Below are positions 1 through 64,000 of a stretch of DNA of 64,000 nt, one piece after another. How positions within the stretch are numbered: the first letter of the stretch is position 1; each line of letters opens with the position of its first letter. The notes below the pieces were generated by a model. The model was not told the origin of the DNA and did not search any database. It worked only from the letters and a program-made list of their open reading frames with translations. The DNA comes from Pseudomonas sp. Q2-TVG4-2 (GTDB taxonomy: Bacteria > Pseudomonadota > Gammaproteobacteria > Pseudomonadales > Pseudomonadaceae). The translations under genes were made by a program, and so were the position numbers. The stretch lies in contig NZ_LGLW01000004.1 in assembly GCF_013620795.1 (NCBI RefSeq), positions 496,001-560,000 on the forward strand. Direction: 5' to 3'.

Positions 1-450
1 CAGTGGCGTGCCGATTTCCTCGGCAACTCGGGTCGCGACACTGCGCGCGGCCAACCGACGCGGCTGGGTATGACCGATCAGCCCATGCACGCCGCGGCCG
101 ATCTCCAGGCAGATCTTCGGCAGCTGAGTGGTCTTGCCCGAGCCGGTTTCGCCGGCAATCACCAACACCTGATGCTTTTCCAGCGCGGCCTTGATCTCCT
201 CGCGCTTGGCGGCGATCGGCAGCTGGTCGTCGTAGCGCATGGTCGGCACGCTCTGCCGGCGCGCCTCGACCTTGGCCACCGAGGCCTGGAAGCGCTCGAC
301 CCATTGGCTGAGCCGTGCTTCGTCGACTGCGTTTGCGCCCGACTTCTTGCGCAAGTCATGCAACTGGCGACGCAGGCGGTGACGGTCGGCGAACATCGCC
401 TGGTCAAGGTTTTTCAACAGGGTGTCGATAGCGGGCGTTGCGTCGGTCAT
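1..450 (-). CDS. hrpA: ATP-dependent RNA helicase HrpA, N-terminal part (cut by window edge)
   Basis: The frame is open from an ATG at 450 to the window edge, giving 150 codons. The translation contains [16 protein letters not shown] followed by a Walker A segment [13 protein letters not shown] and motif Ia [16 protein letters not shown]. These are the RecA1 motifs of DEAH-box RNA helicases, and the roughly 80-residue N-terminal extension with an [12 protein letters not shown] segment is typical of HrpA, a cytoplasmic helicase involved in mRNA processing and rescue of stalled ribosomes. Family members are about 1300 residues, so roughly nine tenths of the gene lies outside. The DEAH box itself is not in view; the assignment rests on the N-terminal extension plus motifs I and Ia. 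Confidence 0.9.
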
Positions 451-546
451 GGACAGCCGTAGGCGATTTCGTAAGGACCGCAATTGTCGCAGATTTGGCC
501 GGCTGGCCGAAGGCGGATCAGGATGGGACGACCGACGAACGGAGAA

Positions 547-572
547 CACCGCGCCGACGAGTCGGCGCGGTG
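547..572 (-). terminator. Intrinsic-terminator-like hairpin after the M28 aminopeptidase gene
   Basis: An 11-bp perfect inverted repeat (CACCGCGCCGA / TCGGCGCGGTG, loop CGAG) lies 10 bp past the aminopeptidase stop codon. On the minus strand it is followed by TTCTCCG, so the U-tract is poor. Confidence 0.5.
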
Positions 573-581
573 GTTACACGC

Positions 582-2186
582 TTACTTGATCCAATGTCCC
601 CAACGGGACCTCTCTTGAGCCTGCTGGATCCGCAGGGTGCCGATGCTCTGCTCCGCCGCCGCAGCGATCTGGTCATCAATCATCTTCGTCGACAGCGACA
701 GCCAGCTGGTGGTGAAGGCCAGCGCATCGCCATGCAGTTCCAGCGCCTCGGTGGAGATATTGCCTAGGTCATCGCATTCGTTGTGATAGCACGGATCGTA
801 AGGCTGGTTCGCCGCGCCGCCATAAAGCTGCGATTGTTCCACCGTCTTGATTCCCTCAGCGCCGGTGAACAGACCGCCAAACGCGATGCCGTCATCGAAG
901 AACTGAGCGTAATCGGAGCGGAAGTCGATCTCCGTACCCTCCGACGGCGCATTGCGCAGCTGGAAGTAGGTACGGAACAGCCGTTCGATCGCGGCTGAAC
1001 CGGGCGGGCCCTGGAGGCCGAAATCCGATCCATCCCCGTCATAGATGAAGTTGGCGTAGTTCGGCGAACCGATCATATCGACGTTGAGGTACGCCTTGAT
1101 CTGCTGTTTTTCTTCCTCCGGCAGCTGAGTGACGTAGTAAGTCGAACCAACCAGACCGGACTCCTCGGCACCCCACCAGGCGAAGCGGACCTTGTTCAGC
1201 GGGTGCGCCTTGCTCATCAGTGTGGCCATTTCCAGCAAGGCGGCGCTACCCGAGCCGTTGTCGTTGATACCGGGCCCCTCGAATACCGAGTCCAGGTGCG
1301 CACCGACCATCACCACGTTGTCGGGATTGCCCCGGCGGGTTTCAGCCAGAACGTTGTAGGTCTCCGACTCTTCGCGAATCACATCGACGTTCATGCTCAG
1401 CTGTAGCCCTTCGGTCTGGGCCCAGGTCACGCCATTGTCGTAGGTGGCAAACATCACCGGAATGCCGCCCTCATACGTCTCACCGAGGGTTGCGACCATC
1501 AGACCCTTACGGTCCTCGGTGTCGCCCTGGTTGAAAATAACCGCACCGACCGCTCCGGCCGCAGCAGCGTTTTCCGCCTTATCCTCAAACGGGCAGGCGC
1601 CGCGCTGTATCAGCGCGATGGCCCCCGCAGGGAAACCGGCGAAATCGGCTGGCTCACATCCGCTGGTGGAGGTGTTTCCCAGGCCGGGCGCAAGATCCAC
1701 CGGCACCACCGCCGCCGTGACGTTACCCGGATCAGTCTGATCGGCATACGTGAAATCTTCCTCCCAGACGTACTGCACCGGTTGCGGCATCACGGCCGCC
1801 AGCGAGCCCGGCCCTACCGGGTAGAACGCCAGGAAAGGAAACGCCTGTACTCGGACTCGATAGCCGGCGCGTTCAAGCGTGGTGCGCACGTAATCGACCG
1901 AAGCCTGGTAGCCGGACTGTCCGGATGCCCGGTTACCGTCATTCAGGGTGGCGATGTCTTGCAGGTTCTCCAGATGCTTCATTACGTTACTGGCCTGCAG
2001 GCAGCGCGGTAGTCCGAGCGGCGTTCCTACCAGCAACGGCGATCGGCACACCCTGGGGTCAGGCTTGCCGGGGGACCAGAAATCATCGAAACGTGCCGTT
2101 TCCGCTGATGGCGCAGCCAAGGCTGAAGCGGAAGCGATAAGAGCGAGAGAAGCAACTACCCGACGTGCATTGTTTTTTTTCTGCAT
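582..2186 (-). CDS. Secreted M28-family aminopeptidase with PA domain (PaAP-like)
   Basis: A 534-residue secreted zinc aminopeptidase. The chosen ATG (2186) starts a clear signal peptide (MQKKNNARRV, then a hydrophobic stretch ending SASALAA) and has AAGGA ten bases upstream; the frame extends further upstream but that part looks non-coding. A protease-associated (PA) domain spans about residues 150-265. The M28 catalytic domain follows with all expected di-zinc ligands visible: H297 in GAHLDS, D309 in GINDNGSG, E341/E342 in WWGAEESG, D370 in VDMIGS and H468 in CYHNEC. Length and ligand spacing match the P. aeruginosa secreted leucine aminopeptidase PaAP (536 residues) almost exactly. Likely role: release of N-terminal residues from extracellular peptides. 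It is monocistronic, with a hairpin terminator behind it. Confidence 0.9.
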   Translation of the reverse strand: MQKKNNARRVVASLALIASASALAAPSAETARFDDFWSPGKPDPRVCRSPLLVGTPLGLPRCLQASNVMKHLENLQDIATLNDGNRASGQSGYQASVDYVRTTLERAGYRVRVQAFPFLAFYPVGPGSLAAVMPQPVQYVWEEDFTYADQTDPGNVTAAVVPVDLAPGLGNTSTSGCEPADFAGFPAGAIALIQRGACPFEDKAENAAAAGAVGAVIFNQGDTEDRKGLMVATLGETYEGGIPVMFATYDNGVTWAQTEGLQLSMNVDVIREESETYNVLAETRRGNPDNVVMVGAHLDSVFEGPGINDNGSGSAALLEMATLMSKAHPLNKVRFAWWGAEESGLVGSTYYVTQLPEEEKQQIKAYLNVDMIGSPNYANFIYDGDGSDFGLQGPPGSAAIERLFRTYFQLRNAPSEGTEIDFRSDYAQFFDDGIAFGGLFTGAEGIKTVEQSQLYGGAANQPYDPCYHNECDDLGNISTEALELHGDALAFTTSWLSLSTKMIDDQIAAAAEQSIGTLRIQQAQERSRWGHWIK

Positions 2187-2556
2187 GGGTAACTCATCCT
2201 TGCAACGAGATTGATGGGCAGGCCGCAAATGGCATGCGCCATCGTCCCCTACGGCACAATCGACCGTTGAAAACGGAGCGTGCGACAGAATGGAGGCGAA
2301 GCCGGCCGCGGCGCGCATCGGCGTGCTGCAGTTGGACATCTCAAACGGCTTCAGCACGGCATAAGGGAGGCGCGCTGGCAATCAACAGCCGCTAGAGCGG
2401 ACGCGGCCATAGGGTCCTAGACCTGGGTTGCGTCGCTTCGGTTCGCACCGTTGCGCCAGACGGCATCACCGCTGGTCGGCTTGATGGGAACCCGACGGAA
2501 ATCCCGCCGGGAGCCCTCGACAGGGCGGGCATTGCACCCGCCTCGTCGATGATGGG
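2187..2556. other. Intergenic gap between the aminopeptidase and chemoreceptor genes
   Basis: 370 bp without a convincing gene. It carries the ribosome-binding site of the aminopeptidase gene next to 2187. Near 2524-2542 is a weak 6-bp inverted repeat (GGCGGG / CCCGCC) that could end the chemoreceptor transcript, but it has no U-run. No promoter could be assigned by eye. Confidence 0.4.
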
Positions 2557-4242
2557 TCAGATACGGAACTGCCCGACCAGGCGCTGCAGATTCTCGGCCA
2601 GGCCATTGAGTTCCCGGGAGGTCTGAGCGCCTTCGGCGGCCTCCTGCGCCACGCCATCAACCGCATCGGCGATGTGATGAACGCTGCGGTTGATCTCTTC
2701 GGCGACCGCGGTCTGCTCCTCGGCTGCGCTGGCGATCTGGGCGTTCATAGAGTTGATGGTGCCGATCAGCGCGGCAATCGCATCCAGCGATTCGCCCGCC
2801 TGGTTGGACTGGGCCCGAGTGCTTTCGCCCTGCTGCCCGGCACGGCCCATGCCTGTTACCGTCATTGCCGTGGTGTTCTGTAGGCGGTCAACCATGCCCT
2901 GAATTTCTACCGTACTCTGCTGGGTACGGCTGGCGAGCGCTCGCACCTCGTCAGCGACCACTGCGAACCCGCGGCCGGCTTCGCCGGCGCGCGCCGCTTC
3001 GATGGCGGCGTTGAGCGCCAGCAAGTTGGTCTGCTCCGCGACCGCCCGAATCACGTCAAGTACGCCTACGATGCCTTCCACATCTTTCTGCAGCCCGCCT
3101 AGCGATTCGCCGCTGTTACGCAGCTCGCCGACCAGATCGTGGATCTGCTGAATGCTGCCGTCCACGATTCGCTTGGCGCCCTGGCCCTGCTGATCCGCTT
3201 CCTGAGCGGCTTCGGCGGCGCGCTGTGCGCTCATCGCCACTTCCTGGGCAGCGGCCGACATCTCGTTGATCGCGGTCGCCACCTGATCGGTTTCGTGACG
3301 CTGCGCTGCCATCGCCTGCTCGGAACGCTGCGCCTGGCTGGCGACGCTGGCAACCAGCGTAGTCAGCTGACCGGTAGTATTCGAAACCTGTTGAACCAGG
3401 CCGTGAATCTTATCGACGAAGCGATTGAACGAGGAAGCCAGATCGCCCAGTTCGTCCTGGCTGGTAACCGGCAGGCGGTGGGTCAGATCGCCCTCACCGG
3501 AAGCCATGTCATCGAGCTTGCCCTTTATCAACATGAGTGGTCGTAGCAGCGTGCGGCTCATGGCAGTCGCCAGCAGGGCAATCAGCACCAACAACCCGAG
3601 GGCGGAGCCCACCATGACGACCAATAGTTCGTTGATGTCGTCCTGAAACGATTCCCGAGCTGCCTGTACGTCGCGCTCTACCCCGTCCAGGTTGAGAGAC
3701 GTACCAAAGACCATTTTCCATTTCGGCAAATGCTCGGCATAACCGATCTTCGGGACTAGCGTCGTGCTGCTACCCAGCACAAAGCTGTAATCGACGTAAC
3801 GGCTACCATCCATCCCGGCCCGAACGAGCTCACGAATGGCGTACTTGCCGCTGGGGTCACGATAATCGTAGAAGCTCTGCCCAATCTTGTCCTTGGTGTT
3901 GCCCTGCAGAACCCGCACGCTTTGTTCGTCGTAGCCCCAAAAATAGCCGTCCTTGCCGTAGGAGAGCGTTTCCAGAATGGCCACGGCACGGTCTCGTGCA
4001 TCTTGGTCATCCGAGGCGGAGCTGTCGTAGATGGGGGCGATCATCTTCCGAGCAAGCTGCACGTAGTTTTCCAGTTCCGCGCGGCGGTCCCGAACGAGAT
4101 TTGCACGTGTCTCTGCCTCCTGCTTGGTCGCCAATTCCTGCAGCGTGAGCACAGAGATGCCGCTGAGAAGTATGGCCAGCAAGAGGATTGGACCTAACGC
4201 GAGGATGAGAAGCTTCGTTTGCAGACGTAATCTGGAGAGCAT
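2557..4242 (-). CDS. Methyl-accepting chemotaxis protein with periplasmic Cache domain
   Basis: A 561-residue chemoreceptor. Residues 8-33 form the first membrane segment. About residues 35-195 form a periplasmic single-Cache (sCache_2-like) ligand-binding domain, with the typical [15 protein letters not shown] and [12 protein letters not shown] stretches. A second membrane segment lies near 206-228, then a HAMP domain, then the long helical signalling domain. The hairpin tip that contacts CheA/CheW is well conserved ([19 protein letters not shown]). There is no C-terminal NWETF-type pentapeptide (the end is QRLVGQFRI), so CheR would not be tethered to it. Cache_2 receptors usually sense small carboxylates, but the ligand cannot be read from sequence. 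The gene stands alone. Confidence 0.9.
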
Positions 4243-4469
4243 TAGCTGGACCCTGAGCAGAACTTGAAGGCGGCGAAGGCGCCTGTTTTACGGCGCCAAA
4301 TTATCGCACCATCAAGGCTATCGGCTAGCCGACAACATAATTGAGGTCCGCTAGGCAAATCGACCCGCACCAGATGACGTCAGGTCCAACGAATGCGGGA
4401 TAGGACCCGCTCAGGTCCGACCAGACGATAGGCGGGCTCATCGTGATCGAGCTCACCTGCACCGAAACG

Positions 4470-4493
4470 AAAAAGCCCCGCCGAAGCGGGGCT
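4470..4493 (-). terminator. Intrinsic terminator downstream of fadD1
   Basis: An 8-bp stem AGCCCCGC / GCGGGGCT with a 4-nt loop is followed on the minus strand by five T residues. It lies 18 bp after the fadD1 stop codon and is a canonical Rho-independent terminator. Confidence 0.85.
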
Positions 4494-4510
4494 CTCACTG
4501 GCCTGAACCG

Positions 4511-6199
4511 TTACTTCTGGCCGAGTTTGCGCAATTCTTCGTCGCGCAGCTCACGTCGCAGGATCTTACCGACATTGGTGGTTGGCAGGCTGTCACGGAA
4601 CTCGACGGTCTTGGGCCGTTTATAGCCAGTGACATTGTCATGCATATGCTGCATGACCTGATCCTTCGTCAGGCTCTCGCCCGGTTTGACAACCACGAAC
4701 AGCTTGATCGCCTCGCCGGATTTCTCATCCGGAATGCCTATCGCCGCGCACTGCAACACACCCGGCAGGGTGGCGAGTACGTCTTCCAACTCGTTGGGAT
4801 AAACGTTGAAGCCGGACACCAGAATCATGTCCTTCTTCCGGTCAACGATGCGCATATAGCCGTCGTTCTGGATGATGCCAATGTCGCCAGTCTTCAGCCA
4901 ACCATCGGTGCTGAGTACCTCGTCCGTGGCCTTCTGCCGCTGCCAATAGCCTTTCATCACCTGTGGGCCCTTCACACACAGCTCACCGGTAGCGCCGAGC
5001 GGAAGGTCGTTGCCTTCATCATCGATGACCTTGCACTGGGTCGACGGCATGGGGATACCGATGGTGCCGATCTGGATGCCGCCGAACGGGTTGACCGAAA
5101 CCACCGGGCTGGTTTCGGTCATGCCGAAGCCCTCACAGATCGAGCAGCCGGTCACTTGTTGCCAGCGCTCGGCTGCCGCCAGCTGCAACGCCATGCCACC
5201 GGAGAACGTTGCCTTCAGCGCAGAGAAGTCCAGCTTGCGGAAGTCCTCGTTGTTGCACAGTGCAACGAACAGCGTATTGAGCCCGACAAAGCCCGTGAAT
5301 CGATGCTTGCTGAGATCCTTGACGAACGCCGGCAGGTCGCGAGGATTGGTGATCAGCACGTTGTGAGCGCCGATCAGCATCATCGTCATGCAGTGAAAGG
5401 TAAACGCATAGATGTGATACAGCGGCAGCGGCGCGACCATGGTTTCACAACCATTGCCGAGCTCCGAGCCCATCAGCGCCCGGCACTGCAGCATATTTGC
5501 AACGATGTTGCCATGGGTCAGCATCGCTCCCTTGGCAACGCCGGTCGTGCCACCGGTGTACTGCAGCACCGCGATATCGCCGCTTGCCGGACTTACTTCG
5601 CGGGCCGTCTTTCCCCGCCCGAGCGCCATGGCATCGTTGAACCTGATGGCCTTCGGCAGGTTGTACGACGGCACCATTTTCTTCACATGCTTGATCACGG
5701 CATTGACCAGCAGGCGCTTGATCGCCGGCAGCATGTCGCCGACTTCGGTGACGATGACATGCCTGATGCCGGTTTTCGGCAGGACTTCTTCGGCCAAATG
5801 CGCCATGTTGGCTAGACAGACCAGCGCCTTGGCGCCGGAGTCGTTGAACTGGTGTTCCATTTCCCGCGCGGTGTACAGCGGGTTGGTATTGACCACGATC
5901 AGGCCGGCGCGCATGGCACCGAATACCACCACCGGGTACTGAAGCAGGTTAGGCAGCTGCACTGCTATCCGGTCGCCCGGCTGCAGGTCGGTGTTTTGCT
6001 GGAGATAGGCGGCAAATTCGCCGGACAGGTTGTACAGCTCACCGTACGTCAGCGTCTTGCCGAGGTTACTGAAAGCCGGCTTATCCGCGAAGCGCTCGCA
6101 GGACTGTTTGAGCACAGCCTGGATGTTCTGGTACTCATCGGGATTGATCTCGCTTTCGACCCCGACAGGATATTTATCCTTCCAGAAGTTATCGGTCAT
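4511..6199 (-). CDS. fadD1: Long-chain fatty acid--CoA ligase FadD1
   Basis: A 562-residue AMP-forming acyl-CoA synthetase that activates fatty acids for beta-oxidation. The start MTDNFWKDKYP at 6199 was chosen because AGGAG lies 11 bases upstream; it also gives the usual FadD1 length. The adenylation P-loop LQYTGGTTGVAKGAM, the GFGMTETSPVV motif and the FACS signature region DRKKDMILVSGFNVYPNE are intact. It lies directly downstream of the paralogous fadD2, the tandem arrangement known from pseudomonads, where FadD1 prefers long-chain and FadD2 shorter-chain substrates. A strong terminator follows. A hairpin between the two genes suggests at least partly separate transcripts. Confidence 0.95.
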   Translation of the reverse strand: MTDNFWKDKYPVGVESEINPDEYQNIQAVLKQSCERFADKPAFSNLGKTLTYGELYNLSGEFAAYLQQNTDLQPGDRIAVQLPNLLQYPVVVFGAMRAGLIVVNTNPLYTAREMEHQFNDSGAKALVCLANMAHLAEEVLPKTGIRHVIVTEVGDMLPAIKRLLVNAVIKHVKKMVPSYNLPKAIRFNDAMALGRGKTAREVSPASGDIAVLQYTGGTTGVAKGAMLTHGNIVANMLQCRALMGSELGNGCETMVAPLPLYHIYAFTFHCMTMMLIGAHNVLITNPRDLPAFVKDLSKHRFTGFVGLNTLFVALCNNEDFRKLDFSALKATFSGGMALQLAAAERWQQVTGCSICEGFGMTETSPVVSVNPFGGIQIGTIGIPMPSTQCKVIDDEGNDLPLGATGELCVKGPQVMKGYWQRQKATDEVLSTDGWLKTGDIGIIQNDGYMRIVDRKKDMILVSGFNVYPNELEDVLATLPGVLQCAAIGIPDEKSGEAIKLFVVVKPGESLTKDQVMQHMHDNVTGYKRPKTVEFRDSLPTTNVGKILRRELRDEELRKLGQK

Positions 6200-6355
6200 G
6201 AAACCCCCCACTCCTAAGCGACAGCTTTACTGCATATAGCAGCTGTTTTGTTGTGTTTTGTTAATTTTTGTACCGGATTCCGGCCAAAAGCGGATCGAGG
6301 TTAGCAGTTTTGAAACGGGCCGAACAGTGGCCGAGCCGGGATAAAAAGACACAAA

Positions 6356-6381
6356 GTGACTGGCCTGGATCAGCCAGTCAC
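6356..6381 (-). terminator. Terminator-like hairpin between fadD2 and fadD1
   Basis: A 9-bp perfect stem GTGACTGGC / GCCAGTCAC with an 8-nt loop, followed on the minus strand by TTTGTGTCTTTTTAT. It lies about 38 bp past the fadD2 stop and about 160 bp before the fadD1 start, so it could end or attenuate the fadD2 message. Confidence 0.65.
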
Positions 6382-6418
6382 GCAGTGCAAACGGGAGAGG
6401 CCGCGTGTCCGGACGATG

Positions 6419-8107
6419 TCAGGCCTGATCGCGCAGCTCTCTGCGCAGAATCTTGCCAACCGGCGTCATCGGCAGAGAATCGCGGAACACCAAGTGTCGC
6501 GGGACCTTGTACCCGGTGAAGTTTTCCCGACAGTAGCCTTGCAGTTCCTCGATGGTCAGGCTGGCGTCGCTGCGTACCACGAACAGCTTCACCGCCTCCC
6601 CCGATTTTTCATCGGCGACACCAATGGCGGCGCAGGCGGCCACCTTCGGGTGGGCCATGACCACATCTTCAATCTCGTTGGGATAGACGTTGAATCCGGA
6701 GACTATGATCAGGTCTTTCTTGCGATCGACGATGCGCACGAAGCCATCCGCATCGATCACAGCGATGTCTCCGGTCTTCAGCCAGCCCTCGCCATCGAGC
6801 ACTTCGACGGTGGCTTCAGGGCGTTGCCAGTAACCCTTCATTACCTGCGGACCCTTGACGCAGAGCTCGCCACGTTCGCCAAGCGGTAGCTCATTACCCT
6901 CATCGTCAACCACCTTCAGCGCCGTGCCCGGTACGGGCAGGCCGACGGTACCCAGGCGCGACCGTTCGCCATGCGGGTTGGCACAAACAACCGGTGAGGT
7001 CTCGGTGAGCCCGTAGCCCTCGGTCACGGTAACGCCTGTCATGCCCTTCCAGCGTTCGGCCACGGCAGAGACCAGCGCGGTGCCGCCCGAGTTGGTGCCC
7101 TTGAGGGCGGAAAAATCGATCTTCTTGAATTCCGGATGCGACATGAGCGCGACGAACAGCGTATTCAGCCCGAGAAAGCCTGTGAACTGCCATTTCTGCA
7201 GTTCCTTGACGAAGCCGTCGATGTCGCGGGGGTTGGTGATCAGCACGTTGTGGTTGCCGGTCACCATCATGCACATGCAATTCACGGTGAATGCGTAGAT
7301 GTGATACAGCGGCAAGGGCGCGATCATGATTTCCTGACCTTCCTTTATGATGCTATGCCCCTGCTCATCCAGCTGCTGCATGTTGGCGCGCACCTGCTGC
7401 ATATTGGCTACCAAATTACCGTGACTGAGCATGGCGCCTTTGGCCACCCCGGTGGTCCCGCCGGTGTATTGCAGCACTGCGATGTCATCTAACGTCAGTG
7501 GCGCGGGCTTGAGGCTGTCGCGGCCTCCTTCGCGCAACACGTGCTTGAACGGGATCGCCTGCGGCAGGTTGTAGGCAGGCACCATCTTCTTCACATGCTT
7601 GACCGCGGCATTGACCAGCAGGCCCTTGAACGACGGCAGCATGTCGCCGATACGCGCCTCGATAAGCACCTCGATGCCGGTATCGGGTACTACTTCCTGC
7701 ACCAACTTGCCGAAAGTATTCAGGTACACCAGTGCCCGCGCGCCGGAATCCTTGAACTGGTGCCGCATTTCCCGCGCGGTGTACAACGGGTTGGTGTTGA
7801 CCACGATCAACCCGGCCCGCAGGGCGCCGAAAACGGCAATCGGGTACTGCAGCAGGTTGGGCATCTGCACTGCGATGCGATCGCCCGGTTGCAAGTCCGT
7901 ATGGTTCTGCAGCCAAGCCGCAAACGCGGCCGAGTAGCGCTCGAGGTCGGCGTAGGTCAGCGTCACGCCCATGTTGCTGAATGCCGGGCGGTTCGCATGG
8001 GTCTTGCAGGAGCGCTCGAACACCTCCACCACCGAGCGGAAGCCCCCCATATCGACGTCGTTGGGCACACCGGCGGGACGTTTGTCGTTCCAGAAGTCAG
8101 GTTGCAT
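6419..8107 (-). CDS. fadD2: Long-chain fatty acid--CoA ligase FadD2
   Basis: A 562-residue AMP-forming acyl-CoA synthetase and close paralogue of the next gene (shared GDRIAVQMPNLLQYP, NTNPLYTAREM and KKMVPAYNLP stretches). Key motifs are present: LQYTGGTTGVAKGAM (P-loop), GYGLTETSPVV, and the FACS region DRKKDLIIVSGFNVYPNE. The start MQPDFWNDKRP has ACGAGG 11 bases upstream. Its product would feed acyl-CoA into beta-oxidation at the inner membrane. It is divergent from the PhaJ-type hydratase gene, with a 272-bp shared promoter region. Confidence 0.94.
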   Translation of the reverse strand: MQPDFWNDKRPAGVPNDVDMGGFRSVVEVFERSCKTHANRPAFSNMGVTLTYADLERYSAAFAAWLQNHTDLQPGDRIAVQMPNLLQYPIAVFGALRAGLIVVNTNPLYTAREMRHQFKDSGARALVYLNTFGKLVQEVVPDTGIEVLIEARIGDMLPSFKGLLVNAAVKHVKKMVPAYNLPQAIPFKHVLREGGRDSLKPAPLTLDDIAVLQYTGGTTGVAKGAMLSHGNLVANMQQVRANMQQLDEQGHSIIKEGQEIMIAPLPLYHIYAFTVNCMCMMVTGNHNVLITNPRDIDGFVKELQKWQFTGFLGLNTLFVALMSHPEFKKIDFSALKGTNSGGTALVSAVAERWKGMTGVTVTEGYGLTETSPVVCANPHGERSRLGTVGLPVPGTALKVVDDEGNELPLGERGELCVKGPQVMKGYWQRPEATVEVLDGEGWLKTGDIAVIDADGFVRIVDRKKDLIIVSGFNVYPNEIEDVVMAHPKVAACAAIGVADEKSGEAVKLFVVRSDASLTIEELQGYCRENFTGYKVPRHLVFRDSLPMTPVGKILRRELRDQA

Positions 8108-8379
8108 TGTTATTGGCCTCGTTACCTGAGAGTGTCTGGCCCACTCGCGGCGGGCTGTGGCGAAGTTAACAGCTCCGCATTGCCGCGCAATAGTTCGACT
8201 GAGTAAATCAGCGACGTGAATCTCGGCTCACGGCAGCAAAGCCGGAGCCAACCGGGACAACGGGTCCGCAGCGCTCTAGAATGCAGCCGCAAACGCGACC
8301 CTCGAGGCCGCGCCACTCATGACCTGTCGGCGGATGCTGTCGCCGCAGCGTCTTTCGTTCCCGCATCAGAGGTTTACGC

Positions 8380-8850
8380 ATGAGCACCCTGAGCAACACG
8401 CCCTACTCCGCCCTCGAAGTCGGCCAGACCGCAAGCTTCGAAAAATCCGTCGAGGAGCGGGACATCCAGCTGTTCGCCGCCATGTCAGGTGACCGTAACC
8501 CGGTCCACCTCGACGCGGAATTTGCCGCCGGTACGCCATTCAAGGAGCGTATTGCCCATGGCATGTTCAGCGGCGCGCTGATCAGCGCCGCCGTGGCCTG
8601 CACCCTACCCGGCCCGGGCACTATCTATCTGGGCCAGACGATGAAGTTCACCCGACCAGTGAAGCTTGGCGACACCCTCACCGTACGCCTGGAGATCCTC
8701 GAGAAGCTGCCGAAGAACCGCGTGCGCATCGCGACTCGAGTCTTCAACCAGAACGACGAACAGGTCGTGGACGGCGAAGCGGAAGTGCTGGCACCGCGGC
8801 GTGACGAGACCGTCGAGTTGAAGGAGCTGCCGCCGATCACCATCGGTTGA
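8380..8850 (+). CDS. phaJ: (R)-specific enoyl-CoA hydratase, MaoC/PhaJ type
   Basis: A 156-residue hot-dog-fold hydratase. The catalytic motif of MaoC/PhaJ proteins is visible as GDRNPVHLD (Asp/His dyad) about 40 residues in, followed by the HGMFSGALIS overhang segment. The family hydrates trans-2-enoyl-CoA to (R)-3-hydroxyacyl-CoA, linking beta-oxidation to polyhydroxyalkanoate synthesis. The start is preceded by AGAGG 8 bases upstream. Its location opposite fadD2 fits a role in acyl-CoA metabolism. Which PhaJ paralogue it is cannot be settled from the window. Confidence 0.85.
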   Translation: MSTLSNTPYSALEVGQTASFEKSVEERDIQLFAAMSGDRNPVHLDAEFAAGTPFKERIAHGMFSGALISAAVACTLPGPGTIYLGQTMKFTRPVKLGDTLTVRLEILEKLPKNRVRIATRVFNQNDEQVVDGEAEVLAPRRDETVELKELPPITIG

Positions 8851-9205
8851 GGCGGCACCTGCCCCAGGCGAGCAAGCTCATCGGCTCGCAGGGAAAGGCC
8901 CATAGAGGCGCCATCTCGGCGCCTCTTTTTTTGCCCGCCTGATCGACGTTCAGGTCACACGTCCGGCTGGATTCATGCCGCGCCGGAGGCAATAGCCAAC
9001 TAAGTTCGTCGAGCATGTCGAATACTAGAGGCCAAGTCGAAAAATCGGGTCGTTTACAGCCCGCCCCAATACGACGTGCAGGCACAAGGTCATTACGGCC
9101 CTCGGGTACGCCCCATGACCAGCCCCTGTGGAGGATGCGCATCGGCCTCTACGCATCGACCATCGGGCTGGCGGTACAACAAGAGCAACAACCGGGACCT
9201 CAACC
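8851..9205. other. Intergenic gap after phaJ
   Basis: 355 bp. It contains the phaJ terminator (8904-8932). The remainder shows several overlapping open frames on both strands without ribosome-binding sites or recognisable protein sequence; I see no gene in it. Confidence 0.4.
8904..8932 (+). terminator. Intrinsic terminator of phaJ
   Basis: Stem GAGGCGCC / GGCGCCTC with loop ATCTC followed by seven T residues, 54 bp past the phaJ stop codon. Confidence 0.9.
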
Positions 9206-9460
9206 ATGCTCACACGCTCGATCGCTTTCCGGTGCCTGGCGGCGCTCGCTCTCGGCGGCTCATTGCTGGCCATACGCCCTGCTTCGGCAGCGCCACTCGA
9301 CCCCGGCCCCGACGAGGCCCCGCTGTATTACCAACGAGCCGACGGCGACTATGCCGGCTGGGGCCCGCATCTTTGGAACACGGCAAGCTGCGGTGGCAGC
9401 CGGACCGAGACAAGCTGGGATCAACCCCTGTCCGCAGCCGGCACGTGCCGCGGGAGCTGA
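9206..9460 (+). pseudogene. 5' remnant of a secreted pullulanase-type glucanase (PUD domain)
   Basis: 84 residues. An N-terminal signal peptide (MLTRSIAFRCLAALALGGS, then SASAAP-like cleavage region) is followed by APLYYQRADGDYAGWGPHLWN, the hallmark start of the pullulanase-associated PUD carbohydrate-binding domain. Such domains sit at the front of very large amylopullulanases (about 1000 residues). Here the frame stops after TSWDQPLSAAGTCRGS, and less than 100 bp later an unrelated gene on the other strand begins, so the catalytic part is absent, not merely frameshifted. Most likely a deletion remnant; a stand-alone secreted mini-domain cannot be excluded. The ribosome-binding site is weak. 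Confidence 0.5.
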
Positions 9461-9554
9461 TCCGGATCAACAGAACAAGAGTAGGAAGGGCGACGACCGG
9501 AGGGGGCGATGAATCGAGTTGCCGCGCCAACGCCTGGCGCTGCGGTAATGCCTG

Positions 9555-9716
9555 TCAGCGCTTCTTCGGTTTGGATTTGCTCTTTTTCTTCGGCTTGGCC
9601 AGCGGCAGCGCCTGCTCGAAGGCCTGGCGCATTTCGACAAGGCGCTTTTCCTTGATGTCGTGAATACGCTTTTCACGTTCGGCGCTGAAGTCGATCAGTT
9701 TTTCGTCACTGCTCAT
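9555..9716 (-). CDS. Small basic conserved protein downstream of the alkB-like gene
   Basis: A 53-residue protein starting MSSDEKLIDFSAEREKRIHD and ending in a Lys-rich tail (PKKKSKSKPKKR). Its ATG overlaps the stop codon of the alkB-like gene (ATGA at 9713-9716), so the two are translationally coupled. The first half is strongly helical and charged; no domain is recognised. It may bind nucleic acid through the basic tail, but that is a guess from composition. Confidence 0.7.
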   Translation of the reverse strand: MSSDEKLIDFSAEREKRIHDIKEKRLVEMRQAFEQALPLAKPKKKSKSKPKKR

Positions 9717-10345
9717 AAGGTGGGCTCGCGAATGATCTGGCGGAAGGTCAGGTTAAGGCGCGGTTCGGATACCTTACGTGTCCTGGCGATCTGGTGTTGC
9801 CAATGATGCTGCGTCGGGCCGCTCATGACCAGCAGCGATCCGTGTTCGAGACCGATCGAATGCTCGATACGGCTGGTGCCCTTTCGGCGCAGATCGAAAC
9901 GCCGCGTCGCGCCCAGATTGAGCGAGACCACCCGGGGTTCCGGACCCAATTCCGGCTCGTCGTCGCTGTGCCAGCCCATGGCATCCTGGCCGTCGCGATA
10001 CAGATTGAGCAGCACGCCGTTCATCTGCTGGCCGACCTGTAGCTGCACCTGCTCACGAATTTCGGCCAGCAACGGCGTCCAGGGCAGCGGTTCATGGACC
10101 AGCCCGGAATAACGCAGCCGCAGGTCCGCGTCGCCATACCAGGCGACCAGTCGCGGTACGCTGAAGCGGCGGCCGTAGAGTTTGATTTCCGGTTGCGACC
10201 AGGGCGTCTGAGTCAACAGACTCTCTAGCCAGCGATCGGCGATGTCTGCGTTGACCCACTGCGGCAGGTAGCGCAGATCGGCCTTGGGCAGGTCGATTTG
10301 GCTACTGTTGGCCTGCCCGCCGAGCGAATCGTCATACCTCGACAT
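9713..10345 (-). CDS. AlkB-like 2-oxoglutarate/Fe(II)-dependent dioxygenase
   Basis: A 210-residue oxygenase of the AlkB family. The iron triad is visible as H-x-D in GWHSDDEPELG and the distal His in TQHHWQHQI; the 2-oxoglutarate-binding arginines lie in RLNLTFRQI. The family removes alkyl groups from DNA or RNA bases by oxidation. The start MSRYDDSLGGQ at 10345 was chosen over the longer open frame because the extra N-terminal part is low-complexity and overlaps the upstream gene in another frame. It overlaps that gene by 14 bp and the downstream small gene by 4 bp, so it sits in a three-gene operon. The exact substrate is unknown. Confidence 0.85.
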   Translation of the reverse strand: MSRYDDSLGGQANSSQIDLPKADLRYLPQWVNADIADRWLESLLTQTPWSQPEIKLYGRRFSVPRLVAWYGDADLRLRYSGLVHEPLPWTPLLAEIREQVQLQVGQQMNGVLLNLYRDGQDAMGWHSDDEPELGPEPRVVSLNLGATRRFDLRRKGTSRIEHSIGLEHGSLLVMSGPTQHHWQHQIARTRKVSEPRLNLTFRQIIREPTL

Positions 10346-10631
10346 CAACCCACAACCCTTGACGCGGCAATTCGTCAAGCGCGTCCTGGTCTTGTTCAGC
10401 GGTTTCGCCTTCGGCCAGCTCCTGCGGACTATAGCCACGACGGCGCTGCCGCCGACGCTGCTCGTCGCGCAGCATCTGCTCGGCTTCCTGCGGGTGACGG
10501 CGCTCGAGGCCCACTGAGCTCTCGTTGGCGCTCGGCTGTATCGGTGTGACCGGTGCGATATCGGGGCGCGGCTTGACCACGTCCTGCTGGGCGTTGACCT
10601 GAACGGCGCCGGGCGGAATGACTGGCAGCAT
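10332..10631 (-). CDS. Conserved hypothetical protein upstream of the alkB-like gene
   Basis: A 99-residue protein starting MLPVIPPGAVQVN with a good ribosome-binding site (GGGAG seven bases before the ATG at 10631); a GTG at 10688 would add 19 residues. The first half is Pro/Ala/Gln-rich and looks disordered. The centre has a very basic run (RRRQRRRGYSP) and the end is RQGLWVDVEV. Similar short proteins are found beside rapA in pseudomonads, but no function is known to me. First gene of the operon leading to the alkB-like gene. Confidence 0.65.
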   Translation of the reverse strand: MLPVIPPGAVQVNAQQDVVKPRPDIAPVTPIQPSANESSVGLERRHPQEAEQMLRDEQRRRQRRRGYSPQELAEGETAEQDQDALDELPRQGLWVDVEV

Positions 10632-10743
10632 CTGTGCTCTCCCATAAGCAGCCCCGAGATAATCGGTGCCCATCATGCGGGCCTGCACCAGTTGATCGGC
10701 TGAACTGCTGATGACTTTAACAGCAACGCTACACTGCCAGGGT

Positions 10744-10779
10744 CCGTTCCCGTTTAGCCGCGGCCGTGAATGGGAACGG
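10744..10779. repeat. Inverted repeat in the rapA / alkB-operon divergent promoter region
   Basis: CCGTTCCCGTT (10744-10754) and AATGGGAACGG (10769-10779) form an imperfect 11-bp inverted repeat (one mismatch) in the gap between the two divergent transcripts. It may be a binding site for a regulator. Confidence 0.35.
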
Positions 10780-10867
10780 GGCCAAACCTTATCCGGCTGG
10801 CATCTGCCGTCGCTCTATCGGCAGTGTTCCGTTACCATAGCGCGCTTTTTTCACAGCGGGAGGCAGC

Positions 10868-13717
10868 ATGGCGCAGCAGTATCTACCGGGGCAACGCTGG
10901 ATCAGTGACAGCGAAGCGGAACTCGGTCTGGGGACCATCCTGATGCTCGACGGGCGGATGCTCACCGTGCTCTATCCGGCGACTGGCGAGACCCGCCAAT
11001 ACGCCGCGCGCAGTGCCCCGCTGACCCGCGTGCGTTTCGTCCCGGGAGATGAGATTACGCATTTCGAAGGCTGGAAGATGACCGTGCGCGAAGTCGACGA
11101 TGTCGACGGCCTGCTGGTCTATCACGGTTTGACCGAGCAGAACGAAGCCCGGACCCTGCCAGAAACCCAGCTGTCCAACTTCATCCAGTTCCGTCTCGCC
11201 AGCGACCGTCTGTTCGCCGGGCAGATCGACCCGCTGAACTGGTTCAAGCTGCGTTATCACACCCTGGAAAACCAGAGCAAGCAGCTGACTTCGTCGCTGT
11301 GGGGCCTGGGTGGTGTGCGTGCGCAGCCCATCGCGCACCAACTACACATCGCCCGCGAAGTCGCCGATCGTATCGCTCCGCGTGTCTTGTTGGCCGATGA
11401 AGTGGGCCTGGGTAAGACCATCGAAGCCGGACTGGTGATTCATCGCCAGTTGCTGTCGGGTCGCGCCAACCGTGTACTGATCCTGGTCCCGGAGAATCTG
11501 CAGCACCAGTGGCTGGTAGAAATGCGCCGCCGCTTCAACCTGCAGGTCGCGCTGTTCGACGATGAGCGATTCATCGAAAGCGATGCCAGCAATCCCTTCG
11601 AAGACACCCAGCTAGCACTGGTGTCGCTGGAATGGCTGAAGGATGACGAACGCGCTCAAGACGCCGCCTTCGCCGCCGGCTGGGATCTGCTGGTGGTGGA
11701 CGAGGCTCACCACCTGGTGTGGCACCCGGAGAACGCCAGCGCCGAGTACAAACTGGTCGAACAACTGGCTGAAGTCATTCCCGGCGTGCTGCTGCTGACC
11801 GCCACCCCCGAACAGCTGGGCCAGGAGAGCCACTTCGCCCGCCTGCGGCTGCTTGATCCGAACCGTTTCCACGATCTCGAGGCCTTCCGCGCGGAAAGCG
11901 CCAGCTATCAACCGGTCGCCCAGGCCGTGCAGGAGCTGCTCGATGAGGGCCGTCTGTCGCAAGAAGCGCACCAGACCATTCACAACTTTCTCGGTGCCGA
12001 AGGCGAAGCCCTGCTCGCCGCCGCCACCGATGGCGATATCGAAGCCAGCAGCCGGCTGATCCGCGAGCTGCTCGACCGGCACGGCACCGGGCGCCTGCTG
12101 TTTCGCAATACCCGCGCCGCCGTACGTGGTTTCCCCGAACGCCAGCTGCACGCCTATCCGCTGCCGTGCCCGGCCGAATACCTGGAGCTCCCACTGGGCG
12201 AGCACGCCGAGCTGTATCCAGAAGTCAGCTTTCAGCACCAGCAGGAAGTACCCGAGGCGCAGAACCGCTGGTGGACGTTTGATCCTCGTGTCGAGTGGTT
12301 GATCGACACGCTGAAAATGCTGAAGAAGTTCAAAGTGCTGGTCATCTGCGCCCACGCCGAGACTGCCTTGGACCTAGAAGACGCCCTGCGCGTGCGTTCC
12401 GGGATTCCGGCCACTGTCTTTCATGAAGGTATGAGCATTCTCGAGCGCGATCGCGCTGCCGCCTACTTCGCCGATGAGGAGTTCGGTGCCCAGGTGCTGA
12501 TCTGTTCGGAAATCGGCAGTGAAGGCCGCAACTTCCAGTTCGCTCATCACCTGGTGCTGTTCGATCTGCCAGCCCATCCGGATCTGCTCGAACAGCGCAT
12601 CGGCCGCCTCGACCGCATTGGTCAGGCGCACGTCATCCAGCTACACGTGCCCTACCTGGAAACCAGCCCGCAGGAACGTCTGTTCAAGTGGTACCACGAA
12701 GCGCTGAATGCGTTCCTCAACACCTGCCCCACCGGCAACGCCCTGCAGCATCAGTTCGGCCCACGCCTGTTGAACCAGCTGGAAGAAGGCGACGACGACG
12801 AGTTTCAGAAGCTCATCGACGAAGCCCACGCCGAACGTGAACGCCTGGAAGCCGACCTACACGCCGGGCGCGACCGCCTGCTGGAGCTCAACTCCGGTGG
12901 TGGCGAACAGGGTAAGGCGCTGGTCGAGGCCATCGAGGAGCAGGACGACCAGTTCGCCCTGCCGATCTATATGGAAGAGCTGTTCGACGCCTTCGGCATC
13001 GACAGCGAGGATCACTCCGAGAACGCGCTGATCCTGCGCCCCAGCGAGAAGATGCTCGACGCCAGCTTCCCGCTCGGCGACGACGAAGCCGTGACCATTA
13101 CCTACGACCGCGAGCAGGCACTGGCGCGTGAGGATATGCAGTTCCTCACCTGGGAACACCCTATGGTGCAGGGCGGTATGGACCTGGTGCTGTCCGGCTC
13201 CATGGGCAACACCGCGGTGGCGCTGATCAAGAACAAGGCGCTCAAGCCCGGTACCGTACTGCTGGAGCTGCTGTTCGTCAGCGAGGTGGTGGCGCCGCGC
13301 AAGCTGCAGCTCAACCGCTTCCTGCCGCCGCTGGCGCTGCGCTGTCTGCTCGACTCCAACGGTAACGACCTGGCGCCGAAAGTCGCTTTCGAAACCCTGA
13401 CCGATCAGCTGGAAAGCGTGCCGCGGGCCAGCGCCAACAAGTTCGTCCAGGCCCAGCGCGACGTGTTGGCCGTGCAGATTTCCGATGCCGAAGCCAAGAT
13501 CGCTCCGCGCCACAGCGAGCGCGTCGCAGAAGCGCAGCGCCGACTGAAAGCCAGCCTCGACGAGGAGCTTGCACGGCTGACGGCGCTGCAGGCGGTCAAC
13601 CCGAGCGTACGCGACAGCGAGATCGAAGCGCTGGGCAAGCAGCGTGAAGAAGGCCTGGCGATGCTGGAAAAAGCCGCGCTGCGCCTGGAGGCGATTCGGG
13701 TGTTGGTCGCGGGTTGA
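10868..13717 (+). CDS. rapA: RNA polymerase-associated helicase RapA (HepA)
   Basis: A 949-residue Swi2/Snf2-type ATPase; the E. coli protein is 968. RapA binds RNA polymerase and recycles it after termination. The N-terminal part (1-110) carries the family's Tudor-like domains. Walker A is DEVGLGKT at 177-184 and DEAH at 278-281. The second RecA lobe ends with the Snf2 motif [12 protein letters not shown] near residue 578. The C-terminal third matches the RapA-specific domains. The ATG is preceded by GGGAGG at good spacing. It is divergent from the alkB-like operon, the same neighbourhood seen in P. aeruginosa. Confidence 0.95.
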
Positions 13718-13772
13718 CCGGTCGACAGGCTCGGAGGGGGACTGGAGGGTTGAAGCGTTGAAGGCTGAGAGC

Positions 13773-13791
13773 TTTAAGCTTCAAGCTTAAA
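13773..13791. repeat. Perfect 9-bp inverted repeat behind rapA
   Basis: TTTAAGCTT and AAGCTTAAA separated by one base, 55 bp after the rapA stop. It is part of an AAGCTT-rich stretch resembling the short dispersed repeats common in this group. Confidence 0.35.
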
Positions 13792-13844
13792 CCAGGCTTT
13801 TACCCCCTCGCATCGCCTCCACCCCGCTTCGCCCCGAGGGTGGG

Positions 13845-13905
13845 CCTCCCACAAAAAGCAGCCGGCACACATCGTCCCTGTGGGAGGCGCGACCCGCGGC
13901 GAACG
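13845..13905. repeat. REP-like palindromic element between rapA and lhr
   Basis: CCTCCCACA (13845-13853) and TGTGGGAGG (13879-13887) form a 9-bp inverted repeat, followed by GCGCGACCCGCGGCGAA. The CTGTGGGAG...CGCGGCGAA pattern is typical of pseudomonad REP sequences. It lies between two convergent genes, the usual REP location. Confidence 0.65.
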
Positions 13906-13954
13906 CAGGCCGTAGACTGCGGCTTACGGTATGACGCTCCCGATACTTTCACCG

Positions 13955-16900
13955 CTAGCGTCGCGCCACTGCGAGCAGCTGCCGCGCCCTGCGCTGATCG
14001 TCCTCATCGAGCTCCGCCAGCAACCCTGGCTTACCTGCCACCAGCACTGCCAACGGAACACCATCGCGATAAAGGATGCGGTTGCCGGCCACTGCAGGCA
14101 CTCGCTCACCGGGTAGCAAGGTGCCAATCTGGTTCAACGGGTCGACCGCCGAAACTGCAATCATCTCCCCCGACAACGGCCGCTTGCGGATTTCGCGCAG
14201 CAAGCCGACGGCGTCCGGCAACGCGAACTGCTCGCCAGGCAGGCCGGCGACAAACCGACCACCGCGAATCTCGCCTCGCGCTTCGAGCCGATGATAGACG
14301 CGTAGCAGGTCGCGCCATGGCGGTAGCCAGTCCGCTTCGCGATCCAGCAATCGCCAGAACACCACACCATAACGGCGCAACATCACCATGGCGATGTGTT
14401 CCAGAGTTTCGGGATCGAGCGGTGATCGACGTGCCGGAACAGGATCGGATGTTGCCGCCGGGCCCTTGCGCACCAAGGCCCAACGTCCGGCATCGGCCAT
14501 TCCTCCGATAAAGGCGCCACCACGGCTCTGGCGGCTGCTGCGTGAACGTTTCACCGCCGGCGCCAGCAACGTACGCAGTCCGGCAAAACTATCGGCATTG
14601 ACCAGCCCGACGGCAACCAGCTCGCCGAGCGCATCTTCCAGCTCGCTGCGCAGCAGCCGGGCGTCCTGCTGCAGTTCATCGAAGAACAGCGCGCCGTGAC
14701 TTTGCAGTGTCTCGAGTACCCGCTGCGCGCGTGAGGACAGCTCCGGCTGCGGCGCGTCGCTGGCCAGCGCGTACCAGGCGGACAGGTGCCGGCGCGGCAG
14801 CAAGACGATCGGAGTGCCGCGCACCGGCCCGCTGCTGGCCTTGATCCGCCCGGCCAGGCGCGTCCAGACGATGCGTCCAGATCGGCACAGTTCGTCAAGC
14901 CAGGGCCCGCCATAGTCTTTCAGGCGCGCCGGCAATAGGTCGCCCTCCCACGCTCCGGCGGCGGCCTGGAAGCCTTCAAGCTGCTCGACTACCGGGCCTA
15001 GCGCGTCACGTCCCTGCATCCGCGTCGCTTCGGAAAGATGCTGCCAGTCGATCAGGAATCGCATGAAGTCGGCGCGTTCCACTGGCTCGATTTCACGGCG
15101 CAGCCGCTTGAGGGTGTAGCGATGGATGCGCGCCAACAGGTGCCGCTCGCACCATTCTTCTTCGCTCGCGCCAGGCGTAAAGCGACCGCGCAGCACGTAG
15201 CCTTCGGCCTCCAGGTGCGTCAGCGCGAGGGCCACGGCGGAAGCCGGCAGGGCCAGCGGTCTGGCGATCAGCGCTACCGGCAATGGGCCGAACGCGATCA
15301 TGCGGGCTCTGATCAATTCCGTAAGCGCCGCTTCCTCGGTCAACGTCTCGTCGTAGCCCGGCAGCAGCCGCAGCTGCGGCTCGCAACGCGCGGCCGGGTA
15401 GATTGCCAGGAGCAAGCTCAAGCGCTCGACGGGCAGCCAGAGTGCGCGATCATGGGCGACCTGCGCGCGAGTGGCGCGACCGCCGCGGGCCAGCTCACTG
15501 AGCCAAGAGGGCCACTGCGGATCGCGCCGAGCTTCGGCCTCGGCGATGCAACCCAGCCCCATCAAAGCCTCGTGCAACTCGTCCGAATTGCGCGCCTGCG
15601 GCCAGGCCTCCTCACGTACTGCTTCGATCGCTGCGGCGTCCAGCGCACCGAGGTCGTCGCTGGATTCAGGATCGGTCCAGCGCCGATTGAGCACCGCCTG
15701 GGTGCGTCGCTCTTCCAGTGGCGCATCGTCAAGGAAGGCATAGGGTCGCGCGCCGAGCACTTCCATCGCCAACGGCGACGGTGCCGGCAGATCGCGCGCC
15801 AGCAGTTCGATCTCGCCGTGCTCGATGCGCCGCAACAGCGCCAGCCAACCTTTGCTGTCCATGGCGTCGTGCAGACAGTCATCGAGGGTCTGCGCCACGA
15901 GTGGGTGATTCGGAATTTCGCGCTCGCCGACGACGTTTTCCAAGCAGGCGACCTGATCGGGGAAGACGGCGGCGAGCAAGTCCTCACTCTTCATCCGCTG
16001 CAGTTGCGGCGGGACCTTGCGTCCACCGGCCATGCGCGGCAGTGCCAGGGCCGTGGTTGCATTCCAACGCCAGCGCACGCCGAACAGCGGCGCATCGAGA
16101 ACCGCCTGGATCAGCACGCCCTCCGCGCTGTTGGGGTGCAGGTAGCGCCAGACCTCGTCGAGGGGAAAGCTATGGCTGGTTGATAGCGAGAAGATGATCG
16201 CATCTTCCGTCGCGGCAGCCTGCAGTTCGAAGTTGAAGGTGCGACAGAACCGCTTGCGCAGCGCCAGGCCCCAGGCTCGGTTGATCCGGCTGCCGTACGG
16301 CGAATGGATGACCAGTTGGGTGCCGCCGGATTCGTCGAAGAAGCGCTCCATGATCAGCCGTTGCTGCGTCGGCAACGCACCAAGGGCGGAACGCGCACGC
16401 GCCAGGTATTCAACGATCTGCCGCGCCGCCGCTTCTGGCAGGCCAAGCGTGTCAATAAGCCAGTCGATGGCAAGCCGCAGCCTCGATGAGGCCTCGGAAG
16501 CATCGATGACACCCGCTTTTGTAGGAGCCGGGCCGCTGGCGATCCTGGGCCGCACAAAAGCATCGCCAGCAAGCTGGCTCCTACGGGATTCGGCGTCGGC
16601 CAGACGCTGGTCGATCTCCCCCCGCAACCTCGCCACGGCCGCCGAAAGCTCATTGCTGCGCCCTGGCGCTTCGCCCAGCCAGAACGGAATGTTCGGCGGC
16701 TGGCCCTGGGCATCTTCAACCCGGACCCGCCCCGCCTCGATCCTGATGATGCGGTACGCCGTATTCCCCAGCTGGAACACATCACCGGCCAAACTTTCCA
16801 CGGCGAAGTCCTCGTTCACCGTACCGATGTTGAAGCCCTGCGGCTCGAGCAGCACGCTGTAGTCGGCATTGTCGGCAATGGTCCCGCCGGAGGTCAGCGC

Positions 16901-18376
16901 GGTCAGACGACCGCCGCGCCGGCCGCGCAGGCTGCGGTTGACCACGTCGCGGTGCAGGTAGGCGCCGCGGGCGCCGTGGCGAGTGGTGTAGCCCTCGGCG
17001 AGCATCGCCAGCAACGCCTGATAGCTCTCTTCGCTGAGCGACGCGTACGGCATGGCCCGCCGAATCAGCGCCAGCAGCGCATCCTCCTGCCATTCGCAGC
17101 ACGACACCTCAGCGATAATCTGTTGCGCCAGCACATCCAGCGGCGCCACGGGAATCATCAGTGTGTCCAGCTCGCCGCGGCGCACGCTGTCGAGCAAGGC
17201 GGTGCACTCGATCAGGTCGTCGCGCGAGTTGGGAAACAGCCGCCCCTTGGAGACACCGCCGACCTGATGCCCAGCACGACCGACGCGTTGTAGGAAGGCG
17301 GAAATCGAGCGCGGCGAACCGAGCTGGCACACCAACTCCACATCGCCGATATCGATGCCCAGCTCCAGCGAGGCAGTGGCCACCAGCACCCTCAGCTCGC
17401 CACGTTTGAGCCGCTGTTCGGCGTCCAATCGCTGTTCGCGCGCGAGACTGCCGTGGTGCGCCGCCACTACGGCGTTGCCGAGACGCTCGCTGAGATGCCT
17501 CGCGGCACGCTCGGCCATTCGCCGCGTGTTGACGAATACCAGCGTGGTGCGGTGCTCGCCGGCCAAAGCTGCCAGGCGATCGTAGACCAGCGTCCAGACG
17601 TCATTGCTCATCACCGCTTCCAGCGATACCGGTGGCACTTCCAGCGCCAAATCGCGCGCCCGACCATGTCCGATATCGACGACTTCACAGCGGCGACCAA
17701 CACCAACCAGATAGTCAGCCACTGCTTCGATCGGTTTCTGTGTCGCCGACAAGCCGACTCGCACCAACGGCCGGGCGCAGAGGGCTTCGAGGCGCTCCAG
17801 TGATAACGCCAGATGGCTGCCGCGCTTGTTGCCGGCGATCGCATGGATCTCGTCGACGATCACGCTGCGCACGCCCGCCAGCATTTGTCGGCCGGATTCT
17901 GAGCCCAGCAGCACGTAGAGCGATTCCGGGGTCGTCACCAGAATGTGCGGCACCCGCTTGCGCATCGCCGCGCGCTCGGCCTGCGGGGTATCGCCGGTGC
18001 GCACCGCGGTACGAACCTCCAGCATCGGTAGCCCAAGGCGCTGCAGCTCGGCGGAAATCCCCGCCAGCGGCCGCTCCAGGTTCAAATGAATATCGTTGGA
18101 CAGCGCCTTGAGCGGCGACACGTAGAGCACCGCCGTTTCGTCCGGCAGGCCACCGTCGGCCAGGCCCTGCTGAACCAGCTGATCAAGCGCGGCGAGGAAG
18201 GCCGTCAGCGTTTTACCGGAGCCGGTGGGCGCCGCCACCAGCGTCGATTGGCCGGAACGGATCAGGGGCCACGCGCGCGTCTGGGCCGGGGTCGGCGCGG
18301 GGAAACTGCGACTGAACCAGCCGGCTACTGCCGGATGGAACGCGGCCAGCGCATCGTGAGCGGGGGTCAGTTTCAT
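13955..18376 (-). CDS. lhr: Lhr-type large DEAD/H helicase
   Basis: A 1473-residue superfamily 2 helicase. Family members run about 1400-1540 residues. Walker A is APTGSGKT, motif II is DEIH in [10 protein letters not shown], motif VI lies in [12 protein letters not shown]. These are followed by the winged-helix/Lhr core and a long C-terminal domain containing the DUF4011-like/uracil glycosylase-associated region of bacterial Lhr proteins. It unwinds DNA and RNA-DNA hybrids and is linked to DNA repair. The ATG at 18376 begins [15 protein letters not shown]; upstream sequence in frame looks non-coding. Odd feature: a REP doublet at 16518-16587 is translated in frame as an extra Arg/Ala/Pro-rich insert ([16 protein letters not shown]). 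Confidence 0.9.
16518..16587. repeat. REP doublet (BIME) inside the lhr reading frame
   Basis: Two REP units face each other: GTAGGAGCCGGGCCGCTGGC (from 16521) and its near-complement ending GCCAGCAAGCTGGCTCCTAC (to 16584), separated by about 18 bp. This is the standard pseudomonad REP pair, normally intergenic. Here its length keeps the lhr frame open and it encodes about 23 residues. Confidence 0.8.
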
Positions 18377-18498
18377 GCGCTGAATATGCTGCCGCCGCGG
18401 CTCGGCTACAAGGCTAAACAACCGCAGCCCGTCGCTTGCCAGGAAACGGCAGCCCTCCCCGGCGGTCCACTTCAGACAGCCTGACGATGGAGAACGCC

Positions 18499-18810
18499 AT
18501 GAGTAACCAACCACTGACGCTCGATGATGCGATGCAACTCGTCACCGAGGCCTTCCTCCCATGCGGCTGCGTGACCAGCGCCAACCCGGATGAGGACAGT
18601 TTCGGCTTTACCGTCATGTCGGGCAGCGGCACAGAGGTGCTGCGTGTGCCCAGCGTGTCGCAGGAGGAATACAGCAACCCGCAGCATCTTGGCAGCGTCA
18701 TCGAGCAGGCGCGACTGGACGTTGAGGACAAGGATCAGCGTCTCGAGCCCTGGACCATGCCGTCCATAACCGATGGCACCGGCATCCCGGAAACCCCGCC
18801 GAACTACTGA
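18499..18810 (+). CDS. Conserved hypothetical protein next to lhr
   Basis: A 103-residue soluble protein beginning [23 protein letters not shown] lies 7 bases before the chosen ATG. It contains a short Cys motif ([17 protein letters not shown]) near residue 22 and ends in a Pro/Thr-rich tail. No known domain is recognised. It is divergent from lhr and 27 bp upstream of the short-chain dehydrogenase gene, probably in one transcript with it. Confidence 0.7.
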
Positions 18811-18837
18811 CTCTCCTGCGACCAGACGAGGACGACC

Positions 18838-19533
18838 ATGAGCAATCCCGTTCTTCTGATCACCGGCGCCTCCTCCGGGATCGGCGCCGCCACGGCCCGG
18901 CTCGCCGCCGAGGCTGGCTATCGCGTGGCGCTGGCAGCGCGCTCCGAACATAAGCTCGCACAGTTGGTGAGCGACCTCGGCGGTCCGGATCGGGCGTTGG
19001 CGATCCGCTGCGATGTCAAGGAGTACGCCGAACAACAGGCCATGGTGCAGCGGGCACTGGACCATTTCGGCCAGCTCGATGCGGTCTACGCCAATGCCGG
19101 CATACCGGGCAGCGAAGGCGGCTTCAGTGGCGCCGATCCTGAGGTCTGGCGCGAAATGCTGCTGACCAATGTCTACGGGGTCGGCCTGACCCTGCGTTGC
19201 AGCATCGAAGCACTCAAGGCCAGCCGCGGCCACCTGCTGCTAACCGGCTCGGCCGCCGGCCGCTTCGTCATTCCCGGCTCGATGTACAGCGCCAGCAAAT
19301 GGGCGGTGACCGGCATGGGCCTGAGCGTGCGCGAGGAGCTGCGCGGCACAGGCGTGCGGGTCACGCTGATCGAGCCGGGGATGGTCGACACGCCGCTGTT
19401 CGACAAGCCGCCCGCTTATGCGATGCAGCCTGAGGACATCGGCCGAGCGGTGGTCTATGCGCTCTCGCAGCCGCGCCATGTGGACGTCAACGAGATTCTC
19501 ATCCGCCCTACCCCACCGCTCGAAAACAGCTAG
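18838..19533 (+). CDS. Short-chain dehydrogenase/reductase
   Basis: A 231-residue classical SDR oxidoreductase. The Rossmann motif is GASSGIG at residues 10-16, the NAG motif is in YANAGIPG, and the catalytic Ser and YSASK (Tyr-x-x-x-Lys) are present. A following PG motif (EPGMVDTPLF) is typical. The substrate cannot be read from sequence. The basic/neutral residues after beta-2 (AARSEHK) suggest NADP(H). It follows the hypothetical gene at 18499 by 27 bp. Confidence 0.85.
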   Translation: MSNPVLLITGASSGIGAATARLAAEAGYRVALAARSEHKLAQLVSDLGGPDRALAIRCDVKEYAEQQAMVQRALDHFGQLDAVYANAGIPGSEGGFSGADPEVWREMLLTNVYGVGLTLRCSIEALKASRGHLLLTGSAAGRFVIPGSMYSASKWAVTGMGLSVREELRGTGVRVTLIEPGMVDTPLFDKPPAYAMQPEDIGRAVVYALSQPRHVDVNEILIRPTPPLENS

Positions 19534-19763
19534 GTTCGACGCCTGGCGCGTGGCCGATGCCAGAGCTGGCAGCCGAGTAACCGACACGGCGCCTTTCGCA
19601 ATCGCGGTTGTGCTGCTTTCATCAAAAGGCGCAAGCGAGCCCATGCAACGGCTCTCGCATCTACATCGGCAGAAACTTTTGCGCCTCGCTTCGGGTCGCT
19701 ATAGAGGCGGTTTTCGGCCGTTCCTGGCATTGAATATCCAGGCATCGAACAAGGGGGACGCCC

Positions 19764-21059
19764 ATGGGCAACCTGGCAGAACAGCTAAAACAGCAACCAG
19801 CACTCGCCGAACTGGACTATCTGCTGCAGCGTTTCCGGCAGGTCCGCGCAATCAGCGAAGTGATCTGCGCACCGCTACAAGTCGAGGACTATCTCATCCA
19901 GAGCATGCCCGACGTCAGCCCGCCGAAATGGCACCTCGCACATGTCAGCTGGTTCTTCGAGGCGTTCCTGCTCAAGCCTTACCTATCTGGCTACAAACCG
20001 CTCAATGCGGCTTATGACCACCTGTTCAATTCCTACTATGAAACCCACAGCACGCCCTTCCCGCGGGCCCAACGCGGACTGATTTCGCGGCCAGGCGTCG
20101 AGGACGTGTATCGCTTTCGCCAGCACGTCGACCGTGCCATGGGCGAGCTGCTGGTCAACCCACCGCAGCAATATGCCGTCGAAATCATGCGCAGGGTCGA
20201 GCTGGGCCTGCAGCACGAACAGCAGCATCAGGAGCTGCTGTTGATGGACATCAAGCACATCCTCGCGCAGAACCCGTTGCATCCGGTCTACCGCGACGAG
20301 TTAAAACCGGCGCCCGCACTGCATAACGATCGTACTCGCTGGCATGACTATGCCGGCGGCGTGCGCCATATCGGACATGCCGGCAGCGGTTTTGCCTTTG
20401 ATTGTGAAATGCCGCGGCATCGGCAGTTTATCGAGGATTTCCAGCTGGCCGATCGCCTGGTCAGCAATCGTGAATACCTGTCGTTCATCGCAGACGGCGG
20501 TTATGCACGCAGCGAGCTCTGGCTGTCCGACGGCTGGGCGCAGATCCAGCAATGCGGGTGGCATTCGCCGCTGTACTGGCAGCGTCAGGAGGACAGCTGG
20601 CATGAAATGACCCTCGGCGGTTTGCGCCCGCTAGACCTGGAGGCCCCGGTCTGCCACGTCAGCTTCTTCGAGGCGGATGCTTATGCGCGCTGGGCCGGAG
20701 CCCGGTTGCCCAGGGAGGCCGAGTGGGAGGTCGCGGCGATGGATCAGCCACAACGCGGCAACTTTCTTGAGAGCGACCATCTGCAACCGGTCGCGGCGAA
20801 CACACCCCACGAGGGACCGGCGCAACTGTTCGGCGATGTCTGGGAGTGGACTGCCGATGCTTACCGTCCTTATCCCGGCTTCCGACCGCTGGAAGGCAGT
20901 CTGGGCGAATACAACGGCAAATTCATGTCCGGCCAGATGGTCCTGCGCGGCGGTTGCTGCGCCACGCCGGAAGCCCATATCCGCGCCACCTATCGCAATT
21001 TTTTTCAGCCGGCCATGCGCTGGCAATTCGCCGGGCTGCGCCTGGCCAGGGAGCTATGA
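19764..21059 (+). CDS. egtB: Hercynylcysteine-sulfoxide synthase-type enzyme EgtB
   Basis: A 431-residue iron-dependent sulfoxide synthase. The N-terminal DinB-like domain carries the expected three-His iron site: H60 in KWHLAHVSWFFE, and H151/H155 in LQHEQQHQELL. The C-terminal formylglycine-generating/C-type-lectin-like domain (about 200-431) ends with LFGDVWEWTADAYRPYPGF and the family end-pattern CCATPEAHIRATYRNFFQP. EgtB joins hercynine to a thiol donor during ergothioneine synthesis. The start follows GGGGGAC nine bases upstream. The next gene, egtD, begins one base after the stop, so this is an ergothioneine operon. No egtC is present nearby, consistent with the proteobacterial type that may use cysteine directly. 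Confidence 0.88.
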   Translation: MGNLAEQLKQQPALAELDYLLQRFRQVRAISEVICAPLQVEDYLIQSMPDVSPPKWHLAHVSWFFEAFLLKPYLSGYKPLNAAYDHLFNSYYETHSTPFPRAQRGLISRPGVEDVYRFRQHVDRAMGELLVNPPQQYAVEIMRRVELGLQHEQQHQELLLMDIKHILAQNPLHPVYRDELKPAPALHNDRTRWHDYAGGVRHIGHAGSGFAFDCEMPRHRQFIEDFQLADRLVSNREYLSFIADGGYARSELWLSDGWAQIQQCGWHSPLYWQRQEDSWHEMTLGGLRPLDLEAPVCHVSFFEADAYARWAGARLPREAEWEVAAMDQPQRGNFLESDHLQPVAANTPHEGPAQLFGDVWEWTADAYRPYPGFRPLEGSLGEYNGKFMSGQMVLRGGCCATPEAHIRATYRNFFQPAMRWQFAGLRLAREL

Positions 21060-21060
21060 A

Positions 21061-22026
21061 ATGGCATTAGCGGTTCACTTCCATGATCAGACCCAGCAGC
21101 CCCGCGAAGCCTCTCTGCGTGACGAAGCGCTGGCGGGTTTTGCCGCCTCGCCGAAACGCATCTCACCGAAGTTTTTCTATGATCGCCGCGGCTCGGAACT
21201 GTTCGAGCAAATCTGCCTGCAGCCCGAGTACTACCTCACCCGCACCGAAGAGCTGATTCTCGCCGAAGCGGCAAATGACATCCGCGGGATCGCCGGGCCG
21301 CAGACCGATCTGATCGAGCTGGGCAGTGGCGCCAGCCGCAAGGTACGCCTGCTGCTCGAAGGGCTGCGTCCGGTCAGCTACCTGGGCATCGATATCTCCG
21401 AAGACTTCTTGCTCACCAGCACTCAGCGTCTGGCGGCGGACTACCCCTGGCTGGAAGTTCACGCCGCCTGCGCCGATTTCTCCGACGAACTGAAGCTGCC
21501 GACCGACTTCACCATTCATCACCCGCTGGTATTTTTCCCCGGCTCCAGCATCGGCAACTTCACCCCTCTGCAAGCGCGCAAACTGCTCGGGCACCTGCAC
21601 GAGATTCTCCCAGTGGGTGGCGGCATGCTGGTCGGCGTCGACCTGGTCAAGGACCGGGACGTGCTCGAAGCGGCTTATAACGACCGCGCCCAGGTGACCG
21701 CCGCCTTCAACCTCAATCTGCTGCAGCGCATCCGTCAGGAGCTGGACAGCGACATCGACCCGTCACGTTTCGCTCATCAGGCATTCTTCAACGACAACGA
21801 CTCACGCATCGAAATGCACTTGATCAGCCGTGAGGCGCAGGATGTGACTATCGAAGGCCAGCGGTTCCATTTCGATGCCGGCGAAAGCCTGCATACAGAG
21901 AATTCCTACAAGTACACCCTGGAGTCGTTCGCCAACCTCGCCAGCAGCGCCGGCTTCGACTGTAGCGGTCAGTGGACCGATCCCCAGACGCTGTTCAGCG
22001 TGCATTACCTACAACGTCGGCAATGA
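21061..22026 (+). CDS. egtD: L-histidine N-alpha-methyltransferase EgtD
   Basis: A 321-residue SAM-dependent methyltransferase that converts histidine to hercynine, the first step of ergothioneine synthesis. SAM-binding motif I is LIELGSGASRKVRLLLEGL. The EgtD signatures KFFYDRRGSELFEQIC, PGSSIGNF and SRIEMHLIS are present. The frame is open much further upstream but that part lies inside egtB in another frame; the ATG at 21061, one base after the egtB stop, is the natural start. Its stop codon overlaps the start of the following subtilase (ATGA at 22023-22026). Confidence 0.93.
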   Translation: MALAVHFHDQTQQPREASLRDEALAGFAASPKRISPKFFYDRRGSELFEQICLQPEYYLTRTEELILAEAANDIRGIAGPQTDLIELGSGASRKVRLLLEGLRPVSYLGIDISEDFLLTSTQRLAADYPWLEVHAACADFSDELKLPTDFTIHHPLVFFPGSSIGNFTPLQARKLLGHLHEILPVGGGMLVGVDLVKDRDVLEAAYNDRAQVTAAFNLNLLQRIRQELDSDIDPSRFAHQAFFNDNDSRIEMHLISREAQDVTIEGQRFHFDAGESLHTENSYKYTLESFANLASSAGFDCSGQWTDPQTLFSVHYLQRRQ

Positions 22027-23780
22027 CGGCGGAGCGACGTTCCGTATCGATCGGTTTTCTGCTGGCGATGCTGACCCTGAGCCCGGTAACGGCCGAGACG
22101 GTGCCGTTACGGCTTAAGGATGTGCAGCGTTGCGGTGATCTCTTTTCAGCCGACCAGTTGACCTTCTGCCTGCGCAGCGACGGGCTCGGTGAGGGCGATG
22201 CCAAGCTGCTGCTGCGGGGAAAGCCGCTCGATGCGTCCCGACTCGACAACGGCAAGTTGCGCCTGACACTGCGTAAGCGCGAGCACCAGAGCGGCCCACT
22301 CTGGCTGGAGCAGGGCGAACGTCAGAGCAACCCGGTGTGGCTGACGCTGGGCGGAAGCCACGTGCTGGCGGCCGGCCCTGACGAAGTGATGAAGAACATG
22401 GATGGGCTGAACACTTACCTGAACCTGATCAGCCTGATCATCGAAGAAAATAACGACGGCCTGAATGAATCGCGCCGCCTGGCCCGAAAATATGGGGCCG
22501 AAGTGGTCGGCGCCATCGCCCCCCTCAACACCTATCAACTGCGCCTGCCGGTGAAGGATCTGACCGAGCGAGATGCCCTGGTGTTGCGTCTGGGCAACGA
22601 GGTGAGCGTGGACGCGGTGGTGGTCGAGGAATCCGGCCCCGAGGAGCCGATCGAGCAGGACCAGGCCAGGAAGCCGCGCACCAGCGAATGGGTTGCCAAT
22701 CGCTTTCTCGACGCTGTGGATTACTACCGTCATCGCCTGCCGTCCGAGCAAGCCCCGGTCGAAACGCATCCGGTGCGCATCGGCATCATCGAACGTAACC
22801 TCGACTTCGATGCCCCGGAGTTCGCTCCTTACATTGGTGAATGTGATACCAGGGCGCCGCGCACCTGCGTCTATGCCAGAGATGCCGACGTGCCGAGCGA
22901 ACATGGCAGCACGGTCACCGGTATCCTCGCCGCCCGCAGCATGGAGCCCAGCGACAGCGGCTTCCTGAGCGCGCTGGAACCAGCAAGCGCCGGCTTCGAA
23001 GTGATCGTCGAGCGCAACTCCGATGCCGGCATTACCGCCAACGTCGCCGCCTCGGTGAACCTGGTCGAGGATGGTGTACGGGTACTGAACTGGAGTTGGG
23101 GCATCCATCGCGTCGGCGCACGGGACGTCAAGGGCGAAGAGGTGGACTCGCTGATTCGCTCCGGTGTCGCCATGAGCGGCTACGAAGAATTGCTGGAAGA
23201 GTTCTTCCTCTGGTTACGCCGCGAACACCCCGATGTGCTCGTAGTAAATTCTGCTGGCAATGGCTCGGCCCGCTCCGGGCAGGATGATTACCGCCTCCCG
23301 TCCTCGTTCATCACCGAGCAACTGCTGGTCGTCGGGGGTCACCAGCGCAACGAGGAACGCGACGTCCCGGTGGAACATCCGGAATACGTCACCAAACGGC
23401 CATCATCGAACGTCGACATGCGCGTCGATATCACCGCTTCGGCCTGCACCCGTGCCGCAACGCTTGAAACGGGCAAACGCGGCGAGGTGCATTGCGGCAC
23501 CTCCTATGCCACACCGATGGTCACCGGCATTGTTGCAGCGATGCTCTCGGTCAACCCGCAGCTCGCCCCCGAACAGCTGCGTGAGCTGCTGCGCCGCAGC
23601 GCACTGACCATCGGCCGCGACAAGGATTTCGAACCGGTGGAGGCCGACGATCTGACCGCACCGATCTTGCCATCCGAGCGCAGCTATCAGATGAGCAACC
23701 AGGACATCGGCCGCTCGGCCCGGCTGGACATGCGCAAGGCGCTGGAGCTGACCGTCGATAGCCTGAAGCAGGACCGCTAG
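22023..23780 (+). CDS. Secreted S8 subtilase-like protein coupled to egtD
   Basis: A 585-residue protein with a signal peptide (about residues 1-25, ending PVTAE). A long N-terminal domain (30-220) without recognised family precedes a subtilase domain (about 250-525). Catalytic His is H294 in EHGSTVTGILAAR, the oxyanion Asn is N413 in VVNSAGNGS, and the nucleophile Ser is S494 in CGTSYATPMVTG. At the place of the usual catalytic Asp (I-I-D-S/T) the sequence reads GIIERNLDFD, so Glu257 replaces Asp. It may be a weak or altered protease, or a pseudo-enzyme. The start codon overlaps the egtD stop by 4 bp. Why a periplasmic protease should be coupled to ergothioneine synthesis is not known. Confidence 0.75.
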   Translation: MTAERRSVSIGFLLAMLTLSPVTAETVPLRLKDVQRCGDLFSADQLTFCLRSDGLGEGDAKLLLRGKPLDASRLDNGKLRLTLRKREHQSGPLWLEQGERQSNPVWLTLGGSHVLAAGPDEVMKNMDGLNTYLNLISLIIEENNDGLNESRRLARKYGAEVVGAIAPLNTYQLRLPVKDLTERDALVLRLGNEVSVDAVVVEESGPEEPIEQDQARKPRTSEWVANRFLDAVDYYRHRLPSEQAPVETHPVRIGIIERNLDFDAPEFAPYIGECDTRAPRTCVYARDADVPSEHGSTVTGILAARSMEPSDSGFLSALEPASAGFEVIVERNSDAGITANVAASVNLVEDGVRVLNWSWGIHRVGARDVKGEEVDSLIRSGVAMSGYEELLEEFFLWLRREHPDVLVVNSAGNGSARSGQDDYRLPSSFITEQLLVVGGHQRNEERDVPVEHPEYVTKRPSSNVDMRVDITASACTRAATLETGKRGEVHCGTSYATPMVTGIVAAMLSVNPQLAPEQLRELLRRSALTIGRDKDFEPVEADDLTAPILPSERSYQMSNQDIGRSARLDMRKALELTVDSLKQDR

Positions 23781-24354
23781 GCCTTCGAAACGACCATCGC
23801 CAACGCATTGGCAAATTGACCCGACTCCGTAGTCGCAGCCGGACTATGGCTGGCTATTTTTCAGCCCCGTCAGCTTGCTCGGCCGTTCGATTTCCCCCAG
23901 AAGGACGCTGCCCGAGCGCCATGAAACATTCCGCAACAAACACCTCAAGCCGAACTTGGCGAGCAGCCGGGACAACAAGCGAAACGGCATGTAGTCAAAT
24001 ACAACCTACCGCATACTTAGCTCTTTCTCGAACTATCTAAAAATCAGTTACTTAGAGCACAACAGCAAATAATATCATATTAATATCAGATAGTAGCGAT
24101 ATAGAACTACATAATTAAAATCAATGTAGATGTCGTTTTTACGGCGCCAAAAGAATTTCACTATTCCACGACCGATCTATATAAAGCCTATCCACGCAAA
24201 AGCGAGTACGGCGACACAGCCGCGCACCTGCTCCGTTTGCGCAGTTGGTGGCGTCGTTGGTCAGTGCTTCGTTCGTTGCATCATCCATGAATGCTTCCGC
24301 AATTTTTTAAAGGGCACTCGCAGCCTTTTGTCGTATTAAGTTCCGGAGATAACA
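23781..24354. other. Long AT-rich intergenic region upstream of the GH5 gene
   Basis: 574 bp without a gene. The centre (about 23990-24175) is far more AT-rich than its surroundings, with stretches such as AATAATATCATATTAATATC. Such regions in pseudomonads often hold promoters silenced by MvaT/H-NS-like proteins and often mark acquired DNA. No clear sigma-70 promoter could be fixed. The GH5 gene's ribosome-binding site (CGGAG) lies at its right end. Confidence 0.5.
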
Positions 24355-26460
24355 ATGTCCCTAAATGCAGTATCGGGCGTACCACGGGGAGCACTAAGCG
24401 CCGTTTTGCTGGCCGCAGTGATCGGCTTCTCGACTGTGCAGCATGCAAGTGCAACCACCGCCTCAGCAGCAAGCGCCGTGCAGACCATCGCGACGGCACA
24501 GGTCAACAACTTCACCAGCCCGGATTGGAACAAGGGCACCTGGCGTAAGTCCGCCGGCTTTTCGATTCCGGCGACAACCGCCAACAAGGCCGCCTTCCAG
24601 AAAGAGGCGCAGGTGAAACTGGCCAACGGCCAGATACGTACTGTGAAGGTCATCTATTTCTCGGGCGCGCACATGAGCGTGATGCTTTCCGGCACGACGC
24701 TCGACGCCGTGGCCACCGGCTATCCGCATACTGTTGCTGTGCTGGGCTCGGCGACGGTTTCCAGCACGCCACCGGCAACATCCACGCCGACGCCGACGCC
24801 GAGCACGACAACCGCGCACAGCAGCGCTATTAACAATTACACCAACAGTGACTGGCTGAACGGCGTATGGCGCAAGTCGGCAGGCTTCTCGATCCCGCTG
24901 ACGACCACCAACCGCTCGGTATTCAAGCCCGGCGCCTCGGTGAAGCTCGCAAACAGCCAGACTCGCTCCATCACGGCTGTGTACATTTCCGGCCGCAACA
25001 TGAGCGTCATGCTCTCTGGCAGCGCCCTCAGCGGCGCACTTGGCTATCCGAACAAACTGTTCGCCGCAACGACCTCTACCGCGCCAAGCACACCGACCGC
25101 TCCGACCGCACCTAGCGCGCCAGTGGCGGATGCACCATCGACCAGCACACCGGCAACCTCCGCACCGCTGGTCACGGCTCTGAACTCGTTCAACGGCACC
25201 GATTTCGTCAACGGCGTCTATCGCTCCACCGGCATTTCGGTGAAAGCCAGCGCGGCCAACAAAACGGCCTATCACAAGGGCGCGAAGGTGCGGTTCGCCA
25301 ACGGGCAGGTCCTGACCGTGAAGGTTGTCTACCACTCCGGCGACAACATGACTGTAATGCTTGATGGCGGCACCATCGATGGAATGCTCGTTGGGTATCC
25401 GCGAACCGTTTCGGTGAGCAGCACCGACTTCACCCAGCCGAGCACCGGTACAAGTACCGCTCCGGCGACAGGCACCGACGCAGCACCGGCCAATCCGATC
25501 CATCTGGTCGGGGTCAATCTGGCTGGCGCGGAATTCGGCGAATACGCTGGGCTACCCGGCCAGCATCAAATCCATTACATCTACCCGAGCGAGGCCAACT
25601 TCAAGCGTTACGCTGACCTCAACCTGAAGCTGATCCGCCTGCCGTTTCGCTGGGAGCGCATCCAGCCGAAACTCAATGGCGAGCTCAACGCCGCCGAACT
25701 CGGTCGGCTGTTGACCACCCTGAACCATGCACAGAAATACAACATGCAGGTCATTCTCGACATGCATAACTACTACCGTTACTACGGCAAATTGATCGCC
25801 TCGACTGACGTTCCGATCAGCGCGTTCGCTGATGGCTGGCGCCGTATCGTGCAGAAGGTTGCCAACCATCCGGCAGTGTACGGCTACGGGCTGATGAACG
25901 AGCCCCACTCCACCAATGGCAAGTGGCCCGCCGCGGCACTGGCGGCTGCCCGGGCAATTCGCGGCATCGACCAGAATCGCTGGATCTATGTCTCCGGTGA
26001 CCGTTGGTCGAGCGCCTTCCACTGGCCGTCCTACAACACCCAACTGGCCATTGATCCGTGGATGCGCGACCCGAAGAACAACCTGGTATATGAAGCTCAT
26101 CTGTACCTGGACAAGGACTACTCCGGCACCTATGCGAATCGCTCGGCCATCTATGATCCGATGACCGGCGTGAACCGGGCCAAGCCCTTCGTCGAGTGGC
26201 TGAGAAAGAACCGGCTTCGCGGCTTCATCGGCGAACACGGTGCGCCGGATTTTTCACCCTCGGCCATCGTGGCAACCGATAACCTGCTGAAGTATCTCAA
26301 CCAGAACTGCATCCCCAGCACTTACTGGGCGGCGGGTCCCTGGTGGGGCGAGTATGCGCTGTCGCTTGACGTGAAAAGCGGCAGCCCGCGCCCGCAGCTG
26401 CCGATTCTGCAGAAGCACGCAGCGAACAAATCCTGCGGGACCATCGGCCCTCTGCTTTAA
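24355..26460 (+). CDS. Secreted GH5-family glycoside hydrolase with three N-terminal repeat modules
   Basis: 701 residues. A signal-peptide-like stretch (residues 10-34) is followed by three homologous modules of about 80 residues (50-130, 159-239, 276-353). Each has N-N-F/Y-T-x-x-D-W, W-R-K-S-A-G-F-S-I and M-S-V-M-L-S-G motifs and is joined by Ser/Thr/Pro/Ala linkers. The GH5 cellulase-like domain spans 383-690: acid/base E516 in GLMNEPHS and nucleophile E627 in GFIGEHGAPD are both present. It likely cleaves a beta-glucan; cellulase is the default family call but substrate is uncertain. The modules are probably carbohydrate- or surface-binding, inferred from position only. CGGAG precedes the ATG. 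The AT-rich upstream DNA hints at acquisition. Confidence 0.85.
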   Translation: MSLNAVSGVPRGALSAVLLAAVIGFSTVQHASATTASAASAVQTIATAQVNNFTSPDWNKGTWRKSAGFSIPATTANKAAFQKEAQVKLANGQIRTVKVIYFSGAHMSVMLSGTTLDAVATGYPHTVAVLGSATVSSTPPATSTPTPTPSTTTAHSSAINNYTNSDWLNGVWRKSAGFSIPLTTTNRSVFKPGASVKLANSQTRSITAVYISGRNMSVMLSGSALSGALGYPNKLFAATTSTAPSTPTAPTAPSAPVADAPSTSTPATSAPLVTALNSFNGTDFVNGVYRSTGISVKASAANKTAYHKGAKVRFANGQVLTVKVVYHSGDNMTVMLDGGTIDGMLVGYPRTVSVSSTDFTQPSTGTSTAPATGTDAAPANPIHLVGVNLAGAEFGEYAGLPGQHQIHYIYPSEANFKRYADLNLKLIRLPFRWERIQPKLNGELNAAELGRLLTTLNHAQKYNMQVILDMHNYYRYYGKLIASTDVPISAFADGWRRIVQKVANHPAVYGYGLMNEPHSTNGKWPAAALAAARAIRGIDQNRWIYVSGDRWSSAFHWPSYNTQLAIDPWMRDPKNNLVYEAHLYLDKDYSGTYANRSAIYDPMTGVNRAKPFVEWLRKNRLRGFIGEHGAPDFSPSAIVATDNLLKYLNQNCIPSTYWAAGPWWGEYALSLDVKSGSPRPQLPILQKHAANKSCGTIGPLL

Positions 26461-26470
26461 ATCGAAACAG

Positions 26471-26490
26471 CGCCCCGCATTTGCGGGGCG
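26471..26490 (+). terminator. GC hairpin after the GH5 gene
   Basis: Perfect 8-bp stem CGCCCCGC / GCGGGGCG with loop ATTT, between convergent genes (10 bp after the GH5 stop). Neither side has a U-run, so it may act weakly in both directions. Confidence 0.55.
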
Positions 26491-26496
26491 TATCGT

Positions 26497-26874
26497 TCAG
26501 CCTGACGCCAGCCCGTCGAAGACTTCTGGCGTCAGCGCCGCACCTCCTTTCTCGTCCAGGCGCTGGCGATACGCGGTACCGCCGCCCCCCCCTTCAAGCA
26601 TATGCAGCAACCGCGTGCCACGCTCGCTCAGGACGAAGTTCTCGCCATTGCCGCCCTGCTCTTGTGGGCGAGTCACCACGAAACCGCCTTCAAACAGCAG
26701 GCTTTCATAATTCTGCGCCTCGGCCTTGAGTGAATCGAGGTTAGGCAGCGGCTGCCCGGCTTCCTCCATGGCAATGGCATGCTCGTCAGCGTACTGACGC
26801 GGCACGAAGCTCTCGTTGCCGGATTTCTGCGCTTCTCGCAGCAGGCGCAGCATTAGATCCCAGTTATAGGTCAT
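26497..26874 (-). CDS. Hypothetical protein, possible DUF2513/YjcQ-type winged helix
   Basis: A 125-residue cytoplasmic protein. The ATG at 26874 has AGGAG six bases upstream; the longer frame upstream is not protein-like. The start MTYNWDLMLRLLREAQ, the central NYESLLFEGGFVV and the later LSERGTRLL resemble the winged-helix layout of DUF2513/YjcQ proteins, but this is only a pattern match. A Gly-rich loop (GGGGG) lies near residue 95. It is convergent with the GH5 gene. Confidence 0.6.
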   Translation of the reverse strand: MTYNWDLMLRLLREAQKSGNESFVPRQYADEHAIAMEEAGQPLPNLDSLKAEAQNYESLLFEGGFVVTRPQEQGGNGENFVLSERGTRLLHMLEGGGGGTAYRQRLDEKGGAALTPEVFDGLASG

Positions 26875-27030
26875 GACCCTCTCCTGTTGCACCGCGTCAG
26901 CGTGGCGGCTCTTGCTAATACGGACCCTGCCGGCGGCGGCATGGTTCGATCCCCAGCGCAACGGGAACGGCTGAACTAAAGCGCGTCCGGGATGATCCAC
27001 CAAACAGATCGACCTACAAAGGAGCGCGCC

Positions 27031-27327
27031 ATGAAACGCCTGATGATCCCCTTGACCCTTGCCCTGCTGGCAAGCCAGCCGGTGTTTGCTGCCGAATGCA
27101 CCACTGACGAGATAACGGCCAAGGCCAAGGAACTTGCCGATCGCGTTAACGCGCTGACTGAAAACGATCCGAAGCGGGCCGCGGAGATCAATCAGGAGTT
27201 GCGGGATATGGAGGTCAAGCAGACTGCCGAGCAGCTGGGCAGCGAATGCGAAGCCTACGAAAAGCGCATCGAGCACGTTGAGCAGGCGGAAAAGCAGGCC
27301 GATATCGCACCGGCCGAGAAGCGCTGA
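27031..27327 (+). CDS. Small exported helical protein
   Basis: 98 residues. A clear signal peptide (MKRLMIPLTLALLASQPVFAAE) is followed by a charged, Glu/Lys-rich helical region with two cysteines (C24-like and C76-like positions) that could form a disulfide. The ATG has AAGGAG six bases upstream. No family is recognised; presumably periplasmic. Confidence 0.7.
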   Translation: MKRLMIPLTLALLASQPVFAAECTTDEITAKAKELADRVNALTENDPKRAAEINQELRDMEVKQTAEQLGSECEAYEKRIEHVEQAEKQADIAPAEKR

Positions 27328-27372
27328 TAAACAGGCGAAGAACGGGGTAGCGACGCCACCCCTTCGATGGGT

Positions 27373-28734
27373 TTATTCCGCAGCGGGCTTCTTGCGTCGT
27401 AGCGGCGCCAAGCCGTCTTGGCTGACGATCTGCGAGGCCGGTTCGTCGCGCTTGGCGTTCTTCGGCCGCTTGGCGGTCGGCTTGCCGGCCGGTTTGGCCT
27501 TTTTGTCGACGCCCTTTTTCTTGTCGTCCTTTTTCTTGTCGTCCTTTTTCTTTTTGGTGCCCGCCGCTTTGCCTGAAGCCTTCAGGTTCTTGGGCCCACC
27601 GTAGCTGCCTTTCAAACCTTTGATGACCCGGCGCTCGAATCGCTGCTTGAGGTAGCGCTCGACGCTCGACATCAGGTTCCAGTCGTTGTGGCAGATCAGC
27701 GAGATCGCCAGCCCTTCGGCACCCGCGCGCCCCGTGCGACCGATACGATGCACGTACTCATCGCCCGAACGCGGCATGTCGAAGTTGATCACCAGATCCA
27801 GGCCCTCGATATCCAGCCCGCGTGCCGCCACGTCAGTAGCAACCAGTACCTTGACGCCGCCTTCCTTGACCCGGTCAATGGCCAGCTTGCGGTCCTTCTG
27901 ATCCTTGTCGCCATGCAGCACGAAGGCCTTCACACCCTCCGCGACCAGCCGGCCATAGAGCCGATCCGCCTGCACCCGGGTGTTGGTGAAGATCACAGCC
28001 TTCTTATAGGTTTCGTTGGCCAGCAGCCAGTGCACGAGCTTCTCTTTGTGCTCGGTGCTCTCGGCGGTGATGATCTGCTGACGAGTGCCTTCGTTAAGCT
28101 CGCTGACGCGGTTGAGCTGCAGATGCAGCGGATCGCGCAGGACGCTGGCGGCCATCTCGCGCAGGGCCGCACCGCCACTGGTGGCCGAGAACAGCAGGGT
28201 CTGCTGTCGCTTGGCGCATTCGCCGACCAGCCGCTGCACATCCTCGGCAAAGCCCATGTCGAGCATCCGATCGGCTTCATCGAGAATCAGCAATTCGACA
28301 TCTTTCAGGATCAGCGTGCCGGCATTGAGGTGTTCGATCATCCGCCCAGGTGTGCCGATGAGGATGTCCGGCACCTTGCGCAGGATCGCGGCCTGGACCT
28401 TGAAGTCTTCACCGCCAGTGATCATGGCCGACTTGATGAAGGTGAACTGAGAGAAGCGCTCGACCTCCTTGAGGGTCTGCTGGGCCAGCTCCCGGGTCGG
28501 CAACAGGATCAGCGCGCGCACGTCTGTGCGTACCACCGCATCGCCAATCAGCCGATTGAGCATAGGCAGCACGAACGCCGCGGTCTTGCCACTGCCGGTC
28601 TGAGCCGTCACGCGCAGGTCACGCCCCTCGATCGCCGGAGGGATAGCCGCCACCTGCACCGGCGTCGGCTCAACGAATTTGAGTTCGGCGACTGCCTTGA
28701 GCAGGCGTTCGTGCAGGGCGAATTGGTCAAACAA
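27373..28734 (-). CDS. DEAD-box ATP-dependent RNA helicase with Lys-rich tail
   Basis: About 453 residues. All DEAD-box motifs are present: Q-motif region EPTPVQ, Walker A AQTGSGKT, PTRELAQQ, motif II LILDEADRMLDMGF, SAT, and HRIGRTGRAG. The C-terminal 70 residues are a basic Lys/Asp-rich tail (KKKKDDKKKDDKKKG) likely to bind RNA. I prefer a TTG start at 28734 because GAGG lies 9 bases upstream and family members begin at this FDQFALHERLL point; an ATG at 28767 would add 11 residues. It belongs to the group of pseudomonad DeaD/RhlE-like helicases acting in ribosome assembly and cold adaptation. Confidence 0.88.
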   Translation of the reverse strand: MFDQFALHERLLKAVAELKFVEPTPVQVAAIPPAIEGRDLRVTAQTGSGKTAAFVLPMLNRLIGDAVVRTDVRALILLPTRELAQQTLKEVERFSQFTFIKSAMITGGEDFKVQAAILRKVPDILIGTPGRMIEHLNAGTLILKDVELLILDEADRMLDMGFAEDVQRLVGECAKRQQTLLFSATSGGAALREMAASVLRDPLHLQLNRVSELNEGTRQQIITAESTEHKEKLVHWLLANETYKKAVIFTNTRVQADRLYGRLVAEGVKAFVLHGDKDQKDRKLAIDRVKEGGVKVLVATDVAARGLDIEGLDLVINFDMPRSGDEYVHRIGRTGRAGAEGLAISLICHNDWNLMSSVERYLKQRFERRVIKGLKGSYGGPKNLKASGKAAGTKKKKDDKKKDDKKKGVDKKAKPAGKPTAKRPKNAKRDEPASQIVSQDGLAPLRRKKPAAE

Positions 28735-28931
28735 GGGGGATACCTCAAGATCGAAAAAACGTCGCATAGATTAACGCGTCCAGCCGCCGGAGAGGCGGCT
28801 TTGTGCAGCGCGACCTGTCTCAGGCCTTGACCTGAGGAGCGGCAGATGCGGCTGGCGCCGGGCCGCGCTGCCGATCAGCCGCGTCTGGCGGTGCGCCCCG
28901 ATGGCCCGGTCAAGAGGATTCCATGGGCAAG

Positions 28932-29258
28932 TTACTGCGGCTCGCAGGTCAGCTTGATTCGCAAACGAATCACATCGCGCTTGAACTTGGCGGTCAGCGG
29001 CTTGCGCTCGCCAGCATCCAGCGTGGTGCGACGGGTACGCGGGGATTCTGGCCCGTTACGAAACACGGCCGTGCACTCGACTGGACGATCACCGAAGTTT
29101 TGCAGCACCAGGCCCGCCATGTCCCGGTCTATGGTTTCAGTCGTGGCGAGCACTTCGGCGCCATTGAGCTCCTGCTCAACCTCCACCGGATAGCTGACGG
29201 CCAGGGCGCTCAGTGGGATGATGGCGACCGCAAGCACGGCGATGCAGATTCTTTTCAT
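28932..29258 (-). CDS. Conserved exported protein
   Basis: 108 residues with a signal peptide (MKRICIAVLAVAIIPLSALA). The mature part has a conserved pattern seen in pseudomonads: SYPVEVEQELNGAEV, then ECTAVFRNGPESPRTRR and a C-terminal RLRIKLTC. The two Cys may form a disulfide. GAGGAG precedes the start. Database entries of this type sometimes carry the wrong name 3-phosphoglycerate kinase; nothing in the sequence supports that. It is divergent from the LysR gene. Confidence 0.75.
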   Translation of the reverse strand: MKRICIAVLAVAIIPLSALAVSYPVEVEQELNGAEVLATTETIDRDMAGLVLQNFGDRPVECTAVFRNGPESPRTRRTTLDAGERKPLTAKFKRDVIRLRIKLTCEPQ

Positions 29259-29323
29259 TGTTGTGCGGGCTCCTCGTGAAGGCGTGCCAGCGTATCAGAC
29301 AGACGCAACAGGAAAGCAATGGA

Positions 29324-30268
29324 ATGAAGATGCCACGCGTAACCCTCGATCAATGGCGAACCCTGCAAGCGGTTATCGACCATGGTGGCTTCGCCCAAGC
29401 CGCCGAAATGCTGCATCGCTCGCAATCGTCGGTCAGCTACACCGTGGCTCGCATGCAGGAGCAGCTGGGCGTGCCGCTGCTGCGGATCGATGGACGCAAG
29501 GCGGTGCTCACCGATGCCGGCGAGGTGCTGTTACGGCGGTCGCGGCAGCTGGTCCTCCAGGCCGGGCAGCTCGAGGAGTTAGCCCATCACATGGAGCAGG
29601 GTTGGGAAGCCGAGGTTCGCCTGGTGGTGGATGCCGCCTACCCTAACGCCAAGCTGATCCGCGCCTTGACTGCGTTCATGCCGCAGAGTCGTGGGTGTCG
29701 AGTGCGGCTGCGCGAAGAGGTCCTGTCCGGCGTCGAGGATGTGCTCAAGGACGGCACCGCCGATCTGGCCATCAGCGGCCTGGACATCACCGGTTACCTC
29801 GGCGCCGAGCTGGGCACCGTCGAGTTCATCGCGGTGGCCCACGCCGACCACACCCTGCACCAGTTGCGACGCAAGCTCAGCGTGCAGGACTTGCAGAGCC
29901 AGATGCAGATCGTGGTGCGCGACTCCGGCCAGCGGCAGCCACGTGACAGCGGCTGGCTGGGCGCCGAACAGCGCTGGACCGTTGGCAGCTTGGCTACTTC
30001 AGTAGGCTTCGTCAGCAGTGGGCTAGGCTTCGCCTGGCTGCCGCGGCACATGATCGGACGCGAGCTGGCCGAAGGTGTACTCAAGCCGTTGCCATTGATC
30101 CAAGGAAGCATTCGCCGCCCATTGTTTTACCTCTACACCAACCCGAACAAACCGCTCGGCCCGGCAACGCAGATTCTCATCGACTTGATCAAGACGTACG
30201 ATGCGCAATCGCAGCCTGCCAATGACAGCCCGCCCCAGGCTTCCACCCTCACCAGGACCACACCATGA
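29324..30268 (+). CDS. LysR-family transcriptional regulator
   Basis: 314 residues. The winged HTH lies at about 6-65 ([20 protein letters not shown], then [17 protein letters not shown]). The substrate-binding domain follows from about 95. An ATG two codons later is an alternative start. Its stop overlaps the start of ppiA (ATGA at 30265-30268), an unusual coupling of a regulator to a periplasmic foldase. Ligand and targets are unknown; LysR proteins often control the divergent neighbour, here the exported protein at 28932. Confidence 0.9.
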
Positions 30269-30816
30269 AACGACTCGTACTCGCCGCCTGTTCACTGTTG
30301 CTCGCCGGAAACCTGCTGGCGGCAGACAACCCGCACGTGCTGCTGAACACCAGCATGGGTGAAATCGAAATCGAGCTGGAGGCCGAGAAGGCGCCTATCA
30401 GCGTGAAAAACTTTCTTAGCTACGTGGAAAGCGGCTTCTACGATGGCACTGTGTTCCACCGGGTAATTCCCGGCTTCATGATCCAGGGCGGCGGTTTCAC
30501 CGAAGGAATGGACCAGAAAGAGACTGGCGAACCGATCAAGAATGAAGCGGACAACGGCCTGCACAATGTTCGTGGGACCCTCGCGATGGCCCGTACACAG
30601 AACGTCAATTCCGCCACCAGCCAGTTCTTCATCAACCACCGCGACAATGACTTTCTCGACCACGGCAGCCGCGACTTCGGCTACGCGGTGTTTGCCAAGG
30701 TTGTGCGCGGCATGGACGTGGTCGACCAGATCGCCCAGGTGCCGACGGGCAACCGCAGCATGATGCAGAACGTTCCGCTGACGCCGGTGAAGATCGTGTC
30801 CGCAAAGAAACTCTGA
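30265..30816 (+). CDS. ppiA: Periplasmic peptidyl-prolyl cis-trans isomerase A (cyclophilin)
   Basis: 183 residues with a signal peptide ([19 protein letters not shown]). The cyclophilin core is intact: [14 protein letters not shown] carries the catalytic Arg/Phe/Gln, and [18 protein letters not shown] follows. It accelerates proline isomerisation during folding of exported proteins. Translation is coupled to the LysR gene by a 4-bp overlap. Confidence 0.92.
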
Positions 30817-30887
30817 ACCCGACGCGTCCGTTCCCGGCGCACGCTGCCTGCAGCCGTGCGCCGTTTCCCACGGCTAGGAGATCGAGC

Positions 30888-31301
30888 ATGAGTGACCGGA
30901 ACCACCTGAACACTGCCGAAGGCGAAGCGAAACTGCTCCAGGACTTGCTGAGTGCCGAGCGCGCCGGCGCCAAGGTTGCTGGTGAGAGCCTGCAACAATG
31001 CGAAGATCCGGCGCAGCGGAAGCTGCTCGAGCAGATCCGCCAAGGCGAAGTCGATAGCTGCAGGCTAGTGCTCAATTGCCTCACTCATCTGGGCATCGAG
31101 CCCAATCGCGAGACCGGTGCATTCTATGGCAAGGCCATGGCCATCGAATCGCTGGAGGAGCGCCTGCCATTCGTCGATAAGGGCCAGCAGTGGGTGATTC
31201 GAAAACTGCGTGAATACCTACCGGGCTGTGAAGACGCTTTCATCCGCACCGAGCTGGAAAAGATGCTGAATATCCACGAGATCAACAGCCGAGCCGCCTG
31301 A
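30888..31301 (+). CDS. Ferritin-like DUF6306-type protein
   Basis: 137 residues, almost entirely helical. The LLSAERAGAKVAGESL start and later QGEVDSCRLVLNCLTHLG resemble the DUF6306 ferritin-like group, which has a four-helix bundle. The usual carboxylate/His metal set is only partly visible, so metal binding is uncertain. The start is preceded by AGGAG. The gene stands between ppiA and a convergent CHAD gene. Confidence 0.65.
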   Translation: MSDRNHLNTAEGEAKLLQDLLSAERAGAKVAGESLQQCEDPAQRKLLEQIRQGEVDSCRLVLNCLTHLGIEPNRETGAFYGKAMAIESLEERLPFVDKGQQWVIRKLREYLPGCEDAFIRTELEKMLNIHEINSRAA

Positions 31302-31321
31302 TCGGCCTGCAACGCCGCCGG

Positions 31322-32218
31322 TCAGTCCTCGGCGGCGTCCCAGTAACGTTGCCAGCGCGCCGCCAGATCCTTGGGTGCCTCGCGATAGAGCTCATCACCC
31401 AGTCTCAGCGCTGTGCGCTGCAGTTCGCTGCGGCGCTCGGCGATCGCCGGACCGAGTCTTTCGAGCAAGGGCTGATCACCGAAAAGTTGCGGCTGCGTCC
31501 GCATCAACTCCTGCATCATCGCCAGATCATGGTCATCGCCAAGCTGATCGGCCAAGCGCTTGAGCGCGTCAGCGCGCAGCCCCATCAACGTGGGCCAGCT
31601 GGGTGTCAGCAGCCGCGTCTGATACCGGTGATCCTTGACCCGCTTGCGCCATTGATGGAGCTGCTCGTCGCTCGGTTCCAGCTTGACCTTCGCCAACTCG
31701 GAGCAGCCATCGGCATAGGTGCGCTCTACCCCAGCGGCCAGCAGCTCGAAGCCCGTGGCGTCCAGCGGCCAACTATCGATGCAGGTCTTGGCGGCGTGTA
31801 ATTCCGAGATAGCCTGCGCGATGCGGTCGTCTAGGTCGGCGGCGTGGCCCTCAGCCTGGAGAGCCCTGGCCTGCAAACGCTGGCGTGTCTCCTTGAAATC
31901 AGGCTCGTCGAACCGCTCGGCAAAGCACTGCATCAGCACATCCCAGCTTTCCAGCATGGCGGTGGCATCGCGCGATTCGGCCAGCGCCCGGCCGAGATCG
32001 CGTAACCGTCGATTCTCGTGCTTGAACTCGTCGCCCAGCGGCTTGCGCACCAGGCGCAGCAGCGCACGCAGCTCCTTGAAGCGCTTGCGCGCCTGATGTA
32101 CGCCTTCGGCGCGTTCCTCGGGCGGAACACTCAGTGCTTCAATGGCCTTGTCGATGCGCTGCCGAGCGACCTTGCGCACCTCGGCGGCAGGGTCCTTTGG
32201 ACGCAGTTTGTAGCCCAT
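31322..32218 (-). CDS. CHAD domain-containing protein
   Basis: 298 residues. The CHAD (conserved histidine alpha-helical) domain has its basic signature HQARKRFKELRALLRLVRKP near residue 55 and a second half with LHQWRKRVKDHRYQTRLL near 215. CHAD domains bind inorganic polyphosphate and are often found near polyphosphate granules. The ATG at 32218 has GGGAG upstream; the longer frame is not supported. The yegD-like chaperone gene lies immediately upstream on the same strand. Confidence 0.85.
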   Translation of the reverse strand: MGYKLRPKDPAAEVRKVARQRIDKAIEALSVPPEERAEGVHQARKRFKELRALLRLVRKPLGDEFKHENRRLRDLGRALAESRDATAMLESWDVLMQCFAERFDEPDFKETRQRLQARALQAEGHAADLDDRIAQAISELHAAKTCIDSWPLDATGFELLAAGVERTYADGCSELAKVKLEPSDEQLHQWRKRVKDHRYQTRLLTPSWPTLMGLRADALKRLADQLGDDHDLAMMQELMRTQPQLFGDQPLLERLGPAIAERRSELQRTALRLGDELYREAPKDLAARWQRYWDAAED

Positions 32219-32268
32219 GACGACTCCCGAACAGGCCCGAGCGCTATGCAGGGCAGGCACTCAGGCAA

Positions 32269-33534
32269 TCAACCGTAGCGTTTCTTCGCCTCGATGGCCA
32301 AGCCACTGCCGATACTACCGAAACGGTTGCCTTCGACATGACGTGCCCTTGGCAGCAGCCTGGCGACGCTCTGGCGCAGCGCCGGAATCGCACTGGAGCC
32401 ACCCGTGAAGAACACCGTATCGATGTCCTCGTGCTTCAATCCGGCACTGGCCAGCAATTGACTGACATTGCCACGGATTCGTTCGAGAAGCGGATTGATG
32501 GCCGTTTCAAAGCCGTCGCGGGTCAGACTCGCCTGCAGGCCCGCTTCGATCCGCGCGAAGTCGATGATATGGCGGGCCTGCTCGGTCAGTTCGATCTTGC
32601 CGTGCTCCACCTGCATCGCCAGCCAATGCCCGGCGCGTTGTTCAATGAGGCTGAACAGGCGATCGATCCCGGTGGGGTCGACGATGTCGTAGCGCATGCT
32701 CTGCAGCGCGCGCAGCGAGGCCGGCGCATACACCGCGTTGATGGTGTGCCAGGTGGCGAGGTTGAGGTGCGTGCTGGTGGGCATCGGCGCATCGCTTTTC
32801 ATCCGGCTGCCATAGCCGAACAGCGGCATCACACCCTGCAGGCTGAGCTGCTTGTCGAAATCGGTACCGCCAATGTGCACGCCCGAAGTGGCGAGGATGT
32901 CTTCCTGGCGATCATCGATGTGACGGCGTTGCGGTGACAACCGCACCAGCGAGAAGTCCGAAGTACCGCCACCAATATCGACGATCAGCACCCGCTCTTC
33001 CTGCTCGATGCGCGACTCGTAGTCGAACGCCGCGGCGATGGGTTCGTATTGGAACGACACGTCTTTGAAACCGATCTTCCGCGCCGCCGCGGCCAGCGTA
33101 TCCGCCGCTTCCCTGTCCGCCTGCGGATCGTCGTCGACGAAGAACACCGGGCGACCCAGCACCACCTCGTCGAACGAACGCTCAGCCTGAATCTCGGCGC
33201 GTTGCTTGAGCGTCCCGAGGAACAGCCCGAGGATTTCCTTGAATGGCATCGCGCTGCCCAGCACCGTCGTTTCGCTCTTCAACAGCTTGGAGCCCAGCAG
33301 GCTCTTGAGCGAGCGCATCAGCCGCCCTTCGTAACCTTCAAGGTATTCGGACAGAGCCAGACGCCCATAGACAGGACGCCGCTCTTCGGCGTTGAAGAAC
33401 ACCACCGATGGCAGGGTGTGCTGATCGTCCTCAAGCGTGATCAGCGGCTCGCTGGCGGGTCGCCACCAGCCGACGGTGGAATTAGAGGTACCGAAATCGA
33501 TGCCGCAGGCGCGGGCGGGTGACGGGTTGTGCAT
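32269..33534 (-). CDS. yegD: YegD-type Hsp70-family chaperone
   Basis: 421 residues. Actin-like ATPase motifs of Hsp70 are present: phosphate-1 GIDFGTSNSTVGWW at the N-terminus, phosphate-2 VLIVDIGGGTSDFSLV near 195, and adenosine FFTGGSSAIPALR near 380. The Hsp70 substrate-binding domain is missing, as in YegD (450 residues). The start at 33534 (MHNPSPARACGIDFG) fits the family. The client is unknown. It precedes the CHAD gene by about 50 bp and may be cotranscribed. Confidence 0.88.
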   Translation of the reverse strand: MHNPSPARACGIDFGTSNSTVGWWRPASEPLITLEDDQHTLPSVVFFNAEERRPVYGRLALSEYLEGYEGRLMRSLKSLLGSKLLKSETTVLGSAMPFKEILGLFLGTLKQRAEIQAERSFDEVVLGRPVFFVDDDPQADREAADTLAAAARKIGFKDVSFQYEPIAAAFDYESRIEQEERVLIVDIGGGTSDFSLVRLSPQRRHIDDRQEDILATSGVHIGGTDFDKQLSLQGVMPLFGYGSRMKSDAPMPTSTHLNLATWHTINAVYAPASLRALQSMRYDIVDPTGIDRLFSLIEQRAGHWLAMQVEHGKIELTEQARHIIDFARIEAGLQASLTRDGFETAINPLLERIRGNVSQLLASAGLKHEDIDTVFFTGGSSAIPALRQSVARLLPRARHVEGNRFGSIGSGLAIEAKKRYG

Positions 33535-33625
33535 GAGCGGTCCGGACTGCCAAAAACGGCCGCGCAGTTTATGCGAGCCAGCAGCCAAATGTCGGTCAAT
33601 CGTCGTTTTGATGCGATTCAAGCCG

Positions 33626-33660
33626 AGCCAGGTGCAACGGTGCCGCTGCGGCACCTGGCT
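33626..33660. repeat. 10-bp inverted repeat between the MFS and yegD genes
   Basis: AGCCAGGTGC (33626-33635) and GCACCTGGCT (33651-33660), with a 15-nt loop. It follows the MFS stop codon closely on the minus strand, but no U-run follows, so terminator function is uncertain. Confidence 0.45.
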
Positions 33661-33667
33661 GGTGTGG

Positions 33668-35014
33668 TCAGGCCAGCGCCGCCTCTGCAGCCGCGGCGGA
33701 GTCAGTCATGCCGTCTGTCATGCGCTTGGAGTCGTGACAGAAGGTGCGCGAGGCCTGGAACAGGAACACCATGGTCAGCAGCAGCGAGGCCGGAATCAGG
33801 TACATGGCGCCGTGCAGGCCCTCCGCGCGGAACAGCTCGCTCATCTCGCTGGCGCCAGCGGCGAGCATTGCTGCTTCGGCAAAATGATCCGACAACAGCC
33901 CTACCACCACCGTGCCCATGCCACCGCCGAGCAGGTACAGGCCGGCAAAGAACAGTGCCATCGCGGTGGCGCGCAGACGCGGCTCGACCACGTCCTGGAT
34001 GGCGGTGTAGACGCAGGTATAGAAATTGTAGGAGAACAGCCAGCCGATGCTGAACACCGCAACGAACACGCCCACGTCAATCCGCCCGGCGAGCAGCGCA
34101 TAGCCGGTCGCGAGGGTGGCGATCGCCATGCTGATGGCGGCGAAGATCAGCCGACCACGGGCGAAACGTTGGTGGATCTGGTCGGCAAGCCAGCCGCCGA
34201 GGGTCAGCCCGATCAGACCGGTCAGCCCGACGATCACGCCGGTGGCGATCGATGCTTCGACCAGCGGCACGGCGTGATAGCGCATCAGCAACGGCACCAT
34301 GAACGCGTTGCAGGCGTACGTGGCGAAGTTGAACGCCAGCCCAGCCAGCACCAGCCACCAGAAGGTGCGAATCGCCAGCACCTTGCGTACCGGCTGCTGT
34401 ACCGGCTCTTGGGAGACCTTCACCGTCTCGGCGGCCCCGCGCTGGGGTTCCTTGACGAATAAAATGAACAGCGCCAGCACGAGCCCAGGCACTGCGGCGA
34501 TGAAGAATGGCGCACGCCAGCTGCCGAAGTACTCGACCATCGAACCGATGGTGAAGAAGGCCAACAACAGCCCAAGCGGCAAGCCAAGCATGAAGATGCC
34601 CATCGCCCGTGCGCGCTTGTTTGCCGGAAACAGGTCGCCGATCAGCGAGTTGGCGGCCGGCGCATAGCTGGCCTCGCCGATGCCGATGCCCATGCGCACC
34701 AGCAGAAAGCTCCAGAAATTCCAGGCCAGCCCGTTGATGGCCGTCAGCCCGCTCCACGCAGTCAGGCCCCACCCCATAATCTTGCGTCGCGAGCCGAGAT
34801 CGGCCATTCGCCCCAGCGGAACACCGGCGATCGCGTAGATGATCGTAAACACCGTACCGATCAGGCCTAACTGGAAGTCGTTGAGGTTCCATTCCAGGCG
34901 GATCGGCTCGGCGATGATGGCCGGAATGGTGCGATCGAAGAAATTGAACAGGTTGGCCAGAAACAGCAGGAACAGGACGCGCCAGGCGTTCGCGGCTTGG
35001 GTGGATGGCTGCAT
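33668..35014 (-). CDS. MFS transporter, spinster-like
   Basis: 448 residues with about 12 membrane helices. N-terminal helix AWRVLFLLFLANLFNFFDRT and loop 2-3 motif GRMADLGSRRKIMG are typical of the spinster-like (Spns) subgroup of the major facilitator superfamily. The substrate is unknown; bacterial members often move organic acids or lipids. Located upstream of hyi-glxR on the same strand but in fact separated from it by about 125 bp, so coregulation is possible, not shown. Confidence 0.85.
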   Translation of the reverse strand: MQPSTQAANAWRVLFLLFLANLFNFFDRTIPAIIAEPIRLEWNLNDFQLGLIGTVFTIIYAIAGVPLGRMADLGSRRKIMGWGLTAWSGLTAINGLAWNFWSFLLVRMGIGIGEASYAPAANSLIGDLFPANKRARAMGIFMLGLPLGLLLAFFTIGSMVEYFGSWRAPFFIAAVPGLVLALFILFVKEPQRGAAETVKVSQEPVQQPVRKVLAIRTFWWLVLAGLAFNFATYACNAFMVPLLMRYHAVPLVEASIATGVIVGLTGLIGLTLGGWLADQIHQRFARGRLIFAAISMAIATLATGYALLAGRIDVGVFVAVFSIGWLFSYNFYTCVYTAIQDVVEPRLRATAMALFFAGLYLLGGGMGTVVVGLLSDHFAEAAMLAAGASEMSELFRAEGLHGAMYLIPASLLLTMVFLFQASRTFCHDSKRMTDGMTDSAAAAEAALA

Positions 35015-35141
35015 GACGTCGCTCTCGTTTTATTGTTATGCCCCGGCCGTATCCCGACCGATCCTCGGGAGCCAACTCTAGAGTTCATTCGCGCGCCTGT
35101 CTGTCACCATCATCTGCGCTTATGCCGGCCGATGCGGCGAT

Positions 35142-35924
35142 TCAGCGCTGTTGCCACCCTTCCAGCCAACCCAGGCTGGCGGTCGTGTCCGTGTCTTCGG
35201 GTCGATACTCGGCCGCCAGCCAGCCGTCATAGCCCACCGCCCGCAACGCATCGATCAGAGGTCCGAACCCCACCGAGCCGGTGCCGGGCGCACCGCGTCC
35301 AGGGCAATCGGCGAATTGCACATGCCCGATGCACGAGCCCAGCAGCTGGATGCCGGCGGCAATGTCCAGCTCTTGTCGAGCCATGTGGTAGATATCCAGC
35401 TGCGCCAGGCAGTTGGGATGAGCGACGCGCGCCAGCAACTCCTGCAGATGCTCCGGCGTGTTGATCAGAAAGCCTGGCATATCCAGCGGATTGATCGCCT
35501 CGCAGACGACTTGGATGCCGAGCAGGGCAAACGCCTCAGCGCTCTTGTGCAGGTTCTCCACCAGGGTTGTCAGCGCCTGATCGCGGGAGACGCCGTCAGC
35601 CAACCGACCCGGCAGCACATTGACGCACGCCGGCCGCGCCATGGCCGCGTAGGTCAGCGCTTCCTGCAAGGCCGCATCAAAGGCTTCCTGGCGGCCGGGT
35701 ACCGCGGCCAGACCAGGGCCACCTTCCATGAAGTCACCGGCTGGCAGGTTGATCAGCGCCAGCGTCAGGCCGGCGCGCTCGAGCAATTCTTTAAGATGGA
35801 TCGCCGGCAATTCGTAAGGAAACTGGATCTCCACACCCTCGAATCCGGCCACGCGAGCAGCCATGATGCGCTCGGCGAGCGGCAGTTCGCTGAACAGCAT
35901 GGACAGGTTGGCAGCAATCTTCAT
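35142..35924 (-). CDS. hyi: Hydroxypyruvate isomerase family protein
   Basis: 260 residues, TIM-barrel xylose-isomerase-like fold. N-terminus MKIAANLSMLFSELPLAERI and metal-site stretches VVCEAINPLDMPGFL, LDIYHMARQE, HVQFADCPGR and AAEYRPE match Hyi/OtnI. It converts hydroxypyruvate to tartronate semialdehyde in glyoxylate/glycolate use. Its ATG overlaps the stop of glxR by 4 bp, so the two are a coupled unit; gcl itself is not in the window next to them. Confidence 0.88.
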   Translation of the reverse strand: MKIAANLSMLFSELPLAERIMAARVAGFEGVEIQFPYELPAIHLKELLERAGLTLALINLPAGDFMEGGPGLAAVPGRQEAFDAALQEALTYAAMARPACVNVLPGRLADGVSRDQALTTLVENLHKSAEAFALLGIQVVCEAINPLDMPGFLINTPEHLQELLARVAHPNCLAQLDIYHMARQELDIAAGIQLLGSCIGHVQFADCPGRGAPGTGSVGFGPLIDALRAVGYDGWLAAEYRPEDTDTTASLGWLEGWQQR

Positions 35925-36808
35925 CGGCTTTGCTCCCGGAACATCCTCACCAGTGTGGAGGGATCGCTCTTGAGATGGCCCTGACTGCCATGCAGGCGCA
36001 TCAACTGCGCGGCCAAGCCGGTCATCGGCGTGGCGCTGCCATCTTCACGGGATAGCTGCACGGCGGTGTCGAGATCCTTGAGCAGGGTTCGCACATGCCA
36101 TTTGACCGGTTCGAATTCGCTGCGGGCCATTTGCGGCGCAAGAATCTGCAGCGGTTTGGAATCCGCGAAGCCACCGGCCAGTGCCGGCGCGATCAGGCTG
36201 GCATCGACGCCGGAGCGCTCGGCCAGCGCCACCACTTCGGCGATGACCAGCGCATTGCACGCCACGATCATCTGGTTACAGGCCTTGGTCACCTGGCCGG
36301 CACCGACATCGCCCATGTGCGTCAGTCGCTGGCCCAGGTGCGCCAATACCGGTCGCACCCGCTCGACATCCTCGTCGCGCCCACCGGCCATGATTGCCAG
36401 GCTCCCCACCTCAGCGCCGGCCGTACCACCCGACACCGGCGCGTCAACCCAGCGCATGCCGCTGCGCGATTCCAGTTCGACCGCCATGGCACGCGTGGCG
36501 GCCGGCTCCAGACTGGAATGATCGACCAGCACCTGCCCCGCCCGCGCGCCCTCGACGACGCCGTCAGCGCCGAACACCACCTCACGCACCACCGCGGTAT
36601 CGGCCAGGCACAACAGCACCACATCGGCTGCAGCACAGAGCTCGGCGGGTGTGTCCACCTGCCGCGCGCCGGCCTCGATGAGAGGCGCACATTTCTCGGG
36701 CGAGCGGTTCCAGACCGTCAATGGAAAGCCGGCGGCAAGCAACCGACGGCACATGCGCAGGCCCATCAGGCCGATGCCGGCGAATGCAATGGATGGCAAC
36801 TTAGACAT
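35921..36808 (-). CDS. glxR: Tartronate semialdehyde reductase-type beta-hydroxyacid dehydrogenase
   Basis: 295 residues. Rossmann motif FAGIGLMGLRMCRRLL at the N-terminus, the substrate motif DAPVSGGTAGAEVGSL near 122, and the catalytic-lysine region GAGQVTKACNQMIVACN near 170 are those of 3-hydroxyisobutyrate/tartronate-semialdehyde reductases. With hyi immediately downstream, conversion of tartronate semialdehyde to glycerate is the most likely job. Confidence 0.85.
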   Translation of the reverse strand: MSKLPSIAFAGIGLMGLRMCRRLLAAGFPLTVWNRSPEKCAPLIEAGARQVDTPAELCAAADVVLLCLADTAVVREVVFGADGVVEGARAGQVLVDHSSLEPAATRAMAVELESRSGMRWVDAPVSGGTAGAEVGSLAIMAGGRDEDVERVRPVLAHLGQRLTHMGDVGAGQVTKACNQMIVACNALVIAEVVALAERSGVDASLIAPALAGGFADSKPLQILAPQMARSEFEPVKWHVRTLLKDLDTAVQLSREDGSATPMTGLAAQLMRLHGSQGHLKSDPSTLVRMFREQSR

Positions 36809-36876
36809 GAAGCAGGCTCCTCGAAGTCAAGGGCAACGATTCTAGCGCCGCGGCGGCGGCTGCGGCCAAATCGCGC

Positions 36877-37200
36877 TCAGAGCACCTCGCCCTTGTCCCA
36901 GAGCAGCACCAGCTCACCGGGCGCCTGCTCCTCGGGGATCTGAAGAACCATTTCGTCGTCGCGCTCGTTCTTCCGATAACGCAGCTCGATCTGGTAATAG
37001 CGGCGGTCGCCCTGCCCGCTGGCGCTCGTCGCTAGAGGCAGACAACCTTCCAGCACGGAACATATCTGCCCTCGCTGCTGTTCGTCGCAACTGGCGAAAT
37101 CGATCTCGCGTGGCCGACTGAGCGCCTGCATCGCGGCAAGGCCGCCCTGCCGCGACAGACGGACGGTGGCGTCCTTGCCCAATGGCGGTAGCTGTCTCAT
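36877..37200 (-). CDS. Emfourin-type inhibitor of the adjacent M4 protease
   Basis: 107 residues, no signal peptide. The frame MRQLPPLGKDATVRLSRQGG, then RRYYQIELRYRKN and a Trp-containing C-terminus (LLWDKGEVL) fit emfourin, the protein inhibitor encoded next to protealysin-like M4 proteases. Position is the strongest argument: its ATG overlaps the protease stop by 4 bp (37197-37200), so inhibitor and enzyme are made together in the same compartment. Confidence 0.75.
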   Translation of the reverse strand: MRQLPPLGKDATVRLSRQGGLAAMQALSRPREIDFASCDEQQRGQICSVLEGCLPLATSASGQGDRRYYQIELRYRKNERDDEMVLQIPEEQAPGELVLLWDKGEVL

Positions 37201-38261
37201 GGAGCCTCCTCGTTCGCTAATACGCCAACCTCGACCCAGGCCTGCTGGACTGACTGCACTTCGCCCGCGCCAAAGCGCTTCGCCGCATTATCCAGTGTGA
37301 GCTGGGCGAAGGCGGCGAAATCCGCATCGTTAGCCAAGCGGCGGTCACATAGGGTGTCGTACCAGATGCGCCCCGCCTTTTCCCAGGCGTAGCCGCCGAT
37401 TGCCGTAGCAGCCAGGTAGAACGCGCGGTTGGGAATGCCGGAGTTCAGGTGCACACCTCCGTTGTCGTCGCGAGTGTCGATGAAGTCGCGCATGTGCCCG
37501 GGCTGCGGGTCTTTGCCCAGCAACGGATCGTCGTAGGCGCTGCCCGGGTTGGCCATCGAGCGCAGGGCGTCGCCCTGCACCTTGTCGGTCAGCAACTCGG
37601 CGCCGATCAGCCAATCGGCCTGGTCCGCCGTCTGCTTGAGACTGAACTGCCGGACCAGCACGCCGAACACGTCGGACATCGATTCGTTCAAGGCGCCGGA
37701 CTGGTTGAAGTAGACCAGCCCCGCCTCACTTTCGGTAATGCCATGGGCCAGCTCATGAGCCACGACATCCAGCGACAGGGTAAAGCGATTGAAAATCTCG
37801 CCGTCACCATCGCCGAAGACCATCTGAGCGCCGTTCCAGAAGGCGTTCTCGTACTCCACGCCGTAGTGCACCGTCCCGATTAGCGGAAAGCCGTGATTGT
37901 CTATCGAGTCCCGAGCGAACACTTGCCAGAAGAATTCATGAGTTTTTCCGAGCGCATCGTAGGCCTCGTCAACCGCCGCGTCGGCGACCGGCGGCTGGCC
38001 TTCGATCCGTGCCAGCGCACCCGGCAGCACCATCTGCTGCTGGGCATCGTGAATGCTGCGCCGCGGTTCCCCCGGCCGACCGCGCTCGGGCAGCACGCTC
38101 GGTGTTGGCTGGCGGTTGGGCGGCCCCGGATTGGGCAACAGGTGGCGCACGTGAGCGAGCGTCCCCAAGGCCCGCTCACGCTGACGCTCCGAGCCGTTAT
38201 CAATGATGTGCTTGAGGATATAAGGCGGGATGAAACCTTGGCACGAAGTCTGATCGAGCAT
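37197..38261 (-). CDS. Protealysin-like M4 metalloprotease
   Basis: 354 residues without a signal peptide. The short propeptide (about 1-50) has the protealysin hallmark CQGFIPPYILKHI. The zinc site is H169-E170-L-A-H173 with the third ligand E193 in GALNESMSD; the later HLNSGIPNRAFY carries the transition-state His. Protealysin-type M4 enzymes are intracellular or atypically exported, cleave actin and bacterial proteins in other species, and are held in check by emfourin. ATG at 38261 has AAGGGG six bases upstream. The coupled downstream gene encodes the inhibitor. Confidence 0.9.
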   Translation of the reverse strand: MLDQTSCQGFIPPYILKHIIDNGSERQRERALGTLAHVRHLLPNPGPPNRQPTPSVLPERGRPGEPRRSIHDAQQQMVLPGALARIEGQPPVADAAVDEAYDALGKTHEFFWQVFARDSIDNHGFPLIGTVHYGVEYENAFWNGAQMVFGDGDGEIFNRFTLSLDVVAHELAHGITESEAGLVYFNQSGALNESMSDVFGVLVRQFSLKQTADQADWLIGAELLTDKVQGDALRSMANPGSAYDDPLLGKDPQPGHMRDFIDTRDDNGGVHLNSGIPNRAFYLAATAIGGYAWEKAGRIWYDTLCDRRLANDADFAAFAQLTLDNAAKRFGAGEVQSVQQAWVEVGVLANEEAP

Positions 38262-38376
38262 GGAAAGCCCCTTCAAAATATAGGGATGCAGTGCGCACCC
38301 ATATCTCTCTGATCAGCTCCTGTCCGCTGCGTTTCTTCGCCTGGATATTTATTCGCAGGGATGGAAGGCGATTGGT

Positions 38377-38685
38377 TTAGCTATCGCTCACCGGCTGCCC
38401 CATACCATTCGGGCCAGACTGCCCCTCAAGCGATCGGACCGCCTCGTCCAGTTCTTGAGCGTAGAGTTGCTGCTGAGCGTCCCGCCATTCGGCATCGGAA
38501 ACCACTTCGATGAGATCGAGCAGACCGGAGTAGCCAACGAGCATTCCTTGCTTGACCCTCAGTGTCTGGCCTTCGTACAGCAGGGTCACCGGATCTCGCG
38601 CGACCATGGTCGCTCCGCCGGCAAACAGCTCATCAATGTGCTTTCGAAGGAAATGGAGCGTGCGTTTGTCTTGTTGCTGTTCCAT
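38377..38685 (-). CDS. Small hypothetical protein, tandem paralogue 1
   Basis: 102 residues, MEQQQDKRTLHFLRKHIDEL. A core LRKHIDELFAGGATMVARDP is shared with the next two genes on this strand; all appear to be one small family in tandem. Here the protein is complete, followed by a Glu/Gln-rich helix. No known domain. Probably cytoplasmic. Confidence 0.65.
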   Translation of the reverse strand: MEQQQDKRTLHFLRKHIDELFAGGATMVARDPVTLLYEGQTLRVKQGMLVGYSGLLDLIEVVSDAEWRDAQQQLYAQELDEAVRSLEGQSGPNGMGQPVSDS

Positions 38686-38800
38686 AGCAATAGGCCACCG
38701 TCCGTTAGACGGATGATTCTAGTCCAGACGAGAACTGAATCACAAAAAAAAAATTTGCCGCCGATTTTCGCTAACCACCAAGACATGCCAGCCGGGGTTC

Positions 38801-39088
38801 TTAACTGTCCTTGCGTGGTTCGATGGGCTGTCCCAGGTGCCCTAGACAGATCTCGATGGCTATGTGGCGTAGATGGGGAGCGGGCCAAACATGGCTAGCG
38901 ATGGCCGCAACCAAGTCTCGAAGCCCACTGTCGTTGGACAGCACTCCATTTCGCACGGCGAGTGTGCAGCCTTGGAGCGTTAATGTGATGGGGGAGCGCC
39001 CTGTCAGCGTACCGCCCGAATCGAGCAAACAGTCGATGTGTCGACGCAATACGTAATTCACGCGGCGCTCAGGGCGTGCATCGGTCAT
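38801..39088 (-). CDS. Small hypothetical protein, tandem paralogue 2
   Basis: 95 residues starting MTDARPERRVNYVLRRHIDC with TAAGGA eight bases upstream. It aligns with paralogue 1 over YVLRRHIDCLLDSGGTLTGR and LTLQGCTLAVRNGVL versus LLYEGQTLRVKQGML. It overlaps paralogue 3 by 20 bp. The function is unknown. Confidence 0.65.
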   Translation of the reverse strand: MTDARPERRVNYVLRRHIDCLLDSGGTLTGRSPITLTLQGCTLAVRNGVLSNDSGLRDLVAAIASHVWPAPHLRHIAIEICLGHLGQPIEPRKDS

Positions 39089-39263
39089 GGTTCCGGTCCT
39101 TAGGCAGATCGATTTTCGCTGATCCCTCAACGCTGCCTATTGCGTGGTGGTTGCTCAGTCGCGCACCGCACTGCTCGAGAGCCAGCCGCTCGTCGATGTG
39201 CTTTCGCAGTGCATGAAGCTTCCGCTTCTCGTGCCCAAAGTCCGTCAATCCCGACGTCGTCAT
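39069..39263 (-). CDS. Small hypothetical protein, tandem paralogue 3 (truncated)
   Basis: 64 residues, MTTSGLTDFGHEKRKLHALR. It shares the LHALRKHIDERLALEQCG core with the other two but ends soon after, lacking the second half that the complete paralogue has. Likely a decayed copy. First gene of the cluster, preceded by a possible promoter at 39284-39312. Confidence 0.5.
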   Translation of the reverse strand: MTTSGLTDFGHEKRKLHALRKHIDERLALEQCGARLSNHHAIGSVEGSAKIDLPKDRNHDRCTP

Positions 39264-39283
39264 TTTTGAACGCACGGATTCTA

Positions 39284-39312
39284 ATCAATGTGAGCAAGGC
39301 TTGACATGTCAA
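39284..39312 (-). promoter_or_regulatory. Possible sigma-70 promoter of the tandem paralogue cluster
   Basis: On the minus strand a perfect -35 TTGACA (39307-39312) is followed after 17 bases by ATTGAT (39284-39289), a poor -10. The -35 is part of the 12-bp palindrome TTGACATGTCAA. Confidence 0.3.
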
Positions 39313-39509
39313 AATGCCATCAACGAGGTTTCGATCAAATAACTAAGCACCGTTACTGCTCGCTAACGGAGCCGGCTCGACAATCCGAAGCCGCCTGCGA
39401 CGGACCGCGTACAGCGTTGAGACCGCTTAAAAGCGCTCCTTAGCAGCAACCCCCGAACGTGTGGGTCAAACAGGCCCGTCCCTTACCAACTTGTGAGGAG
39501 GTGTTAGGT

Positions 39510-39560
39510 ATGGCACTGGGGGGGGAGGCCTGCCGGAAGAATCCGGATAAAGCCGGGTGA
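39510..39560 (+). CDS. Possible 16-residue leader peptide
   Basis: ATG at 39510 with GAGGAGG shortly upstream and a TGA at 39558-39560, encoding MALGGEACRKNPDKAG. It lies inside a region with strong RNA structure, so it may be an attenuation-type leader, but translation is not shown. Confidence 0.3.
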   Translation: MALGGEACRKNPDKAG

Positions 39561-39656
39561 CACTGGAGCCCAGGCGCGGCGCGGGTTCACCGGGCGGCCC
39601 GACAGACGGGCCAGTGCCAAAGCAGCGCTAAGCGAGATCAGGACGATTTAAAGCGA

Positions 39657-39681
39657 GAGCCCGCGATTTAGCGGGCTCTTT
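39657..39681 (+). terminator. Terminator-like hairpin between ncRNA candidate and repressor gene
   Basis: Perfect 8-bp stem GAGCCCGC / GCGGGCTC with loop GATTTA, followed by TTT on the plus strand. It could also end the minus-strand repressor transcript, though the minus side has only TCGCTTTAAAT. Confidence 0.55.
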
Positions 39682-39709
39682 GGCATTCGGTAACTCACCA
39701 GGTAGTGAG

Positions 39710-40429
39710 CTATATCAGCCAGCCACCAGCCCATACCGCTCGACCCACGATCTGCAGCTCATCCAGCCTGGCCTTCGGCACAATCATGTCCCGGTAGTCC
39801 TTGTTGTGGCTGATGACGTGGATCGCCCCGTCGAACTGGCGCTGCAAGCGTTTAGCGTACAAATGCTCATCCAGCAGCACCACATATACGCCCTCGCCCT
39901 CCAGGGTGTTCCGGCTCTCGTCGATCATGACGGTGTCGCCGTCCTCAATCATGCCGGACATCGAGTCCCCATCGTTGCGCAGCGCTGACAGGGTCGCTGG
40001 GTTCAGGCCTTTCTTGCGCAGCGAGTATCGAGTGAACGCCAGTCGGGTCAGAACCTTGCAGCGCTCGTTCCAGGACCCATGCCCTGCGCTGCACCGGGCG
40101 TCGTACAGCGGGATATACGCGTAAGGATCATCTGATTCCTCTGGCTCGTCAGCCTTCGCACCTCGGTACATGCCACCGGTACCCGTAGCGATCCAGTCCA
40201 ACGACACGCCTTTGCTATAGGCGAGCCGTGCAACGGAATCAATCGCCGGCGTCCCTTCTTCAGCAATCCACCGCTGCAGCGACGACAAAGCCACACCAGC
40301 CGCCTGAGCAGCCCGTTTTCGGGACGAATACAAATCCGCCACGGCCGAAATTCGGGTTCCCATTCCTTCGATAACAAACGGAACCGCCTGTTCCGCTGGC
40401 GAATCTTGTTCCGATTCTTTGTATGCCAT
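39710..40429 (-). CDS. Prophage repressor, LexA-like (HTH + S24 peptidase)
   Basis: 239 residues. The N-terminal part (about 24-80) is a helix-turn-helix (KRAAQAAGVALSSLQRWIAEE). The C-terminal part is an S24/LexA-like self-cleavage domain: probable cleavage bond A115-G116 in ARCSAGHG, nucleophile S156 in GDSMSGM, general base K193 in LYAKRLQ. Such repressors lose function on RecA activation, so the prophage is probably SOS-inducible, unlike Mu itself, whose repressor lacks this domain. The ATG at 40429 was chosen; an in-frame start at MGTRISAV is an alternative. Divergent from ner across an operator-like region. Confidence 0.88.
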   Translation of the reverse strand: MAYKESEQDSPAEQAVPFVIEGMGTRISAVADLYSSRKRAAQAAGVALSSLQRWIAEEGTPAIDSVARLAYSKGVSLDWIATGTGGMYRGAKADEPEESDDPYAYIPLYDARCSAGHGSWNERCKVLTRLAFTRYSLRKKGLNPATLSALRNDGDSMSGMIEDGDTVMIDESRNTLEGEGVYVVLLDEHLYAKRLQRQFDGAIHVISHNKDYRDMIVPKARLDELQIVGRAVWAGGWLI

Positions 40430-40588
40430 TGTTTTTCCTACTAAATCCCGCAAAAGAGAGGGGCGCACGCAAAAAAGAGAATCGGAACTACCGAATACGG
40501 CTTGCTTGTTCCTATTTTCGGGACGATACTATTCCCAAGAACAGGTTAGAAACCCGAAAACGGTAAGGCCCGAAACTTGGAATCAGGC
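40430..40588. promoter_or_regulatory. Repressor/early divergent promoter region with CCCGAAA repeats
   Basis: Between repressor and ner. CCCGAAA occurs at 40553-40559 and 40569-40575, with the inverse TTTCGGG at 40516-40522. A 12-bp stretch TTTTCGGGACGA at 40515-40526 recurs exactly inside the repressor gene at 40316-40327. These are good candidates for repressor and Ner operators. A weak -10 (TACTAT, 40527-40532) lies beside the first site. Confidence 0.5.
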
Positions 40589-40930
40589 ATGAAAAAGTCA
40601 AAAGTTCCCCACGACCCGCTGAAGCGTTGGGAGTGGATCAAATGGCAGCTGCGATCCAATAACAGCTCATTAGCCGAACTCGCACGCGGCCTTGGTGTGG
40701 TTCGCAATGCCATGAACAACGTAAAGCGGCAGCCCTACCCAAGGATGGAGCGAGCGATAGCTAAGGCTCTCGGTATGCGCCCAATCGACATCTGGCCGGA
40801 TCGCTGGATCGATGAATCGACCCCAGTACGGGAGCGCCCGAGCAGATCCGAAACCGCCGCTTTGTATGCGCAAAAGCATAACGCAATGCGTGAGCTTGAA
40901 CACGTTAGCAAGAGCAGAAAGGAACCCTGA
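40589..40930 (+). CDS. ner: Ner-like early transcription regulator
   Basis: 113 residues. The N-terminal domain has the Mu Ner/Nlp fold pattern: DPLKRWEWIKWQLRSNNSSL, then AELARGLGVVRNAMNN as the HTH and PYPRMERAIAKALG as the closing helix, followed by the IWPDRW segment typical of Ner. Ner proteins dampen early transcription and block repressor expression in lytic growth. The C-terminal 40 residues are charged and unassigned. The ATG at 40589 starts MKKSKVPHDPLKRWEW; its ribosome-binding site is weak. First gene of the early operon; A follows 2 bp later. Confidence 0.85.
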   Translation: MKKSKVPHDPLKRWEWIKWQLRSNNSSLAELARGLGVVRNAMNNVKRQPYPRMERAIAKALGMRPIDIWPDRWIDESTPVRERPSRSETAALYAQKHNAMRELEHVSKSRKEP

Positions 40931-40932
40931 TC

Positions 40933-42972
40933 ATGCGTAATTGGTACACAGCGCAAGAGCTGGCTGGGAAGCCAGGAATGCCCGGAACCGAGCGCGGTAT
41001 TCGCAAGCTTGCTGAACGCAACGGCTGGGAAGGCCAACGCCGCCTCGGCAGCAAAGCAATTGAATACGCCTTCGCCGTGCTGCCATCCGAAACCCAGGCC
41101 GCACTGATCGCCGCCTCGGTCGCCAGCGAGGCACCTCCTGCCGCATCCGAACAGCAAGAATCGACACAGCGTGACGCGAAAAACGCATCACGCTTAAACG
41201 AAAAGCAACGCTCAGTCATGACAGCTCGCCTCGCCTTCGTGCGTGAGATCGAGCGTATGAGCCAGACCATCAGCCAACAGCGGGCGATCCTGGCGCTAGT
41301 TGACCTAGCCAAAAACGACCAACTCAGCCCGTACCTGACCGAGCTGCTGGTCCGCGCCAATGATAGGAAGACCAACGACCGCAGCCTTTCCGAGCGGACA
41401 CTCAAGCGTTGGCTGGGTGACTACCGCAAGCAGGGTGAAACCGGCCTGGCGCCGGAACGTGGCGGCAAAGATATGGGCGTGCCGGATTGGGCGAAGGACT
41501 TCCTGCGCTGCTTTCAACGGCCGACCAAGCCCAGCGTTGAAGCCAGCTATGCCGAGTTCTCCGCGAAGTGCCAGGGCGAGCGCCCGAGCATTCACCAGGT
41601 GCGTCGCTTCCTCAACAAACTGAGTCCCGAAGCACGCGAGGCGGGTCGACGCACGCCTCAGGAACTCAAGGCGCTGCAGCCATTTCGCCGCCGCACCACC
41701 AAGAACATGTTCCCGTGCGATGTCTTCACCGCAGACGGCCACAAGTTCGATGCCGAAGTATTGAATCCGCGCACCGGCAAGCCGTACCGCCCCGAAACCA
41801 CCACCGTCATCGACGTGGCCACGCGCCGGATACTCGGCATCTCGATCGGCGAAGCCGAGTCGACCATCGGTGTGATGGACGCCCTGCGCGACGCCATCAC
41901 ACGCGGCGGCATGTTCGCCATCTTTTACGTCGACAACGGATCCGGCTTCGCCAACAGCGCGGTGCGTGAAGTGGTCGATCGCCTCGGCGGCACCATGACC
42001 CATGCCCTGCCATACAACAGCCAGGCGCGAGGGCTGATCGAGCGCGTCCACCAGACCATATGGGTCAACGCAGCCAAGAAGCTCACCAGCTACATCGGCG
42101 CCGACATGGACAAGCACGCCGGTACCAAGGTGCACCGCGTCAGCCGCAAGCAGCTCCGCGAGACCGGCACCACCCGTTTGCTGCCCACGTTCAGCGAGTT
42201 CATGTCCGGCGTCGAGTTCGAGATCGAGGCCTACAACGACCGGCCCCACCGGGGCCTGGAAAAGATCCGCGATCCAGAGACCGGCAAGCTGCGCCCCATG
42301 AGCCCCAACGAGGCCTGGGAAGCGGCGCGGGCCGAAGGCTGGGAACCGATGCTGGCTCCAGCCGAGCTGGTTCACGACCTGATGCGGCCGCAAGTCATCC
42401 GCCCGACACGCCGTGGCGAAGTCACCTGGGCCAACCAGCGCTACTTCCTGGACGCGCTGCGCGATCTGCACGGCGAAGAGATCCGGGTGGCCTACGACGT
42501 GCGCGACGCCTCGCGTGTCTGGGTAAGAACGCTGGAAGGCGAGCTGCTCGGCGAGGCACTGCTTGACGGCAACGCCAGCGACTACATGCCCAAGCCGCTG
42601 ATCGAGCAAGCCTATGAGAAGCGCGAGCAAGGCCAGATGAAACGCGCCCTGGACAAACTCGAAACGCTCACCGGCAAGCGAGTGGAAATGATCGCACCGA
42701 CCTCGGCGCCATCCGCCCAGCTCAGCGGCGAGCAGATGGCCGCTGCCCGCCAGTTCGCCATCGATCTCGCACCAACCGCCATCGACTTCCAGCTGCCCGG
42801 CGATAGCGTTGCCCGCTACCGCCTGTGGAAAGAACTGGAAGCGAAGACCCAAACGGGCGCTGAGCTGACCACCGGGGAAGCCCGCTGGCACGCGCATTAC
42901 CCGAGCCGGCAAGAGTGGCAATCAATGAAAGATTTGTTCGACGCGGACCCAAGCCAACAGGCCCGCGCGTAA
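40933..42972 (+). CDS. A: Mu-type DDE transposase (protein A)
   Basis: 679 residues (MuA 663). The N-terminal winged helix (WYTAQELAGKPGMPGTERGI) is followed by end-binding helical domains and the RNase H-like core with D268 in FTADGHKFD, D334 in FYVDNGSGF and E370 in RGLIERVHQT. The core is followed by the beta-barrel domain and a C-terminal region that in Mu contacts MuB and ClpX. It inserts the phage genome by replicative transposition. AAAGGAA precedes the start. All catalytic residues are present, so it should be functional. Confidence 0.95.
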   Translation: MRNWYTAQELAGKPGMPGTERGIRKLAERNGWEGQRRLGSKAIEYAFAVLPSETQAALIAASVASEAPPAASEQQESTQRDAKNASRLNEKQRSVMTARLAFVREIERMSQTISQQRAILALVDLAKNDQLSPYLTELLVRANDRKTNDRSLSERTLKRWLGDYRKQGETGLAPERGGKDMGVPDWAKDFLRCFQRPTKPSVEASYAEFSAKCQGERPSIHQVRRFLNKLSPEAREAGRRTPQELKALQPFRRRTTKNMFPCDVFTADGHKFDAEVLNPRTGKPYRPETTTVIDVATRRILGISIGEAESTIGVMDALRDAITRGGMFAIFYVDNGSGFANSAVREVVDRLGGTMTHALPYNSQARGLIERVHQTIWVNAAKKLTSYIGADMDKHAGTKVHRVSRKQLRETGTTRLLPTFSEFMSGVEFEIEAYNDRPHRGLEKIRDPETGKLRPMSPNEAWEAARAEGWEPMLAPAELVHDLMRPQVIRPTRRGEVTWANQRYFLDALRDLHGEEIRVAYDVRDASRVWVRTLEGELLGEALLDGNASDYMPKPLIEQAYEKREQGQMKRALDKLETLTGKRVEMIAPTSAPSAQLSGEQMAAARQFAIDLAPTAIDFQLPGDSVARYRLWKELEAKTQTGAELTTGEARWHAHYPSRQEWQSMKDLFDADPSQQARA

Positions 42973-42982
42973 CACAACCGGC

Positions 42983-42998
42983 CTCGGGGGAGGCCACA
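42983..42998 (+). repeat. Short hairpin between A and B
   Basis: GGCCTC and GAGGCC with a short G-rich loop, directly upstream of the B gene's ribosome-binding site (AAGGAGA). It may modulate B translation or partly terminate; no U-run. Confidence 0.35.
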
Positions 42999-43009
42999 AG
43001 GAGAGCAGT

Positions 43010-43738
43010 ATGAGTGTTAGCAAAATCGTTGCACTTACAAACGTAGGTCTTCTAGCCAGTGCCATCGAACGTGCGCAATCACGGCCGATGGGACTGCCGG
43101 GGCTGGTCGCCATGTATGGCGCAAGTGGACTCGGTAAGAGCGTCGGTGCCGCCTTCGCGGCCAACCGCTACCGCGCCTACTACGTCGAATGCCGGGACAC
43201 CTGGAGCAAGAAGGCATTCTTGCAGGCGATCCTGCGCGAAATGTCGGTGCTACCGGGGCGCACCCTTTCCGACATGGTCGACCAGGTCGCCGAGCAGCTG
43301 TCGCGCAGCGGCCGACCCCTGATCATCGACGACGTCCAGTACTTGCTGGACAAGGCGGTGGCCAACGTACTGACCGATATCTACAACGCGAGCCAAGGCA
43401 CCCTGGTCTTAATCGGTGAAGAGCGCGTCCCGACCAGCCTGGCCAAGCTGGAGCGGCTGCACAACCGAGTACTTGAATGGGTACCTGCGCAGCCAGCCAC
43501 TCTTGAAGACATGCAGGCACTAGCTGCCGCCAGTTATCCGAAGCTGCAGATCGAAGATGCATTGCTGGAGGATCTGCGCAAAGCGGTCCACGGTTGCCTG
43601 CGCCGCGTGGCGGTCAACCTCTACCGCATCTACTCCGAGGCCGAAGCCATCGGCCTTGACGCCGTCGATCTCCAGCAGTGGAAACAGCTCGGGCGGGGTT
43701 GGTTTACCGGCGAGGCGCCAGCTCGGAGGCGCGCGTAA
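43010..43738 (+). CDS. B: Transposition target-capture ATPase (protein B)
   Basis: 242 residues (MuB 312, so shorter, lacking most of the MuB N-terminal HTH domain). Walker A is GASGLGKS at 37-44 and Walker B LIIDDVQ at 104-110. MuB coats target DNA, stimulates A and gives target immunity. AAGGAG lies upstream. The stop overlaps the next start (TAATG). Confidence 0.92.
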   Translation: MSVSKIVALTNVGLLASAIERAQSRPMGLPGLVAMYGASGLGKSVGAAFAANRYRAYYVECRDTWSKKAFLQAILREMSVLPGRTLSDMVDQVAEQLSRSGRPLIIDDVQYLLDKAVANVLTDIYNASQGTLVLIGEERVPTSLAKLERLHNRVLEWVPAQPATLEDMQALAAASYPKLQIEDALLEDLRKAVHGCLRRVAVNLYRIYSEAEAIGLDAVDLQQWKQLGRGWFTGEAPARRRA

Positions 43739-44352
43739 TGGCTGGCCGTAAGCCTATTCATCTGGAGATGAAGGGCACCAAAGACAATCGCCAGCTGATC
43801 TGGGAAGCCGTACGGGGCGAGCGGCGGCCGTTCACCGTCCAGCAAATCGCCTGGGCCGTCGACTTGGACCTGGAGACGACCCGCTACTGCATCCAAGGGC
43901 TGCAGCGCGCCGGCTTCATCGGGATCGCAGGGGAAAAGGCAACCCGAGGAAAAGAGCAGTTCCTGGAGCTGATCAAAGACTGCGGCGTCGAAGCGCCTCC
44001 TATCACTCGCTCCGGCAAGCCCAGCGTGATCGGCATGGGTACCGAAGCCATGTGGCGCAGTTTGCGGATCCTCGGCGAGGTGTCCGCCGATGAGCTGGCG
44101 GCGCAGGCCTCCGTCTCGGCGAAGACAACGCAACGGACCGCGTCCAGCTATCTGCTCTGGCTCCATCGCGCCGGCTATGTCATCGAGATTTCAGCAGCCG
44201 CGAGCGGCCCGCGAGGGCGCACTGCGCGCTATCGCTTGGCACCAGGCAAGTACACCGGCCCTCGCGCCCCGATGATTCAGCGCATCGGCCAGCTGTACGA
44301 CCCGAATCTTGGCGCAGTTGTTTACAGCCAAACGGAAGGAGCCCAGGCATGA
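43738..44352 (+). CDS. Early-region winged-helix protein
   Basis: 204 residues, start overlapping the B stop by one base. Two winged-helix-like segments can be seen: FTVQQIAWAVDLDLETTRYC / LQRAGFI near the N-terminus and VSADELAAQASVSAKTTQRT / LHRAGYVI near residue 110. Probably a DNA-binding protein of the Mu-like early operon; exact role unknown. Confidence 0.65.
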   Translation: MAGRKPIHLEMKGTKDNRQLIWEAVRGERRPFTVQQIAWAVDLDLETTRYCIQGLQRAGFIGIAGEKATRGKEQFLELIKDCGVEAPPITRSGKPSVIGMGTEAMWRSLRILGEVSADELAAQASVSAKTTQRTASSYLLWLHRAGYVIEISAAASGPRGRTARYRLAPGKYTGPRAPMIQRIGQLYDPNLGAVVYSQTEGAQA

Positions 44353-44741
44353 CCGCCATCCGCCAAACAGTTGAAGAAGCCTGGGGCGGCGAGCCGCCCT
44401 TGTGGATCGGCCTGCTAGCGGCCGAAGTCGAGCGCAGCAACATGACCGTCGCGGCGCGCCGCATCGGCATGAACCGCGCCACCGTCAGTACGGCCCTGCG
44501 CAACTGCTACCCGTCCAACAGCACGGCCGGCGTTGAACGCCGTGTGCTCGATGCGCTGGGCCAGCTGGACTGCCCGGCCCTGGAATCGACCATCACGCTC
44601 ATCCAGTGCCAAACATTCCGCGAAAGGCCCGCCCCAACGCATAACCCAATGGCCATGCAGCACTGGCGCGCCTGCCAGCACTGCACGAACAACCCTACCT
44701 GCAACAGCAAGGAGTCGGCCCATGCACGCCAGCATCAGTGA
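44349..44741 (+). CDS. Early-region HTH protein with C-terminal Cys motif
   Basis: 130 residues. An HTH segment NMTVAARRIGMNRATVSTAL lies near residue 31. The C-terminal end has CQHCTNNPTC, a probable metal-binding knuckle. It overlaps its upstream neighbour by 4 bp and its downstream neighbour by 20 bp. Role in the phage unknown. Confidence 0.65.
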   Translation: MTAIRQTVEEAWGGEPPLWIGLLAAEVERSNMTVAARRIGMNRATVSTALRNCYPSNSTAGVERRVLDALGQLDCPALESTITLIQCQTFRERPAPTHNPMAMQHWRACQHCTNNPTCNSKESAHARQHQ

Positions 44742-45039
44742 AAAGCCGCTGAAAGTCCTAACGCCCCTGCTAGCCGGCTCCTTGCGCGCCTTCAACGACG
44801 CCGCTCGCACGCTGCGCCGCCTGGAGGTCCGCCTCAACCACTTCGACCCGACCGGTAACCGCCTGACCATCGACGCAGAGGGTGGCCGTCGGCTGCTCCA
44901 ACAGCGCCTGGTGGACGGCTTCACCCGTTCCGCCAGCGCTGGCAGCACCAAGTACACCGTCCAGTTCATGGGCGTAACCCTCGAATGGCGCGAAGCCATC
45001 AGCTACACCCGCCCCGAAGAATGGGCAACCACACACTAG
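44722..45039 (+). CDS. Small early prophage protein
   Basis: 105 residues (MHASISEKPLKVLTPLL). AAGGAG lies seven bases upstream of the ATG, which overlaps the preceding gene. It is rich in Arg and Thr, without recognised domain. Confidence 0.6.
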   Translation: MHASISEKPLKVLTPLLAGSLRAFNDAARTLRRLEVRLNHFDPTGNRLTIDAEGGRRLLQQRLVDGFTRSASAGSTKYTVQFMGVTLEWREAISYTRPEEWATTH

Positions 45040-45051
45040 GAGCAACACCGC

Positions 45052-45669
45052 ATGACCATTCAACAGATACCCGCCGGGTTCCGGCAAAACGGCCAGGGCC
45101 ACCTGATCCCGGAAAGCTTGATCAAGCCAATCGACCAGGAGCGCGACCGCCTGGTGCGTCACCTGGTCGACCGTGCCAGCGAGCTGAGCAGCGAGCTACG
45201 CGAGTTCAAGCAGGTCGCCTTCGGTGACATCAAGGCCTTCATCGAAATGAGCTTCGAGGAATACGGCGCCCGCGTCGGCGGCAAGAAGGGCAACGTCACC
45301 CTGCTCAGCTTCGACGGCCGCTACAAGATTCAACTGGCCGTACAGGAAAGCATCGTCCTGGACGAGCGCCTGCAGGCGGCACGCGCACTGATCGACGAAT
45401 GCCTGCGCGACTGGACCGAGGGCGCCCGTCCCGAAGTCGTCACGCTGGTCAACGACGCCTTCCGCGCCGACACCAAGGGCGAGATCCGCACCGCCCGCGT
45501 CCTCGCCCTGCGTCGCCTGGAGATCGGGGACGAGCGCTGGCAGCGCGCCATGAAGGCCATCGGCGAGGCCTGCCAGGTGGTCGGTTCGAAATCCTACATC
45601 CGCATCTATGAGCGCCTGGGCGACACCGACCAGTACCAGCCCATCAGCCTCGACATCGCGGGGGTGTGA
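45052..45669 (+). CDS. DUF3164 family protein of Mu-like phages
   Basis: 205 residues. The pattern KPIDQERDRLVRHLVDRASE, then SFDGRYKIQLAVQES and ARVLALRRLEI matches DUF3164, a family found almost only in transposable phages and placed where Mu carries gam. The function is unknown; a replication or recombination role is inferred from position. Confidence 0.8.
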   Translation: MTIQQIPAGFRQNGQGHLIPESLIKPIDQERDRLVRHLVDRASELSSELREFKQVAFGDIKAFIEMSFEEYGARVGGKKGNVTLLSFDGRYKIQLAVQESIVLDERLQAARALIDECLRDWTEGARPEVVTLVNDAFRADTKGEIRTARVLALRRLEIGDERWQRAMKAIGEACQVVGSKSYIRIYERLGDTDQYQPISLDIAGV

Positions 45670-45670
45670 G

Positions 45671-45889
45671 ATGGCCATGATCGAAGAACGCGAACCATAC
45701 CGGCGCGGCAAGCGGCCCGAAGATGGAATGGATCTGCCGGAGGGCAAGACCTGCGGTGACTGCGTGCATTGTCGCCGCTGCACTCTGATGTTCGGGCATA
45801 TCCCGGCTGACGAGGTTTGCGACTGGTTTCCGTCTCGGTTCGCTGCGTCGCGCCAAAGCGCTTCACTCGACCGGAAGGAGGGATGCTGA
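45671..45889 (+). CDS. Small Cys-rich prophage protein
   Basis: 72 residues. CGDCVHCRRC followed by a fourth Cys in EVCDWFP makes a likely zinc knuckle. Small proteins of this type are common in early operons of Mu-like phages. It begins one base after the DUF3164 stop. Confidence 0.65.
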   Translation: MAMIEEREPYRRGKRPEDGMDLPEGKTCGDCVHCRRCTLMFGHIPADEVCDWFPSRFAASRQSASLDRKEGC

Positions 45890-45890
45890 C

Positions 45891-46346
45891 ATGCAGCGCT
45901 ATCACCAACCCAGCGTAAATGCCTTGCCTACGTGTCCAGCTCATCTGGAGACAGAAAGCCAGCGCCTGGCCGAAGCCACCGAAGCGTTTCTCGCCAAGGG
46001 CGGCCAGATCCAGGCCGTCGGCAATCAGATGAAAGACAGCTATCCGGCGTTCGTCATCAACCCGGCGAAGACGCCGGTCTACGCCCACCTGTTCGAGCAC
46101 GCGAAGGCGCTTTCGGCCTTTCCTGTTCCGATCGAGACGTTGCGTGTTTTGCCGGAGCCGTCAGCGGTAGCTGCTCAGCCAGAGGCGGACCAGGTGCAAC
46201 TCAGCGATGCCCAACTGGCCGGCAAGGTTATGGCCAAGGACATGGTCGGGCACCCGCCCAAGCGCATCGGCGAGCAGCTGAACCTGAGTGAGAAGAAGGT
46301 TCGGCAGCTCTGCCGCGATTACAACATCACCGTCCGCCAGCGCTAG
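45891..46346 (+). CDS. Prophage protein with C-terminal HTH
   Basis: 151 residues. The last 40 residues form an HTH-like segment (PPKRIGEQLNLSEKKVRQLC followed by RDYNITVRQ); the first 60 are helical. Possibly a regulator or DNA-binding adaptor of the early operon. Confidence 0.6.
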   Translation: MQRYHQPSVNALPTCPAHLETESQRLAEATEAFLAKGGQIQAVGNQMKDSYPAFVINPAKTPVYAHLFEHAKALSAFPVPIETLRVLPEPSAVAAQPEADQVQLSDAQLAGKVMAKDMVGHPPKRIGEQLNLSEKKVRQLCRDYNITVRQR

Positions 46347-46354
46347 GAGGCCCC

Positions 46355-46582
46355 ATGGCCGAGTACACGATCACCATTAAAGACGAAGACGACGGCGTGT
46401 CGATCCAGATGGCAGGCCCCGCCGTAGCAGATAGCACCGCCAACGCGCTGACCCAGGGGCTGCTCGGCATCGCCCCACGGCTGCTGGCCAAGGTCGCGCT
46501 GGAAAAGCTGCAGCCGTGCCAGTGCGAGCGCTGCAAGGCCGAGCGCAACGCACCCGCCAACCCCAACACCACGATCCACTAA
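46355..46582 (+). CDS. Small prophage protein with CxCxxC motif
   Basis: 75 residues. It starts MAEYTITIKDEDDGVSIQMA and ends with a Cys motif PCQCERCKAER. AGGAGG precedes the ATG. No known family. Confidence 0.6.
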   Translation: MAEYTITIKDEDDGVSIQMAGPAVADSTANALTQGLLGIAPRLLAKVALEKLQPCQCERCKAERNAPANPNTTIH

Positions 46583-46593
46583 GGAGCAACACC

Positions 46594-46887
46594 ATGACCC
46601 TGACCAAACAAGCCCTGATCGAAACCATCACCCAGGAACTGGGTGCGAGCGGCACACCCATCAGCAAAACCCAGGTCGATGCCGTCCTGGTGCGCTACTC
46701 CATGGTTGCGGCACGCACCCTGCACAACGGCGGCGACGTACCGCTGCCGGGCCTGGGCAAACTCAAGGCCAGCCATCGAGCCGCCCGCCCTGGTCGCAAT
46801 CCCAGCACCGGTGAGGTGATCGAGATTCCCGCCAAGTACGGCGTGAAGTTCACCCCGGCCAAGTCGCTCCTGGACACCCTCAACTAA
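46594..46887 (+). CDS. HU/IHF-family DNA-binding protein
   Basis: 97 residues. The DNABII fold is recognisable: MTLTKQALIETITQEL, then VPLPGLGKLKASHRAARPGR (the beta-arm with the NPSTGEVIEIP motif). HU is needed for Mu transpososome assembly in E. coli, so a phage copy is sensible. AAGGAG lies seven bases upstream. The stop codon is immediately followed by a hammerhead-like element. Confidence 0.9.
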   Translation: MTLTKQALIETITQELGASGTPISKTQVDAVLVRYSMVAARTLHNGGDVPLPGLGKLKASHRAARPGRNPSTGEVIEIPAKYGVKFTPAKSLLDTLN

Positions 46888-46944
46888 GCGAAACCGCCCC
46901 GGCCGGGGCGGTCTGCCGGGCGTGGTGGCCCGGTACTGATGAGC
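46888..46944 (+). ncRNA. Candidate hammerhead ribozyme, copy 1
   Basis: Reading from the HU stop: CGAAA (46889-46893); stem III ACCGCCCC/GGGGCGGT (46893-46900 with 46905-46912); UC ending at C46913, the expected cleavage site; stem I TGCCGGGC/GCCCGGTA (46914-46921 with 46928-46935); then CTGATGAG (46936-46943). The invariant G10.1-C11.1 pair is G46943-C46889, and C46944-G46888 adds one more. This is the complete hammerhead core in the circular permutation with open stem II (type II). Stem II is only 2 bp, the weak point. The next gene's GAGGA follows at once. Confidence 0.75.
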
Positions 46945-46957
46945 AGCCGAGGAAGCA

Positions 46958-47632
46958 ATGGATCACAAGAAGGCCCTGGAAAAGATTAAGAAGTGCCTGC
47001 GGCTCGCCGCAAGCAGCAACCCGCACGAGTCCGCCGCAGCCATGCGCCAGGCGCGTGCACTGATGGAGAAGTACCAGGTCGGCGAAGCTGACGTACTGAT
47101 AGCCGACGTGCTGGAAGTCGGTGCGCGCAGCGGCTCGAAGGTGAACCCGCCGCAGTGGGAGGCCAATCTGGCCGGCACCGTAGCGCGAGCCTACAGCTGC
47201 CGCGTCATCTTTATCGCCGGCCCCGGCGACTGGTCATTCATCGGCGAGATGGCCGAGATAGCGGGCTACGCCATGACCGTGCTGCTGCGGCAGGTGAGGC
47301 AGGCCCGCCGCGACTACATCGCCGACACGCTGAAGCGCTGCAAAACGGCGACCAAGACCCGCCGCGCCGACGTCTTCTGCGATGCGTGGGTATGGTCGGT
47401 TAGAACCAAGGTTCAGGAATTCGCGGGCAGCCAGGCGCCATCGGCAGCCGTTGAGGCATACATCCGCAAGCATCACCCCGAACTGGAAAGCGGTAAGGCC
47501 AACGACCGCAACGCCACCAAGGGCAAGTTGAGCAATCGCGCGATCAATGACGCAGCCAATGGAATCCGCGCCGCCACAGGCGTCCAGCTCAACCATGGCG
47601 TGGATGGCCAGGCGCCCCTGGCATTGCACTGA
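46958..47632 (+). CDS. DUF2786 family prophage protein
   Basis: 224 residues. The N-terminal segment KIKKCLRLAASSNPHESAAA / MRQARALMEKYQVGEADV is the DUF2786 signature (a small helical domain), followed by a longer domain common to such phage proteins. Function unknown. Remarkably, it is bracketed by two hammerhead-like repeats: one ends 14 bp before its ATG and the other begins directly after its stop. Confidence 0.8.
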   Translation: MDHKKALEKIKKCLRLAASSNPHESAAAMRQARALMEKYQVGEADVLIADVLEVGARSGSKVNPPQWEANLAGTVARAYSCRVIFIAGPGDWSFIGEMAEIAGYAMTVLLRQVRQARRDYIADTLKRCKTATKTRRADVFCDAWVWSVRTKVQEFAGSQAPSAAVEAYIRKHHPELESGKANDRNATKGKLSNRAINDAANGIRAATGVQLNHGVDGQAPLALH

Positions 47633-47696
47633 GCGAAACCTAGCCCCCTCACCGGGGCGACGGTCTGCCGGGCGTGGTTGCCCGGTACTGATGAGC
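47633..47696 (+). ncRNA. Candidate hammerhead ribozyme, copy 2
   Basis: Same architecture as copy 1: CGAAA at 47634-47638; stem III of 3 bp (ACC/GGT) and 5 bp (GCCCC/GGGGC) around an internal loop; UC with cleavage expected after C47665; stem I TGCCGGGC/GCCCGGTA (47666-47673 with 47680-47687); CTGATGAG at 47688-47695. Stem III differs in sequence from copy 1 but keeps its pairing, and the core is unchanged. Stem II again only 2 bp. Confidence 0.72.
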
Positions 47697-47709
47697 AGCC
47701 GAGGACACC

Positions 47710-47931
47710 ATGCAACTGCTACGAAACCGAGCCGATTGGTGCGAGTGGGCCGAGAGGCTCGCTGGCGTCAGCATCCGCCACGCCTACAACGTACCGGCCG
47801 AGCCAGCCGCCTACCCCTGTTTCGCCTACGCCGTTATTGAGAGCTTTGCCTATGAGGTCGAAGCGGCCAGTTATCTGCTCCCTGTTGACCTCTGCAGGAT
47901 GGCGGCCGAGCTGCTGGAGACTCGCCCATGA
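47710..47931 (+). CDS. Small prophage protein behind the second hammerhead
   Basis: 73 residues (MQLLRNRADWCEWAERLAGV). GAGGA from the end of the ribozyme repeat is its ribosome-binding site. Helical, with several Trp/Tyr; no family recognised. The stop overlaps the next start. Confidence 0.6.
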   Translation: MQLLRNRADWCEWAERLAGVSIRHAYNVPAEPAAYPCFAYAVIESFAYEVEAASYLLPVDLCRMAAELLETRP

Positions 47932-48209
47932 CTGACGAGCGCAAGGCCGAACGGATCCGCCAGCAGAACGCCGCACGCCAGCAAGCAAGGCGCGATCGCA
48001 AGCAGCTCCGCCGCGAGCAGGTTGGAGCCGAGAAGATCAAGTTCGAGATCTACGGCGGCACCCGCCGCGACCTCGACGCGATGCAGCAGGTTGGCGGCTA
48101 CGCCGAGACGGGTGAGGCCATCACCCTCGCCATTCGCTACATGGCCGCCATGGCCCGCCGGGATCCGGCTGCGTTCGCCGAGGCAATGAACCCGAGGAAC
48201 CCACTGTGA
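47928..48209 (+). CDS. Small basic prophage protein
   Basis: 93 residues. The first 35 are a very basic helix (RIRQQNAARQQARRDRKQ), likely to contact nucleic acid, followed by a short ribbon-helix-helix-like part (KFEIYGGTRRDLDAM). Overlaps both neighbours by 4 bp. Confidence 0.6.
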   Translation: MTDERKAERIRQQNAARQQARRDRKQLRREQVGAEKIKFEIYGGTRRDLDAMQQVGGYAETGEAITLAIRYMAAMARRDPAAFAEAMNPRNPL

Positions 48210-48607
48210 GCAGTCTCGCCAAGATCCACATTGCCAAAAGCCAGCTGGGGCTTGATGACGACACGTACCGCGCATTGCTGGCCCGCGTGGCCGGCGTGCG
48301 CTCGGCCAAAGAGCTGAGCCCGCGCCAGATCGGTGCCGTCCTGGCTGAGTTCGAGCGCCTTGGCTTCAAGCCCAAGCCTGCAAAAAAGGCAGGCCGATCA
48401 GTGCCAAAGCCAGCACAAGACAGAGCATCCCTAGTCGGCAAGATCGAGGCCTTCCTGGCTGAAGCGAATCGCCCCTGGGCATACGCCGACGCGATGGCGT
48501 TGCGTATGTTCAAGGTCGAACGGGTAGAATGGCTCGATAGTGGCCAGTTGCAACGTCTGGTCGCCGCCTTTGTGTATGACGCCAAGCGCCACGGGAAGCC
48601 CACCTAA
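48206..48607 (+). CDS. gemA: GemA-like protein (Mu gp16)
   Basis: 133 residues from a GTG start that overlaps the upstream stop (GTGA). The signature KIHIAKSQLGLDDDTYRALL and the later VERVEWLDSGQLQRLVAAF are those of the Mu gp16/GemA family, which alters host gene expression by an effect on DNA supercoiling in Mu. Its stop overlaps the mor start (TAATG). Confidence 0.9.
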   Translation: MSSLAKIHIAKSQLGLDDDTYRALLARVAGVRSAKELSPRQIGAVLAEFERLGFKPKPAKKAGRSVPKPAQDRASLVGKIEAFLAEANRPWAYADAMALRMFKVERVEWLDSGQLQRLVAAFVYDAKRHGKPT

Positions 48608-49035
48608 TGGAAATCGACCAGGTCAAAGAGCTGCTGCCAAAGCAACTTTTGGATATCGCGGAGGCCATCGGCCTGCCCGCTGCCCAGCGCCTGGTCGATG
48701 AATTGGGCGGGACCACCTGGCCAGTCGCCAAGGGCGTGCGACGGCTGGGCATCATCCGGCACGAAGCCTTGAAGGAAGTGATCGGTGAGCGCGCAGCCAC
48801 CATCATGGCCGAGCAATGGGGCAGCGTGCCGCTGTACATCCCCAAGTGCGAAGCCGCCATCCGCCGCCTGCGTGACTTGGAGATCAACCGCCAGTACGTC
48901 CAGGGCGTGCGCGAAGGCGTGTCAGCTAATACCTTGGTCGCCGAGCTGGCCCGCAGCTACAAGCTCAGCGATCGGAGAGTCTGGGAGATACTGAAACAGC
49001 CGTCACCCGAGGCAACCGGCGATCTGTTTCACTGA
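48607..49035 (+). CDS. mor: Mor-type middle/late transcription activator
   Basis: 142 residues. N-terminal dimerisation part (LLDIAEAIGLPAAQRLVDEL) and C-terminal HTH (TLVAELARSYKLSDRRVWEI) match the Mor/C family, which activates middle or late promoters of Mu-like phages. Last gene of the early operon; a terminator follows 37 bp later. The duplicated elements at 49728 and 58516 are candidate targets. Confidence 0.9.
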   Translation: MEIDQVKELLPKQLLDIAEAIGLPAAQRLVDELGGTTWPVAKGVRRLGIIRHEALKEVIGERAATIMAEQWGSVPLYIPKCEAAIRRLRDLEINRQYVQGVREGVSANTLVAELARSYKLSDRRVWEILKQPSPEATGDLFH

Positions 49036-49071
49036 AGGCTTTACGCCATCAATACAAGGAAGTAAAAGACA

Positions 49072-49097
49072 AGCCCCGCCAAGCGGGGCTTTAATTT
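49072..49097 (+). terminator. Intrinsic terminator of the early operon
   Basis: AGCCCCGC / GCGGGGCT with a 3-nt loop followed by TTTAATTT. Nearly identical to the terminator at 49696. Confidence 0.88.
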
Positions 49098-49114
49098 AGG
49101 GCAAGGAGCTTGCA

Positions 49115-49681
49115 ATGTTGAACACAATATTCGTGCTGGTTGTAGCGGCGTCTGCGGTTTGGGTCTACATGGATGCAACCAGTAACGGCATCGGTAAGAC
49201 AGAAGGGAAAGGGTTCATTAATCTGTCGGCCGGCGCATGGGGCGTGCTGACATTGCTGCTGTGGATCATCGCGTTCCCGGTTTACCTCATCAAGCGACGT
49301 AGCCTGATTGAAAAAGCGAAGGATCATCCGGTCCAGGTTGGTGGGCGTACTGGGAAAGCCGCCATACTGGGCGGGGTTGGCGCCGCATGGGCCGTACTTA
49401 CCGTGGTCGGGACTATGGCGACCGCACTGCCATCGTGCACCAGCTCTGATGCCGAGCAGCTGGTTGCCACCATCATTGGCGACATGCCGAGCGTGAAACT
49501 CGCCGGTATCAAGTTCGTCAGCCTGAAGGAGGTTGAAGAGCAAGGCTTCAACGAGCAATCGCAATTGCGTTCCTGCTCGGCGACACTGGTTACTACGGCT
49601 GGTGAGGATGACCTGCAGTTCTACATCAAGTGGAACAACCAGGAAGAAAGCGAGTTTTACGTTGAAGCACAGATTCTTTAA
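49115..49681 (+). CDS. Membrane protein, cargo (moron) gene of the prophage
   Basis: 188 residues. Three probable membrane segments: residues 2-20, 40-59 (GVLTLLLWIIAFPVYLI) and 80-103 (GKAAILGGVGAAWAVLTVVG). A 75-residue soluble C-terminal part with two Cys follows. AAGGAG precedes the ATG. It lies alone between two near-identical terminators, between early and late operons. A role at the membrane such as superinfection exclusion is possible but only inferred from setting. Confidence 0.7.
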   Translation: MLNTIFVLVVAASAVWVYMDATSNGIGKTEGKGFINLSAGAWGVLTLLLWIIAFPVYLIKRRSLIEKAKDHPVQVGGRTGKAAILGGVGAAWAVLTVVGTMATALPSCTSSDAEQLVATIIGDMPSVKLAGIKFVSLKEVEEQGFNEQSQLRSCSATLVTTAGEDDLQFYIKWNNQEESEFYVEAQIL

Positions 49682-49695
49682 CCTTCGCCCAGCCC

Positions 49696-49720
49696 AGCCC
49701 CGCCAAGTGCGGGGCTTCTT
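49696..49720 (+). terminator. Intrinsic terminator after the membrane cargo gene
   Basis: AGCCCCGC / GCGGGGCT with a 5-nt loop (CAAGT), followed by TCTT. Same stem as the terminator at 49072. Confidence 0.75.
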
Positions 49721-49727
49721 GTATCTA

Positions 49728-49778
49728 CTGAACCCCTTCATTCTGCCCTGACATCCCGCCGTCGCCGAACATGGCGGC
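49728..49778 (+). promoter_or_regulatory. Late-promoter-like element, copy 1 (upstream of the lysis operon)
   Basis: CTGAACCCC at 49728 lies exactly 51 bp before the start codon at 49779, and TGGCGGC directly precedes the ATG. The element at 58516 shows the same CTGAACCCC-x-TCA-xx-CTG start, the same 51-bp spacing and the same TGGCGGCATGAAGA end. Probable binding/start region for a Mor-controlled late promoter. Confidence 0.55.
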
Positions 49779-50129
49779 ATGAAGAAACAAGCCACCACCA
49801 CTCGCCCCCTTCGCCACGCGCGTGACTTCGCCCAGGCCATCATCGATGCCTATGGCGACGTCGAGCGGCAGCGCCAGATCTTCACGGCGTGCCCAGTCGA
49901 GCTGCGCAGCCTCGCCCGTGAGATGGCCAAGTCGGGCCTGGCCAAGGCCGAGCAGCGCGCCAAGCAGTTGGTCGAGCATCGCGAGATGCACCGCCGCGCC
50001 GCTGCCGTCGATCCGGCACCCCTGATCCCAACCAGACGCATCTCCTCCCTCCGCCAATCCAGCCCGGAGGTCGGTCGCGCGCGCCTGGCCGAGCTGCGTG
50101 CGGCCATCGGCAATAAGGAATCGGCATGA
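49779..50129 (+). CDS. First gene of the late (lysis) operon, unknown
   Basis: 116 residues, basic and helical (MKKQATTTRPLRHARDFAQA). No known domain. It follows the late-promoter-like element and overlaps the endolysin-like gene by 4 bp. Confidence 0.65.
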   Translation: MKKQATTTRPLRHARDFAQAIIDAYGDVERQRQIFTACPVELRSLAREMAKSGLAKAEQRAKQLVEHREMHRRAAAVDPAPLIPTRRISSLRQSSPEVGRARLAELRAAIGNKESA

Positions 50130-50605
50130 CCGCACGCCAGCCTCGCGGCATTCGCAACTACAACCCCGGCAACCTGGAGCGCAACGGTACGCGCTGGCAA
50201 GGCATGGCCATCGACCAATCAGCTGATTCGCGGTTCATCGTCTTCAGCCATCCGGTCTGGGGCATCCGCGCCATAGCCCGAACGCTGATCACCTACCAAG
50301 ACGCACGCCGTGCCCGCGACGGCAGCCGCATCGACAGCGTCAGGGAGATCATCGAGCGCTGGGCCCCCGCGCATGAAAACAACACGGGTGCTTATGCCAA
50401 AGCCGTTGCCAAATCGCTCGGGATCGGTCCGGACGATGAGATCGTCGACGTTTACGACTACGCCACCGCGACGGCCCTGGTGAAAGCCATCGTGCGCCAT
50501 GAGAACGGCCAGGGCCCGCTGCCAGGTGGCAACTGGTACGGCGATGCGCTGGTTGCAGAAGGCCTCGCCCTGGCCGGCATCTTGGAGGGCGTGCGCCATG
50601 GCTGA
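50126..50605 (+). CDS. Endolysin-like muramidase/transglycosylase protein
   Basis: 159 residues. GIRNYNPGNLERNGTRWQGM, DSRFIVFSHPVWGIRAIART and the ERWAPAHENNTGAYAKAVAK segment define a phage family often labelled structural protein P5-like and thought to cut peptidoglycan. Its place directly before the holin and Rz/Rz1 genes supports a lysis role. No signal peptide is visible, so it would need the holin. Confidence 0.75.
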   Translation: MTARQPRGIRNYNPGNLERNGTRWQGMAIDQSADSRFIVFSHPVWGIRAIARTLITYQDARRARDGSRIDSVREIIERWAPAHENNTGAYAKAVAKSLGIGPDDEIVDVYDYATATALVKAIVRHENGQGPLPGGNWYGDALVAEGLALAGILEGVRHG

Positions 50606-50795
50606 TTGCAAGCATTGGAGCCGCAGCCGAACGCTGTGGTTCAACGCGATCGTGGCCGGCCTGGTCGCGCTGGAGGCCAGCACCGGCCTGCTGCAACCGC
50701 ACCTGCCGGTCAGCCTCTATACCGCCGTTGCCGTCGCGCTGCCTGTGGTCAACGCCATGCTGCGCGTGGTGACCACCCAGGGGGTCCGCGCATGA
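50598..50795 (+). CDS. Holin-like membrane protein
   Basis: 65 residues with two hydrophobic segments (LWFNAIVAGLVALEASTGLL and LYTAVAVALPVVNAML) and charged ends, matching class II holins. Overlaps the endolysin gene by 8 bp and the next gene by 4 bp. Confidence 0.75.
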   Translation: MADCKHWSRSRTLWFNAIVAGLVALEASTGLLQPHLPVSLYTAVAVALPVVNAMLRVVTTQGVRA

Positions 50796-50968
50796 TCCGT
50801 CGTCTCTGGGCATGGCTCGACAACCTCTTCGGCGCCCCGCGCATGTGGGTGCCAAATTGTCGGTACCAGACGCCACTGCCGCCTATCCGTGTCGGCAAGA
50901 CCGGCATCGCCGCCGCCCGCCGTGCCGCTCGCAAAGCACGCAACCGCCGGAGGACCAAGCATGCTTGA
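50792..50968 (+). CDS. Small basic protein in the lysis cassette
   Basis: 58 residues, very basic at the end (AAARRAARKARNRRRTKHA). Overlaps holin and Rz genes. Function unknown; similar very short ORFs occur in lysis cassettes of related phages. Confidence 0.55.
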   Translation: MIRRLWAWLDNLFGAPRMWVPNCRYQTPLPPIRVGKTGIAAARRAARKARNRRRTKHA

Positions 50969-51575
50969 GCGCCTGAGTTCTCCCTTGCCCAGCGGCCTAA
51001 CCTTGGGCTTGCTGGCCTGCATGGTGTGCGCGTCCGCTGCAGGCGGAATCGCCTACGGCTTCGGTTATCGACACGCCGAAGCTTTGGGCGCCGCCAGCCT
51101 CAGCGACCTCAAGGAAAAGCACGCCATGCAGGCCAGCGAGACGGCCGAAGCCAACAACGTCAGCCTGCAGCAGCAGGTCACCCGAGCCAACCTGGCCGAA
51201 CAGCAGATGTTCGCCGCGCTCGATCGTCTCGGTACCGAACAGCAGCCCATCCAGGAACGCATCCCCCATGTCACCAGCACCTATCGGCCGGAGCCTGCCG
51301 CTGCGCCTGAGCCTATTCCTCGTTGCGTATTCACTGTTGGCTGGCTGCGCGACTACAACGCCGCCCTCGGTGTGCCCGGAGCCCTGGCAGGCCCCGTTAC
51401 CGGCCCTGCTGGCCCGGCCCCCTGGGCCGCCCCCGGCACTGACGCCGAGCTATTGGAAAGCGGCGTCACCCCGGCCGACATCCTCGCCCACGCCCAGGAC
51501 TACGGGCGCTGGGCCCGGTCCCTCGCCAGCCAAGTGACCGGCCTGCTCAGCGCCAGGGAGACCGGCACGCAATGA
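50961..51575 (+). CDS. Rz: Rz-like inner-membrane spanin
   Basis: 204 residues. One N-terminal membrane helix (LTLGLLACMVCASAAGGIAY), then a periplasmic coiled coil (about 45-95) and a Pro/Ala-rich C-terminal region. Together with Rz1, encoded inside it in another frame, it would fuse inner and outer membranes at the end of lysis. Confidence 0.8.
   Translation: MLERLSSPLPSGLTLGLLACMVCASAAGGIAYGFGYRHAEALGAASLSDLKEKHAMQASETAEANNVSLQQQVTRANLAEQQMFAALDRLGTEQQPIQERIPHVTSTYRPEPAAAPEPIPRCVFTVGWLRDYNAALGVPGALAGPVTGPAGPAPWAAPGTDAELLESGVTPADILAHAQDYGRWARSLASQVTGLLSARETGTQ
51268..51537 (+). CDS. Rz1: Rz1-like outer-membrane spanin lipoprotein, embedded in Rz
   Basis: 89 residues, fully inside Rz in another frame. 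A lipoprotein signal ends with SLLAGC (Cys27), followed by a strongly Pro-rich mature part, both standard for Rz1. Confidence 0.75.
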   Translation: MSPAPIGRSLPLRLSLFLVAYSLLAGCATTTPPSVCPEPWQAPLPALLARPPGPPPALTPSYWKAASPRPTSSPTPRTTGAGPGPSPAK

Positions 51576-51961
51576 CTATGGAACTCGAATTAAGCCAGCT
51601 GATCGGCTGGGCCACAGGGCTGCTCAGCATCTTCGTCGGCATCGTCACCGGCCTGGTCAAGCTGCTGCTCGGTCAGTTCGAAAAGCGCTTGGCCGACCGC
51701 TTCGCCGCCCAGGACGCCGCCCGCCAGAGTGCCAGCCGACACTGGGAAGAGAGCTTCGCCAAGCTGCTCGATCGCCAGGACAAGGAAGCCGAAACGGTCA
51801 AGCAACTGGAGCGTGCCTTCATGCGCTTCCAGGCCGACCTGCCGCTCGAATACGTCCGCCGTGAAGACTGGGTCCGTGGCCAGTCGGTGATCGAGGCCAA
51901 GCTCGACGGCTTGGCCCTCAAGTTTGAAAACGTCCTGCTCAAAGGAGCGCGCCATGATTGA
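51572..51961 (+). CDS. DUF2730-type protein (Mu gp25-like)
   Basis: 129 residues. One N-terminal membrane segment (LIGWATGLLSIFVGIVTGLV) followed by a long coiled coil. This matches the DUF2730 proteins located between lysis and terminase genes in Mu-like phages. Overlaps Rz by 4 bp. Confidence 0.7.
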   Translation: MTMELELSQLIGWATGLLSIFVGIVTGLVKLLLGQFEKRLADRFAAQDAARQSASRHWEESFAKLLDRQDKEAETVKQLERAFMRFQADLPLEYVRREDWVRGQSVIEAKLDGLALKFENVLLKGARHD

Positions 51962-52262
51962 TGCCGACAAAGCCCGCCGGGAAACCCTGCGCTGGTACAT
52001 CCTGCTGACCCTGAACAAATCCCGCCCCGTGGATCCGCATGAAGCCGTCGTGCTCTCGACCATCCAGGGCATCTATCCCGACTGCACGCCGCTGGAGTTG
52101 CGGCGGGAATTGGATTACCTGGAGCATCGCAGCCTGGTCACGCTGGTCAAGCAGCCATCCGGTCCGTGGATTTGCGGCCTGACCCACTACGGCGTCGACA
52201 TCGCCGAGTACACCGTCGAGTGCCGCCCCGGCATTGCTCGTCCTGAAAAGTACTGGAGCTGA
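51954..52262 (+). CDS. Mu gp26-like protein
   Basis: 102 residues, winged-helix-like (ADKARRETLRWYILLTLNKS, then LRRELDYLEHRSLVTLVKQ). AAAGGAG lies upstream. Position between gp25-like and gp27-like genes equals Mu gp26; function unknown. Confidence 0.7.
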   Translation: MIDADKARRETLRWYILLTLNKSRPVDPHEAVVLSTIQGIYPDCTPLELRRELDYLEHRSLVTLVKQPSGPWICGLTHYGVDIAEYTVECRPGIARPEKYWS

Positions 52263-52263
52263 C

Positions 52264-52776
52264 ATGCCGCCGCGCAGCAAGGTAACCACCCTGCCGGCCG
52301 AGGTTAAGGCATGGCTGGATCAGAGCCTGGTTGAAAGCAACTTCAGCGGCTATGAATCGCTGTCAGCGGAGCTGGCCGAGCGTGGCTATAGCATCGGCAA
52401 GTCAGCGCTGCACAGCTACGGGCAGAACTTCGAAGAGCGCCTGTCGGCGTTGAAGATGGCCAGCGAGCAGGCCCGTGCCGTGGTGGCCGCCGCGCCGGAT
52501 GAGGAAGGCGCCGTCAACGAAGCGCTGATGCGCCTCGTCCAGGAACACCTGTTCAAGCTGCTGATGACTGACGGCAAACCTATCGACCTACCCAAGATAG
52601 CCAAGGCTGTCGCCGAGCTTGGCCGCGCCAGTGTCGTGCAAAAGAAGTGGCAGGCCGAAGTGCGTACCAAAGCAGAAGCCGCCGCCAGTCAGGTCGAGAA
52701 GATCGCCAAGAAAGGTGGCCTCGACGCGTCCACCGTTGCCGAGATCCGGCGGGAAATTCTTGGAGTCGCAGGGTGA
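52264..52776 (+). CDS. DUF3486 protein, probable small terminase subunit (Mu gp27-like)
   Basis: 170 residues. PPRSKVTTLPAEVKAWLDQS, then GYESLSAELAERGYSIGKSA (an HTH) matches DUF3486. In Mu this gene lies directly before the large terminase and is thought to recognise the pac end. The usual direct link to gp28 is broken here by a 577-bp insertion carrying a minus-strand gene. Confidence 0.85.
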   Translation: MPPRSKVTTLPAEVKAWLDQSLVESNFSGYESLSAELAERGYSIGKSALHSYGQNFEERLSALKMASEQARAVVAAAPDEEGAVNEALMRLVQEHLFKLLMTDGKPIDLPKIAKAVAELGRASVVQKKWQAEVRTKAEAAASQVEKIAKKGGLDASTVAEIRREILGVAG

Positions 52777-52784
52777 TGAGTTGG

Positions 52785-53291
52785 TCAATAACCCCTTGGT
52801 CCGTACGGGTCGTAGTCAGAAATAGCTATTCCAGAGCCGCCGCTCTGAATCTTATCAGTGCGTATCACGGAGCCACAGGGATGACATTTCAGCGCGTTAT
52901 ACCAACCATCCTCGCAAGCTTGCAGGATCGACTTGACGCCGTTCTGATAGCAATTGGCGCACAAATCATGCGGCGGTTCGGCGCCCTGCATCGCTGGCTT
53001 TATTCGATATCCGAGTGTGCCTGCTGGAAACTTGTGGAGCTGATAGCGCTCCTTCTCCTCTTCCCAGTTTTTGAATTGAGTAACTTCGGCTTCAAGGTCG
53101 CGTATGCGGCTCGCGAGCGCCGTATGTTCCGCATGGGCGCTGTTCAGTTGCCCCTGCAGTCCAAGCAGCACCCCATTCAGCTCGACCACCTTCGTCGTTA
53201 CCGCCGCATCCGTTTTGAGCGTGAGCATGCTCTGCGTGATATCCGTAGCCGCTTTGATGCCCCCATAGGCACCCATGACCCAATCCATCAT
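52785..53291 (-). CDS. Minus-strand cargo (moron) gene with zinc-ribbon-like motifs
   Basis: 168 residues. The N-terminal half is a helix/coiled coil (about 25-80); the C-terminal half has CANCYQNG ... KCHPCG, a likely zinc ribbon. Similar proteins occur as stand-alone cargo in other pseudomonad prophages. AGGAAA precedes the tandem ATGs. It opposes the late operon and has lower GC than its neighbours, so it is probably expressed from its own promoter in the lysogen. Confidence 0.7.
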   Translation of the reverse strand: MMDWVMGAYGGIKAATDITQSMLTLKTDAAVTTKVVELNGVLLGLQGQLNSAHAEHTALASRIRDLEAEVTQFKNWEEEKERYQLHKFPAGTLGYRIKPAMQGAEPPHDLCANCYQNGVKSILQACEDGWYNALKCHPCGSVIRTDKIQSGGSGIAISDYDPYGPRGY

Positions 53292-53353
53292 GGAAGCGTT
53301 TCCTGTAAGAGTGATAACGGCGATCAGATTAGCGCCAGCAACGGTGTTAATCC

Positions 53354-54895
53354 ATGACCGTCCCGGCGATCCTCGACAATACCGCCACCATCGATATCCC
53401 CGCAGTCCTGCTTGATTATCAGAAGGACTGGATCGGCCTGCGCTCCCCGCTCAAAGTCGCAGAAAAGTCTCGCCGTATCGGCCTGACCTGGGCCGAGGCC
53501 GCGGATAACGTCCTGGTCGCGGCCGCCAGTCGCGAGGCCAAGGGTCAGACTGTTTATTATCTCGGCTACAACCAGGACATGACCGTCGAATACATCCAGG
53601 CCTGTGCCATGTGGGCGCGCGCGTTCAACTATGCGGCCGGCGAGATCGAAGAAGGCATCTGGCCGGACGAGGATCCAGACAAACACATCAAGACCTACAC
53701 CATCAGCTTCCCCTCAAGCTTCCGGATCACCGCGTTGACCAGCCGCCCATCCAACCTGCGCGGTCGCCAGGGCGTGGTGGTGATCGATGAGGCAGCGTTC
53801 CACCAAGACCTAGCCGAGCTGCTCAAGGCGGCGCTAGCGCTTCTGATCTGGGGCGGTGAGGTGCATGTCATCAGCACCCACGATGGCACCGATAACCCGT
53901 TCAATGAGCTGATCGAGGAGATCCGCGCCGGTAAGCGCAAGGGCTTGCTGTTCCGCTCGACCTTCCGTGAGGCCGTCGAGCAAGGGCTCTATGAGCGGGT
54001 CTGCCTGCGCAAGGCCATCCCTTGGTCGGCAGAGGAGCAAGCCGCCTGGGTCCAAGATGTGTACGACTTCTACGGCGATGCCGCCGAGGAGGAACTCGAC
54101 TGCGTGCCCAGCCAGGGTGGCGGCGCCTACCTGTCGCTCGCGCTCCTGGAGCAGCGCACCAGTCGCGACGTGCCCGTGCTGCGCCTGGCCTACCCACAGG
54201 GCTACGAGACCATTGCCGAGCACATGCGGCTGGCTGACTCGTTGTCCTGGTGCGAACGTGAGCTGCTGCCGCTGCTGGCATCCCTGCCGCGCGAGGCGCG
54301 AAGCTTCTACGGCATGGACTTCGGCCGCAGCGGTGACTTGTCCGTCATCGTCCCGTTGCTACAGGAGCAGGATCTGCGCCGCCGCCAGCCCTTCCAGGTC
54401 GAACTACGCAACGTGCCGTTCAAGCAGCAGGAACAGATCCTGTTCTTCGTCGTCGACCGGCTGCCCAATTTCCTCGGTGGCAAGAACGATGCCCGAGGCA
54501 ACGGCCAGGCGATCGCCGAGGCGGCAGCGGTCAAGTACGGCCACAGCCGCATCGACCAGGTGATGCTCACCGAGGGCTGGTACCGCGACAACATGCCCCC
54601 GTTCAAGGCCGCGCTCGAGGACGGCACTCTGCACGACCTGCCGGCCGACAAGGATACCGTCGACGATTATCGCGCGCTCAAGGTCGTCAAAGGCGTACCG
54701 CGCGTACCGGATACCCGTACCACCGAGAAAGGCGGCGGCAAGCGCCACGGCGATGCCGCCGTCGCGGGCGTGCTGGCGTACGCCGCCAGCCGCAGTCCGG
54801 CCGCCCCCATCGAATACACCCCCGCACCGCCCCGTGCCGATCGCTGGATTGAGTGCGACGACGATCAACCCGGCACCTGGCAAGGCGCCTGGTAG
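53354..54895 (+). CDS. Large terminase subunit (Mu gp28-like)
   Basis: 513 residues. A Walker A-like KSRRIGLTW lies at 38-45 and Walker B VVVIDEAAFH at 141-150; the nuclease domain begins with GMDFGRSGDLSVIV near 320 and continues to HGDAAVAGVLAYAASR. It packages phage DNA with adjoining host DNA by headful cutting. The ribosome-binding site is poor. Confidence 0.92.
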   Translation: MTVPAILDNTATIDIPAVLLDYQKDWIGLRSPLKVAEKSRRIGLTWAEAADNVLVAAASREAKGQTVYYLGYNQDMTVEYIQACAMWARAFNYAAGEIEEGIWPDEDPDKHIKTYTISFPSSFRITALTSRPSNLRGRQGVVVIDEAAFHQDLAELLKAALALLIWGGEVHVISTHDGTDNPFNELIEEIRAGKRKGLLFRSTFREAVEQGLYERVCLRKAIPWSAEEQAAWVQDVYDFYGDAAEEELDCVPSQGGGAYLSLALLEQRTSRDVPVLRLAYPQGYETIAEHMRLADSLSWCERELLPLLASLPREARSFYGMDFGRSGDLSVIVPLLQEQDLRRRQPFQVELRNVPFKQQEQILFFVVDRLPNFLGGKNDARGNGQAIAEAAAVKYGHSRIDQVMLTEGWYRDNMPPFKAALEDGTLHDLPADKDTVDDYRALKVVKGVPRVPDTRTTEKGGGKRHGDAAVAGVLAYAASRSPAAPIEYTPAPPRADRWIECDDDQPGTWQGAW

Positions 54896-54915
54896 CCCTC
54901 CAGGAATAGATGCCC

Positions 54916-56448
54916 ATGGCAATCGTAGACATCCACGGTCACCCCATCGAACAGAGCACCCTGCGCGAACAACAGACCTCTCGCCTCGGCCAGCTGCAGC
55001 AGGAATTCGCCGAGCATCCATCCAACGGGCTCACACCGCCCAAGCTGGCCGGCATCCTCCGAACCGCCGAGCAAGGCGACATCAAGGCCCAGTGCGAACT
55101 GTTCCAAGACATGGAAGAGAAAGATGCGCACCTGCTCGCCGAGATCGGCAAGCGCCGCCGGGCGCTGACCACTGTCGACTGGGCGGTGGTCCCACCACGC
55201 AACCCGAGCGCCGCAGAGCAGGCCGAGGCCGACTGGCTGAACGAAGTACTTCAGGATCTGCCCGACTTCGAGGACCTGCTGTTCGACATGCTCGATGCGA
55301 TCGGCAAAGGCTTTGCCGGCATCGAGCTGGAATGGGAGCGGTACGGCCGCGAGTGGATGCCCAAGGCGTTCAACTACCGCGAGGCGTCCTGGTTCCAGCT
55401 GGATCCAGCCACCCGCTCCGAACTGCGCCTACGCGATGGCAGTGCCGAGGGCGAGCCCCTGCAGCCGTTCGGCTGGATCATGCATCAGCACAAGGCCAAG
55501 TCCGGCTATGTCGCGCGCGGCGGCTTGTATCGTGTGCTGGCTTGGCCGTACCTGTTCAAGAACTACGCCGTCCGGGATCTCGCCGAGTTCCTGGAGATCT
55601 ATGGCCTGCCGGTCCGCCTGGGCAAATACCCAAGCGGCGCAACTGCAGACGAAAAAGCCACCCTGCTGCGCGCCGTAGTCAACATCGGCCACAACGCGGC
55701 CGGCATCATCCCCGAAGACATGGCGATCGACTTCAAGGAAGCGGCCAAGGGCCAGCACGACCCGTTCGACTGGATGGTGCAGTGGGCCGAGAAGAGCATG
55801 TCCAAGGCCATCCTCGGCGGCACGCTCACCAGCCAGGCCGACGGCAAGAGCAGCACCAACGCCTTGGGCGCAGTACACAACGAAGTGCGCCACGACCTGC
55901 TCAAGGCCGATGCCAAACAGGTCGCCACCACGTTGCGCCAGTACCTTCTCTATCCGCTCCTGGTGCTGAACAAGGGCGGCGAGCGCGACCCCCGCCGCTT
56001 GCCACGCTTCCAGTTCGACCTTGTCGAAGCGGAAGATCTCGGCACCTACGCCGAAGCACTGCCCAAGCTAGTCGAGGCCGGCATGCAGATCCCGGTCAGC
56101 TGGGCACACGACAAGTTGCGCATTCCGCTGCCGGGCAAAGATGACGCCGTGCTTGGCACTGGCGCGCAGGCCGAGCCGGTCACTGCCGCCACCCGCGTTG
56201 CCGCGCTCAAGAGCAAGCCGGACAACGACCCGATCGACGATCTGGCCGAGCAGCTCGCCAACGACTGGGAGCCCGTGGTCGAACTGGTCGCGCCGGTGCA
56301 GCAGCTGCTCGCCAGCTGTAAAAGCTTGGAAGAATTTCGCGATCGTCTGCCCGAGGTCATCCCCCAGCTGGACGCCAGCCAGTTCGCCGAGCTTATCGCC
56401 CAAGGCATGTTCGCCGGCACCCTGGCCGGCCGGACTGGGGCGGTCTGA
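54916..56448 (+). CDS. Portal protein, DUF935 (Mu gp29-like)
   Basis: 510 residues. LRTAEQGDIKAQCELFQDME, KRRRALTTVDWAVVPP and AEKSMSKAILGGTLTSQADG are typical of DUF935 portals, which form the dodecameric DNA gate. Start: AGGA lies ten bases before the ATG at 54916; an ATG two codons earlier (54910) is possible. Overlaps the F-like gene (TGATG). Confidence 0.92.
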   Translation: MAIVDIHGHPIEQSTLREQQTSRLGQLQQEFAEHPSNGLTPPKLAGILRTAEQGDIKAQCELFQDMEEKDAHLLAEIGKRRRALTTVDWAVVPPRNPSAAEQAEADWLNEVLQDLPDFEDLLFDMLDAIGKGFAGIELEWERYGREWMPKAFNYREASWFQLDPATRSELRLRDGSAEGEPLQPFGWIMHQHKAKSGYVARGGLYRVLAWPYLFKNYAVRDLAEFLEIYGLPVRLGKYPSGATADEKATLLRAVVNIGHNAAGIIPEDMAIDFKEAAKGQHDPFDWMVQWAEKSMSKAILGGTLTSQADGKSSTNALGAVHNEVRHDLLKADAKQVATTLRQYLLYPLLVLNKGGERDPRRLPRFQFDLVEAEDLGTYAEALPKLVEAGMQIPVSWAHDKLRIPLPGKDDAVLGTGAQAEPVTAATRVAALKSKPDNDPIDDLAEQLANDWEPVVELVAPVQQLLASCKSLEEFRDRLPEVIPQLDASQFAELIAQGMFAGTLAGRTGAV

Positions 56449-57569
56449 TGGTCGACCTGGTCGCGCTACCACCGGCGGAGGCCATCGAGTACTTCCGCCA
56501 GAAGGGCTTCGCTGTTGGCTTCGACTACCGCGACGTCTGGCAGGCGCAGCATCAGTCCGCATTCACCGTGGCCAAGGCCATGCAGCTCGATCTGCTCCAG
56601 GACATCCGCGCCGAGGTCGACCGGGCATTGGCCGAAGGCACCACGCTGCAGGACTTCCAGAAGCGGCTTATGCCCACCCTGCAGGCGAAAGGCTGGTGGG
56701 GCCGGCAGGATCGGCTGGATCCGCTGACCGGTGAGGTGCGCGACGTCCAGCTGGGCAGCCCGCGCCGGCTCAAAGTTATCTATGACACCAACCTGCGCAC
56801 CGCCCACAGCGAAGGCCAATGGCAGCGCATCCAGGACCGCAAGGCCGCGTTTCCCTACCTGCAGTACGACGGCGGCAACTCGGAAAACCCCCGCCTGCAG
56901 CACAGCGCCTGGGACGGCCTGGTGCTCTCGGTGGATGATCCATTCTGGCAGAGCCATATGCCGGTCAAGGAATGGGGCTGCAAGTGCCGAGTCATCCCGA
57001 TGACGGCGGGCCAGCTGCAGCGCCAAGGCATCGAGGTCAGCGAGTCGCCGAAGGTGCCCAGCGTCCCCTTCGTTAACAAGCGTACCGGTGAAGTGCAGCA
57101 GATCCCGAAGGGCGTCCACCCAGCGTTCCACTATCCACCAGGTGGGCGTCGCGCCAGCCTGAGCCAGCACCTGGTCGACAAGGTCGCCGCAGCACCGGCT
57201 GCCCTCGCACGTGCCAGCATCGCCGACCTGGTCACCGGTCAGGCCTTTGCCGAGTGGCACCGCAAACCGGCCGGTAGCTTTCCCGTTGGCTTGTTAGGCC
57301 AGAACGTTGCCGATCGCGTTGGTGCCAAGACATCGGTCGTCACCCTGACCGAAGCGGTTCTAGCCGAGCAGCTCGCCAACCAGCCGACGATACTCGTCGA
57401 GGATTACGCCCTGGTGCAAATGATTGTCGACCGTGCCATACCCAACCTGCAGGCGGACGGTAGCCTGCTCTATGTGGTCGAGCAGGCAGATGGGTCGATA
57501 CTGCAGCTGACCATTCACCAAGCCGAATCGGAAGTGGTTGTTCGGAGCTTGGCTCGAATGTTCCGGTGA
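56448..57569 (+). CDS. F: Mu F-like head morphogenesis protein with C-terminal extra domain (gp30)
   Basis: 373 residues. The Phage_Mu_F domain (about 60-215) carries LRTAHSEGQWQRIQDRKAA and WGCKCRVIPMTAGQ. F is a minor head protein needed for capsid assembly. From about 245 a further domain follows (TGQAFAEWHRKPAGSFPVGL ... QLTIHQAESEVV), which looks like the PBECR class of polyvalent nuclease/toxin-fold domains often fused to F proteins; this is a pattern-level call. Confidence 0.85.
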   Translation: MVDLVALPPAEAIEYFRQKGFAVGFDYRDVWQAQHQSAFTVAKAMQLDLLQDIRAEVDRALAEGTTLQDFQKRLMPTLQAKGWWGRQDRLDPLTGEVRDVQLGSPRRLKVIYDTNLRTAHSEGQWQRIQDRKAAFPYLQYDGGNSENPRLQHSAWDGLVLSVDDPFWQSHMPVKEWGCKCRVIPMTAGQLQRQGIEVSESPKVPSVPFVNKRTGEVQQIPKGVHPAFHYPPGGRRASLSQHLVDKVAAAPAALARASIADLVTGQAFAEWHRKPAGSFPVGLLGQNVADRVGAKTSVVTLTEAVLAEQLANQPTILVEDYALVQMIVDRAIPNLQADGSLLYVVEQADGSILQLTIHQAESEVVVRSLARMFR

Positions 57570-57733
57570 GCGGCCAAGCCAAGCAAGCGCAGCGCCCATA
57601 CGAAGCACAAAGCGCTAATCGCTATCAGGCGCTGGCTTTGATAGTTCTTGGATGCTGTGAGCGCTTCTAACGGCCTTCTAACGGTGCTTGATATATCATT
57701 GAGCCATCTGAATGACGCGATGGCTAGCAAAGG

Positions 57734-58519
57734 ATGGATCTAAATATCACGCAGTGGGCGATGACGATCATAGGCGGCTTGATTGTTGGATTGATTGTGG
57801 AAGAACGGAAAGCAATCAAGCGGTGGATGCTACGTCCTGCACGAGTAGCCAAAAAATTTATTTCACTGTGTCGCGCTGAGGTCACGATTCCCGCTGGGAT
57901 TCTTAATACATCGGTGGTGTTGCTGCTGCTCCACACCGGGCTGATTTATGCCCTCGGTTTAGACTGGATTACACCTGATGTGCTGAAAAGCGATTGGTAT
58001 CTCTCCGCGATTATCGCCATCGCCTTTCTTCTTATCGTTTTCCTTGCCGACTTTATACGTGGCCAACGTCGCGCAACAGCGGGAGACCAAACCCCTAGCC
58101 AACCGGTCAAGGCTGAACAAATTCGAGAAGCGATCAAGACCGCCGCACTTCATGGCGAATCGTTAACAGGTACCGTAGGTCAGGGCAGCGTCGTGGCGGA
58201 GATCGAGGATGCTCACCCGGCATCTAGCTCCTCTATTGCGTCAGCCACACTGATCGCCCATCAGATTCCGCCGGATACCGCTTTGCCTGGACCCGACAAA
58301 GTACTAGTAGCGATTGCAGCCGTCGGGCCTAATTTCGTTACGACACAGGCAATTCGCGCCCAAGCTATGTACGAGAAGATTGATACGGTCAGGCTTTATC
58401 TTTCCATGCTAAAAAGTGGGGGCATGGCTACCCCGGTCCCCGGGCCGCAAGGTCAACAGTTCTGGGTGCTAACCAACAAAGGCTTACGGCGCCTGAGAGA
58501 AATCGCAAAAACCCACTGA
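57734..58519 (+). CDS. Membrane protein with C-terminal winged helix, cargo (moron) gene
   Basis: 261 residues. Hydrophobic segments at about 8-22, 52-75 (AGILNTSVVLLLLHTGLIYA) and 88-108 (LSAIIAIAFLLIVFLADF). A linker follows, then a C-terminal winged-helix-like part (TTQAIRAQAMYEKIDTVRLY, ending VLTNKGLRRLREI). It sits in a low-GC island of about 1 kb between F and the protease gene, where Mu has no such gene. Its upstream DNA has a repeated TTCTAACGG and TATATC, possibly its own promoter. The function is unknown; membrane sensing or phage exclusion is conceivable. Confidence 0.7.
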   Translation: MDLNITQWAMTIIGGLIVGLIVEERKAIKRWMLRPARVAKKFISLCRAEVTIPAGILNTSVVLLLLHTGLIYALGLDWITPDVLKSDWYLSAIIAIAFLLIVFLADFIRGQRRATAGDQTPSQPVKAEQIREAIKTAALHGESLTGTVGQGSVVAEIEDAHPASSSSIASATLIAHQIPPDTALPGPDKVLVAIAAVGPNFVTTQAIRAQAMYEKIDTVRLYLSMLKSGGMATPVPGPQGQQFWVLTNKGLRRLREIAKTH

Positions 58520-58566
58520 ACCCCGTCAGCCTGTAACCCCCTGCTCATGCCGCCGACACTGGCGGC
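58516..58566 (+). promoter_or_regulatory. Late-promoter-like element, copy 2 (upstream of protease/scaffold)
   Basis: CTGAACCCC at 58516 lies 51 bp before the ATG at 58567, and GCCGCC-GACACT-GGCGGC forms an inverted repeat just before the start. Without gaps it matches the element at 49728 at the first 18 positions except three and at the last 18 except three. It overlaps the stop of the preceding gene. Confidence 0.55.
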
Positions 58567-59631
58567 ATGAAGACACAACACGCCCCCACCTCTGCCATCG
58601 CCGCCTGCACGTTCGAGATTCGCTCGGAGGGTGCCGCCATCCAGCTGTTCCCAGCCGGCGCTTTCAAGGCGCGTGACGGGCGGCCTCGGGACGTGACGGC
58701 CGGTCACTGGTATATCGACGCGCAGATCGCCGCCCGGCTGATCGCCTTGGTGGCCGCTCGCGCTACCGATCTCGTCATCGACTACGAACACCAGACCCTC
58801 AACAGCGAGACCAACGGCCAGCCCGCGCCCGCCGCCGGCTGGTTCCAGGGCACCGTTCTGGAATGGCGCGAAGGCCTCGGCCTGTTCGCCACCCAAGTGC
58901 AGTGGACGGAGAAAGCCGCTGGCTTCATCGCGGCCAAGGAATACCGCTACCTGAGCCCCGTCTTCAGCTACGACATGCAGACCGGCGAAGTCCTCAACCT
59001 GCTGCACGTCGCGCTTACCAACTATCCCGCACTCGACGGCATGGCCTCCCTGCCGGCGCTGGCGGCTGCCCGTTTCGAACTGGCCGACCCGGCCGCCACA
59101 TCCGCAAAGGAGAACCAAAGTGTGAACAAAGAAGCGCTGATTGCACTGCTGGGTCTGTCCACAGACGCCAGCGAAGAAGACATCCAGACCGCCCTGACGG
59201 TGCTCAAGGCCGACGCTGGCAAGGTGGGCGAACTGCAAACCGCCCTGGCTGCGACCAAGACTGAAGGTCAGCCGGACCCCTCGAAATTCGTTCCGCTCAG
59301 CGTCGTCGAGTCGCTCAAACAGGACATCGCTGCGCTCAAGACCAGCCAAGTTGAAGGCGAAGTTGGCGAGCTGGTGAAAGCCGGCCTGGCCGATGGTCGC
59401 CTGCTGCCAGCTCAGGAGAAGTGGGCGAGCGACCTCGGCAAGAAAGACGTCGCCGCGCTCAAGACCTACCTGGAGCAAACCCCGGCGATCGCCGCGCTCA
59501 AAGGCCAGCAGACCCACCGCCACCAGTCCGAACCCCCTGCCACCGTCGAGCAGCTGGACACCGAAGCCCTGGCCGTATGCAAGGCCATGGGCGTCGAGCC
59601 GGCGGATTACCTCGCCACTTTGAAAGCGTAA
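58567..59631 (+). CDS. I: Head maturation protease I with embedded scaffold Z (Mu gp32-like)
   Basis: 354 residues. The protease half (about 1-175) has AGHWYIDAQIAARLIALVAA, LVIDYEHQTLNS and KEYRYLSPVFSYD typical of Mu I. The second half is a helical scaffold. Inside the frame, AAGGAG at 59107-59112 precedes a GTG at 59122 by nine bases, giving a separate 169-residue scaffold (Z) as in Mu. Confidence 0.9.
   Translation: MKTQHAPTSAIAACTFEIRSEGAAIQLFPAGAFKARDGRPRDVTAGHWYIDAQIAARLIALVAARATDLVIDYEHQTLNSETNGQPAPAAGWFQGTVLEWREGLGLFATQVQWTEKAAGFIAAKEYRYLSPVFSYDMQTGEVLNLLHVALTNYPALDGMASLPALAAARFELADPAATSAKENQSVNKEALIALLGLSTDASEEDIQTALTVLKADAGKVGELQTALAATKTEGQPDPSKFVPLSVVESLKQDIAALKTSQVEGEVGELVKAGLADGRLLPAQEKWASDLGKKDVAALKTYLEQTPAIAALKGQQTHRHQSEPPATVEQLDTEALAVCKAMGVEPADYLATLKA
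59122..59631 (+). CDS. Z: Scaffold protein Z from an internal start in gene I
   Basis: 169 residues from an in-frame GTG (codon 186 of I) with a textbook AAGGAG nine bases upstream. The product is helical and charged (VNKEALIALLGLSTDASEED), as expected for a capsid scaffold that is later removed. Confidence 0.65.
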   Translation: MNKEALIALLGLSTDASEEDIQTALTVLKADAGKVGELQTALAATKTEGQPDPSKFVPLSVVESLKQDIAALKTSQVEGEVGELVKAGLADGRLLPAQEKWASDLGKKDVAALKTYLEQTPAIAALKGQQTHRHQSEPPATVEQLDTEALAVCKAMGVEPADYLATLKA

Positions 59632-59640
59632 GGAGCCCCC

Positions 59641-60039
59641 ATGCCCGCTCTCACCCGCGACCGCAACACCCCACTCAAGAACGCCGAGGTCATCGGCGTC
59701 CCGGCCGCGACCAACACCGTCGTTTATGCCGGCGCGATCGTTGTGGCCACCGCCACCGGTTTTGCCGCACCCGGTAGCACCGCCGTCGGATTGACCTACC
59801 TCGGCCGCGCTGAGGAATCAGTGGACAACAGCAGCGGCGCCGATGGTGCGGCCACCGTCCTGGTCCGCCGCCTCAATGCCTTCAAGTGGGGCAATGACGG
59901 ATCCATCACCCAGGCCCACCAAGGCAAAACAGCCTACATCGTCGACGACCAGACCCTGGCCGCCACTGACGGCACCGGTACCCGTTCCGCCGCTGGGCGC
60001 ATCGTCGGCATCGAGTCCGACGGCGTCTGGATCGAATAA
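59641..60039 (+). CDS. DUF2190-type head decoration protein
   Basis: 132 residues, beta-rich (ATNTVVYAGAIVVATATGFA, GRAEESVDNSSGADG). It resembles DUF2190 capsid-decoration proteins that sit between scaffold and capsid genes. AAGGAG precedes the start. Confidence 0.75.
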   Translation: MPALTRDRNTPLKNAEVIGVPAATNTVVYAGAIVVATATGFAAPGSTAVGLTYLGRAEESVDNSSGADGAATVLVRRLNAFKWGNDGSITQAHQGKTAYIVDDQTLAATDGTGTRSAAGRIVGIESDGVWIE

Positions 60040-60053
60040 GGAGTTTCCCGAAT

Positions 60054-60962
60054 ATGCTCATCAATAAAGCAGCCCTCGCCGCCGTATTCCTGGCGTTGAA
60101 GACCACCTTCAACAAAGCCTTCGAAGCGGCCCCCAGCACCTGGCAGAAGATCGCCATGGAGGTTCCGTCCAACAGCGGGCAGAACGATTACACCTGGCTG
60201 AGCAACTTCCCCAAGATGCGTCGCTGGATCGGCGCCAAGGTCGCCAAGGCGCTGGAAGCCTACAAGTACGTCGTGGTCAACGAAGACTTCGAAGCCACCG
60301 TCGAGGTCGACCGCAACCACATCGAAGATGACCAGCTGGGCATCTACCAGCCCCAGGCGCAGATGGCCGGCTACTCGGCCGCTCAGCTGCCTGATGAGTT
60401 GGTTTACGAGGCGGTCAACGGCGGCTTCGTCAAGCTCTGCTATGACGGCCAGTACTTCTTCGACACCGACCACCCAGTGGGCGGCAACTCGGTAAGCAAC
60501 AAGATCACCGCAGCGCTCTCCAACGCCACCCTGGCAGCGGCCAAGGCCGGCTACGGCACCGCGCGCACTGGCATGAAGCTGTTCAAGGACGAAGAAGGCC
60601 GCTCCCTGAACATCACGCCCACCGTGCTGGTTGTCAGCCCGGCCCTGGAAGACACAGCCCGCGCGCTCCTGACCGACGCCAAGCTGGCCGACGGCAACCC
60701 GAACCCCTACAAGGGCACCGCTGAACTGGTGGTCGATGGGCGCATCGAGTCCGACACCGCCTGGTTCCTGCTCGACACCAGCAAGCCGGTCAAGCCGTTC
60801 GTCTACCAGCCACGCAAGAAGCCGGTGTTCGTCTCACAGACCAACCCCGAAGCCGAGGACGTGTTCAACCTGAAGAAGTACAAGTTCGGCGCCGAAGCAC
60901 GCGCTGCAGCTGGCTACGGCTTCTGGCAGCTCGCCTTCGGTTCCACCGGCACCGGCGCATAA
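60054..60962 (+). CDS. T: Major capsid protein T (Mu gp34-like)
   Basis: 302 residues. LKTTFNKAFEAAPSTWQKIA, LSNFPKMRRWIG and YFFDTDHPVGG mark the Mu T-type HK97-fold capsid protein. AAGGAG lies upstream. About 400 copies build the head. Confidence 0.92.
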   Translation: MLINKAALAAVFLALKTTFNKAFEAAPSTWQKIAMEVPSNSGQNDYTWLSNFPKMRRWIGAKVAKALEAYKYVVVNEDFEATVEVDRNHIEDDQLGIYQPQAQMAGYSAAQLPDELVYEAVNGGFVKLCYDGQYFFDTDHPVGGNSVSNKITAALSNATLAAAKAGYGTARTGMKLFKDEEGRSLNITPTVLVVSPALEDTARALLTDAKLADGNPNPYKGTAELVVDGRIESDTAWFLLDTSKPVKPFVYQPRKKPVFVSQTNPEAEDVFNLKKYKFGAEARAAAGYGFWQLAFGSTGTGA

Positions 60963-60976
60963 GGGAGGGTTCTGAA

Positions 60977-61402
60977 ATGGCTAGAGCACCTGCCAAGCGC
61001 ACGACCAAACCGTCAACAAAGCCAACCCCGGCAAAGTATGTGGTGGTTAGCGGCGCCGAGCCCGAGCTGCTGGATGGCATCTTCGTCCGCAGCCTACCAC
61101 CGACCTTCCGCCGCGCCGGTTTCAGCTTCACCCCTGAAGGCTCCGGCCTGCTCCTGGAGAACCTGACCCAGGCGCAGCTGGACGCGATCGAGGCCGAGCC
61201 GATGCTCAGCGTAACCCAGGCGCAGTTCCCGGCGACCGCCGAGGCTGATGCCAAGCTCGCCGAGTTGGCCAAGGCCCAGGCCGCAACCGAACCCACGGAA
61301 CCGGCTGCTCCGACTGCCGACGATGCCAAAGCCAATGCAAATTCGGCGGGCGGTACCGGCGGCACTCAGGGTGACCAGGACAACACGGAAGGTAACGCCT
61401 GA
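60977..61402 (+). CDS. Mu gp35-like protein
   Basis: 141 residues. A basic N-terminus, a central fold (FVRSLPPTFRRAGFSFTPEG) and a Gly/Ala/Thr-rich C-terminal tail. Position after T equals Mu gp35; exact function unknown. Confidence 0.75.
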   Translation: MARAPAKRTTKPSTKPTPAKYVVVSGAEPELLDGIFVRSLPPTFRRAGFSFTPEGSGLLLENLTQAQLDAIEAEPMLSVTQAQFPATAEADAKLAELAKAQAATEPTEPAAPTADDAKANANSAGGTGGTQGDQDNTEGNA

Positions 61403-61902
61403 TGTACGCCAGCGCCTCCCAGTTTCTGAAGCGTTACAGCGCCGAAGAGATCGCCCAGCGTGCCGACGCCAGCATCCCGCCGATGGTCTATGGCGAGCTG
61501 CTGACCAAAGCCGCTGCCGGTGATGACCTGTCTGCCTATTCCCCCGAAGAGCAGACAGCAGCCGGGCAGGCGCTGGCCAGGGTCGATCGCGCCCTGCAGG
61601 ACGCCGAACAGACCATCAACACTTATCTGGGCGGGCGCTACCAGCTCCCGCTCAGCAACGCGCCGGAGGTGCTCGAACGCATCGCCGGCCAACTGGCCCG
61701 CTACTTCCTTTACGACGACGCGGCCACTGAGCAGATCACCACCCTCTACAAGGACTCCATCAAGTTCCTGGAGAGCGTGGCCACCGGCAAGGTCCAGCTC
61801 GGCCCGACCGACAGCGGCGCGATCGCGCAGCCCTCGGCCGGCGCGGAGATGGTCAGCGCCGGCCTGGTATTCGCCCGTGACAGCAGCCGAGGCTTCATCT
61901 GA
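61402..61902 (+). CDS. DUF1320 head-tail connector (Mu gp36-like)
   Basis: 166 residues. MYASASQFLKRYSAEEIAQR, NTYLGGRYQLPL and LARYFLYDDAATEQI are the DUF1320 pattern. It shares one base with each neighbour. Likely a head-completion protein. Confidence 0.88.
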   Translation: MYASASQFLKRYSAEEIAQRADASIPPMVYGELLTKAAAGDDLSAYSPEEQTAAGQALARVDRALQDAEQTINTYLGGRYQLPLSNAPEVLERIAGQLARYFLYDDAATEQITTLYKDSIKFLESVATGKVQLGPTDSGAIAQPSAGAEMVSAGLVFARDSSRGFI

Positions 61903-62414
61903 TGGCCGTCAGCATCCGCATCGCCCACAACCTGCCACAGGTGCAGCGGTTGTTCCAGCAGATCCGCCGCGTTGGCGGTGACCCGACGCCGCTCCTGGAG
62001 GACATCGCCTTTCTCGGTGAAAGCAGCACCCGTGCCCGCTTCCGCAGCCAGACCGCCCCCGACGGTCAGCGCTGGAAGCCGAGCCTCCGTGCCCAGCTCA
62101 ACGGCGGCAAGACCCTGACCAAGGACGGCCATCTGGGCGACTCGGTTGGCAGCTACGTCAATCAGAAGTCTGCTGTCTGGGGCGTCAACCGGATCTACGC
62201 CGCCATTCACCAGTTCGGCGGCACGATCAAAGCCAAGGGCTCGGGCGGGCTGCGTTTCGCCATCCCCGGCATCGGCTGGCGCACCGCCAAACAGGTCGAG
62301 ATACCAGCGCGTCCGTACCTCGGCCTTTCCGACGATGACCGTCAGGACATCCTCGACCTGGTCAGCAATCACCTCAGCGATCTAGTGCGCCGTGGCGCGC
62401 CGGGAGGTGCCTGA
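61902..62414 (+). CDS. G: Virion morphogenesis protein G (Mu gp31-like)
   Basis: 170 residues. LVEDIA-type helix, then STRARFRSQTAPDGQRWKPS, IHQFGGTIKAKG and IPARPYLGLSDDDR are the phage virion morphogenesis (G) signature. In Mu this gene lies between F and I; here it comes after gp36, as in other Mu-like phages. Confidence 0.88.
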   Translation: MAVSIRIAHNLPQVQRLFQQIRRVGGDPTPLLEDIAFLGESSTRARFRSQTAPDGQRWKPSLRAQLNGGKTLTKDGHLGDSVGSYVNQKSAVWGVNRIYAAIHQFGGTIKAKGSGGLRFAIPGIGWRTAKQVEIPARPYLGLSDDDRQDILDLVSNHLSDLVRRGAPGGA

Positions 62415-63004
62415 TGCTTGGCGATCTGGAGACCCAGCTGGTCGACCTGCTCAAGGGCAGCGAGCTTGGCCTGCGCTTGAAGGTTGTCGACAGCCTGCCG
62501 GATACGCCTGACAGCGATCTGGTCAAGCGCTGGGGGCTCGACGCCCCGGCGGCCTATGTCGTCGCAGCAGACGGCACCCTGAGCCAAGCCATCGCTACGC
62601 CGCAATTCGTGGTTGTCCTTGTTGCCCGGAATGCCCGTGGTCATCAGGCCGCTCGACGTGGTGACGGCAAAACGGTTGGCCTGTACCAGATGCTCGATGC
62701 GGCGATAGCCGAGCTACATGGCGGGCAAACCGCGGACGCCAGCTGGCAGGTCACCCGCTACCAGTTCTTGCATGACAGCCAGTTCCGCGACCAGGGCCTG
62801 CAGATAGCCCTGTTGCAGATCCAGGCCGACACCGACCCCCCGCAAAAGGATGCCGTGAACCTGGGCGAGTTCCTCGAATTTCACTCCGACTTTGACATAT
62901 CGCCCCTCGCCACAGCTGAAGACCGTGAGCGTTGGGTCAACGAAGACCACGCCGCCCCGGCGCCGGATCTGCAATCGCACATCAACCCGCAGGAGGGGAT
63001 ATGA
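62414..63004 (+). CDS. DUF1834 tail-terminator-like protein (Mu gp37-like)
   Basis: 196 residues, matching DUF1834 (LRLKVVDSLPDTPDSDLVKR, ATPQFVVVLVARNARG, YQMLDAAIAELHG). Likely tail terminator or completion protein. Overlaps neighbours by 1 and 4 bp. Confidence 0.85.
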   Translation: MLGDLETQLVDLLKGSELGLRLKVVDSLPDTPDSDLVKRWGLDAPAAYVVAADGTLSQAIATPQFVVVLVARNARGHQAARRGDGKTVGLYQMLDAAIAELHGGQTADASWQVTRYQFLHDSQFRDQGLQIALLQIQADTDPPQKDAVNLGEFLEFHSDFDISPLATAEDRERWVNEDHAAPAPDLQSHINPQEGI

Positions 63005-63222
63005 GCAAACCCGTTTATCTGGTGCCAGCCGAGGGCCTCAAGGTCCGCCATCCGCTCGGTGGCCACCTCAAGGCCGAGGGCGACCACGTGATGCTCGACA
63101 GCTACTGGCGCCGCCGTATCGCGGACAAATCGGTAGCCGAGGGTGAACCGCCTCAAGCGGCCACGCCAGCAACCGAGGGCACCCAGCCCAAAGCCACCAA
63201 GCCTGCGGCAGCCAAGGAGTAA
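63001..63222 (+). CDS. DUF2635 protein (Mu gp38-like)
   Basis: 73 residues. VYLVPAEGLKVRHPLGGHLK and VMLDSYWRRRI are the DUF2635 pattern; the end is Ala/Lys/Pro-rich. GGAGG lies upstream. Always directly before the tail sheath gene. Confidence 0.85.
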   Translation: MSKPVYLVPAEGLKVRHPLGGHLKAEGDHVMLDSYWRRRIADKSVAEGEPPQAATPATEGTQPKATKPAAAKE

Positions 63223-63225
63223 CCC

Positions 63226-64000
63226 ATGGCCGAGAACGTCAGCTTCAACGAGATCCCGGACAACATTCGCGTACCCGGCATCTATATCGAGATCGACCCC
63301 AGCAAGGCCGCTGGCGGTGGCGCCATTATGGAGCGCCGTCTGCTCCTGGTCGGCCAGCGACTGGCCAATGGTGACGTGTCGGCGCTGATCGCCACTCGCC
63401 TCGGCAGCCAAGCCGGTGACCAGGCCGCGAAGGCGTTCGGGCAGGGCTCGATGCTCCACGGCATGGCCGCAGCAGCGCGCAAAGCCGATGACTACGTCGA
63501 CATCTGGGCGATCGCGCTCGATGACGATGCAGCCGGCGTCGCCGCCGCTGGCACCGTCACCTTTACCGGCACACCGACCCTCACCGGCATCCTTGCGCTG
63601 TATATCGGCGGCGCCCAGGTGCGCATCGCTGTGGTTGCCGGCGAAACCGTCGCCACCCTGGCCACCCGCTTGGCCGACACCATCAACGCCAACGGTGACC
63701 TACCGGTAACCGCCTCGGCCGCGTTGGGCGTGGTGACGCTTACCTGCCGCTGGAAGGGCGAAACCGGCAACGACCTGGACGTGCGCGCCAACTACTACGG
63801 CGAGCAGACCCCGGCCGGCCTCACGGTGGCCATCGCCGCCATGTCGGGCGGCGCAGCCAACCCGAGCATCGTCTCGGTGATCGATGCGATCGCCGGTACC
63901 CAGTACTACAGCATCGTCTGCCCCTACCTGGACGGCCCCAACCTGGTCGCCCTGGAAGAGGAAATGACCGATCGCTTCGGCCCGATGGAGCCGCTCACCG
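63226..64000 (+). CDS. L: Tail sheath protein L, N-terminal part (cut by window edge)
   Basis: 258 residues to the edge. MAENVSFNEIPDNIRVPGIY is the standard start of Mu L-type contractile sheath proteins (about 495 residues). AAGGAG precedes the ATG. It shows that the phage is a myovirus. Confidence 0.92.
   Translation, partial: MAENVSFNEIPDNIRVPGIYIEIDPSKAAGGGAIMERRLLLVGQRLANGDVSALIATRLGSQAGDQAAKAFGQGSMLHGMAAAARKADDYVDIWAIALDDDAAGVAAAGTVTFTGTPTLTGILALYIGGAQVRIAVVAGETVATLATRLADTINANGDLPVTASAALGVVTLTCRWKGETGNDLDVRANYYGEQTPAGLTVAIAAMSGGAANPSIVSVIDAIAGTQYYSIVCPYLDGPNLVALEEEMTDRFGPMEPLT

What the first reader, a model, noticed from the sequence alone, without database searches (positions are those of the whole stretch)
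46888..46944. Complete hammerhead ribozyme core directly after the prophage HU gene
All invariant hammerhead positions are in place: CGAAA, an 8-bp stem III, UC at the cleavage position, an 8-bp stem I, then CUGAUGAG, with G10.1-C11.1 paired. The motif fills the gap between the HU stop and the next ribosome-binding site, exactly where an RNA-processing element would be useful. Hammerheads are known from bacteria and phages but I know of none described in this gene setting.
Basis: partly seen in the sequence, partly recalled or inferred. Interest (0 to 1): 0.93.

Follow-up and report, generated by a model that had tools for sequence, protein, structure and literature searches.

The report
Paired hammerhead ribozymes bracketing prophage gene
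A virus genome integrated in this bacterium carries two copies of a known self-cutting RNA motif, one on each side of a single gene of unknown function, and they would likely cut that gene's message out of a longer transcript; the motif and this kind of arrangement are already known, so it is a clear new example rather than a new kind of system.

Summary
46888-46944 is a canonical type II hammerhead (Rfam RF02276, 79.5 bits, E 5e-15). They bracket one gene (46958-47632, DUF2786+DUF7168); each starts right after a stop codon and ends against the next Shine-Dalgarno. In related Mu-like phages 60 of 63 distinct ribozymes start within 1 nt of the stop codon, and the loop I/3'-tail pseudoknot pairs in 251 of 252 cells, with compensatory changes. 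The bracketed genes vary; HU is the upstream gene in only 14 of 47 loci. Most likely mechanism (cleavage untested): self-cleavage at 46913|46914 and 47665|47666 releases a 752-nt single-gene mRNA with a hairpin at each new end. Type II hammerheads, this pseudoknot, ribozymes flanking prophage genes and enrichment near Mu-like phage genes are in print: a new member of a known kind. Most striking in relatives: a phage contig with 24 hammerheads alternating with mostly small ORFs, which my paper searches did not turn up.

The parts
46888..46944 (+). Hammerhead 1, type II, P2 to P2 (Rfam bounds 46886-46952); predicted cut 46913|46914
   Evidence: RF02276 79.5 bits, E 5.1e-15; pattern match; coordinates
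46893..46912 (+). Stem III hairpin of hammerhead 1 (would become the 3' end of the HU-side RNA, plus C46913)
   Evidence: 8 bp, -16.6 kcal/mol
46914..46935 (+). Stem I hairpin of hammerhead 1 (would become the 5' end of the DUF2786 mRNA); UGGU 46923-46926 is the loop strand of the pseudoknot
   Evidence: 8 bp, -15.7 kcal/mol; covariation in relatives
46936..46942 (+). Catalytic core CUGAUGA (with GAA 46890-46892 and C17 46913)
46946..46949 (+). Tail strand GCCG of the predicted pseudoknot; G46949 is also the first base of the SD
   Evidence: pairs with 46923-46926; 251 of 252 cells paired in relatives
46949..46953 (+). Shine-Dalgarno GAGGA of the DUF2786 gene
   Evidence: best anti-SD duplex -5.9 kcal/mol
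47633..47696 (+). Hammerhead 2, type II (Rfam bounds 47631-47704); predicted cut 47665|47666
   Evidence: RF02276 59.3 bits, E 9.7e-10; coordinates; stem III 47638-47664 with an internal loop, stem I 47666-47687
47698..47701 (+). Tail strand of the pseudoknot of hammerhead 2 (with 47675-47678); SD GAGGA 47701-47705 follows
46594..46887 (+). HU-family DNA-binding protein gene upstream of hammerhead 1
   Evidence: PF00216, E 2.6e-23
46958..47632 (+). Bracketed gene, 224 aa, DUF2786 + DUF7168 (phrog_421)
47710..47931 (+). 73-aa ORF after hammerhead 2, no known family
47928..48209 (+). 93-aa gene (phrog_4093); in many relatives it directly follows the last hammerhead
48206..49035 (+). GemA (48206-48607) and Mor (48607-49035), Mu-like middle-gene module
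   Evidence: PF06252 and PF08765

Best explanation
Two type II hammerhead ribozymes bracket one gene in the operon of a Mu-like prophage and are predicted to cut the long transcript on both sides of it, which would release a 752-nt single-gene messenger. Cleavage would leave a 2',3'-cyclic phosphate one base after the stem III hairpin on the upstream RNA and a 5'-hydroxyl at the first base of the stem I hairpin on the downstream RNA. In the type II topology both new ends therefore carry a hairpin from the start, and I infer that this protects them from exonucleases and from 5'-end-dependent RNase E. The ribozyme fills the gap between stop codon and Shine-Dalgarno, so it puts a physical break where the next three junctions of the operon overlap by 1-4 bases; the bracketed gene could then have its own mRNA stability and translation rate. 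Shown here: sequence, core, placement, conservation, covariation, variable cargo. Inferred: self-cleavage in the cell, end protection, independent expression.
For: Two RF02276 matches far over the cut-off. The stop codon ends within 1 nt of the ribozyme start in 60 of 63 distinct ribozymes of 47 Mu-like loci. Core CUGA(U/C)GA and GAA kept in 63 of 63 while stem I position 5 shows five standard pair types and pairs in 63 of 63, shuffle mean 27. Pseudoknot 251 of 252 cells with UGGU/GCCR to UAGU/GCUA, and UCGC/GCGA in L323. In the same host genus each of the 3 of 56 genomes that has the ribozyme has exactly two; the gene content between the two varies over 25 two-ribozyme loci, so what is kept is the bracketing and not the gene. 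No terminator-like site at either ribozyme and no promoter-like site in 40500-49100. PMC3088659 reports cleavage of three tandem hammerhead sets in vitro, in-cell cleavage for one of them, and in haloviruses HF1/HF2 a hammerhead variant 13 nt before a start codon with a mapped 5' end within three nt of its cut.
Against: No cleavage or RNA data exist for this locus. In PMC3088659 4 of 18 consensus hammerheads were inactive. The second ribozyme is not universal: 22 of 47 loci show one (some are cut by contig ends), and JBD24 has the DUF2786 gene with only one. Sets were found with the same model or pattern, so core conservation is partly built in. In RcapMu and RC1 other gaps of 92 and 58 nt in the operon hold no RF02276 match, so a long gap is not always a ribozyme. 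End protection is inference.
Confidence: 0.62

Rival explanations
1. The ribozymes are brakes: cleavage separates downstream from upstream genes and exposes RNA to decay, lowering output of the genes after the cut, perhaps in a regulated way (control of the fold by ribosomes, a protein or a ligand).
For: The pseudoknot tail shares a base with the SD, so ribozyme fold and ribosome binding abut; the genes starting 7-10 nt after a ribozyme have no SD above background (mean -2.97 against -3.16 kcal/mol, 22 junctions).
Against: Both new ends would carry hairpins of mean -16.8 and -14.4 kcal/mol in the 63 ribozymes; the 37 junctions with the start 12-19 nt away keep an SD of -5.9 or better.
Confidence: 0.18
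2. The element acts at the DNA level: a conserved GC-rich block at which phages recombine, so that cargo genes are swapped between two ribozyme copies.
For: Cargo between two ribozymes varies and five loci have a single ribozyme directly before the 93-aa gene, as an empty slot would look.
Against: Stems diverge with compensating changes while the catalytic core stays, which DNA recombination would not require; in 25 two-ribozyme loci stem I of the two copies is not more alike within a locus (3.6 differences) than between loci (3.8). Exchange may be a by-product rather than the function.
Confidence: 0.08
3. The excised RNA is joined into a circle by a ligase that uses 5'-OH and cyclic-phosphate ends, giving a circular DUF2786 messenger.
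For: Two cuts flank the gene and give matching ends (inference).
Against: RtcB (PF01139) has no match in the own genome, while the control finds it in 9 of 14 known genomes; PMC3088659 looked for spliced or circular products of such pairs and detected none.
Confidence: 0.03
4. A hammerhead-like relic or chance hairpin pair without activity, or a transcription terminator.
For: Not every consensus hammerhead cleaves (14 of 18 in PMC3088659); full-length folding z-scores are unremarkable.
Against: E-values and 0 chance matches in 100 shuffles; kept core with compensated stems; longest T-run of 1 within 8 nt after stem III in 63 of 63, so no terminator tail.
Confidence: 0.05

Closest known systems
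Type II hammerhead ribozyme (Rfam RF02276; PMC3088659)
   Same: Same core, same topology with open 2-bp stem II, same loop I/3'-tail pseudoknot, prophage setting, ribozymes flanking a single gene with transcript processing proposed by its authors.
   Different: Nothing in the ribozyme itself. Added here: stop-codon and SD packing, variable cargo between paired copies in Mu-like phages, HU as one of several upstream genes.
Self-cleaving ribozymes enriched near Mu-like phage genes (Roth 2014 and Weinberg 2015, as cited in PMC10085705)
   Same: Same kind of phage and same ribozyme class.
   Different: The two source papers were not held, so I could not see whether this very junction is listed there.
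Hammerhead variant before the helicase gene of haloviruses HF1/HF2 (PMC3088659)
   Same: Ribozyme 13 nt before a start codon in an early phage operon, mapped 5' end within three nt of the cut.
   Different: Archaeal virus, variant core, a single copy described.
RiboJ-type ribozyme insulators of synthetic biology (recalled, no call)
   Same: A hammerhead that trims a 5' leader and leaves a 5' hairpin.
   Different: Engineered type III ribozyme placed before a reporter gene; not natural.

Membership tests
Hammerhead ribozyme, type II (RF02276) | Invariant core: GAA, U16.1, H17, CUGANGA, G10.1-C11.1 | tested here: met
   Both window copies
Hammerhead ribozyme, type II (RF02276) | Stems I and III closed by hairpin loops, stem II open | tested here: met
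Hammerhead ribozyme, type II (RF02276) | Score over the curated gathering cut-off (37 bits) | tested here: met
   79.5 and 59.3 bits
Hammerhead ribozyme, type II (RF02276) | Pseudoknot between loop I and the 3' tail | tested here: met
   UGGU/GCCG in both copies; 251 of 252 cells in relatives, shuffle maximum 250 of 1000 shuffles
Hammerhead ribozyme, type II (RF02276) | Covariation of stems I and III across relatives | tested here: met
   Stem I position 5: 63 of 63 paired, five pair types, shuffle mean 27; stem III positions 3 and 4 above shuffles, positions 5-7 not
Hammerhead ribozyme, type II (RF02276) | Self-cleavage 3' of H17 | not testable with these tools
   No bench or RNA data
Ribozyme-made circular RNA (retrozyme-like) | Two same-strand ribozymes flanking the RNA | tested here: met
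Ribozyme-made circular RNA (retrozyme-like) | Host ligase for 5'-OH and cyclic-phosphate ends (RtcB) | tested here: not met
   PF01139 0 of 1 in the own genome; control 9 of 14
Intrinsic terminator | GC hairpin followed by a T-run | tested here: not met
   No + strand terminator-like site at either ribozyme; longest T-run 1 in 63 of 63

The most novel reading that the evidence does not exclude
Some phages use the type II hammerhead as a standard intercistronic punctuation mark, stop codon | ribozyme | Shine-Dalgarno, that turns a polycistronic transcript into single-gene messengers born with a hairpin at each end. The window shows the two-mark form around an exchangeable gene slot; the extreme form is a contractile-tailed phage with 24 consecutive hammerheads, nearly all followed by one mostly small ORF.
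Probability: 0.5. Interest if true: 0.78.

Novelty: new member of a known kind. Interest (0 to 1): 0.5.

Why it matters
What bacterial and phage hammerheads are for is called open or unknown in the papers I read passages of. This locus makes it testable: the same element matches 119 Pseudomonas phage records, among them the named phages D3112, JBD24, JBD30 and MP22, the predicted ends are exact to the base, and the tight packing between stop codon and start signal says what to look for. If confirmed, ribozymes would be an operon-segmentation device in phages.

Tried and rejected
HU as the conserved partner: rejected. The first Mu-like records suggested it, but clustering of the genes upstream of the first ribozyme gave HU in 14 of 47 loci, another small family in 28 and others in 5; Pfam finds no HU in D3112, JBD24 or B23. 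The window's own 46355-46582 protein recovers 12 of those 28 directly by phmmer.

Core as Shine-Dalgarno: for genes that start 7-10 nt after the ribozyme (22 junctions) I tested whether CUGAUGAG could bind the anti-SD; the mean best duplex (-2.97 kcal/mol) equals the background (-3.16), so rejected.

Recent duplication or gene conversion of the two copies: not supported across 25 two-ribozyme loci, though the window's own pair differs at one of 22 stem I positions. The 25 include near-identical loci (L012-L014; L020 and L187).

Circular RNA: disfavoured. Terminator: rejected.

Rows dropped or missed: my finder found nothing in 4 of 51 loci (L193, L194, L317, L318); Rfam finds L317 and L318, and the genome search had scored the places of L193 and L194 at 44.6 and 30.8 bits, the latter under the cut-off. 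L004-L009 and L021-L046 are shorter copies of places counted elsewhere and were left out of the counts. The 119 genome contigs stretches (L195-L313) and L325-L327 were fetched and not analysed. L010-L020 were picked for a DUF2786 relative, which inflates the DUF2786 cargo count. The cargo and ORF calls are mechanical (longest ORFs), not annotated genes.

Full report
What was claimed and what is there. Rfam confirms it as type II (RF02276, 79.5 bits, E 5.1e-15) and finds a second at 47631-47704 (59.3 bits, E 9.7e-10). A search of the whole held genome gives these two and no other at E 0.001. The gapped core pattern has two matches in the window and none in 100 dinucleotide shuffles. Stems III and I of the first copy fold as 8-bp hairpins of -16.6 and -15.7 kcal/mol. 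In the second copy stem III is 3 bp, an internal loop and 5 bp (-12.5), and stem I is -15.5. The full-length energies are not exceptional (z -1.49 and -0.53), so overall stability is not what identifies the motif.

Gene setting. The element lies in the operon of a Mu-like prophage: Mu A-type transposase 40933-42972, B-type ATPase 43010-43738, HU-family protein 46594-46887, DUF2786+DUF7168 protein 46958-47632, 73-aa and 93-aa (phrog_4093) ORFs, GemA 48206-48607, Mor 48607-49035. The two ribozymes bracket the DUF2786 gene. Each starts at the base after a stop codon (TAA 46885-46887, TGA 47630-47632). The last base of each pseudoknot tail is the first of the SD GAGGA (46949-46953; 47701-47705), with ATG 13 nt after P2. 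A consensus scan found no promoter-like site in 40500-49100 (shuffle mean 1.2) and no terminator-like site at either ribozyme.

Relatives. 154 phage records match the 86-nt element, 119 of them Pseudomonas phages. In the host's genus 3 of 56 genomes carry RF02276, each with exactly two copies; in the family 21 of 398, 20 of them over the cut-off. Of the eleven IMG/VR loci with a DUF2786 relative I searched seven records whole, and each has exactly two. The ten named Mu-like phage records searched (JBD24, JD024, LPB1, D3112, B23, P1, RC1, RcapMu and two Vibrio phages) have one each.

Measurements on 51 fetched Mu-like loci. My finder gave 72 ribozymes, 63 distinct, in 47 loci. Core: CUGAUGA with C17 in 49, CUGACGA with C17 in 13, CUGAUGA with A17 in one. 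Stem I positions 5 and 6 pair in 63 of 63 with five and two standard pair types, against shuffle means of 27 and 50; stem III positions 3 and 4 are above their shuffles, positions 5 to 7 are not clearly so. The pseudoknot pairs in 251 of 252 cells; 1000 shuffles reach at most 250, and sliding the partner by 1-3 bases gives 0 to 189. UGGU/GCCR (56 of 63) changes to UAGU/GCUA (2), CGGU/GCCG (3) and UGGC/GCCA (1); one has UGGU/GCCC. The margin over shuffles is small because the strands vary little; the compensated changes and the slid controls carry the argument. Stop codon end relative to ribozyme start: 0 in 50, one base off in 10, -3 in one, none in two. ATG after P2: 13 nt in 28, 7-9 nt in 21, other distances in 12, none in 2. 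The 37 junctions at 12-19 nt have an SD (mean -6.3 kcal/mol, weakest -5.9; background mean -3.2, best quartile from -4.7); the 22 at 7-10 nt do not (-3.0). These loci were found with the same model or pattern, so core conservation is partly built in; the stop-codon packing was not part of any search.

Variable genes around a fixed ribozyme. Among 25 loci with two ribozymes, the ORFs between them include DUF2786 without the 135-aa family in 18, both in 3, the 135-aa family without DUF2786 in 3, and neither in 1. Five loci have one ribozyme followed directly by the 93-aa gene (in D3112 that gene is annotated from a later start). Upstream the gene is HU in 14 of 47 and another small family in 28 of 47. 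HU also precedes the ribozyme in Pelagibaca phage P1 and Rhodobacter phages RC1 and RcapMu (RcapMu is one of the 14). So the ribozyme is the landmark and its neighbours change.

Arrays. One IMG/VR contig (57,338 bases; terminase, portal, contractile tail sheath) has 24 type II hammerheads, all over the cut-off; my finder finds 24 too, at the same places. Of 23 segments between them, 22 hold an ORF of 26-334 aa (21 of at most 119 aa) and 19 end with a stop codon within 2 nt of the next ribozyme. All 24 have the same core, all are distinct, and stem I positions 1-8 pair in all 24 with varied pair types; the pseudoknot pairs in 95 of 96 cells, including three UCGC/GCGA (one of 1000 shuffles reaches 95). 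Streptomyces phage Salutena has 12, 11 over the cut-off. In other arrays the stop is looser, often 2-9 nt or more before the ribozyme. Of ten cargo and array proteins searched, two match a PHROG (both of unknown function) and none passes a Pfam cut-off.

Mechanism. In type II topology the cut lies between two closed hairpins. The upstream RNA would end one base after stem III with a cyclic phosphate, and the downstream RNA would start with stem I and a 5'-hydroxyl. Such ends are poor substrates for 3' exonucleases and for 5'-monophosphate-dependent RNase E (established knowledge, not tested here). In the window the three junctions after hammerhead 2 and its first gene overlap by 4, 4 and 1 bases while the two ribozyme gaps are 70 and 77; in JBD24 and JD024 the ribozyme gap (75, 70) is the only one over 34. 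In RcapMu and RC1 it is not: gaps of 92 and 58 nt without an RF02276 match lie beside it. I commit to segmentation of the transcript into end-protected single-gene messengers at 0.62, with cleavage itself at about 0.9.

What is known. PMC3088659 (abstract, section 6 in full, section 11 part 1, passages elsewhere) reports type II hammerheads, this pseudoknot, ribozymes flanking prophage genes with processing proposed, cleavage of three tandem sets, and 14 of 18 tested RNAs active. PMC10085705 (passages) says that of the genes near which hammerheads and twisters are enriched, those of Mu-like phages show the strongest association, reason unknown. PMC6155905 (passages) calls prokaryotic hammerhead function open; PMC7761336 (passages) notes all three types in phages. 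My searches (listings) turned up no report of arrays as long as 24 or of the stop-codon packing, but the library is open-access only and lacks two key papers. The finding itself is a new member of a known kind.

Noticed in passing
L323 (IMG/VR contig IMGVR_UViG_3300017605_000570, about 9.9-17.5 kb): 24 type II hammerheads in a row on one strand, alternating with single, mostly small ORFs of unknown function, in a contractile-tailed phage.
   Followed up: partly
L322/L324 (Streptomyces phage Salutena, MT708548): 12 RF02276 matches (11 over the cut-off) in one annotated isolate phage, in the stretch 37.9-47.4 kb.
   Followed up: partly
L069, L082, L100, L129, L137, L163: Other IMG/VR phage contigs with several hammerheads between genes (3 to 9 matches per record, some under the cut-off), with looser spacing to the stop codon.
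   Followed up: no
for example L002:2514-2583, L170 and L171 second ribozyme: The 93-aa gene often starts 7-9 nt after the ribozyme with no Shine-Dalgarno better than background; how it is translated is unexplained.
   Followed up: partly
window 47638-47664: Stem III of the second ribozyme has an internal loop, and several second ribozymes in relatives share it; role unknown.
   Followed up: no
L319 10856-11131 of JN190960 (RcapMu HU gene): The deposited record notes a potential -1 frameshift near the end of the HU gene, just before the hammerhead.
   Followed up: no
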